Shown here: positions 1 to 32,176 of the stretch, one piece after another
Position numbering within the stretch: the stretch's first letter is position 1
Layout: each line of letters begins with the position of its first letter
Position numbers and translations under genes: made by a program
Source of the DNA: Chloroflexota bacterium
GTDB taxonomy: Bacteria; Chloroflexota; Dehalococcoidia; Lucifugimonadales; Lucifugimonadaceae
Assembly (NCBI GenBank): GCA_022564545.1
Contig: JADFLG010000013.1
Location: 4,203 to 36,378 of the forward strand
Reading direction: 5' to 3'
DNA length: 32,176 bases
Notes under the pieces: generated by a model
What the model was told of the DNA's origin: nothing
Database searches by the model: none
Seen by the model: only the letters and a program-made list of their open reading frames with translations

Positions 1-853
1 CAAGGTGCAGGACCGGGCTGTTCCGGTTGACCTCGTCAAGGAAAATCATTCCCGGCTCGCCATTGCGCCATGCGCCATAAACAATCTTGCTGAACACCTC
101 GCGGGCGTCCAGCCGGTCGACCTCCACTATCTCGCTGTCGAGGTTTGCGGGGTCGGAAAGTGTGCGAAGCGGGTAGGTCGTGCCGTTCTGCACCGCCTGC
201 ATGAATTCGTCAGAAGCGCCGACCGAGATATTGAAGTTGTGGATTTGACCTTCGACCTTCTTGCAATCGATGAATTCGAGAATGTCGGGGTGGTGTATAT
301 CCAGCACGGCCATGTTCGCACCGTCACGCTTGCCACCCTGTGTCACGAGGGTCGAGACAGACGACAGGTGTCGCAGCACGGCGATCGGCCCACAGGCTTT
401 GCCATGAGTGGTCCTGATGCTGGCGTTCTTCGGCCGGAGGGCTGTAAGGGCAAATCCGGTGCCACCGCCATATTTCTGCACCATTGCGGCATCGTGAGCG
501 GCACCCATGATCCCCTCCATGCTGTCATCGAGGGGGAGCACGAAACAGGCAGACAGCGTCCCTGCGCCCGTGCCGGCGTTCATCAGCGTGGGCGAGTTTG
601 GCAGGTACTCCAGGCTGGCCATCATCTGGTAGAAATTCTCTTCGAGTTCCGCCACCTCGCCGGGGGTCTTTTCGTACTTTAACTCGGGGGCCGCCAACGC
701 CCTGGCTACCCTGCGGAACATGCCTTCCGGCGTTTCGACGATTTCTCCCTCTGAGTCCTTCTGCAAATACCGTTTGTCGAGGACAACGCGTGCATTGTCG
801 GTAATCACTGCTGGAGTGAATTCTTCGACTGGTGTTTTGCCGTTTTTACTCAT
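1..853 (-). CDS. nrdJ: Vitamin B12-dependent ribonucleoside-diphosphate reductase (class II), N-terminal part
   Basis: This enzyme reduces ribonucleotides to deoxyribonucleotides in the cytoplasm, using adenosylcobalamin to make the thiyl radical. The window holds the first ~284 residues; the gene runs off the left edge, whereas family members are usually 700 residues or more. The translation shows the class II/NrdA-like N-terminal sequence PNSPTLMNAG followed by ACFVLPLDDS, whose Cys matches the conserved active-site position, then KYGGGTGF and TQGGKRDGANMAVLDIHHPD. The ATG at 853 follows AGGA at a good distance; an in-frame ATG at 877 would add eight residues. It lies about 170 nt downstream of nrdR on the same strand, so both probably share the NrdR-controlled promoter near 1757-1781. 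No separate NrdR box was seen in the 854-1024 gap. Family assignment is firm. Confidence 0.95.
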   Translation of the reverse strand, partial: MSKNGKTPVEEFTPAVITDNARVVLDKRYLQKDSEGEIVETPEGMFRRVARALAAPELKYEKTPGEVAELEENFYQMMASLEYLPNSPTLMNAGTGAGTLSACFVLPLDDSMEGIMGAAHDAAMVQKYGGGTGFALTALRPKNASIRTTHGKACGPIAVLRHLSSVSTLVTQGGKRDGANMAVLDIHHPDILEFIDCKKVEGQIHNFNISVGASDEFMQAVQNGTTYPLRTLSDPANLDSEIVEVDRLDAREVFSKIVYGAWRNGEPGMIFLDEVNRNSPVLHL

Positions 854-1024
854 GTGCGTGTCCTGCGTAATGGTCATTTCCGTGCTTTTCACCCTAATTC
901 TGAACTTCTAATCTTCTATGTGCGTGAGTTCGCGATGCCGGCCCAGGCAGTTGTGCCTTTGCCAGTGTTGTTTTGTCCGTTGTCCGTTTCGTTGGTCTCT
1001 GGCCGGACCGTGTGAGACAGTTGG

Positions 1025-1573
1025 CTAGCGCTGCCTCGCTCGCCTGCGTCGGCCCCGACTTGCCAGCCGCGGCACGTCGTCCTCAATCAACCTCAACTGG
1101 TTCTTCGAGCCGTCATTTTCTCCTTCTGTGGGACCGGACAGTGCCTCAACCTCTTTTGTGAAGGAATCGACGTCCTGAAAATCGCGGTAGACCGAGGCGA
1201 ACCTGATGTACGCCACCCGGTCGAGTATCTTCAGCCGCTCAATACACATCTCGCCGATCACCCTTGCCTCGACCTCTGCTTTCGAGAGTTTGTGCAACTC
1301 GTTTTCTATGTCCACAACCATCTTAGAAATGGCGCCGACCTCCAAGGGCCGCTTGGCACACGCAGTCCGTAGCGAACGCTCCAGTTTTTCCGACGAAAAC
1401 GCCTCGCGGCGGCCATCCCGCTTGACGATCATCAGGGGCATCGAGTGAACACGTTCGTAGGTCGTGAACCGAAGTTCACACCGCATGCACTCACGCCGCC
1501 TGCGCACGCCGTCGGGCGACTCACGCGAGTCGATCACACGTGATTCATTGTTTCCACAAAAGGGACAATGCAT
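1025..1573 (-). CDS. nrdR: Transcriptional repressor NrdR
   Basis: NrdR senses ATP/dATP through an ATP-cone and represses ribonucleotide reductase genes. The protein begins MHCPFCGNNESRVIDSRES, with zinc-ribbon cysteines at 3, 6, 29 and 32, and carries the TTYERV segment followed by an ATP-cone (about residues 46-136, MPLMIVKRDGRREAFSSEKL onward). The length is 182 aa, slightly more than the usual ~150-160, because of an Arg-rich tail. The reading frame is open further upstream to 1747, but homology begins at the ATG at 1573, so that start is chosen; AAGG lies just upstream. It precedes nrdJ, its expected target, on the same strand. A paired NrdR-box site lies at its own promoter, which suggests autoregulation. 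Confidence 0.95.
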   Translation of the reverse strand: MHCPFCGNNESRVIDSRESPDGVRRRRECMRCELRFTTYERVHSMPLMIVKRDGRREAFSSEKLERSLRTACAKRPLEVGAISKMVVDIENELHKLSKAEVEARVIGEMCIERLKILDRVAYIRFASVYRDFQDVDSFTKEVEALSGPTEGENDGSKNQLRLIEDDVPRLASRGRRRRARQR

Positions 1574-1724
1574 CGCCTTAAATGCGCCAATCCAGAAAGT
1601 TCCGTACAGGCCGCGCAGAATGAACCCGCTCCAGGGCCAGGATTGTCGAAATCCGGGGCCCGGGGCAGGGCAGTGTGCCAAACAAAAGTTGAACACGCCG
1701 CCGGGCGGCTGCGGACACAGCCAT

Positions 1725-1772
1725 ACCCCACATTTAGTGGAGTGCACCCGAGACTACCACTATCCATTGAGT
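1725..1772 (-). promoter_or_regulatory. Paired NrdR boxes at the nrdR-nrdJ promoter
   Basis: Two 16-bp sites resemble the published NrdR-box consensus acaCwAtATaTwGtgt. Reading the plus strand, 1725-1740 (ACCCCACATTTAGTGG) matches about 11 of 16 positions and 1757-1772 (CCACTATCCATTGAGT) about 12 of 16. The gap between them is exactly 16 bp, so the centres are 32 bp apart. That is about three helical turns, the arrangement known for cooperative NrdR binding. The second box sits directly downstream of a minus-strand TTGACA -35 hexamer. Matches were counted by eye. Confidence 0.65.
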
Positions 1773-1781
1773 AGGTGTCAA
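1753..1781 (-). promoter_or_regulatory. Candidate promoter of nrdR-nrdJ
   Basis: A perfect -35 hexamer TTGACA lies on the minus strand at 1781-1776. Seventeen bases downstream is a weak -10 (GGTAGT). One NrdR box fills the -35/-10 spacer, a classic position for a repressor. The leader to the nrdR start would be about 170 nt. It contains a GC-rich hairpin near 1630-1665, in which a minus-strand GGATT/AATCC stem is nested inside GGGCC/GGCCC arms. The -10 is poor, so confidence is moderate. Confidence 0.45.
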
Positions 1782-1873
1782 TCCCCTGTGTCGACTGAAA
1801 TCGCATATTTCTTCTACAATAATCGGGGTTGCAACTGTGCAAGAATTATGCTTAGGACAACGGTGGGACACCG

Positions 1874-1895
1874 CGTAATTCGTAACGTAATTCGT
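1874..1895. repeat. Two tandem copies of a 12-bp unit upstream of uxuA
   Basis: CGTAATTCGT occurs at 1874-1883 and again at 1886-1895, a 12-bp period. Each copy is a near-palindrome around AATT. They lie in the 516-bp gap between the divergent nrdR and mannonate dehydratase genes, about 195 bp before the latter's start. They could be an operator, but nothing in the sequence identifies the protein that would bind. Confidence 0.4.
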
Positions 1896-1964
1896 CGCAC
1901 AAACAGGGTCCGAGTTCAAGAAGTTTGTTTCCCGGCGTGCTGGGAACAGGCGGCGGAAATTCGC

Positions 1965-1990
1965 TTGACATCCAGTTCGAAAAGTAGAAT
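1965..1990 (+). promoter_or_regulatory. Weak candidate promoter of the mannonate dehydratase gene
   Basis: TTGACA at 1965-1970 and TAGAAT at 1985-1990 are good hexamers on the plus strand. They are only 14 bp apart, shorter than the usual 16-18, so the pairing is uncertain. The gene start at 2090 is 100 bp downstream. Confidence 0.3.
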
Positions 1991-2089
1991 GCGAGCCAAC
2001 TCGGCCAGACGGGGGCGGTTTTGCCAATCCAAGTCAGCAGGCCGCCACGAGACACCGGGGCGGCCAGGGAACCAACAGGACAAGCCACA

Positions 2090-3166
2090 ATGAAGAACGC
2101 CTGGGCCGTGAGAATAGCAACCGACGAGGTGCTGGAGACCTCAGTTCAACTGGGTGTCAGAAACATCGTTTTCTACGGCGGCCCCGGAATGGACGTGTTG
2201 CCGGGATCTGACCAGCCCCACGGTAAGGAGCGGAACACATATGAGGACTACTCGGCCCTGCGTGAGCGAGTCGAGTCGTTCGGCCTGAAGATTGCCGCCT
2301 GTGAGGGCGGTTTCGTTGCGAATGAGAAGTATCACGACCTCGCCTTTGGTGGTCCCAAACGCGATGAATTAATCGAAGGGCTGGCGGCTGAAATCGCCGA
2401 CATGGGGCGGGCAGGCATCCCGATTCTCGGCTATCACTGGATGCCGGCTTCGGTCTGGCGTTCGGGCATTGTGCGGATCAGGGGAGGGGCCGAGGCCACG
2501 GCGTGGGACAGCGAATCTGATCAACAGGCGTCCATTCAGGATATTTCTATTCCCGACCACTACGATCTTTCGCGAGAGAACATGTGGGACTGCCTCGAAT
2601 ACTGGGTCAGGGCGATTACACCGGTGGCAGAGGAGGCGGGGATTAGATTGGGAATTCACCCCGACGACCCGCCCGTGCCGGAACTGGGAGGGGTCCCCCG
2701 GCTCCTCGGCAGCTTCGATGCTTACAAACGCCTGATCTCCATCGTGGACAGCCCGTCGAATGCAATTGAGTTCTGCCAGGGGACGTTCTCGGAAATGGCA
2801 GGCGCAGACATCTACGAGATGATCCATTACTTCGCCGAACGAAACAGGGTGCTTTACGTCCACTTCCGAAACGTGTCAGCCCGGGTCCCGAAATTCCACG
2901 AAGAGTTCATTAACACGGGTTACGTCGATATGAAACGGGCGATGGAAACGTACGATGCAGCTGGCTTCGACGGCATCTTCATGGACGATCACTGCCCGCT
3001 GATCGTAGGTGATGCCGACTTCCCGGGTAACTGGGGCGGATACCGCTCGAGGATCTTCGCACAGGGTTACATCCAGGCCATGCTCGAAGCCGTGACGGGT
3101 GCCCGCCCCGCAGGGTCCAGCACCGCAGGGGGATCGGCCGTAGTAATCGAGCGGGACCGCAGCTAA
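2090..3166 (+). CDS. uxuA: Mannonate dehydratase family protein (UxuA-like)
   Basis: UxuA dehydrates D-mannonate to 2-keto-3-deoxygluconate in hexuronate catabolism; it is a cytoplasmic metal-dependent TIM-barrel enzyme. The product is 358 aa and shows the family landmarks IHPDDPP, EFCQGTFSEM, VHFRNV and a late MDDHCP segment. The frame is open from 2021, but the ATG at 2090 has AGGA upstream (in AACAGGACAAGCCACA) and fits the usual N-terminus. The C-terminal ~20 residues (Gly/Ser/Ala-rich) contain a short repeat also found inside priA. Its stop overlaps by three bases the stop of the convergent HTH gene. No hexuronate transport or kinase genes are adjacent. UxuA-like paralogues are numerous in SAR202-type Chloroflexota, so the exact sugar acid is uncertain. 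Confidence 0.85.
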   Translation: MKNAWAVRIATDEVLETSVQLGVRNIVFYGGPGMDVLPGSDQPHGKERNTYEDYSALRERVESFGLKIAACEGGFVANEKYHDLAFGGPKRDELIEGLAAEIADMGRAGIPILGYHWMPASVWRSGIVRIRGGAEATAWDSESDQQASIQDISIPDHYDLSRENMWDCLEYWVRAITPVAEEAGIRLGIHPDDPPVPELGGVPRLLGSFDAYKRLISIVDSPSNAIEFCQGTFSEMAGADIYEMIHYFAERNRVLYVHFRNVSARVPKFHEEFINTGYVDMKRAMETYDAAGFDGIFMDDHCPLIVGDADFPGNWGGYRSRIFAQGYIQAMLEAVTGARPAGSSTAGGSAVVIERDRS

Positions 3167-3978
3167 CGGTCGACAAGCTTTTTGTTGATGACGGCATTGC
3201 TTTTTAGAAACTTGATCAGCACCGCCTCGACCCGTTCCCTCAGCTCCTTGTCGTCAATCTGCACATACGAAGCAGTTTCGACAATCGGAGACCTGAACCA
3301 GAACTTGTCATTGTGATCGCGAATTCTCTTGTCGATGGCTCTACCCTGGCCAACGTAAAGCGGCCGTTCGCTTATGTCGTAAAGCACGTAGACCCCGCTC
3401 AGCGCCGGATGCTGGCCAGGATCGTGCGGGTCGAAGTCGATCAGCTCGCCAACCCCGCTTAGCGCAGGGTGCTCGCAAGGGGCTTCAGGCCCGTGCCGAC
3501 CGAGTTCGATCGATACACCGAGGGCCTCTTCAGTCGCAACCGTCGCTTCATCTCCTGTATCGCCCGTAACATCCCGGGCATCCTGCGGTAATTGGAGATC
3601 AGTCGCGGGCCCTGGCCCGTCAATCGCTGAGTGCCGGGGCCCCGGCGCGCTGTCAACTTCTGCGTCGCAGATCCCCGGCATCGAAACCCCGGTCTTAAGC
3701 GACATCACCACCCCGGTCACGACAGCCGTCACCCTGGTCCGGTTCAACCAGGTCCCGGCCGAAGGCAACAGGCCCTCGCCTGGCACCTGATCACCAGGAT
3801 TGACACCCAGTACACGCTCAAGTTCGGCCATCCGGTTCAGACTCGGGGTCTGTCGTTCGTTCTCCCACTTCGACACAGTGATGTTTGTAACCCCGATGCG
3901 GCTGGCGAATTCGACCTGGGTCATTCTTGCCTGACGTCGAAGTTGTCTGATTTTGGACCCGAAATTCGCTTCACGCAT
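3163..3978 (-). CDS. XRE-family helix-turn-helix protein fused to a GIY-YIG domain
   Basis: With the ATG at 3978 (GAGGG six bases upstream) the product is 271 aa. Residues about 8-60 form an XRE/Cro helix-turn-helix (TQVEFASRIGVTNITVSKWE). A low-complexity linker of about 130 residues follows, rich in Gly, Asp and Pro, in which HPALSGV occurs twice, 20 residues apart. Residues about 195-271 look like a GIY-YIG fold: GVYVLYD for GIY, PLYVGQGR for YIG, an Arg/His-rich helix (KRIRDHN), and a helix with Glu in ERVEAVLIKFLKSNAVIN that fits the catalytic-Glu and terminal-Asn region. An in-frame ATG at 4047 is possible but would put a perfect palindrome inside the gene. It may be a nuclease-linked regulator; its function is unknown and the fusion is unusual. 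Confidence 0.8.
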   Translation of the reverse strand: MREANFGSKIRQLRRQARMTQVEFASRIGVTNITVSKWENERQTPSLNRMAELERVLGVNPGDQVPGEGLLPSAGTWLNRTRVTAVVTGVVMSLKTGVSMPGICDAEVDSAPGPRHSAIDGPGPATDLQLPQDARDVTGDTGDEATVATEEALGVSIELGRHGPEAPCEHPALSGVGELIDFDPHDPGQHPALSGVYVLYDISERPLYVGQGRAIDKRIRDHNDKFWFRSPIVETASYVQIDDKELRERVEAVLIKFLKSNAVINKKLVDR

Positions 3979-4003
3979 AATGCCCTCGAATATTTCTCTA
4001 GTA

Positions 4004-4026
4004 GTCATACTACCGCACAGTATGAC
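4004..4026. promoter_or_regulatory. Perfect inverted repeat, candidate operator of the HTH-GIY-YIG gene
   Basis: GTCATACT (4004-4011) and AGTATGAC (4019-4026) are exact reverse complements around a 7-bp spacer. The site lies 26 bp upstream of the preferred start at 3978, where an XRE repressor would be expected to bind its own promoter. A minus-strand CATACT within it resembles a -10 element. Confidence 0.55.
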
Positions 4027-4056
4027 ACAGGTGGAAAGATCATTCACCTCATACAG

Positions 4057-4096
4057 AAAAGACCCCGAGAGAAGGCTGGTTCTCGCGGGGTCTTTT
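4057..4096. terminator. Bidirectional rho-independent terminator between ftsZ and the HTH gene
   Basis: AAAAGACCCC followed by GAGA (4057-4070) pairs with TCTC then GGGGTCTTTT (4081-4096), with a two-base bulge and a 10-base loop. A and T runs on both flanks let it work in either direction. For the minus-strand ftsZ transcript it ends the division operon; ftsZ stops at 4184. Confidence 0.75.
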
Positions 4097-4183
4097 GTGA
4101 CTCGAACCCGGTGGGTCTATTGCGTTTATTGCGTTGATCTGGTGGGCGGAGCGATTTTGTGAAACTGGTTTTCTCAGCGCGGT

Positions 4184-5296
4184 CTAGTCGCTCGCCGCCA
4201 GCTCACGTGACGTGCGCCTGCGGGCGGCACGGTGATGCCGGAGGAACGGCGGGAGGTCGAGGGCATCCTCGTCGCTGAGAACCTCGCTCAGAGCGGCCGC
4301 CACAGCTGCCTCCTTCTCGGCCGATGCCTCGGCACTCGGGAAACCTGTGGCGATGATCGTCATCTTGACCTCGTTCTCCATCTTTGGGTCGGTGACCATA
4401 CCGAAGATGATGTTGCATTCGGGGTCGACCATATTCGACACGATCTCCGAGGCCTGGTGGACTTCCTGGAGTGTAAGGTCGGTGCCGCCAGTGACGTTGA
4501 ATATCACGCCGCGTGCGCCCTCGATCGAAACCTCAAGCAGCGGGCTGTCGATGGCTGCTTCAGCCGCCATCACGGCCCGGTTTTCACCGCTTCCGTGACC
4601 GATCGCCATCCAGGCCGGTCCGGCGTTCGACATGATTGCCTTCACGTCGGCGAAGTCCAGGTTGATCTCACCGGGCACAAGAATCAGTTCGGCAATCGAT
4701 TGCACGCCCTGCCGCAGAACGTCGTCGGCCATTCGGAAGGCCATGTCCATTGACAGGTTTTCGTTCGACATGATCAACAACCGGTCGTTGGGGATGACGA
4801 TCAATGTGTCGACAACTTCGGACAGTGTCGCAATGCCGTCGTCGGCCTGCCTTCGTCTTCGTGACCCTTCAAAGTTGAACGGCTTGGTCACTACGCCAAC
4901 GGTAAGCGCGCCCAGTTCCTGGGCTACTTCGGCAACCACTGGCGACCCGCCGGTCCCCGTGCCACCGCCCATACCTGCAGCGATAAAGACGAGGTCGGCT
5001 CCTTCTAGAGCACGTTTTATCTCATCACGGTCCTCTTCGTGGCACTCGCGGCCCTTCGCAGGGTCGCCGCCAACACCGAGTCCGCGGGCTGTACGGTCGC
5101 CAACCCGAATGCGTATTGGAACGTCTGAACGCGCCAGTGCCTGGGCGTCGGTGTTGATCGTGATGTACTCGACTTCAGGAATTCTGTCCCGGTACATGCG
5201 GGAAACTGCGTTTGAACCACCACCGCCTATACCGACGACCTTTATTGTGGCTGAGCCGATCATTTCTTCTGCTGGCGTATCTACCTGGCCGACCAT
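4184..5296 (-). CDS. ftsZ: Cell division protein FtsZ
   Basis: FtsZ is the tubulin-like GTPase that forms the division ring at midcell. The product is 370 aa. It has the N-terminal nucleotide-binding [11 protein letters not shown] (about 21-31), the tubulin signature GGGTGTG (110-116), and the T7 catalytic loop [11 protein letters not shown] (212-222, Asp214 and Asp217). The C-terminal linker is short (about 25 residues) and leads to DLPPFLR, the conserved peptide that binds FtsA. An Arg/His-rich tail follows. The ATG at 5296 has AAGGA about eight bases upstream. It lies 165 bp downstream of ftsA, with a hairpin in the gap, and is the last gene before a terminator. Confidence 0.98.
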
Positions 5297-5384
5297 TGGT
5301 TTTTCCTTTTTGGCTGGGGACCGCCCGCTGTGCCTCGCTGATTTTTTGGAGGATTAGTGAGCGTCCGCGGAATTTTGGAGTTGC

Positions 5385-5404
5385 CGCCGTTCAAACGAAC
5401 GGCG
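5385..5404. other. Hairpin in the ftsA-ftsZ intercistronic gap
   Basis: CGCCGTTC and GAACGGCG form an 8-bp perfect stem with an AAAC loop (GTTT on the minus-strand transcript). It sits in the leader of ftsZ, about 90 nt before its start. There is no T-run after it on the transcribed (minus) strand, so it is more likely an mRNA-processing or stability element than a terminator. A T7 run follows on the plus strand, ten bases away. Confidence 0.5.
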
Positions 5405-5461
5405 TCGTTAGTTTTTTTAGCGCCCGGATTCTGTTTGCGCCTTGTCGTTGTCCACGCAACG

Positions 5462-6769
5462 CTATACGCCAGCAGTCTCCTTTTCGCGATCTGATTCTCG
5501 GCTCTGTTCTCGTTTGGGTAACCAGCCACGGATCATGGCGAGCGCACTGTTCAGCGATTTCGCGTCTGACCCGGAGACACCGGATACCGGAGCTCCTTTG
5601 CGGTGGCTAATGTGGTTTTCCGCCGGGAGGTTGCGAATGCCCCAGAGGGCGATGCCTGCCGCAGCTGAGTAGGACGGATCGTTTGTGCCCTCAGGCATTC
5701 CGTCGAGCCCGCGCGGCGTCGCCAGTCGAACTTTTCGCTGGAAGATGTACTTGGCGATATTCAGGAAGCCTTCCAGCTTGGCCCCGCCACCTGTAAACAC
5801 AATTCGATCGATCGAAACGTCTGCGAGGTGCGGTTCTTCAAGCTTGAGCAGGATCATTCGGAAGAGTTCCGAAACCCTTTCCTTCACGACCTGGCCTACC
5901 TCGCGTTTTGAGACGACCAGCGACTGGCTCATCGTCGTCGGGTGAAGTGTGATCTCCTCCGACATCCCGGCCAGTTCAGGAGCTGCCGTCCCGTGTTCGA
6001 TCTTGAGTCGTTCGGCCGAGTCGAAGTCGATTGCGAAGGCGATGCTCAAATCGTTCGAGAACTGGAACCCTCCCACGGGGATGACCGCCGTGTGTATTAC
6101 CGTTCCATCGTGGTAGACAGCGATATCCGAGGTGCCGCCGCCGACGTCGATCAGGACGGTGCCCTCTTCTCGCTCGTCAGCAGTCAGCACTGCGTCCGCG
6201 GTGGCCACTGGCTCGACAACCATCGAGGAGATTCGCACGCCGGCATCGGACACGGCGTTGTGGAGTTCGGTGATTTTCGAAACCGAGCCGGTGATCACGT
6301 GACTCTCGACGTGAAGTTCTCCCGTGTGCATCCCGAGCGGGTTTCTCACACCGTGCAGCCCATCCAGGGCGTAGCTACGGGGGATTACATGCAGCAGCTT
6401 TCGATCATCGGCAAGATCAAATCTGCCGGCGGCCTTCTTGGCTGCGGAAAGGTCGAGGTCTGTAACGGCGCGCATGCCGTCGGCCCGTGGGACGTTGACC
6501 CAGGTGTTTTTCGATTCAACGTGAGTGCCGGTAAGTCCGACGTATGCGGCGGTAATTCCAACATCGGCGTCTGCGGCTGCAACTGCCGTCGATTCACGAA
6601 TCGCAGCCGTGACGGCATGCGAATTGGCTACAACGCCCTTGCTCATGCCGCTGCACGGCACGACACCGATTCCGGCCACTTCCACACGGTGGTCGGCGCG
6701 CCTGCGGGTAATGATTGTGCATACCTTTGTGGTGCCAATGTCGATAGCTACTCTGAAATCTTCTTGCAT
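5462..6769 (-). CDS. ftsA: Cell division protein FtsA
   Basis: FtsA is an actin-like ATPase that tethers FtsZ to the membrane. The product is 435 aa, a normal length. It opens with VAIDIGTTKVCTII (phosphate 1), has VLIDVGGGTSDIAVY (phosphate 2, about 220-234) and IVFTGGGAKLEGF (adenosine motif). The 1C domain lies between them at about residues 85-165. The C-terminus has an amphipathic stretch, ALAMIRGWLPKREQ, that fits the membrane-targeting helix, followed by a charged tail. It lies directly upstream of ftsZ on the same strand. The absence of ftsQ and murein genes before it is notable. Confidence 0.96.
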   Translation of the reverse strand: MQEDFRVAIDIGTTKVCTIITRRRADHRVEVAGIGVVPCSGMSKGVVANSHAVTAAIRESTAVAAADADVGITAAYVGLTGTHVESKNTWVNVPRADGMRAVTDLDLSAAKKAAGRFDLADDRKLLHVIPRSYALDGLHGVRNPLGMHTGELHVESHVITGSVSKITELHNAVSDAGVRISSMVVEPVATADAVLTADEREEGTVLIDVGGGTSDIAVYHDGTVIHTAVIPVGGFQFSNDLSIAFAIDFDSAERLKIEHGTAAPELAGMSEEITLHPTTMSQSLVVSKREVGQVVKERVSELFRMILLKLEEPHLADVSIDRIVFTGGGAKLEGFLNIAKYIFQRKVRLATPRGLDGMPEGTNDPSYSAAAGIALWGIRNLPAENHISHRKGAPVSGVSGSDAKSLNSALAMIRGWLPKREQSRESDREKETAGV

Positions 6770-6832
6770 CGTGATGGTCTCCTGGTCGGGCAGTATTGGG
6801 TCAGGTCGGCGTTTTAGGCCAGGCGGGCGGGA

Positions 6833-6988
6833 TTAACGGAATAGCCGTGGCGGATCTGGTGGTTCAGCCCGAGTTATCAAACGGGCACCGGGCGATATAG
6901 CCGAACGCGGCCAGTGAATAATGGGAATATTGGGAATGACGGGAATAACGGGGGCGCGGGTTACACGTGGGGCGCGGAAGATGGTCAT
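6833..6988 (-). CDS. Doubtful 51-residue ORF coupled to rsmH
   Basis: An ATG at 6988 overlaps the rsmH TGA in an ATGA arrangement and opens 51 codons, in the place where ftsL sits in many division clusters. The peptide is Pro/Ile/Arg-rich (APVIPVIPNIPIIHWP) because of a 9-bp tandem repeat. It has no transmembrane segment or coiled coil, so it is not a recognisable FtsL. It may be translated through coupling, or may be chance. No homologue is recognised. Confidence 0.2.
   Translation of the reverse strand: MTIFRAPRVTRAPVIPVIPNIPIIHWPRSAISPGARLITRAEPPDPPRLFR
6920..6955. repeat. 9-bp tandem repeat, about four degenerate copies
   Basis: The copies AATGGGAAT, ATTGGGAAT, GACGGGAAT and AACGGGGGC follow one another without gaps between rsmH and ftsA. 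The unit keeps a reading frame, as a multiple of three. This is a possible slippage-prone microsatellite. Confidence 0.55.
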
Positions 6989-7911
6989 ATCCGTTCTGCC
7001 ACCCTCAGCTTGGCGCTGCGTGCGCGCCGGTTGGAGTCGACCTCCGCTTCGGTCGGGACGATCGGGCGCTTTGTGATGACCTTTACCGTGGCGAGGTGAT
7101 CGCACCCGCATACCGGCGTACCCGGGGGGCAAATGCAGTCGGAAGCCTGCTTGCGGATGAAGTTCTTGACGATGCGGTCTTCGAGCGAGTGGTATGAAAT
7201 AACGGCCAGCCGCCCACTCTGGCCCAGCAGCGACACTGCCTGCTCAAGTGCGGTTTCAAGCGCCGAAAGTTCGTCGTTCACAGCGATTCGTATTGCCTGG
7301 AACGTTCGAGTAGCGGGGTTCGTCCGCCGTCCCCGGCGAGGGTTCACCTTCCCTATCAACTCCGCCAGTTCAAGCGATGTGCTGATCGGACGGTTCCGGA
7401 CGATGGCCCGGGCGATGCGGCGCGCTGCCCGGTCTTCGCCGAGATGGAAGATCAGATCGGCCAGTTCCGATTCTGCGTAATCGTTGACGATGTCCGAAGC
7501 GGTGAGTTGCTGGTCGAAGCTGAACCGCATGTCGAGCGGGTCGGCCCGGCGGAAGCTGAAACCCCGGTCCTCACGGTCCAACTGGAGTGAGGAGACGCCC
7601 AGGTCGAAAAGAATTCCGTGCACCGGCACGAACTCGTAGCGGAGTGCGGTTGCCCGAATGTCTCGAAAGTTCACATTAAGCGCAAGGAACGTTCCGCCCC
7701 CTCCGGCCAGCCTTTCGGTCGCGACAGCGACGGCCTCAGGGTCGGCGTCAAGGCCGAGCACCTGGCCCCCGGGATCGGCGGCAGAAAGAATCGACTTGGA
7801 ATGCCCGCCCTCACCGAGGGTCGCATCGATGTAGCGACCGCCGGGCTGGACGTTTAGCGCCCCTAAAACTTCTGGAGTCATTACCGGCGTGTGGTGGAGT
7901 TCGATGCCCAT
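6985..7911 (-). CDS. rsmH: 16S rRNA (cytosine-1402-N4)-methyltransferase RsmH
   Basis: RsmH (formerly MraW) methylates N4 of C1402 in 16S rRNA with S-adenosylmethionine. The product is 308 aa. Visible family motifs are HHTPVMTPEVL at the N-terminus, the SAM-binding YIDATLGEGGHS, LFDLGVSSLQLD, DPLDMRF, NPATRTFQAIRIAVNDEL and ISYHSLEDRIVKNF. A CICPPGTPVCGC segment near the C-terminus is also usual for the family. The ATG at 7911 has GGTGA five bases upstream. A GTG at 7920 overlaps the mraZ stop codon and would add three residues; either is possible. It is translationally linked to mraZ. Confidence 0.95.
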   Translation of the reverse strand: MGIELHHTPVMTPEVLGALNVQPGGRYIDATLGEGGHSKSILSAADPGGQVLGLDADPEAVAVATERLAGGGGTFLALNVNFRDIRATALRYEFVPVHGILFDLGVSSLQLDREDRGFSFRRADPLDMRFSFDQQLTASDIVNDYAESELADLIFHLGEDRAARRIARAIVRNRPISTSLELAELIGKVNPRRGRRTNPATRTFQAIRIAVNDELSALETALEQAVSLLGQSGRLAVISYHSLEDRIVKNFIRKQASDCICPPGTPVCGCDHLATVKVITKRPIVPTEAEVDSNRRARSAKLRVAERI

Positions 7912-7916
7912 GAGGA

Positions 7917-8405
7917 TCACCCGCCCGTCTCCACATCATTTTGTCGGATGACGATTTGCGTAAGCTCGGGCTGAGGAGCCACGTGTGGGGCGCGCTCTGC
8001 GATATCGGTCGCCTCGGTGTCGAGCGTCCGTCGCTCCTCCGACCATGCTCCCGCAGACCAGATTTCGATAAACCTGCCGGTGCCGACGATGATCACGTCC
8101 TCGCCAAGCCCCGCATACTCACGGAGCTGCAACGGCACGACGACCCGACCGCTGCGATCAAGTGTCCCGACATAGGCACCCGAAAAAGTGAGGCGGGCGA
8201 GTTTCCGGGAACTCGAAGAATTATTCGGCTGCTGCGCAATGTCGCTTGCGGCCCGTTCCCATTCTTCGGGCGTGTAAACAACGACGCAATTGTCGTACGC
8301 CCGGCCGAGGACGATGCCGTCGATGAACGCCATTTTAAAGCGCGCGGGAATAGCGACCCTGCCCTGAGGATCGATTCGGTGCTCGTATTCGCCGGCAAAG
8401 ATCAC
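7917..8405 (-). CDS. mraZ: Transcriptional regulator MraZ
   Basis: MraZ is an AbrB-like, ring-forming DNA-binding protein that heads the division cluster and represses it. The frame is open to 8609, but the MraZ fold begins at VIFAGEYEHRIDPQGRVAIPA. The start chosen is therefore the GTG at 8405, with GGA about nine bases upstream, giving 162 aa. The two SpoVT/AbrB-like repeats are visible as DPQGRVAIPARFK and LDRSGRVVVPLQLREYAG. The C-terminus has about 25 extra residues. It overlaps or abuts rsmH. Possible MraZ boxes lie 45-59 bp upstream of the start. Confidence 0.93.
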   Translation of the reverse strand: MIFAGEYEHRIDPQGRVAIPARFKMAFIDGIVLGRAYDNCVVVYTPEEWERAASDIAQQPNNSSSSRKLARLTFSGAYVGTLDRSGRVVVPLQLREYAGLGEDVIIVGTGRFIEIWSAGAWSEERRTLDTEATDIAERAPHVAPQPELTQIVIRQNDVETGG

Positions 8406-8449
8406 TTGGTTTTTCCGGTACAGGGCGAGGGAGCGCGAAATGGCGTTTG

Positions 8450-8464
8450 ACCCTTTCTGCCCCA
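8450..8464 (-). promoter_or_regulatory. Candidate MraZ boxes upstream of mraZ
   Basis: On the minus strand TGGGG (8464-8460) and AGGGT (8454-8450) are repeated with a 10-bp period, that is a 5-bp spacer. This resembles the TGGGN direct repeats with 5-bp spacing to which MraZ binds in E. coli. Only two repeats are seen where three are usual. A minus-strand TATATT at about 8509-8504 could be the -10 element. Confidence 0.4.
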
Positions 8465-8544
8465 ATACGCGACAAAGTGTGCCAGATTGCCACTTCCAGC
8501 GCCAATATAATCCGGGCGCGTTTTCGGCGCTAATTGCATGTGAC

Positions 8545-8637
8545 GAACGTACTCGGAAGCGTGCTAGCATCCCGGGAGTCGAGTTCGTACGTTCGTACTC
8601 CAAGTTCAACGACCAGTATGTTGGTACGTTCGTACTC
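8545..8637. repeat. Direct repeats around CGTACTC between mraZ and moaB
   Basis: GTACGTTCGTACTC occurs exactly at 8587-8600 and 8624-8637 (37 bp apart). A shorter related copy, GAACGTACTC, lies at 8545-8554, and an extra GTTCGTAC at 8583-8590 makes the middle site part of an inverted arrangement. All lie in the 314-bp divergent gap between mraZ and moaB. They look like binding sites for an unidentified regulator. Confidence 0.55.
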
Positions 8638-8719
8638 TCCAGGTCATGGGCCGGAAGTCCTGAGTTTTCGGGCGAGGGTCCTGGCGAATTTCCGGGTGCA
8701 TCGGTAACAGGAGCTGACG

Positions 8720-9214
8720 TTGGTAATCAGGTATGCGGTGCTGACAAGCAGCGATACAGGTTCGGTCGGGAAACGGGTCGATACCAGCGGCGATGCCATA
8801 GTCGAAATCATGAGCGGGGCAGGCCATAAAATGGTCGAGCGCGTCATTCTTCCAGACGATTTCGAGAGGCTGTCGGAACAGATCGCGACATGGTGCGACT
8901 CGGGCGATATCGACCTGGTCCTGACCACCGGCGGAACGGGTCTGTCGTCACGCGACGTAATGCCGGAAGTTACCAGGAGACTGATCGACCTTGAGATTCC
9001 CGGAGTGGCCGAAGCGATGAGGGCCGAGTCGTTAAAAGTCACCCGAATGGCGATGATCTCAAGGGCCATGACCGGGGCCAGGGGGTCGACGCTGATCATT
9101 AACCTGCCCGGCAGCACCGGTGGCGTCAGGGATAACCTGGGAGTGGTGCTACCAGTGATCGGTCATGCCGTCGAGGTGCTGCAGGACCGGCAGACGGGTA
9201 GTCATCCGAACTGA
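8720..9214 (+). CDS. moaB: Molybdopterin adenylyltransferase / MoaB-Mog family protein
   Basis: Members of this family adenylylate molybdopterin, or act in a related step of molybdenum cofactor synthesis. The product is 164 aa and begins MVIRYAVLTSSDTGSVGKR. It carries LVLTTGGTGLSSRDVMPE (the family's GGTG signature and the Asp of the active site) and INLPGSTGGVRDNL near the C-terminus. The start is a TTG at 8720, preceded by AGGAG at seven bases, which is a strong ribosome-binding site. It is divergent from mraZ. MoaB and Mog cannot be separated by eye. No other moa/moe genes are in the window. Confidence 0.9.
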   Translation: MVIRYAVLTSSDTGSVGKRVDTSGDAIVEIMSGAGHKMVERVILPDDFERLSEQIATWCDSGDIDLVLTTGGTGLSSRDVMPEVTRRLIDLEIPGVAEAMRAESLKVTRMAMISRAMTGARGSTLIINLPGSTGGVRDNLGVVLPVIGHAVEVLQDRQTGSHPN

Positions 9215-9224
9215 AAAACTATCT

Positions 9225-9400
9225 CAAGGACCTCCTCTCCCCGAGGAAACGGGTGCACGATTGCGGGCGCGGGAGAGGGGGAACGTTCCTTAGTCGGCAA
9301 CACGCTTTCGATAGCCTCTACACCAGCATCGACTACATTCCCCTCAACCTGAACTACTCTCCGGGGACAGGGAATTAACCACGCTCCCCGCCACTCCGCA
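9225..9400. repeat. Palindromic intergenic repeat, copy A
   Basis: The 209-bp moaB-trmD gap holds CCTCTCCC and GGGAGAGG arms about 35 bp apart. Near its end is a GGGACAGGGAATTAACC segment, whose GGGAATTAACC core recurs in the ribH-dinB gap. No gene is seen. It looks like a degenerate member of an interspersed GC-rich palindromic family. Confidence 0.4.
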
Positions 9401-9423
9401 CTGAGTGAACAATCCAGCACCTG

Positions 9424-10134
9424 ATGAAAATATCGATAGTCACCCTGTTCCCGGAAATGTTCGGCGGTCCACTCACCACCAGCATCGTTGGGCGGGCAGT
9501 GAAATCCGGTCGGGTTGAGATCGAGTTTGTCCAGATACGCGATTTCGCGCTGGACGACCGGGGCACCGTCGACGCACCGCCGTTTGGTGGCGGCGCGGGA
9601 ATGGTCCTGCAGGCAGGCCCGTTGGTGAGCGCGGTCGATTCGGTTGCGAACGCTTCGTCCGGCTCATCGAAACCCCATGTCATCTTAATGTCGGCCCAGG
9701 GCAGACCTCTCACCCACCGGCGCGCCGCTGAAATTTCTCAAATGGAAGCGATAACCCTGGTGTGCGGCCACTACGAAGGCGTCGACGAGCGGTTTATCGA
9801 GTTGCGGGTCGATGAAGAGATCTCCATAGGTGACTTCGTGATGACCGGTGGAGAAATTCCGGCGATGGCACTGACAGACGCCGTCGTGCGGCTCATCCCG
9901 GGCGTACTTGGCGACGCCGGTTCATCGGAGCACGACTCTTTCGCCCGCGGCACGGAGTCGCTGCTTGAGGGCCCGGTCTACACCCGCCCGGCCAGATTCC
10001 AGGGGTTGAACGTGCCGGAAGTGCTGCTGAGTGGCGATCACGCAAAGGTCGAGGCATGGCGACGGCGGCAGGCCCTGCGGCGCACTGAAGAGCGGCGTCC
10101 GGACCTGCTAAGGGGCTGGCCGCCAGAAGATTAG
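9424..10134 (+). CDS. trmD: tRNA (guanine-37-N1)-methyltransferase TrmD
   Basis: TrmD methylates N1 of G37 next to the anticodon of a set of tRNAs and prevents +1 frameshifting. The product is 236 aa, the normal size. It begins MKISIVTLFPEMF and has the trefoil-knot SAM motifs LVCGHYEGVDERF and ISIGDFVMTGGE, plus DAVVRLIPGVLGD and the Tyr-X-Arg-Pro segment YTRPARFQG. A C-terminal EAWRRRQALRRTEERRPDLL helix matches the tRNA-binding domain. It stands just before rplS, a conserved pairing. Confidence 0.97.
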   Translation: MKISIVTLFPEMFGGPLTTSIVGRAVKSGRVEIEFVQIRDFALDDRGTVDAPPFGGGAGMVLQAGPLVSAVDSVANASSGSSKPHVILMSAQGRPLTHRRAAEISQMEAITLVCGHYEGVDERFIELRVDEEISIGDFVMTGGEIPAMALTDAVVRLIPGVLGDAGSSEHDSFARGTESLLEGPVYTRPARFQGLNVPEVLLSGDHAKVEAWRRRQALRRTEERRPDLLRGWPPED

Positions 10135-10231
10135 TCTGTTTGTAACCGTCTCGCCTCGGGCGCACCTGAATCTTGCCAGGGGCTGTCGGCGTGGTCGGTG
10201 GCCGGGAGGAGAATATCTGTGGACAGGACGG

Positions 10232-10259
10232 TTGCTGGCCGGCCCGGACCAGATATACA
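10232..10259 (+). promoter_or_regulatory. Candidate rplS promoter
   Basis: TTGCTG at 10232-10237 and TATACA at 10254-10259 are separated by 16 bp. Transcription would begin near 10266 and give a leader of about 90 nt ahead of rplS. Confidence 0.35.
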
Positions 10260-10287
10260 CTTGTAGTGCTGCACCGAAATAAAGATC

Positions 10288-10334
10288 GGTCGCACCGACC
10301 CGCATTTACACATTGGCGCCTGAAGGCGTCTTTT
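10288..10334 (+). promoter_or_regulatory. Two-hairpin leader of rplS
   Basis: GGTCG/CGACC with a CAC loop (10288-10300) and CGCC/GGCG with a TGAA loop (10317-10328) form two short hairpins. The second is followed by TCTTTT. They lie immediately before rplS and could be a ribosomal-protein leader or attenuator. The stems are short, so the evidence is modest. Confidence 0.35.
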
Positions 10335-10354
10335 CGCGACGAAAGAATTTTGCT

Positions 10355-10708
10355 ATGGACGCCGCATCACTGATTGAGCTAAAGACGCTCGACCACATCG
10401 ATGACTTTCAGCCCGGTGACACGGTAACCGTAAATCTCCGGATCGTTGAGGGCGACCGCCAGCGTATCCAGGCTTTCCAGGGCAACATCATCTCCGGTCG
10501 ATACACGGCCTCGAAGATTCCGGCACCCGGTGATACTTTCATCGTCCGGCGTGTGTCATACGGCGTTGGAGTGGAACGGATCATTCCGTTCCACTCGCCA
10601 AACCTGGATTCGCTCAAGGTGAGCCGTCGGGGCAAGGTCCGGCGATCACGCCTCTACTACCTGCGGGGCCTGACCGGCAAAAAGGCCCGCATCAAGGAAC
10701 GCCGATAG
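10355..10708 (+). CDS. rplS: 50S ribosomal protein L19
   Basis: L19 sits at the 30S-50S interface of the ribosome. The product is 117 aa, the usual length. It shows the family sequence FQPGDTVTVNLRIVEG, RIQAFQGNIISG, TFIVRRVSYGVGVERIIPFH and a basic C-terminus with RGKVRRSRLYYLRGLTGKKA. The ATG at 10355 is the first that fits the family N-terminus; the open frame upstream (from 10313) does not. It follows trmD after 220 bp and ends at a strong terminator. Confidence 0.97.
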   Translation: MDAASLIELKTLDHIDDFQPGDTVTVNLRIVEGDRQRIQAFQGNIISGRYTASKIPAPGDTFIVRRVSYGVGVERIIPFHSPNLDSLKVSRRGKVRRSRLYYLRGLTGKKARIKERR

Positions 10709-10731
10709 TCGCCAAACGATGCCGAATCTGT

Positions 10732-10765
10732 AAGCCCTCTCCAGCACGGGAGAGGGCTTTTTGTT
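10732..10765 (+). terminator. Rho-independent terminator after rplS
   Basis: AAGCCCTCTCC (10732-10742) pairs perfectly with GGAGAGGGCTT (10749-10759), with a 6-base loop, followed by a run of T ending at 10762. It closes the trmD-rplS unit. Confidence 0.9.
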
Positions 10766-10895
10766 TGCGCGCGGCCTGTTGCTTCCAGTGCCGGTCATTC
10801 TTCCAGCTTCACCCGGCGCGGCACATAATTGCCCAGAACACCCGACAAGGCCGATTTACACCGGGCCACGCGACAACAACTTCCTGGAGACGATA

Positions 10896-13493
10896 TTGCA
10901 GTTCGCTGAGGTAGCCGTCGACTTTCCCGACGACCGCTTGCGCACATTTACCTACTCCGTTCCCGAAGGCATGGGCATCGTTGCTGGCGATCTTGTCCGG
11001 GTGCCGTTCGGACCGAGAACGTTGCAGGGTGTTGTTTTCGAACTTCCCGATGTGCCCCTGACAGAACTGGACAAAATTCGCCAGGTCACCGCCCGGACGG
11101 TCGATGGTCCGTTTATTGCGGAACACATGTTGCGGGTCGCACGCTGGGTCGCGGGCCACTACCGCACGAGCCTGTTCACGGCCTGCTCGCTGCTGCTGCC
11201 CCCCGGTGCATCGTCGCGACTGCGGACATGGCTCACATCCGCCGAGAGGCCTCTGACCGGCGAAACGTCTGTGTCTGGCGAAACGCCCGAGGTCAGCAGC
11301 AATAATTTTGCGTTATCCCGCAGGGAGCAGCAGGCAATCGATCATGTCCGGGAGGGTGGGAGATTATCCAAATCCCGAGTAGCGCGGAGTCTCGGTCTCG
11401 GCGGGACTGCAATCGTCGACCGCCTGGTCCGGCGCGGCGCACTGCTTGCAGAATCAGTGTGGGAGAAGCCGCGCGTATCGGCCGTGTTCACGAAAAAAAT
11501 CGAGCTGGCTGCTCCCCCGCACGTCGTCAGTCGGCTTATCGAACTGCACAATGCCAAACCCACCAGAGCCACCAAATCCAAACGTTCGTCGCAGCGCCGC
11601 GGAGAACTGCTCAAGTGGTTTCAGTCGGGCCACACGGCTGCGACCAAAAAAACCCTGAACGAGCAGTTCGGTGCCGCTGCTGTCAAATGGGCATTCGGCG
11701 AAACCCTCCTGGAGACTCAAAAGATCCGGAGGGACCGCGACCCGCTGGCCGAATACTTTTTCCAGCAGGAGTTCGCCCATACCCCCACAGACCCGCAGAA
11801 AATCGCCATTGATGCGATCGTTGGTCAGGTCCTGGCCGCTGGGCCTTCAGATAACTTGAATGAACGACAGTTCCTTTTGCATGGCGTTACCGGTTCTGGC
11901 AAGACCGAGGTTTACCTCCAGGCGATAGCGGCATGTATCGCGGCGGGTAAAAGCGCCATTTATCTTGTACCGGAAATAGCCCTGACCCCGCAAACCCTCC
12001 AGCGAATTGCCGCCCGGTTTCCGGGGAAGGTCGCCATGCTCCACTCAGGCCTGACCGTCGGTCAGCGATACGACCAGTGGTGGAGGGTCAAGAACGGCGA
12101 CTTTCCAATCGTCCTCGGCTCGCGTGGCGCCATCTTTGCCCCAGTCGAGGATATTGGCCTCATCGTCATTGACGAAGAGCACGAGTGGACTTACAAACAG
12201 GGCGACCAAGCACCCCGGTATCACGCACGCGCCGTGGCAGAACGCATTTCAGCAGAGACCGGTGCTACGCTCGTGATAGGCAGCGCGACGCCCGAGATAA
12301 CAAGTTATCGAGCCGCCAAATCGGGACGTTACCAACTGCTCGAACTGCCAGACCGAGTCGGACACACCGGGCGCAGTTCCAATGTCGGGCGCAGTCGCGC
12401 CAGCTGGCGCGCACCCGCGATGCCGGCGGTCCAGATTGTCGACATGCGCGATGAGCACGCCGACGGCCACTTCGAAATGCTGAGCCGGACCCTGATCGAC
12501 TCGATGCGAGACGCGCTGGCCGACGGTGGAAGGGTGATTCTGTTCATCAACCGCCGCGGCACCGCCTCGTTCGTACAGTGTGTCGAGTGTGGCAACGTCC
12601 GCCAGTGCCGCCGCTGTGACACGGCCCTCACGTACCACCGCACCCCGCAGGGGCCCAGCACCCCGCAGGGGAAAACTGCTTCACGTGCCCGAAAAGGAAA
12701 ACTGGTTTGCCACTATTGCAACTATACGGTCGGGGCAGGCAGGGCGTGCCCAACATGTGGCGGGAAACAGATGCACCGGTCGTCCCCCGGCACGGAAATG
12801 GCCGCACGGACCGTCGGTCAGTACTTCCCTGGCATCGAGGTAATCAGGTGGGACTCAGATTCTGCACGGACCGCCGCCGACCACAAACGGATCATGGACG
12901 AGTTTGTGTCAGGTTCCGCAAAAGTCCTTGTAGGTACCCAAATGGTCGCAAAAGGGCTCGATATTCCAAGCGTAACTCTGGTGGGCGTCATATCGGCGGA
13001 TACCGGTCTTGCGGCACCGGATTTCCGAGCCGCTGAGCGTGCATTCCAGGTGTTGGCACAGGTAGTCGGGCGTACCGGCCGGGGGACATGGGGAGGTCGT
13101 GCCGTGATCCAGACTTTTAATCCCGACCACTACGCCATACGGGCTGCGGCAGATCATGACTACGCGTTGTTTTACGACACGGAAATTCGATTGCGCGCCG
13201 CACAGGCCAACCCACCGTTCACAAATATGATCAAGCTGATGCATTCGACTAGAAACGCCGGAGTGGCCCGGACGGAAGCTGACCGCCTTGCGACTGAACT
13301 CAACGCCGCTCGGGAAACCCACGGTGAAACATCGATTGAAGTTATCGGCCCGACGCCCGCGTATCCGCTCAAAGTGAGGAACCTGTACCGCTGGCAAATA
13401 TTGCTGAAGGGCCCCCACCCTGCGAGACTTCTTGAGATCGTGCCGACAGGGGCGCTTTGGACGGTTGATGTCGATCCGGGGTCGCTCGGATGA
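10896..13493 (+). CDS. priA: Primosomal replication restart helicase PriA
   Basis: PriA recognises stalled forks and loads the replicative helicase. The frame is open from 10761, but that region overlaps the rplS terminator. The family N-terminus FAEVAVDFP starts at a TTG at 10896, with GGAG six bases upstream, giving 865 aa. Features: 3' DNA-binding domain (about 1-105, YSVPEGMGIVAGDLVRVPFG), Walker A GVTGSGKT (about 330-337), DEEH box (about 426-429), and the zinc-binding insertion with four Cys pairs (CVEC at about 562, then CRRC, CHYC, CPTC). Helicase motifs VGTQMVAKGLD and VVGRTGRG follow. About 19 extra residues between the second and third Cys pairs contain a duplicated 13-bp repeat. 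Residues about 110-290 are less conserved. Confidence 0.93.
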   Translation: MQFAEVAVDFPDDRLRTFTYSVPEGMGIVAGDLVRVPFGPRTLQGVVFELPDVPLTELDKIRQVTARTVDGPFIAEHMLRVARWVAGHYRTSLFTACSLLLPPGASSRLRTWLTSAERPLTGETSVSGETPEVSSNNFALSRREQQAIDHVREGGRLSKSRVARSLGLGGTAIVDRLVRRGALLAESVWEKPRVSAVFTKKIELAAPPHVVSRLIELHNAKPTRATKSKRSSQRRGELLKWFQSGHTAATKKTLNEQFGAAAVKWAFGETLLETQKIRRDRDPLAEYFFQQEFAHTPTDPQKIAIDAIVGQVLAAGPSDNLNERQFLLHGVTGSGKTEVYLQAIAACIAAGKSAIYLVPEIALTPQTLQRIAARFPGKVAMLHSGLTVGQRYDQWWRVKNGDFPIVLGSRGAIFAPVEDIGLIVIDEEHEWTYKQGDQAPRYHARAVAERISAETGATLVIGSATPEITSYRAAKSGRYQLLELPDRVGHTGRSSNVGRSRASWRAPAMPAVQIVDMRDEHADGHFEMLSRTLIDSMRDALADGGRVILFINRRGTASFVQCVECGNVRQCRRCDTALTYHRTPQGPSTPQGKTASRARKGKLVCHYCNYTVGAGRACPTCGGKQMHRSSPGTEMAARTVGQYFPGIEVIRWDSDSARTAADHKRIMDEFVSGSAKVLVGTQMVAKGLDIPSVTLVGVISADTGLAAPDFRAAERAFQVLAQVVGRTGRGTWGGRAVIQTFNPDHYAIRAAADHDYALFYDTEIRLRAAQANPPFTNMIKLMHSTRNAGVARTEADRLATELNAARETHGETSIEVIGPTPAYPLKVRNLYRWQILLKGPHPARLLEIVPTGALWTVDVDPGSLG
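12641..12671. repeat. Duplicated CACCCCGCAGGGG unit inside priA
   Basis: CACCCCGCAGGGG occurs at 12641-12653 and 12659-12671, separated by CCCAG. It lies within the zinc-binding segment of priA. A close relative (CCCCGCAGGG, then CCAGCACC, then GCAGGGGG) occurs at 3106-3133 near the 3' end of the mannonate dehydratase gene. Both keep the reading frame, suggesting a small mobile or slippage-generated coding repeat. Confidence 0.5.
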
Positions 13494-13576
13494 TCGGCGC
13501 CACCCGGAGCAACAAGCGCCAGGCGTGCCGAAATTGAAAACACGGCCGGGATAGGCCAGAGCAGAAAGACCAGCGA

Positions 13577-14380
13577 TTGGCTATCAGGCGAATCAGGGTA
13601 TTTCCCGATCCGATTCTGCGTAAGAAATGCAGGGTAGTCCGCCGCGTCGACGACAGGGTGCGCGTTCTCGCCGCCGACATGATCGAGACCCTCGACGGCG
13701 CGGGCGGGATAGGGCTCGCGGCCAACCAGGTCGGCGCGCTCCAGCGGGTTGTGACTATCCACCTGCCGGGAGACGAATCGGCGATTGTGCTCGTCAACCC
13801 GGAGGTCAGGGAAACCGAGGGTGAGCGCGAGATAATCGAAGGCTGCCTGTCATTCCCCGGTTACGAAGGTCTGGTGAAGCGCTCGGTGAGCGTGAAGGCG
13901 AGGTGGCTCGATGAAAACGGCTCCAAAATGAAGGTGACGGCCGAAGAGCTTTTCGCACAGGCCATTGAGCACGAAATCGATCACCTGAACGGAATCCTGT
14001 TCGTCGACCACCTGTTGGCGCACGAAAAACTTGTAGCGGCAGGTACGCTCGAAAGGGAAGACGAGCCGCACATGCACGACGTCGAGCTTGAGGTCCACGC
14101 CGACCACAGTGATGACGCCATTGACGACGAACGAAATGAACCGGACGAATCGGACGTCGAGATCGTGCAAAGCACAATAAAATTCAGCGACCTGTACTCA
14201 GATTCTTCGATTTCTCAAATGCATTACGACCTCCGCAGTGCCGGATACGTGATCGACGACCCCGACCCCGACCCTGGTCCTGGCCGCCAGCGTCACAACG
14301 GCGACGGCCAGAACCGCGTCGAGTCAGACGACCCTCACCTGAATGGCGGCGTGTTGCTCGATCCGGAACGCAGAAATTGA
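13577..14380 (+). CDS. def: Peptide deformylase with a long acidic C-terminal extension
   Basis: Peptide deformylase removes the formyl group from nascent proteins; it is an Fe/Zn metalloenzyme. The three family motifs are intact: GIGLAANQVG (about 44-53), EGCLSFPG (Cys90) and HEIDHLNG (His132, His136). The catalytic domain ends by about residue 150, near the usual 165-190 aa length. Here another ~115 residues follow, rich in Asp and Glu, including DDERNEPDESD and a DPDPDPGPG stretch; no known domain is recognised. The start is a TTG at 13577 with only a weak AGAAAGA upstream. It follows priA by 83 bp, an arrangement (priA-def) seen in many bacteria. Confidence 0.93.
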   Translation: MAIRRIRVFPDPILRKKCRVVRRVDDRVRVLAADMIETLDGAGGIGLAANQVGALQRVVTIHLPGDESAIVLVNPEVRETEGEREIIEGCLSFPGYEGLVKRSVSVKARWLDENGSKMKVTAEELFAQAIEHEIDHLNGILFVDHLLAHEKLVAAGTLEREDEPHMHDVELEVHADHSDDAIDDERNEPDESDVEIVQSTIKFSDLYSDSSISQMHYDLRSAGYVIDDPDPDPGPGRQRHNGDGQNRVESDDPHLNGGVLLDPERRN

Positions 14381-14473
14381 CCGGCTAATCTGGAACGGCA
14401 AAATACGCGAATAGTGGCTTGATTTATTACCAAAACGCGGGCGTTGCCGCACGACGAATCCACACTGGGCCGG

Positions 14474-14482
14474 TGCTATACT
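14474..14482 (+). promoter_or_regulatory. Extended -10 promoter upstream of secD
   Basis: TGCTATACT is an extended -10 (TG-N-TATACT, hexamer at 14477-14482). No convincing -35 is present, which is tolerated by this promoter type. Transcription would start near 14489, giving a leader of about 190 nt before secD. Confidence 0.5.
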
Positions 14483-14489
14483 TTTCGCT

Positions 14490-14660
14490 GGCCTGAAACG
14501 CTCTTGCGATTTCAGCCGTATTTCACACTTGAACCGATGCCGGGTTCCAATCAATTCGGGTCGGCGTCGGGGGTACGTCCTGGCAACATCGTGGCGGCAC
14601 CAGATCGGTGATCGACCGCCAGAAGAGATCACATAGACGCGCCGCCTTTGCGGCGCGTTT
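14490..14660 (+). ncRNA. Structured leader RNA (or small RNA) upstream of secDF
   Basis: Four consecutive hairpins can be drawn. At 14490-14517, CTGAAA and CGC pair with GCG and TTTCAG around a TCTT loop, beginning at the predicted transcription start. CCGATGCC pairs with GGCGTCGG (14534 to about 14571). TGGCGG/CCGCCA encloses CACC/GGTG (about 14592-14621). At 14637-14658, ACGCGCCGC pairs perfectly with GCGGCGCGT around CTTT. The last could be a weak terminator or attenuator 20 bp before the secD start. No known riboswitch consensus was recognised. Confidence 0.45.
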
Positions 14661-14679
14661 CGCGTAAGAGTCCGGATTA

Positions 14680-16710
14680 TTGAATAGATTCAGAGGCCTC
14701 GTCCTTGTCGCAATACTAGTCGTCCTTTCGGTGGTCGCACTGGCAATCTCCGAGATTAATATCTTCGGTTTTTCCCGCGGTGGCGACAGTGCCCTTGGCC
14801 TGACGCTCGGACTCGACCTTGAGGGCGGGACTCATCTGGTCTACCGTGCCGTGCCCGAGGACGGACGGCAGCCGACACAGGAAGATATGGAAGGCGTCCG
14901 CAACATCATCGACAGGCGGGTTAACGAGTTCGGTGTGAGCGAGGCCAGTGTTCAACTGCTCGGCGGCAGCGCCGGGACCGTTCCCGACCGGGTGCTGGTC
15001 CAGATCCCCGGCCAGACCGGTGCAGCGATCACGCTGAATTTTGGAGCGGATACCGTTTCTGCCAGGACTCTCGAAGCGTTTTTTCACGATAACCTCGACC
15101 GGCCTGATGCCAAAGTGAAGCAGAACGAAAACCGTTCGCTCACTGTTCAACTGGACAAGATCCGTGCTGAGGTAGTCGACAGGAATGGCAACGTTATTAC
15201 GCCCTCAGAAGCGGATGCATGGCGGGAAGCCATTATCGACTGGTTCCCGGTGGCCCTGCAGGTTGGCTATATCTTGCCCGATATCATTCCGCCCGCCGAG
15301 GGCGACGACACAGCAGTTGATCCCGTGACTGCCGAAGTAGGGACGCTTCCCACGCTCGAAGATGTTCAGGCTGCTTTCGCATCGGTTGGGCGCAGCGATG
15401 CCGACATCGACCAGGTCGAGGCTGTAGATGGTCTATTCTCGATCCTTCTAAAGGGGATTGACACCCGCACGACTGATGATGAAGGCAACCCCATCCTGGG
15501 CGAAGACCTGCGAATCCTCAATGCACTCCGCGAGATAGGTACCGTCCAGTTCACTTCCCGCCAGGGGGCTCTCACGCAATGGATAATCGGCGGTGGCATT
15601 CAAGAAGCGAAGAACCTGATCGGCAAAACGGCCCAGCTTGAGTTCCGCTACCGTGAATGCGGCGATTTGCTGCCTCCATCCAGCGATATCCCATGGCCCC
15701 CGGACGGCCTTTCAGTAGACGAGTGGGCTTCCGCGCGGTGCACCAACCCGGCCTACTTCACCGAATCGGCCACCGAGATCGACGCTGCCGACCTGGACGA
15801 TGCGTTTCCCGATATCTCGGGAGGCGGAATCCCGAGGCCCGTCGTTACGCTCGTCTTCAATGACGATGGGGCCGATGCGTTCTTCGACGTTACCGACCGT
15901 GTCGCACGCCAGGGCGACCGGCTGGCAATTTACCTCGATGGCGAAGAACTGGTGGCGCCGGGGGTCGATCAAGCAGTGGGTGGCATTTCCGGTGGACGGG
16001 CAATCATCGAAGGCGGGAGCTTCACTGCGGAGGGAGTCCGAACAATTGCGATTCAGCTCCGTTCCGGTGCGCTGCCTGTCGCCCTTGACCTGATCCAGGA
16101 GCGCAATGTCGATGCCGTACTGGGTAAAGAGTCTCTCGAGCGCAGCCTGGTCGCAGGTGGGGTCGGGCTCGTGCTGCTGCTCATGTTCATGATCGCCTAC
16201 TACAAGATTCCGGGACTCGTGGCGTCCATTGCGCTGATCGCTTATATGGTAATGCTGCTGGCAATCTTCAAAATGATTCCGGTGACCCTCACGCTCTCTG
16301 GCGCAGCTGCGGTGATCCTGTCACTCGGTTTCGCCGTTGACGCCAACATCCTGATAGCGGAGCGCACGAAAGAAGAATTGCGATCGGGCAGGAGCTTGCT
16401 GGCGGCGATTTCCGCAGGATTCGACAGGGCATGGCCATCGATAAGGGACGGGAACGTCTCGACGATTATCGTCGCCCTCGTGCTTTTCTGGTTCGGGGAC
16501 CGGTTCAGTACCAGCGTTATGCAAGGATTCGCCCTGACGCTCGCAATCGGCGTGCTACTTAGCATGTTCACCGCATTTTTCGCCAGCAGGCTATTGCTCC
16601 GCCTGGTCGCAACGTCGAGGCTTGGAAACAACCTGAACCTCTTCGTGCCAGTGCGTGACCGGGGTCACCAGGACCAGCAGGGCGAACCAGCCGTCGGAGG
16701 CAACGCCTGA
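14680..16710 (+). CDS. secD: Protein translocase subunit SecD
   Basis: SecD works with SecF in the membrane, using the proton motive force to help complete Sec-dependent export. The product is 676 aa. It has an N-terminal membrane segment (LVLVAILVVLSVVALAI), then GLTLGLDLEGGTHLVY (the D1 family motif) and a large periplasmic P1 domain with an acidic insert (about 165-270). The P1 head has GRAIIEGGSFTAEGVRTIA and LRSGALPVALDLIQERNVD. Five C-terminal membrane segments include LSLGFAVDANILIAERTKEE, the D4-type motif with its conserved Asp. The start is a TTG at 14680 with CGGA just upstream. The stop overlaps the secF start by one base. Confidence 0.95.
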   Translation: MNRFRGLVLVAILVVLSVVALAISEINIFGFSRGGDSALGLTLGLDLEGGTHLVYRAVPEDGRQPTQEDMEGVRNIIDRRVNEFGVSEASVQLLGGSAGTVPDRVLVQIPGQTGAAITLNFGADTVSARTLEAFFHDNLDRPDAKVKQNENRSLTVQLDKIRAEVVDRNGNVITPSEADAWREAIIDWFPVALQVGYILPDIIPPAEGDDTAVDPVTAEVGTLPTLEDVQAAFASVGRSDADIDQVEAVDGLFSILLKGIDTRTTDDEGNPILGEDLRILNALREIGTVQFTSRQGALTQWIIGGGIQEAKNLIGKTAQLEFRYRECGDLLPPSSDIPWPPDGLSVDEWASARCTNPAYFTESATEIDAADLDDAFPDISGGGIPRPVVTLVFNDDGADAFFDVTDRVARQGDRLAIYLDGEELVAPGVDQAVGGISGGRAIIEGGSFTAEGVRTIAIQLRSGALPVALDLIQERNVDAVLGKESLERSLVAGGVGLVLLLMFMIAYYKIPGLVASIALIAYMVMLLAIFKMIPVTLTLSGAAAVILSLGFAVDANILIAERTKEELRSGRSLLAAISAGFDRAWPSIRDGNVSTIIVALVLFWFGDRFSTSVMQGFALTLAIGVLLSMFTAFFASRLLLRLVATSRLGNNLNLFVPVRDRGHQDQQGEPAVGGNA

Positions 16711-17618
16711 TGGACATCGTCGGAAAGCGTCGGATATTTCTGAGTATTTCGCTAGTGCTGGTCATCCTGTCGGCGGCTGTACTGGTGACTCCCGGGCTGA
16801 ATCTGGGAATCGACTTCACATCTGGTTCGACCGTTACGTTCCGGTTCGAAGGCGGAGACCCCGGTACCGTAAGAGTTAAGGCCGCCCTCGACCGGGCGGA
16901 CCACCCCGAAGCCATCGTTCAGGCTACGGGCGACAACCAGTACTTCATTCGCACCGATGATCTCGGGAATACCGGGTTGGATGCCATCACCGACGAGGTG
17001 GCATTGATGGTCGAGGCGCCGGCCACTGTGCTGGACACCTCTACCGTGGGTGCGTCGGTCGCCGAAGATACCGTCCGAAACGCCGTCGTAGCCGTGATCG
17101 TGGCCGCGGTGTTCGTAATGTTGTACATCATGTATGCGTTTCGCACGGTGCCGTCGTCGTACAAGTACGCCATAGCCGCCATCATTGCGCTCGGGCACGA
17201 TGTATTGATCGTACTTGGCGTGTTCACCGTACTCGGCATGGTGATCAACGCTGAAGTGAACGCAATCTTTATTGTCGGAATCCTCACGGTCATCGGTTAC
17301 TCGGTGAACGACACGATCGTGATCTTCGACCGGATACGTGAGAACGTAACGCTCGCGCCGGCACGCGAGTTCCGAAGCACCGTGAACCTGTCTATCAATG
17401 AATCGATCACACGGTCCCTCGGCACGAGCCTGACGACGATGACCGTGATCACGGCAATGCTGCTCTTTGGCGGGGCGTCTCTCAGGGACTTTCTGATCGT
17501 GTTGCTGGCCGGTGTGATTGTCGGTACTTACAGTTCCATATTCATTGCCGCCCAGGTCCTGGTGCTGTGGGAACATCGAGCGCTCCTGCCCTGGCGACGG
17601 ACTGCCGTTTCGTCCTGA
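16710..17618 (+). CDS. secF: Protein translocase subunit SecF
   Basis: SecF is the partner of SecD in the SecDF export accessory complex of the cytoplasmic membrane. The product is 302 aa with six predicted membrane segments. After the first (ISLVLVILSAAVLV) comes GLNLGIDFTSGSTVTFRF, the family's F1 motif. Later segments hold ILTVIGYSVNDTIVIFDRIR, the F4 motif with the conserved Asp, and NLSINESITRSLGTSLTTM. The ATG at 16710 shares its first base with the secD stop, so translation is coupled. The gene is separate from secD, not fused. Confidence 0.96.
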   Translation: MDIVGKRRIFLSISLVLVILSAAVLVTPGLNLGIDFTSGSTVTFRFEGGDPGTVRVKAALDRADHPEAIVQATGDNQYFIRTDDLGNTGLDAITDEVALMVEAPATVLDTSTVGASVAEDTVRNAVVAVIVAAVFVMLYIMYAFRTVPSSYKYAIAAIIALGHDVLIVLGVFTVLGMVINAEVNAIFIVGILTVIGYSVNDTIVIFDRIRENVTLAPAREFRSTVNLSINESITRSLGTSLTTMTVITAMLLFGGASLRDFLIVLLAGVIVGTYSSIFIAAQVLVLWEHRALLPWRRTAVSS

Positions 17619-17735
17619 CGACCCGGCATAGAAGTCGCACGCCGGAGTATATTCGACTACCATGCGCCATCTGGGAACCATCCCGGTGTGGATGGTAAGG
17701 CGCTTCATTTTAAGGGGATCAGGGAGCCGGACAGG

Positions 17736-18590
17736 ATGCTTATTGGTGCGCATGTTTCCGCAGCGGGTGGAACTTTCAAGGCCGTTGCACGAGCTGAGGA
17801 AATAGGGGCAGAGTGTTTCCAGATATTCGCTTCGTCGCCACGGATGTGGTCTGCAAAGCCAATTCCCGAAAAGGTTGCCGAAAAGTACAGGTCGGAGATG
17901 GAACGCGCCGGCATGGGGCCGACGGTCCTGCACGGAAAGTACCTCATTGCGCTCGGTTCTCCCGATGCCGAGCTGGTTGCAAAATCCGAAACGGCTCTGC
18001 GGGCGGACATGGCAGCGGCCAACATACTGGGAGCACTGGGCGTGATCTTCCACCCGGCGAGCCACCGCGGCCAGGGTTTTGACGCCGTTGTCGACCGGTT
18101 TGCGGCATCGGTGCGCAAAGTCCTCGACAGTGAGCCCGGCGATACATTGCTGATGCTCGAAACCAGTGCCGGAGCAGGAGACCACATCGGGTCGTCGTTC
18201 GCAGAGCTCGGAACTCTCGTCAGGGCCATCGGCGACGACCGCGTGGCCGTCTGCCTTGACACCCAGCACGTCTGGGCCGCAGGTTACGACATTTCGAGCA
18301 CCGACACCCTGAACACGGCGATTGACGAATTCGACAGGGAGATAGGCCTGGATCTACTGCGTTCCGTGCACGCTAACGACTCGATGCGGGGCCTCGGCTC
18401 GGCGGTCGATCGCCACGACAATATTGGCGAAGGATTTATCGGGGCTGCTGGTTTTGCGACGGTGATGTCGCATGAAGCGTTCAAGGATATCCCGTTCTAC
18501 CTTGAGGTTCCCGGCACCAACAAAAGCGGCCCCGACCGACCAAACGTCGACGCGTTGAAGAAGATTCGCACGCAAGTCGGAGCCGGGTAA
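17736..18590 (+). CDS. nfo: Deoxyribonuclease IV (apurinic/apyrimidinic endonuclease)
   Basis: Endonuclease IV cuts the DNA backbone 5' of abasic sites in base-excision repair and needs three zinc ions. The product is 284 aa and begins MLIGAHVSAAGG, the family N-terminus, so the ATG at 17736 is used rather than the GTG at 17688. Zinc-ligand motifs are visible: HPASHRGQG, MLETSAGAGDHIGSSFAEL, CLDTQHVWAAGYD, HANDSMRGLGSAVDRHDNIG and LEVPGTNKSGPDR. GGGAG lies about 11 bases upstream. A TATATT at 17648-17653 may be its own -10 element. It is followed after seven bases by a small metallopeptidase gene. Confidence 0.95.
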   Translation: MLIGAHVSAAGGTFKAVARAEEIGAECFQIFASSPRMWSAKPIPEKVAEKYRSEMERAGMGPTVLHGKYLIALGSPDAELVAKSETALRADMAAANILGALGVIFHPASHRGQGFDAVVDRFAASVRKVLDSEPGDTLLMLETSAGAGDHIGSSFAELGTLVRAIGDDRVAVCLDTQHVWAAGYDISSTDTLNTAIDEFDREIGLDLLRSVHANDSMRGLGSAVDRHDNIGEGFIGAAGFATVMSHEAFKDIPFYLEVPGTNKSGPDRPNVDALKKIRTQVGAG

Positions 18591-18597
18591 GTCAGCG

Positions 18598-18969
18598 TTG
18601 CGAGTGAGCAGGGACAGTTTTGAGAAACTCGTGCGTGACGCTGTTTCTTCGTTGCCCGACCGGTTCCTGAAGAAGATGGGCAACGTCGGGGTTGTTGTCG
18701 CCGACCGCCCGACATACGCTCAGAGGGCCCAGAACGACCTGGGGCCGCAAGACACGCTGTTCGGGCTATACGAAGGAGTGCCGCTGACAGAACGCGGCGC
18801 ATATGTGCCACCCCTGCCCGACGTTATAACCCTGTTCCAGGAACCGATTGAAGATTCTTGCGATTCGATGGAAAAACTTGAACGGCAGGTGCGAATTACG
18901 GTTGCGCACGAAGTGGCCCATTACTTCGGGTTTTCCGACGATGAACTGGCCGACATGGGGATCGGCTGA
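18598..18969 (+). CDS. Zincin-like metallopeptidase family protein
   Basis: This is a small (123 aa) cytoplasmic protein of the family of minimal zincins often annotated as metallopeptidase or possibly immunity-like proteins. The zinc motif HEVAHYFGF (His104, Glu105, His108) is followed by Asp114/Asp115, which fits the third ligand. The conserved LFGLYEGVPLTERG and ITLFQEPI segments are also present. The start is a TTG at 18598, or a GTG at 18604. Its stop overlaps the next gene's ATG by one base, so it is likely co-translated with the phosphodiesterase. The substrate is unknown. Confidence 0.85.
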   Translation: MRVSRDSFEKLVRDAVSSLPDRFLKKMGNVGVVVADRPTYAQRAQNDLGPQDTLFGLYEGVPLTERGAYVPPLPDVITLFQEPIEDSCDSMEKLERQVRITVAHEVAHYFGFSDDELADMGIG

Positions 18970-20447
18970 TGCCGGGACCAAGATTAGTGATAGCAGTGTT
19001 CGACGGGCTGCAGCCTTCACAGGTATCCCGCGAGCGGATGCCGGTCGTAAGCGGGCTTGCCACCAACGGCGTCAGGTTCCTGCATAACCACGCTGTGTTT
19101 CCGACGGTCACCAGGGCCAACTCGGCGACCCTCGTGACCGGCGTGACACCGGGCAAGCATGGCCTTACCGCAAACAAGTCCATCTTTCCCGAGTACTCTA
19201 AAACGGTGGTTGTCGATGCTCTCTTTCCGGAACTGGCTGAGATCAACCGACTCACCGGGGGCAGGCTGCTTTTTACGCCCACCATTGGCCAGCTGATGGG
19301 CGAGCAGGGTCTCAAATGGGTGTCCGTGGTCGGTGGCACGAGCGGAAACGCGTTCGTCCAGCACCCGAACGCAACTGAATTTGGCGGCGTAGTTATCCAC
19401 CCCGAGTTCACGAACCCTCCGTTTCATCACACCGAAATCGTAAGCAGATTCGGAGAGTGGCCTGCTAAAGAGGCCCCTGCCGCCGAACTCGTAAAACGGA
19501 CAGCCGAGGTGGCGATCGAATACGCAGTCCAGGAGCTGGGCCCCGATGTCCTGCTCGTCTGGTTCCCGGAGCCCGACACGTCCCAGCATGCGTTCGGCGT
19601 CGATAGCCCCGAAGCACAGGAAATGTATTCAGTGGCCGATGGGCAGCTTGGCCGGGTCCTGGGCGCTGTGCAAGAGCGAGGAGACGAGCCGGATGTCTTC
19701 GTTGTGTCGGACCACGGTTATTCGACGATAGATTCAGTGATCGACGTTCACAAAGAACTGGCGAAATCCGGGTTCAGGCCCGATGGCATTGATAGCGGCT
19801 CTGGGGGCGGCCCAGATGGCGATAGCGACAGAGTCGTTGTCGCTGAAAACGGCGGTTCGGTGCTGCTGTACGTTCCGGACAATAGCCGGCAGCTGACAGT
19901 CCGACTACTGAAATGGCTGTCTGCTCAGCGATGGGTCGGGGCGATCGCAACCGATATGGCAAACCCTGGCATACCCGGCGTTGTTGCGATCAGCGATATT
20001 GGACTTGACGGCCAGCGCGCACCGGATATCGCCGTGGCAATGCGGTCCCACGACACGGCTCGACCGGCACCGCATGCGAGAACGGGGGCGTCAGCCGGGG
20101 GCAAGCTCGGGGCGGGTTCTCACGGTGGTGGCAGCCCTGGCGAACTCCACAACACGCTTATCGCCAGCGGCCCGTCGTTCAGGTCGGGCCTTGAGTCAAG
20201 TTTGCCAAGCGGCAACATCGATATTGCGCCAACAGTCCTTGAGCTGCTCGGCCTTCCTGTTCCCGACCACTTCGATGGTCGCGTGCTCCGGGAGGCACTT
20301 CAGAGCCAGGGGTCCCACGCCCGCGCCGTGCCTGGACGGCCGAAGGAATTTCCGTCCACAGCCAAACCAATGAACAGGCCTGCGACGAAACCGGTCATCA
20401 AAAAGGTTCGAGTGGATAATACCGAATACCTGTGCTCGTTCGGTTAA
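18969..20447 (+). CDS. Type I phosphodiesterase / nucleotide pyrophosphatase (alkaline phosphatase superfamily)
   Basis: The enzyme would hydrolyse phosphodiester or phosphonate bonds with two zinc ions. The product is 492 aa. Metal and catalytic residues are visible: VFDG (Asp12), FPTVTRANSATLVTG with the probable nucleophile Thr48, the EPDTSQHAFG segment (Asp and His), VVSDHGYS (Asp-His) and GSHGG (His). The C-terminus has IDIAPTVLELLGLPVPDHFDG, typical of the superfamily, then a basic Pro-rich tail of about 50 residues. There is no signal peptide, so it appears cytoplasmic. It is coupled by overlap to the metallopeptidase gene. The substrate cannot be read from sequence. Confidence 0.88.
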   Translation: MPGPRLVIAVFDGLQPSQVSRERMPVVSGLATNGVRFLHNHAVFPTVTRANSATLVTGVTPGKHGLTANKSIFPEYSKTVVVDALFPELAEINRLTGGRLLFTPTIGQLMGEQGLKWVSVVGGTSGNAFVQHPNATEFGGVVIHPEFTNPPFHHTEIVSRFGEWPAKEAPAAELVKRTAEVAIEYAVQELGPDVLLVWFPEPDTSQHAFGVDSPEAQEMYSVADGQLGRVLGAVQERGDEPDVFVVSDHGYSTIDSVIDVHKELAKSGFRPDGIDSGSGGGPDGDSDRVVVAENGGSVLLYVPDNSRQLTVRLLKWLSAQRWVGAIATDMANPGIPGVVAISDIGLDGQRAPDIAVAMRSHDTARPAPHARTGASAGGKLGAGSHGGGSPGELHNTLIASGPSFRSGLESSLPSGNIDIAPTVLELLGLPVPDHFDGRVLREALQSQGSHARAVPGRPKEFPSTAKPMNRPATKPVIKKVRVDNTEYLCSFG

Positions 20448-20562
20448 CTTTGCCCCGCGACAATCAAATACCTGAACCCGGCACCGATTCCGCACCATCC
20501 GGTCTGTTATTGGTCATTCACATATGAGAACGTAGTGAAACCGAAAAACGGGTAACCCGAAC

Positions 20563-23106
20563 ATGGTCAGTTCAAAACTAGAAAACGAACCGACAGGTAA
20601 AAAACTGCCTCGCATCGAGATTCGGATGCTGTCGTTCGACCTGGTTGAACGCGTCGAGATCGCACGTTTATTGACCGACGCCGGGTACTCAGTGCGCAAC
20701 GAATTGGCGGCCAATTTCGACAGGTTCGAGTCGCGCGTGACGGACGATGACTGGGACGTCATATTCGTGGATGCCCGCGTTCCGTACGATTCTGTGTCCC
20801 GTGCCCTTGACCTGGTCCGGGCAATCGGGTCAGACGTCCCTGTTTTCGCCCTGGTCGATTCCCACCAGGAAAACCAGGCTGAGTTGATGGAGCTTGGAAT
20901 CGCCGACCTTTTCACTTCCGACGACTTACAGCGGCTACCGGGCATCATCACACGAGGACTCGAAGCAAGCGACGATCGGAAAATCGCGATCGAGGCCCGG
21001 CGTCTGCAGAACGAAATCGAATTCGCCGGAGACGAGCGGGCGGTCCTCGCGGAGATCGGTCGACTGGTCTCATCGTCCCCGGACATAGGCCAGGTCTACG
21101 ACCAACTGGTCGAACAGGTCAAGATTTTAATTCCGCTTGAAACGGCTGCGATTGCGGTTGCCGATGTCGCCAGCGACTCCGTCACTATCGAGTACCTGTC
21201 AGGCCGGGAACTCCCCGGTTTTGACCGGGGCCGGGTCATGGCAATGTCAGGGTTCACGTCGATAAACCAGCTGCCCCAGTTCGTCTTCGTCTTCGACACC
21301 GAATTGATGGAACAGATGCGTACGGAGTTCCCCGGAATCCGGGAACTGCTCAATGCTGGCGTCAGGTCCATAATGGTCGCCCCTCTGGTCCACCGCGATG
21401 AAGTAGTTGGGTTTTTTGCGACGGGCACCTCCACCGAGAACGCCTACGAACCTGAACACGTGGCAGCAGTGGAGCAGATAGCGGCGCAGATTTCCGGGGC
21501 TCTGGCCAACTCGAGACTGCACATCCACATCAGCCGCATCGCGCGGGAGCGGGAGACCTTGATCCAGATCGGGCGCGATGCGGCCGCAGCGCGCGACCTT
21601 CAGAGCCTGTACGGAAGTGTCTTCAAGAACTTGAAAAACCTTCTGCCTGTCGATCGCGGAGTGATCGCGCTGCTAAAGGGCGAAGACGGCAAGTCGTTGG
21701 CGATCGAATACGTTGAAGGGCTAGATATAGAAGGCCTCAGGGTGGGCGATAACCTGGAGTTACTCGAATCCTCGACTGCCGTGCTGACCGGGTCTCAACC
21801 GGTCACCGTAGACAACGCTGCCAACCGGGAGCCGTTTGATCTGACCGACGGCAAGCTGATTACCGCTGGCCTCCCATCCACCATGAGGACACCGCTCAGG
21901 GCACGCGACTCCATAGTCGGTCTGATAGCCGTCAGCGCCCGCGACGACCGGGCCTTCACCCAGGACCACCTTTCTGCGCTGGAACGGGTCTCCATCCAAA
22001 TATCGCCAGTAATCGAATCGTTTTCGCTGCTCAATCAGGTCCAGAGCCTTGCGGCTGCCGTGGAAACGACATTGGACCTCTTCGCAATCACCGACCTCCA
22101 GGGCGTCACCAGCTACCTGAACCCGGCAGGTATCCGGTTGATCGGACTTGAAGAGGGCGCTTCCGGTGTTGGTGTTGACCTGAAAGATTTCATGTCACCT
22201 GAACAGGCCGAGATCGTCAGTAGCACCGGACTTGCCCAGGCCTCTGAGACAGGCGGTTGGCAAACCGAGATTTCGATAACCCCGCGAAATTCGGAGAGGC
22301 CAATCCCCGTGGAATTGCTGCTCGTTCCAGTCAGGAACCCGAGCGGGGGCCCGGGCAGAGAAGTGACGACTGTGAACGTGTTTATGCGCGATCTTCGAGA
22401 CCGCGAGGCCCTCCAGGTCGAACGCCGGGAGTTCGTCTTGACCGTGTCGCATGAACTGCAAACTCCGTTGACCAGCATGAAGATGTATGCCGACATGCTC
22501 GGCGAAGGGGATGCGGGTGAGCTTACGGATCAACAGCAAAGACTGGTAAATAATCTAAAATCCACCGTCGACCGATTGTCTCGGATGGTCGACGATTTAA
22601 ACGCCGTGTCGTTGCTTGAAGCCGGACGGTTCAACCTGCGCACCGAGAGGTTTGATCTCGATGACCTGGTCATCTCGGCGATCGAGATTTCGGAACCGGC
22701 CTTTGCAGATCGCGGCATGCGCGCGCGGATGGTGCAGCCGGGTGCCGCAGTCACCGTCAATGCCGACCGTGAACGGACGCTTCAAGTAATGGTCAACCTC
22801 CTGAATAATGCGGCCAAATATGCCGAGGCCGACACCGAAACAGTAGTTACCGTTTCAGTAATTGGCAGCGAAGTCAAAGTCGAAGTTGCCAACAAAGGCC
22901 CGGGAATCGCCGAGGAAGACCTGCAGGCGGTGTTCGAAAGCTTCTATCGAAGTGAAAGTGCGCGCGTTTCCAGGATTCCCGGCTCGGGGCTGGGGCTTTC
23001 GATTGCCCGCGGGTTCGTTGAAGCCCAGGGCGGAAAAATCTGGGCGGAGAGCACGTTGGGCGAAGGCAGCACATTCATATTTACGTTGCCCCTGGCAACC
23101 GGGTGA
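20563..23106 (+). CDS. Sensor histidine kinase with pseudo-receiver, two GAF and one PAS domain
   Basis: The product is 847 aa with no membrane segment, so it is a cytoplasmic sensor. In order: a receiver-like domain (about 17-135) with an Asp at 70 in VIFVDARV but without the second acidic residue and the Lys of active receivers; GAF 1 (about 150-310); GAF 2 (about 325-495); a PAS-like domain (about 500-620). A HisKA domain follows with the phospho-acceptor His630 in VSHELQTPLTSM. The ATPase domain has N-box NLLNNAAKY (about 745), GPGIAEEDL (about 779) and GSGLGLSIARG (about 807). No response regulator is nearby. The signal is unknown; GAF domains suggest a small ligand or redox cue. No clear Shine-Dalgarno precedes the ATG. 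Confidence 0.92.
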   Translation: MVSSKLENEPTGKKLPRIEIRMLSFDLVERVEIARLLTDAGYSVRNELAANFDRFESRVTDDDWDVIFVDARVPYDSVSRALDLVRAIGSDVPVFALVDSHQENQAELMELGIADLFTSDDLQRLPGIITRGLEASDDRKIAIEARRLQNEIEFAGDERAVLAEIGRLVSSSPDIGQVYDQLVEQVKILIPLETAAIAVADVASDSVTIEYLSGRELPGFDRGRVMAMSGFTSINQLPQFVFVFDTELMEQMRTEFPGIRELLNAGVRSIMVAPLVHRDEVVGFFATGTSTENAYEPEHVAAVEQIAAQISGALANSRLHIHISRIARERETLIQIGRDAAAARDLQSLYGSVFKNLKNLLPVDRGVIALLKGEDGKSLAIEYVEGLDIEGLRVGDNLELLESSTAVLTGSQPVTVDNAANREPFDLTDGKLITAGLPSTMRTPLRARDSIVGLIAVSARDDRAFTQDHLSALERVSIQISPVIESFSLLNQVQSLAAAVETTLDLFAITDLQGVTSYLNPAGIRLIGLEEGASGVGVDLKDFMSPEQAEIVSSTGLAQASETGGWQTEISITPRNSERPIPVELLLVPVRNPSGGPGREVTTVNVFMRDLRDREALQVERREFVLTVSHELQTPLTSMKMYADMLGEGDAGELTDQQQRLVNNLKSTVDRLSRMVDDLNAVSLLEAGRFNLRTERFDLDDLVISAIEISEPAFADRGMRARMVQPGAAVTVNADRERTLQVMVNLLNNAAKYAEADTETVVTVSVIGSEVKVEVANKGPGIAEEDLQAVFESFYRSESARVSRIPGSGLGLSIARGFVEAQGGKIWAESTLGEGSTFIFTLPLATG

Positions 23107-23126
23107 AAATTCCTACCTCCTTTCCA

Positions 23127-23154
23127 GTTAGGGGTTGGGTCGAACCCAGCTAAC
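23127..23154. other. Hairpin between convergent histidine kinase and NIPSNAP genes
   Basis: GTTAG/CTAAC and TGGGT/ACCCA form a stem with an internal loop and a CGA apex, between two convergent stop codons (23106 and 23213). It has no T-run, so at best it is a weak terminator. The rest of this 106-bp gap shows nothing else. Confidence 0.35.
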
Positions 23155-23212
23155 GCAAACCACCCTGCGACCAGGCCCGGCCTGCACGCCTGGCGACGAA
23201 CGTCCAGCAAAA

Positions 23213-23830
23213 TCAGGAAAGAGGGCTGAACGAGAACGGCAAAAATATCGTGTTTTCCTGGTGCAGCGGTGCCGGACCACCCGGGGCCGGCCAGATTTTC
23301 CGTTCCATCATTTCCGCCCGAACCCGTGCCCGCTCCTCAAGCGACGGGTAAGCCCACATATGCGCCCATTTGTTCAGGTCCCCGATCTCCGTGTACCACG
23401 CCCCGATGAACGACGAATGCTTCCGGCGCTCGTCGATCGCTTTTGACCACGCATCGATCACTTTCGGAATATCCCCCGCCGCATACATGTAGGTCCGAAG
23501 CTCGTAAAACGGCCCCTGTTCGCCCGAGATCGACTCGTCGTTGAACGGCGACGGAACGTAGATCTCCGTATTCTGACCCGCCAGCAAAGGCGCCGTTGGC
23601 GGCGGCCAGGAATCTAAACTCGACACCTTCTCCCGCACCTCAGTCCGCTCCTGCAGGTCCCTGTATGGCCAGATGTGCAACGCCTGGTTCAACTGCCCGA
23701 ACTCGGAATACCAGTAACCGAAAAGCGGCGAGTGGTTCAGCCGCCCCGCCCCCAGCGACTTCTCCAGAATCGAGTCATACTGCCCCAGAGTCCTCGGCTT
23801 CAGGTCATACGTCCGAAACTCGTAGATCAT
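23213..23830 (-). CDS. NIPSNAP family protein, two domains
   Basis: The product is 205 aa and consists of two tandem NIPSNAP/ferredoxin-like alpha+beta domains. The first starts MIYEFRTYDLKPRTLGQYD with LFGYWYSEFGQLNQALHIWPY; the second has FYELRTYMYAAGDIPKVIDAW with FIGAWYTEIGDLNKWAHMWAY. The two halves match closely, as expected of an internal duplication. The frame is open to 24016, but the ATG at 23830, with AAGGA eight bases upstream, begins the domain and is preferred. The biochemical role of bacterial NIPSNAP proteins is not established. It is convergent with the kinase and stands alone. Confidence 0.9.
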   Translation of the reverse strand: MIYEFRTYDLKPRTLGQYDSILEKSLGAGRLNHSPLFGYWYSEFGQLNQALHIWPYRDLQERTEVREKVSSLDSWPPPTAPLLAGQNTEIYVPSPFNDESISGEQGPFYELRTYMYAAGDIPKVIDAWSKAIDERRKHSSFIGAWYTEIGDLNKWAHMWAYPSLEERARVRAEMMERKIWPAPGGPAPLHQENTIFLPFSFSPLS

Positions 23831-24124
23831 GAATTTTTCCTTGCAGGGAACCTGGATGATGGTGATAACCGGTTCGTGTCCGGGCGAAAAATTGCGATTT
23901 GCAGCGGGAGAATAGCACCATCTATCGGCCAGAGTATTTAATTCATGCACCATGCCGGTTACGAGACTCTCGCCCGTCAATCGGTTGGAGATACGTAATG
24001 AGGCCGCGTATGGCATACGATATTTCTGGCTGGCAAACTATGTTCGGTAATTACGCAGGCTTTGCCCAATGCAACCAGATGATGCTTGAGACATGTCGCA
24101 CGTAGTGATCCTGATTCGGAACCA

Positions 24125-24919
24125 ATGCGAGATTACGCTCTTAGATTCGATACATCGAAATTCAAAGACCTAGATTCGTATGCCCTGCTTGCACGTCAGG
24201 ATTACAACCTGACAAACCATTCCAATTGGTTCGGTGAGTTTCGATCAGGAATGGCAGGATTTTGGGGACGCTTACACGGCGTTGCGTCTAATTTTGCCGA
24301 TGTTCATTCATGGGGTCGCATTCATATCAATAGGGCAGAGTCCCTTATTGCTTCGACGTTTTTCAACATGGACTCTGCCATTGAATGTTTGGCCTACTCC
24401 TTGAACGCTTTGGGCTACGCCGCACTACCGCATAGTTTTTGGAACATCAACGACCCACAAGTACTAAAAAACATCTCACCACTTGCGTTTTTCGGGGACA
24501 ACCAGATCAAGCCCAAGATTGTGGCTGAAGGGGTAGAAACCATATTTCCAACAATTGTCGAAACTTGGTCACGGCACCGTGAGAGTTTGTTCGACGTCAT
24601 TGTTGCCCACCACGACGCGTCGAAACACAGGAAATCCGTGTTTGTTGGTGGGCAAGTGCGTACGGACCCCCCACAAGATCTACTCGATCAATTGGGTATC
24701 AAACGCGGTTCTTCTGAACAGTTTGTCGTCGCTCCAATGGCGGAAATCCTGCTAAAGCAAGACCCGAAGGATACCGGCACGATTGCGATACCCCAACAAC
24801 CACGAACGCTCGAACTACTTGCAAGTGAGTTCGTAGATTTCATCTCTGAGTCTGGCGCTGCAGCGTTGACCGACGCGAAAGCCAACATTTTCCTTAACGA
24901 GTCCGAACTCAGGGAGTGA
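24125..24919 (+). CDS. Protein of unknown function
   Basis: I do not recognise this 264-residue protein. It begins MRDYALRFDTSKFKDLDSY at an ATG at 24125 with GGA five bases upstream; an upstream TTG at 24086 would add 13 residues. It is mostly helical in appearance, soluble, without a signal peptide. A segment around residues 60-110 (INRAESLIASTFFNMDSA, then ECLAYSLNALGY) looks like a helical bundle of the HEPN sort, but no catalytic RxxxxH motif is visible there. Base composition is clearly more AT-rich than the neighbours and codon choice differs, suggesting recent transfer. It is flanked by gaps of 294 and 424 bp. Confidence 0.7.
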   Translation: MRDYALRFDTSKFKDLDSYALLARQDYNLTNHSNWFGEFRSGMAGFWGRLHGVASNFADVHSWGRIHINRAESLIASTFFNMDSAIECLAYSLNALGYAALPHSFWNINDPQVLKNISPLAFFGDNQIKPKIVAEGVETIFPTIVETWSRHRESLFDVIVAHHDASKHRKSVFVGGQVRTDPPQDLLDQLGIKRGSSEQFVVAPMAEILLKQDPKDTGTIAIPQQPRTLELLASEFVDFISESGAAALTDAKANIFLNESELRE

Positions 24920-25343
24920 ACCGGTAGGTAATTGAACCGCGGGCGGTGGTTGGGGATCATAACTTCAAACTGACGCTAAGCCAACCCAGCCAGATTGACT
25001 CCGAATACCGTGACGGATTTGCCTGGGCGCCGTTCATCCACAATCTTGACTGCCTTTGTGTCCATCATAAAGAAGTAACAACTCCAACCCGATCAAACAA
25101 AGTTCGCTCGCGTCAACACACACCGTCAGGAAATCACCCTGGGCCGGATGCATCTCGCAGACCCACCGACTGACGGACCGCCCGGCGCAAAAATAAAAAC
25201 CCGTTTCGGCGCGGCCACGTTTACAATCGAGCACCGTGGTCCAGCAGTTGGGGATCCAGAAGCCATCAGCAAGCGGCCAACGGTCCAGGGCACGACACAG
25301 GCACGCCGCGCACACAGTTGGCCTCACCGCGAGGAATGTCCGC
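24920..25343. other. 424-bp gap with a possible dcd-rib operon promoter
   Basis: No credible gene is seen in either strand. CCGTCA (from about 25124) and TGACGG (to about 25176) are inverted, about 40 bp apart. TACAAT at 25222-25227 is a good -10 hexamer, 117 bp before the dcd start, with no clear -35. No FMN riboswitch consensus was found here or before ribD or ribE. Confidence 0.3.
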
Positions 25344-25925
25344 ATGGTCCTCAGCGACCGTTCAATAAAAGAAGCGATCGAAGCCGGAACGATCAGGATT
25401 GAGCCCTACTCGCCCCGGGACGTCCAGCCTGCCAGCGTCGATTTTCACCTGGCGAACAAAATCCTTGTGTTCCGCAACTCCACCCTGCCGTACATCGACC
25501 TGAAGAAAGATGTGCCTGACCTGACCGACGAAGTGACGATTGCCGACGATGAACCGTTCATGCTGCACCCGGGCGAGTTCGTTCTCGGCAGCACGCTGGA
25601 AAAACTGACCTTGCCGAACGACGTGGTGGCACGGATCGAGGGCAAGAGTTCGCTGGGCCGGCTTGGACTGATGATCCATTCGACGGCCGGTTTTATCGAC
25701 CCGGGCTGGTCGGGGAACCTGACTCTCGAGCTTACGAACGTCTCACGGCTGCCGATCACCTTGTATTCGGGAATGCGAATCGGCCAGATTTCTTTTCAGC
25801 AAACGACGACCGAGGTCGACCGCCCCTACGGCTCGAAGGAACTGAACAGCCGGTACCAGGGTCAGGCATCGCCGACCGCCAGCCGGGCCCACCTCGATTT
25901 CGATAGCCAAATCAAGCGGTCGTAG
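25344..25925 (+). CDS. dcd: dCTP deaminase
   Basis: This enzyme deaminates dCTP to dUTP in the dTTP supply pathway; some relatives also hydrolyse the product to dUMP. The product is 193 aa. It begins MVLSDRSIKEAIEAG and contains QPASVDFHLANK, HPGEFVLGSTLE, RIEGKSSLGRLGLMIHSTAGFIDPGW (shortened here to its landmarks SSLGRLG and AGFIDPGW) and MRIGQISFQ. The Glu of the FIDPGWSGNLTLEL segment fits the catalytic residue. The ATG at 25344 has GAGGA eight bases upstream, so the longer frame from 25236 is rejected. It precedes ribD by 15 bp and probably leads the riboflavin operon. Confidence 0.95.
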   Translation: MVLSDRSIKEAIEAGTIRIEPYSPRDVQPASVDFHLANKILVFRNSTLPYIDLKKDVPDLTDEVTIADDEPFMLHPGEFVLGSTLEKLTLPNDVVARIEGKSSLGRLGLMIHSTAGFIDPGWSGNLTLELTNVSRLPITLYSGMRIGQISFQQTTTEVDRPYGSKELNSRYQGQASPTASRAHLDFDSQIKRS

Positions 25926-25940
25926 ACCGGCAGACCTGTC

Positions 25941-27053
25941 TTGCGAATCAATCCACTCGATCGAGCACTTGAACTGGCCGAAAAGGCGAAGGGCGGCGTC
26001 GCGCCGCGTCCGCCGGTCGGGGCCGTCGTTGTGCTGGATGGCGAAATCGTCGGCGAAGGCTCGACCGCACCCAGGCCTGGCCGACATGCCGAAACCGTCG
26101 CCCTCGACCATGCGGGTGGCCTCGCAAAGGGTGCAGCTCTTTACTGCACACTCGAACCCCATTCGTTTCAGGGCGCTACCCCGCCCTGTACCGACGCCAT
26201 TATCAAGGCCGGCATAAGCAGCGTGGTTTCGCCACTTGAAGACCCGAACCCGCGGGTTTCTGGGAATGGTTTTCGGCAGCTGAAAACCGCGGGTATCGAA
26301 GTGGTCCGTGAATCGACAGAGGAGCAAGGGATTCGCGCTGAACTTCTAATTGAGGGGTTTGCACACCACCTGAAAAAACGCCGGCCACTGGTGACGCTGA
26401 AAATCGCTTCGAGTCTTGATGGAAGAATCGCCACACGCACGGGCGAATCGCAGTGGATCACAGGTGAGGCTTCGAGGGTGCGCGTTCACGAGATGCGGCG
26501 ACAGGCCGACGCCGTCATTACCGGGATTGGCACCGTGCTTGCCGACGACCCCCGGCTAACCGCACGCGACGTCAATGGTGTAGCGACCGGTCGTCCGCTT
26601 CTGCGGGTCGTGGTCGACAGCAATGGCCGAATGCCATCCGATGCAGCCCTGCTCGGCGAACCGGGCGAGGTCCTCTGGGTGGTCGGCGACGATGTGGAAG
26701 TCGAACTCGAAAATTTGGCCGACTCGGTAACGGTCCTCAAATCTTCTCGAACAAATGGGAAAATAGACCTGGCGGTGGTGATCGGTGAGCTGGGCACACG
26801 TGGTCTGCACAACGTAATGATTGAGGCAGGTGGCGAACTGGCCGGGGCGTTTGTCGAGGGCGGGTTCGTGGACAAAGTAGCTGCTTTTATAGCGCCGAAG
26901 ATTATCGGAGGTCGTGATGCTCCCGGTCCTATCGCAGGTCCGGAACCGGGTATCACGTCACTCGCAGATGCCCTGACGCTCGAACGGGTCACCCATACCG
27001 TCATCGACGGCGATATTCTGGTGGAAGGTTACGTTCGCCAGATCCAGACATAG
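25941..27053 (+). CDS. ribD: Bifunctional riboflavin biosynthesis deaminase/reductase RibD
   Basis: RibD carries out the second and third steps of riboflavin synthesis: deamination of the pyrimidine and NADPH-dependent reduction of the ribosyl side chain. The product is 370 aa, a normal length. The N-terminal deaminase has RPPVGAVVV and the zinc/catalytic HAE (His49, Glu51), but the usual EPC is EPH (His74), followed by SFQGATPPC (Cys83). The C-terminal reductase (from about 150) has VTLKIASSLDGRIATRTGES, ITGEASRVRVHEMRRQADAV, GIGTVLADDPRLTAR and VMIEAGGELAGAF. The start is a TTG at 25941. It is followed by ribE after 55 bp. Confidence 0.95.
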   Translation: MRINPLDRALELAEKAKGGVAPRPPVGAVVVLDGEIVGEGSTAPRPGRHAETVALDHAGGLAKGAALYCTLEPHSFQGATPPCTDAIIKAGISSVVSPLEDPNPRVSGNGFRQLKTAGIEVVRESTEEQGIRAELLIEGFAHHLKKRRPLVTLKIASSLDGRIATRTGESQWITGEASRVRVHEMRRQADAVITGIGTVLADDPRLTARDVNGVATGRPLLRVVVDSNGRMPSDAALLGEPGEVLWVVGDDVEVELENLADSVTVLKSSRTNGKIDLAVVIGELGTRGLHNVMIEAGGELAGAFVEGGFVDKVAAFIAPKIIGGRDAPGPIAGPEPGITSLADALTLERVTHTVIDGDILVEGYVRQIQT

Positions 27054-27094
27054 CCAAGTATTCTGGTGGATCAGTTAGCAGAGCCACACGTTCC

Positions 27095-27100
27095 TAAAAT
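27095..27100 (+). promoter_or_regulatory. Possible -10 element directly before ribE
   Basis: TAAAAT ends nine bases before the ribE ATG at 27109, which has no Shine-Dalgarno. If used, it would make a nearly leaderless transcript. There is no good -35. Confidence 0.25.
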
Positions 27101-27108
27101 ACAAAACA

Positions 27109-27729
27109 ATGTTTTCTGGAATCATCGAAGAGGTCGGCACCGTCGAATCGTACGACGGAGCAACCCTGGTCGTGGGTGCAAAACAAGTTCTTGACGATCT
27201 GAAAGTGTCAGAATCGATTATGGTCGCCGGGGCTTGCCTCACGGTGATTGAACTCTCCGATTCGACCTTCATGGTCGAAACCGTTCCGGAAACCCTTCGT
27301 CGCACTAATTTCGGGGAATTGAGACCCGGCGATCACGTCAACCTCGAACGGTCGTTGCGCTACGGAGACCGTGTGGGCGGCCACATGGTGCAGGGTCACG
27401 TCGATGGCGTGGGAACGGTGCGGTCGGTGACCGACGACGGCAACTCGAGGATCATCGTGTTCGAAGCAGCGGAGAATATAATTGAGAACGTAGTTGAGAA
27501 GGGCTTCATCGCTATCGATGGGGCGAGTCTCACGATAGTCGACCGCAACTCTGATAGTTTCAGCATTGCGATCATTCCGTTTACATTTGATCACACAACG
27601 TTCAACGAACGGTCCGAGGGTTCCAGAGTGAACATCGAAACGGATGTCACCGCAAAGTACGTGGCAAATCTTATTGAGCCATATCGGGCCAAACTCGCGA
27701 AAAATGACTCTCCAGATAACTCCAAATAA
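27109..27729 (+). CDS. ribE: Riboflavin synthase alpha subunit
   Basis: Riboflavin synthase dismutates two 6,7-dimethyl-8-ribityllumazine molecules into riboflavin. The product is 206 aa, built of two similar lumazine-binding barrels. It starts MFSGIIEEVGTV (usual MFTGIIEE). The first half has VAGACLTVIEL and ETLRRTNFGELRPGDHVNLE, followed by GGHMVQGHVDGVG; the second has KGFIAIDGASLTIVD and TFNERSEGSRVNIETD. The stop is three bases before the ribBA start. The gene is also called ribC in some species. Confidence 0.97.
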   Translation: MFSGIIEEVGTVESYDGATLVVGAKQVLDDLKVSESIMVAGACLTVIELSDSTFMVETVPETLRRTNFGELRPGDHVNLERSLRYGDRVGGHMVQGHVDGVGTVRSVTDDGNSRIIVFEAAENIIENVVEKGFIAIDGASLTIVDRNSDSFSIAIIPFTFDHTTFNERSEGSRVNIETDVTAKYVANLIEPYRAKLAKNDSPDNSK

Positions 27730-27732
27730 CCA

Positions 27733-29082
27733 GTGACGACTAACCCGCACATCCCCGACACGGTCAATGCTCGAGCAATCGAGTCGGTCGAACGCGCCGT
27801 CAAGCATATTAAAAAGGGTGGAATGGTGATTCTGGTCGACGACGAGGACCGTGAGAACGAGGGCGACATGGTGATGGCGGCGGAGCGTGCCACGCCTGAA
27901 AACATCACCCTGATGACGATGGAAGCACGGGGGCTGATCTGCACACCGATGCTCGGGGCCGACCTCGACCGACTCGAACTGCCAATGCAGGTGCGTAAAA
28001 ACACGGCGGAACACCACACGGCTTTCACGGTAACCGTCGATGCAGCGTACGGGATAACGACCGGTATTTCTTCCGCCGACCGGTCTCGCACGATTCAGTT
28101 GCTGGTCAACGAAGAAGCGACCACGGCCAACTTCGTACAGCCGGGTCACGTATTCCCCCTCCGCTACGAAGAGGGCGGCGTCCTGGTGAGGGCGGGACAT
28201 ACCGAAGGATCTGTCGATCTGGTCAGGATTTCGGGTCTGCACCCTGCAGCGGTGGTCTGCGAAATTCTGAACGACGATGGCACTATGGCCCGCCGGCCTC
28301 AACTCGAGAAAATCGCTAAAAAGCGTGGCATGCCGATCGTCACCATCGCCGATGTCATCGCTTATCGAATGAGCCATGAGAAGCTTGTCGAGCGGGTGGC
28401 CGAGGCCCGACTGCCGACCGAGCACGGAGTTTTCACCGCCGTCGCTTACAAGAGTTTGGTCGACCCGGCGGAGCACATTGCGGTTTACATGGGTGAAATT
28501 GACGATTCGGAACCCGTTATTGTTCGTGTTGAATCGGAATGTCTCACCGGACATGTTTTTGGCAGCACGCGCTGCGACTGCGGCGATCAGTTGAACATGG
28601 CCCTGAAGATAATCGCCGAAAACGGCCGAGGGGTGCTGGTCTACATGCGCCAGGAAGGTCGTGGGATCGGTCTGCTGAACAAGTTGAAGGCCTACGAACT
28701 ACAGGACCAGGGATTCGACACTGTGGAAGCAAATCTGAAACTGGGCTTCCCGATGGACCTGAGACGCTACGGAGTCGGCGCACAGATTCTCCTTGACCTC
28801 GGGGTCCGCCGGTTCAAGCTGCTCACAAATAATCCCAAAAAGGTCGTTGGACTCGAAGGGTTTGGGCTGGAACTGATAGAACAGTTGCCCCTTGCCGCGC
28901 CGGTGAATGACGAGAACAGGTTTTATCTGAAGACCAAGGCCGAGAAGATGGGTCACACGCTCGACGTCGCCAATGATCCACCCGGTGAAATTTCTCGGGG
29001 TTCGCCCGGGGATTTGTCAGCGACTTCATCTGAGGACGATACCTCGCCAGACAGGACGCCCGCACCTGGAACAGCAAACTAG
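27733..29082 (+). CDS. ribBA: Bifunctional 3,4-dihydroxy-2-butanone-4-phosphate synthase / GTP cyclohydrolase II
   Basis: RibBA makes both precursors of riboflavin: the four-carbon unit from ribulose 5-phosphate and the pyrimidine from GTP. The product is 449 aa. The N-terminal RibB domain has VDDEDRENEGDMVMAAE, ARGLICTPM, TGISSADRSRT and RAGHTEGSVDLVRISG. The RibA domain (from about 215) has the zinc motif CLTGHVFGSTRCDCG, VYMRQEGRGIGLLNK and LLTNNPKKV. A Ser/Asp/Pro-rich tail of about 30 residues follows. The start is a GTG at 27733, three bases after ribE. The stop overlaps the ribH start by one base. Confidence 0.97.
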   Translation: MTTNPHIPDTVNARAIESVERAVKHIKKGGMVILVDDEDRENEGDMVMAAERATPENITLMTMEARGLICTPMLGADLDRLELPMQVRKNTAEHHTAFTVTVDAAYGITTGISSADRSRTIQLLVNEEATTANFVQPGHVFPLRYEEGGVLVRAGHTEGSVDLVRISGLHPAAVVCEILNDDGTMARRPQLEKIAKKRGMPIVTIADVIAYRMSHEKLVERVAEARLPTEHGVFTAVAYKSLVDPAEHIAVYMGEIDDSEPVIVRVESECLTGHVFGSTRCDCGDQLNMALKIIAENGRGVLVYMRQEGRGIGLLNKLKAYELQDQGFDTVEANLKLGFPMDLRRYGVGAQILLDLGVRRFKLLTNNPKKVVGLEGFGLELIEQLPLAAPVNDENRFYLKTKAEKMGHTLDVANDPPGEISRGSPGDLSATSSEDDTSPDRTPAPGTAN

Positions 29083-29546
29083 TGCCTCCCCGAACGATTG
29101 ACCGGCAACTTGATGGCAAAGGGTTGGGTATTGGCGTGGTGGCAGCCCGGTTCAACGGCTACATCACGGACCAGATGCTCAAAATTGCGCTCAAGCGACT
29201 GTCGGAGCTGGGCGTTGCCGATGACGATGTTGTTGTGGTGCGCACTCCGGGCGCGTTCGAGCTGCCCCTTGTTGCACGCCGACTTGCCGACCGCGGTGAC
29301 ATCGACGCAGTCATCGCAATCGGTGCGGTCATCCGCGGCGATACCGACCACTACGACCACATCGCCTATGCGGCGTCGGAAGGGATTTCACGGGCTGGCG
29401 AAATCACGGGCAAGCCGGTGATATTCGGAGTGCTGACGACAGACAACACCGAACAGGCCGTTGCTCGAATCGGTCATGCTTCCGAATATGCCGAATCCGC
29501 CGTGGAAATGGCGAACACAGCGCGACAGATCCACGAGCTTCCGTAA
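29082..29546 (+). CDS. ribH: 6,7-dimethyl-8-ribityllumazine synthase
   Basis: Lumazine synthase condenses the products of RibA/RibD and RibB and usually forms pentamers or 60-mers. The product is 154 aa. Visible motifs are GIGVVAARFNGYITDQML, RTPGAFELPLVA and AIGAVIRGDTDHYDHI, with the active-site His in the last. The GTG at 29082 overlaps the ribBA TAG by one base, indicating coupled translation. It completes the riboflavin set (ribD, ribE, ribBA, ribH), apart from the phosphatase. Confidence 0.97.
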   Translation: MPPRTIDRQLDGKGLGIGVVAARFNGYITDQMLKIALKRLSELGVADDDVVVVRTPGAFELPLVARRLADRGDIDAVIAIGAVIRGDTDHYDHIAYAASEGISRAGEITGKPVIFGVLTTDNTEQAVARIGHASEYAESAVEMANTARQIHELP

Positions 29547-29625
29547 CGAGGAGCGAGGGGAGGGTGGTCGTAGTTCTCCCTTCCCTTGACGGGAGGGAAT
29601 TAACCCAGCCTCCGCAACGTCGTCC
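29547..29625. repeat. Palindromic intergenic repeat, copy B
   Basis: CCTTCCC and GGGAGGG flank TTGAC (about 29580-29598), followed by AATTAACCCAGCC. The GGGAATTAACC core is shared with the copy before trmD. It fills the gap between ribH and dinB. The hairpin may also act as a weak terminator for the riboflavin operon. Confidence 0.45.
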
Positions 29626-29664
29626 CGTTTCGATGTGCCTCATCCTTCGTGCTAGCCTGCTGGT

Positions 29665-30843
29665 ATGACCGATCGCGAAAATCATGGCGCACCAGAGCGC
29701 GTAATTTTCCACGTCGATCTCGACGCGTTTTTTGTTGAGGTCGAACGCCAGAACGACGCCACTTTAGTTGGAAAACCGGTCGTCATCGGCGGTCTCGGAC
29801 CTCGCGGCGTGGTCGCGACCGCGTCCTACGAGGCCCGCAAGTTCGGAGTGCACTCGGCACAGGCAATGGCGGTGGCGCGCCGTCTGTGCCCACAGGCAAT
29901 TTTCATGCGTGGCAGTCACGGTCTTTACCGCGAGGTGTCGAAAAAATTCATGGATGTCCTTCGCAATTATTCGCCGACGGTTGTTCCGGTGAGCGTCGAC
30001 GAAGCGTATATGGACATGACGGGAACCGAACGACTGTACGGTCCGCCGATGGACGCAGCCCGCGCGATAACAAAAATGGTGCGTGACGAGTTGGGATTGC
30101 CGGCATCGATCGGCATCGGACCCAGCAAGCTGGTCGCAAAGGTTTCGACCGAACATGCCAAGCCCAATGGTATTTTCCAGGTCCGCCAGGACGAAGTCGA
30201 AGCGTTTTTTGCGCCGCAGCCGGTCCGCAATCTCCCCGGCATCGGACCAAAAGCTGGCGAGGCACTGGAAAAACTGAATATTTCCACCCTGGGCGAGCTG
30301 GTAAATGCCCCGGACGGTCCCTTGCGCCGGGCACTGGGGCCGAACAACGCCGACCACGTAAAACGCCGGGCGAAAGGCATCGATAATGCGCCTCTGCGGG
30401 AGCGCGCGAAAGCCAAATCGATCAGTGCGGAAACCACTTTTGATACCGATGTCTCCAGCCGGTCAGAACTGGAAAAAGTCCTGAAACGGCTGAGTGAGCG
30501 CGTCGGCACGCGACTGCGAAAATCCGGTCAACTCGCCCGGAACGCGAGCATCAAGCTCCGATACGGCGATTTCACGACAATCACGCGCCAGCGCACGTTC
30601 CCGGTACCTGGCGATGGCGACCAGACGATTTACAACGCGGCTCACACCCTGCTTGTCACGGCGATGCGTCAACGGGGAGACGCCATCCGGCTGCTGGGGG
30701 TGGCAGTGAGCGGTCTCGGCGAGCAGGCAGCACAGCTGTCATTGATGGATGTGAACCCGACTGCCGAATCCGACACCAGTGCGGCAATCGATGCGATCAG
30801 AGACCGGTTCGGCGTTGAATCGATATCACGGGGCTCGGTTTGA
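29665..30843 (+). CDS. dinB: DNA polymerase IV (Y-family)
   Basis: Pol IV copies past lesions during the DNA damage response. The product is 392 aa. It has the catalytic VIFHVDLDAFFVEVE (two Asp of the active site), ATASYEARKFGV, VSVDEAYMDMTGTERLYG (Asp-Glu pair), GIGPSKLVAKVSTEHAKPNG, LPGIGPKAGEALEKL (helix-hairpin-helix) and a little-finger domain. AQLSLMD near the C-terminus fits the sliding-clamp binding motif. The ATG at 29665 has no Shine-Dalgarno; TAGCCT lies eight bases before it, so it could be leaderless. No obvious LexA box was seen. Confidence 0.95.
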   Translation: MTDRENHGAPERVIFHVDLDAFFVEVERQNDATLVGKPVVIGGLGPRGVVATASYEARKFGVHSAQAMAVARRLCPQAIFMRGSHGLYREVSKKFMDVLRNYSPTVVPVSVDEAYMDMTGTERLYGPPMDAARAITKMVRDELGLPASIGIGPSKLVAKVSTEHAKPNGIFQVRQDEVEAFFAPQPVRNLPGIGPKAGEALEKLNISTLGELVNAPDGPLRRALGPNNADHVKRRAKGIDNAPLRERAKAKSISAETTFDTDVSSRSELEKVLKRLSERVGTRLRKSGQLARNASIKLRYGDFTTITRQRTFPVPGDGDQTIYNAAHTLLVTAMRQRGDAIRLLGVAVSGLGEQAAQLSLMDVNPTAESDTSAAIDAIRDRFGVESISRGSV

Positions 30844-30954
30844 GGGAGCCAGGTAGACGAGCGTGTGCGGTCGCTCCTTTTCCCTGGAGGAAGGTCAGGT
30901 CGAGGGGGAATTTTTCGACAATGGCGTAAATGTAACCGATCGCGTGTTGTTTAT

Positions 30955-31140
30955 TGAACGGCTTGACCCACCCCAACCCTCCCCCCCTGACGGAAAGGGG
31001 TTTGGAAATAGCCTCTATGGGAACTACATCTATCTCCCTCCCAGGCTGGGAAGGAGAACTGCCTGGGCCGGCAACTGGCGAGCTCCTCGACTGCTTACGA
31101 CGTCTTTCCTTTCCTCTGGGAGAAGATTTAACTTGAGTGG
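30955..31140. repeat. Palindromic intergenic repeat, copy C
   Basis: The 409-bp gap between dinB and the tRNA holds a tract starting CCACCCCAACCCTCCCC. It includes the hairpin TCCCAG/CTGGGA nested in CTCC/GGAG (about 31037-31060) and ends in CCTCTGGGAGAAGATTTAA. It resembles the other intergenic copies in composition and palindromic layout. Short frames across it are typical read-through of such repeats, not genes. Confidence 0.4.
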
Positions 31141-31252
31141 AAAGTTGTCGAATCGGTCGACTCGAACCTGCAAAAATAAATGTGCTCACGGCACTAAAAG
31201 TCGCACCCCACCTTGACCGTAACGTCCTGAATGCTTACTGTTGAACGTGCCA

Positions 31253-31327
31253 GCGGAAGTGGCTCAGTGGTAGAGCATCACCTTGCCAAGGTGAGGGTCG
31301 CGAGTTCGAATCTCGTCTTCCGCTCCA
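31253..31327 (+). tRNA. tRNA-Gly (anticodon GCC)
   Basis: The acceptor GCGGAAG (31253-31259) pairs with CTTCCGC (31317-31323). The D-arm contains GGCTCAGTGGTAGAGC. The anticodon arm ACCTTGCCAAGGT gives anticodon GCC, which reads glycine. The T-arm is GCGAG-TTCGAAT-CTCGT. Discriminator T and CCA (31325-31327) are encoded. All stems close, so it should be functional. A diverged copy of its 3' third appears near 32090-32120. Confidence 0.97.
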
Positions 31328-31344
31328 CGAACAATTCAAGAAGG

Positions 31345-31375
31345 GATCGTCCAGCCGGGCGATCTCTTTCTTTTT
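31345..31375 (+). terminator. Rho-independent terminator after tRNA-Gly
   Basis: GATCGTCC (31345-31352) pairs with GGGCGATC (31357-31364), one G-U pair, loop AGCC, followed by TCTTTCTTTTT. It ends the tRNA transcript 18 bases after CCA, so whatever lies downstream probably has its own promoter. Confidence 0.85.
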
Positions 31376-31379
31376 GCCG

Positions 31380-32120
31380 ATGTTTGGGCTGCACTGGTTG
31401 AGTTCGTTATTTAGCCAGTGACTCGATTAGCCTGGACGCGATGAGAAATCTGATCGTCGTTTTGTCGAATCAGATAATCAGTCTTATGTCGCCGCATTGA
31501 CTGTCTGTAACTACCTCTTGGGCAGTAGAGCGCCTGAAGCGGAGAGTCTGCTTGTATTGCAGATCTCGTGAGAGGTCGCACTGGCTTGACCGTTCGGATG
31601 CGTCCCGGTGCGATATGTGGGCCCTACTACCCGCATCGGGGTCTTGGGCTGGGATGGCGTCGTTGAATGTTTGGTTCAGCGATCGCTTTTATTGGGTGCC
31701 GAGTTGAACTCGTCACCTGGTAATGATCCGGTTTGTTAGTTCGGATCGTTTGGGCCCGTTGCGTTGAACCTGGCGTGAATAAATCACGTTGGTTAATTGC
31801 CCCAGGCACGGGAACGGTGAAGGATTTTCGGATCTTTCACCTGGTAGGTCCGATGTGAATCGGACGAGACACGCAGCGGATGAACTTTTTCTCTGGGATT
31901 CCACTGCTGGTAAGGCGTCTACCGCTTAGAGGGTTACCGCTTGGTTGTGCGCTGTGGGACTGGCCTCGTCTTTGGTGCACATGTTCAGTTTCAGATGTTT
32001 GTGTGATTTTGTCTACGAGCGGATGGCACACGCGATGATTCCGATGGCCGGAAGCGACTCTGTTAGGGAAACCACGGAATGAGGGATAGTGTCGCGAGTT
32101 CGATCTGGCCTTCCGCTCCA
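31380..32120 (+). ncRNA. Candidate large structured non-coding RNA
   Basis: No plausible protein frame exists over about 740 bases, but hairpins are dense. Examples: 31392-31420 (CACTGG/CCAGTG, with GGCT/AGCC outside and a possible loop pseudoknot GAGT/ACTC); 31448-31475 (9 bp with one bulge); 31547-31563 (TCTGC/GCAGA, 7-base loop); 31597-31637 (GATGCG/CGCATC); 31695-31717 (GGTG and CGAGT against ACTCG and CACC); 31725-31747 (GATCCG/CGGATC); 31774-31788; 31816-31841 (11 bp closed by a UUCG loop); 31848-31865 (7 bp closed by GTGA, a GNRA loop). Several stems use G-U pairs that hold only on the plus strand. A tRNA-like 3' end and a terminator follow. The class is unknown; the tRNA-adjacent setting recalls GOLLD and ROOL. 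Confidence 0.55.
32048..32120 (+). pseudogene. tRNA-Gly-like 3' end or degenerate tRNA
   Basis: This 73-base segment ends in CTTCCGCTCCA, identical to the tRNA-Gly acceptor end, and has a T-loop TTCGATC. CCGGAAG at 32048-32054 can pair with CTTCCGC in six of seven positions. The segment 32090-32120 matches the tRNA 3' third with one gap and about three mismatches. The T-stem does not pair and there is no proper anticodon arm, so it is not a working tRNA. It may be the tRNA-like end of the structured RNA, an attachment-site remnant, or a decayed copy. Confidence 0.6.
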
Positions 32121-32128
32121 TTTGTAAC

Positions 32129-32166
32129 AAAAAAAGCCGTCGGACGATTTTTCCGAGGGCTTTTTT
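32129..32166. terminator. Strong bidirectional terminator at the end of the structured region
   Basis: AAAAAAAGCC and CGG (32129-32143) pair with CCG and GGCTTTTTT (32153-32166), leaving small GT and AG internal loops. A and T runs lie on both sides. It lies nine bases after the tRNA-like CCA end, as expected at the end of a transcribed RNA gene. Confidence 0.8.
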
Positions 32167-32176
32167 GATCGCCAAA

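Follow-up and report, generated by a model that had tools for sequence, protein, structure and literature searches.

A conserved large structured element was identified in the window, i.e. the whole 32,176-nt stretch of Chloroflexota DNA analysed here (G000:C143:4203-36378), within a gene-free block between two terminators. The element extends approximately from position 31431 to 32030, presumably on the plus strand, and with high confidence it represents a new family of large structured elements, probably RNA; the folded element of the block is most likely an RNA molecule. The block would contain type I, one member of a superfamily not described before and made up of structured non-coding RNAs of large size (about 0.5-0.9 kb), whose covarying fold, common 3' end and dispersal were all established by computation. 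The explanation that best combines these data, to which we assign a probability of about 0.55, is a superfamily of trans-acting structured RNAs, with a shared 3' end that would be recognised by a common factor.

The 3' limit of the window, position 32176, is the end of the contig, 146 nt past the element; copies of the superfamily are often found near contig ends. Upstream, a Y-family DNA polymerase (IMS domains, Pfam) is encoded at 29665-30843, and a tRNA-Gly (GCC) gene, recognised by both ARAGORN and Rfam, at 31253-31327 on the plus strand; the same tRNA is the upstream neighbour of the related copy in G005. The intrinsic terminator of the tRNA lies at 31340-31374 (plus strand), and is composed of a 13-pair stem (31340-31369) and a T-run. 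A second, nearly symmetric terminator, predicted on both strands, is located at about 32129-32166. No convincing gene was found between the two, and no open frame common to the copies emerged when the longest frames of 23 of them were compared; the initial annotation, too, saw no credible protein frame here. Folding of the 787-nt block produced an energy of -319.7 kcal/mol on the plus strand, with a z-score of -6.9 (20 shuffles), and a z-score of -5.4 on the minus strand, whereas seven 650-nt control pieces from elsewhere in the window ranged from -0.7 to +2.3 (plus) and from -2.0 to +1.9 (minus; 12 shuffles each). The description of a gene-free, hairpin-rich block is confirmed by these values, which lie far beyond those of shuffles and window controls; as to its extent, the large structured block stands, while the conserved part corresponds to about 31431-32030 only, and not to the whole block. 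No promoter-like site was found in 30850-32176, where 0.8 would be expected by chance.

Homologues, which the initial annotation proposed to seek in related Chloroflexota, were found by a DNA search of the window's own genome and 99 relatives, scoring up to 5 candidates per relative genome, complemented by local blastn. Once matches to the tRNA-Gly end and to terminators were set aside, homologues in this 100-genome search were confined to the host genus. Matches at query positions 715-803, which look like tRNA-Gly ends and terminators of other genomes, were not counted. The type I copies identified are 12, all within the genus: nine full ones (G000 C143, C164 and C193; G005; G009 C32 and C41; G015; G017 C140 and C182), a 5' half (G001 C94) and two 3' fragments (G007 C56, G014 C30); the window's own genome, G000, carries three of the full copies. 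Two models were then used for wider searches, R1 (31568-31686) and R2 (3' domain). In the 19 genomes of the genus the strong R1 matches (E 5.5e-20 or better) were exactly the 10 rows on which it was trained, from 6 genomes, with two weak additional matches (E 0.05-0.08); the same six genomes were matched among the 76 of the family. Type I is therefore dispensable, since 13 of the 19 genus genomes have no R1 match. R2 recovered, within the genus, its 10 training rows, G014C30 (1.6e-9) and six further matches at 5e-4 to 0.04, the weak additional ones falling mainly at the 3' end; among 393 genomes of the class only 2 were matched, both in the genus. In these wider searches the filters were stricter and between 7 and 47 candidates were scored in each genome, so that distant copies could be missed. 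Two R1 matches among 250 genomes of the order, G191 (1e-4) and G148 (0.0099), were dropped; the former (L078) reads as coding DNA. A pattern search of GTDB contigs returned 18 stretches, 6 of which are real and belong to 5 Chloroflexi/Dehalococcoidia MAGs; the other 12 were dropped, R1 matching 4 of them at 11-15 bits and none of the remaining 8 at E up to 1. The type I tree places the window copy firmly with that of G015 and, with moderate support (0.76; 65), G005 beside this pair, the identities being 76-91%; G009C41 groups with G001C94 (82%). Literature searches brought up no description of RNAs of this kind from these bacteria.

Conservation of the fold was evaluated on a sequence-only alignment of the nine full copies, from which the half copy G001C94 had been dropped before running alifold. 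On the plus strand the consensus energy was -191.5 kcal/mol, while column shuffles averaged -125.8 (sd 5.7); the z-score is thus -11.6, and none of 40 shuffles reached the consensus energy; on the minus strand the z-score was -8.6. Two domain alignments of 10 rows each, A1 and A2, beat 100 of 100 shuffles on either strand, with z-scores of -5.4 (plus) and -4.5 (minus) for A1, and -3.3 (plus) and -3.7 (minus) for A2. The predicted pairs are formed in 92.4% (A1) and 87.9% (A2) of the cells, above all 500 shuffles, and in 23-49% when the partners are slid. Pairs changed on both sides number 10 in A2, against 4.5 expected (0/500 shuffles reach this value), and 3 in A1, against 1.6 (55/500), while the number of pair types is unexceptional, being reached by 221 and 75 of 500 shuffles, respectively. 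Among 97 pairs predicted on both strands, 36 show compensatory change and keep 75% or more of their cells paired.

In the predicted plus-strand fold, a long-range helix, P1, formed by 31514-31534 and 31914-31932, encloses a domain in which eight hairpins (P2 to P9) are accompanied by a proposed pseudoknot, and is followed by P10 and the 3' element. The P1 duplex is predicted in all nine full copies, with strand windows starting 321-495 nt apart. Its mean energy is -30.6 kcal/mol when each strand is offered its own partner, -24.8 with partners from other copies and -15.8 with shuffled ones (sd 3.8, lowest -29.6 of 450), a comparison that is not independent, the strands being taken from the predicted fold of the alignment. 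When single copies were re-tested (G015 left out), at most 2 of 1000 shuffles were as low in 7 of 8, and 23 of 1000 in G017C182. Hairpin P0 (31448-31475) has paired letters that differ among copies; it is weak in G015 and G009C32 and absent from G001C94. P2 (31542-31567) is not clear in G017C182, where P4 (31657-31686), evaluated by pair counts, does not form either. P3 (31576-31613) enters the pair counts and, when excised alone, folds no better than shuffles (mean z -0.4; the segment is short in some copies). The putative pseudoknot, drawn by eye from A1, would join the nearly invariant GATGC in the P3 loop (31597-31601) to GCATC at 31633-31637. P5 (31695-31717) comes from hairpin segment folding; P6 (31722-31750) is predicted in 10/10 copies, with pairing kept in spite of widely varying letters. 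Five of the six pairs of P9 (31873-31907) are changed on both sides, and P10 (31946-31981), also evaluated by pair counts, contains an inner stem GGGAC/GTCTT. The z-scores of the hairpins refer to segments picked by eye, and do not constitute an independent test.

The remaining two hairpins are those to which the initial annotation gave most weight. P7 (31816-31841) does have 11 bp and a TTCG loop, and the helix is kept in most copies (weak in G000C164 and G009C32), though the closing pair is U-G and not C-G; the loop is not conserved, TTCG being predicted in only 2 of 9 copies, the window and its closest relative G015. Similarly, in P8 (31848-31865) the GTGA loop is present and the helix, included in the pair counts, is kept in most copies, while a GNRA tetraloop occurs in 1 of 9 copies, that of the window. 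The short motif YTGGKA is found between helices at 31649-31654 and in three more places starting at 31717, 31841 and 31907, with a fifth match inside P9. It occurs 28 times forward and never in reverse in the nine type I copies where it was first noticed (7.1 expected), 14 times forward and once in reverse in type II (4.9 expected), and with a weak bias in type III (9 and 2, 5.3 expected); no enrichment is seen in the second genus, where 2 forward and 3 reverse occurrences compare with 3.4 expected.

The element shows the features generally expected of a large structured bacterial non-coding RNA, namely a length of several hundred nt, covarying helices and no open frame. Homologues with covariation in the stems are present, as indicated by alifold scores against shuffles, the double changes in A2, P9 and P1. 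In the proposal of a large structured non-coding RNA the structured element is thus borne out by homologues and covariation, and from the sequence we infer that the plus strand is transcribed and that the transcript has a function.

The evidence on the strand is mixed. Fold energies are lower on the plus strand in 14 of 14 copies, and alifold favours it for the full alignment and for A1; on the other hand, z-scores against shuffles are better on the minus strand in 10 of 14 copies, and A2 folds slightly better on the minus strand. G-U outnumber A-C combinations at covarying pairs, 29 to 10 in A4 and 12 to 6 in A2 (1 to 1 in A1), but G+T amounts to 371 of 613 and composition alone predicts a ratio of 2.4 to 1; at pairs common to both strands the counts are 44 to 36. 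The G-U pairs that had been put forward in support of the plus strand are thus weak evidence, composition explaining most of their excess. Given these mixed results the plus strand is preferred only modestly, and DNA folding and a minus-strand RNA stay live rivals. A functional RNA read from the opposite strand, which the bidirectional second terminator would also suit, is nonetheless improbable, considering the full-alignment scores, the plus-strand energies and, to the small extent that composition leaves, the G-U excess at covarying pairs.

The last 47 nt or so of type I (31984-32030, plus strand) form a 3'-terminal element common to all body types, as indicated by R3 searches and alignment A6: they also end types II and III in the same genus and further bodies in G021 and G031, for a superfamily total of about 30 copies. 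R3 is a sequence profile of this 3' end, built on 16 rows. In the 19 genus genomes, at E up to 1e-5, it gave 17 matches in 7 genomes, i.e. the 16 training rows and G000C82; in the 76 family genomes, at E up to 0.01, 11 were matched, 9 in the genus and two from a second genus, G021 and G031, with 6 and 2 matches, respectively. Independent matches span 2.3e-8 to 9.6e-3, and include G021C13 (2.3e-8), G031C102 (1.4e-6), G021C45 (2.4e-6), G000C82 (5.8e-6) and G021C65 (3.2e-5). Types II and III count 5 copies each, with blocks shared, and bodies that align, within each type. Among second-genus bodies, C13, C45 and C65 resemble one another at 90-96% over 154-255 nt, as do C1 and C73 at 75% over 223 nt. 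Fold z-scores are negative on both strands in 14 of the 14 copies folded (-1.6 to -10.2). A script looking for downstream terminators detected one in only 2 of 22 copies, though it overlooked that of the window.

Some observations concern the surroundings of these ends. Weak R3 matches at about 3611-3650 of L172 (G012) and about 4053-4094 of L173 (G009) have surroundings 70% alike over 729 nt, and are possible 3' remnants; the doubtful remnants G012:C5 and G009:C36 (E about 1e-3) were not counted. The 3'-end motif GGCGGATGGCAC is also found at the 5' edge of G000C193 (L047 2260-2290 and 2812), as if copies were in tandem or flanked by a short direct repeat. A repeat, CATCTGCCATGGAGGC, with variants, occurs inside or just past the 3' end of second-genus copies in G021 and G031 (L180, L181, L182, L184).

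Up to six copies per genome were detected, in two genera of one Dehalococcoidia family. They sit among ordinary genes, often at contig ends, like dispersed repeats: of 28 copies, 10 are no more than 1 kb from the end of a contig, against 3.0 expected (approximate coordinates; G001C94 and G013C1 left out). Sharp 3' edges were seen in two pairs of copies and a sharp 5' edge in one. When G007C127 is compared to C109, identity is about 45% until 449 nt before the 3' end and 90% from that point on, returning to background at the 3' end itself; it drops to background at the 3' end also between G021C13 and C45. Not every 3' edge is sharp, G021C13 and C65 being alike for about 30 nt beyond it. The comparisons suggest that some copies are 5'-truncated, apparently G007C109, G007C56 and G014C30.

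Two type I copies, G000C164 and G017C140, 63% alike, both have the same class III aminotransferase gene upstream of them. The encoded proteins are 92% identical, while the two elements lie apart in the type I tree, at weak nodes (0.27; 41), which suggests that one site may have been repeatedly occupied by different copies. The 3' fragment in G007 lies about 2 kb from a class III aminotransferase gene (L037 7340-7400; L080-L098 compared). Relatives lacking the element, compared at the BrkB and aminotransferase loci, revealed no precise target duplication. The G000C164 element begins about 9 nt past the terminator of the gene (its 5' end is approximate), and several other copies closely follow a codirectional gene or tRNA, as would be expected of a cis-acting 3' UTR or intergenic element shaping termination or stability of the upstream transcript. 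This explanation appears very unlikely: the terminator, absent in G017, is present after the aminotransferase gene in the 9 element-free relatives compared (by eye), upstream genes belong to many families and in several copies are not codirectional, and the structure is far larger than needed.

Dispersed copies, some with sharp edges, the enrichment at contig ends and the common aminotransferase site are also compatible with a non-autonomous mobile DNA element, whose hairpins, formed in single-stranded or cruciform DNA, would serve a recombinase or transposase, any RNA being incidental; the similar numbers of G-U and A-C at common pairs and the lack of a consistent strand preference in the fold z-scores point the same way. 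We consider this reading rather unlikely. The 0.5-0.9 kb bodies keep compensatory changes, including those of a helix spanning 321-495 nt, while an end signal needs less; related copies stay at one locus across species (76-91% identity). The neighbour scan covered 128 of 156 neighbouring frames, and the Pfam families matching at least 2 of these 128 proteins include no mobile-element family, with no transposase, integrase or reverse transcriptase among them. IscB, IsrB and TnpB families do not match 2 or more of the 128 either (25 of 113 families listed, the others matching one protein each). PHROGs searches of the same proteins found no recurrent structural gene, only scattered matches; 25 of the 48 families were listed, and one of these is a tail protein. 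No partner protein for the element was identified.

Different bodies with a common 3' tail and 5' truncation are also known from those eukaryotic SINEs that share their 3' end with LINEs. By analogy, the RNA might be retro-mobilised, its common 3' end being read in trans by a reverse transcriptase, as SINEs use the LINE machinery; sharp 3' ends and 5' truncation, such as that apparent in the three copies mentioned above, would result, and the 3' end shared by different bodies would fit. RVT_1 was matched in 3 of 30 genomes, two of which, G017 and G021, hold copies (the third is G053), and was not matched in G000 and G007, which have six copies each, all of these being draft genomes. Such retro-mobilisation is considered very unlikely. 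The element differs from SINEs also in being bacterial, compact and strongly structured. A broader version, in which bacterial, SINE-like modular elements would consist of many unrelated structured bodies and one 3' signal, read in trans by a factor of the host or a resident one, so as to be matured and copied to new chromosomal sites, is put forward tentatively; if it were true, one genome would carry a whole set of different giant RNAs ending in the same tail.

Known RNA classes were searched by the Rfam scan that the initial annotation had proposed, run at gathering and relaxed thresholds on the window and 20 loci, the window's included. The scans covered type I-III loci, with the 8 second-genus loci left out, and no RNA family was matched; the window's tRNA was recognised, and the ten type II/III loci gave no match above gathering but one tRNA. 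Rfam includes ROOL, GOLLD and OLE. No match to ROOL or GOLLD was obtained in the window (E up to 10), 10 type I loci (E up to 3) or 10 type II/III loci (E up to 0.5), and none to OLE or to introns in the same three sets. Below gathering scores, AaHKsRNA41 (0.014) and His_leader (7.1) sit on the terminator in the window, and weak matches to whalefall-1, Erse, KCNQ1OT1_1, mir-3622 and S10-Clostridia occur in the relatives' loci; all were rejected. Phage records (50,697) were searched by blastn with two queries, one of type I and one of type III, IMG/VR viral contigs with four exact patterns, and plasmids with the type I query only; none of these limited searches gave a match. The initial annotation, too, saw no phage genes here.

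The tRNA neighbour was examined in the other loci as well. A tRNA is close to a copy only at the tRNA-Gly locus (window and G005) and at the G014 fragment, where a tRNA-Ala ends 71 nt before the matching stretch; 18 further loci contained one tRNA, more than 2 kb away, and the G015 contig stops before any tRNA. As tRNAs are rarely near copies, the linkage is a property of the locus and not a family trait. A decayed tRNA-Gly 3' end (T-arm, acceptor, CCA) follows the element at 32088-32120, plus strand (score 46, against a best of 22 in 200 shuffles, none of which reach it); a similar repeat is found after the element in G015 (0/200 shuffles) and, marginally, in G005 (5/200), and in none of five other type I copies.

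ROOL is likewise a large, pseudoknotted, ornate bacterial RNA, near tRNAs and with no known protein partner, and differs in residing in phages and prophages, frequently close to tRNA islands (PMC12286853). Type I is chromosomal, has no phage or Rfam match, and combines several bodies with one 3' end. GOLLD is a large ornate bacterial and phage RNA of poorly understood function (PMC12286853); type I differs in having neither an Rfam nor a phage match. The likeness to GOLLD and ROOL suggested by the initial annotation thus reduces to size and ornateness, in the absence of Rfam and phage or viral matches and of a tRNA linkage as family trait. That the element is a diverged ROOL, GOLLD or other phage-linked ornate RNA stranded in the chromosome, as size, ornateness and the tRNA at the window locus might suggest, is extremely unlikely, since neither the window nor its relatives match Rfam, phage and viral searches (two queries, four patterns) were empty and the family is not linked to tRNAs. 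OLE, too, is a large chromosomal structured RNA, but it is single-copy, found in Bacillota and provided with protein partners; type I has no Rfam match to it, and is multi-copy, with different bodies. Omega-type guide RNAs are structured RNAs tied to mobile elements. HEARO, tied to a mobile element with IsrB, is comparable in this respect (PMC12286853). The element is longer than HEARO and omega-type guide RNAs, has no recurrent nuclease family among its neighbours and no Rfam match. ORF-less group II introns are large structured mobile RNAs as well, and some group II introns insert after terminators; the element has no Rfam intron match, and RVT_1 is present in G017 and G021 and missing from G000 and G007.

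In the favoured explanation, that of trans-acting structured RNAs, the plus strand would be transcribed either by read-through past the upstream terminator or from an unrecognised promoter, and the RNA would fold and act in trans. A common factor would recognise the RNA at its shared 3' end, and might mature or stabilise it, or let the element be copied in trans to new sites. The bodies would then carry differing functions, the tail being their common handle; for this handle mechanism, taken on its own, we would put the odds a little below even.

To our knowledge, few classes of large ornate RNAs are known in bacteria. The function of the best studied ones is poorly understood (PMC12286853). 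The present family would add to these classes a superfamily with several large bodies, one 3' end, several copies per genome and no sign of phage; it would provide natural variants on which structure and covariation could be studied and, in the common handle, a way to reach the protein or process acting on them.
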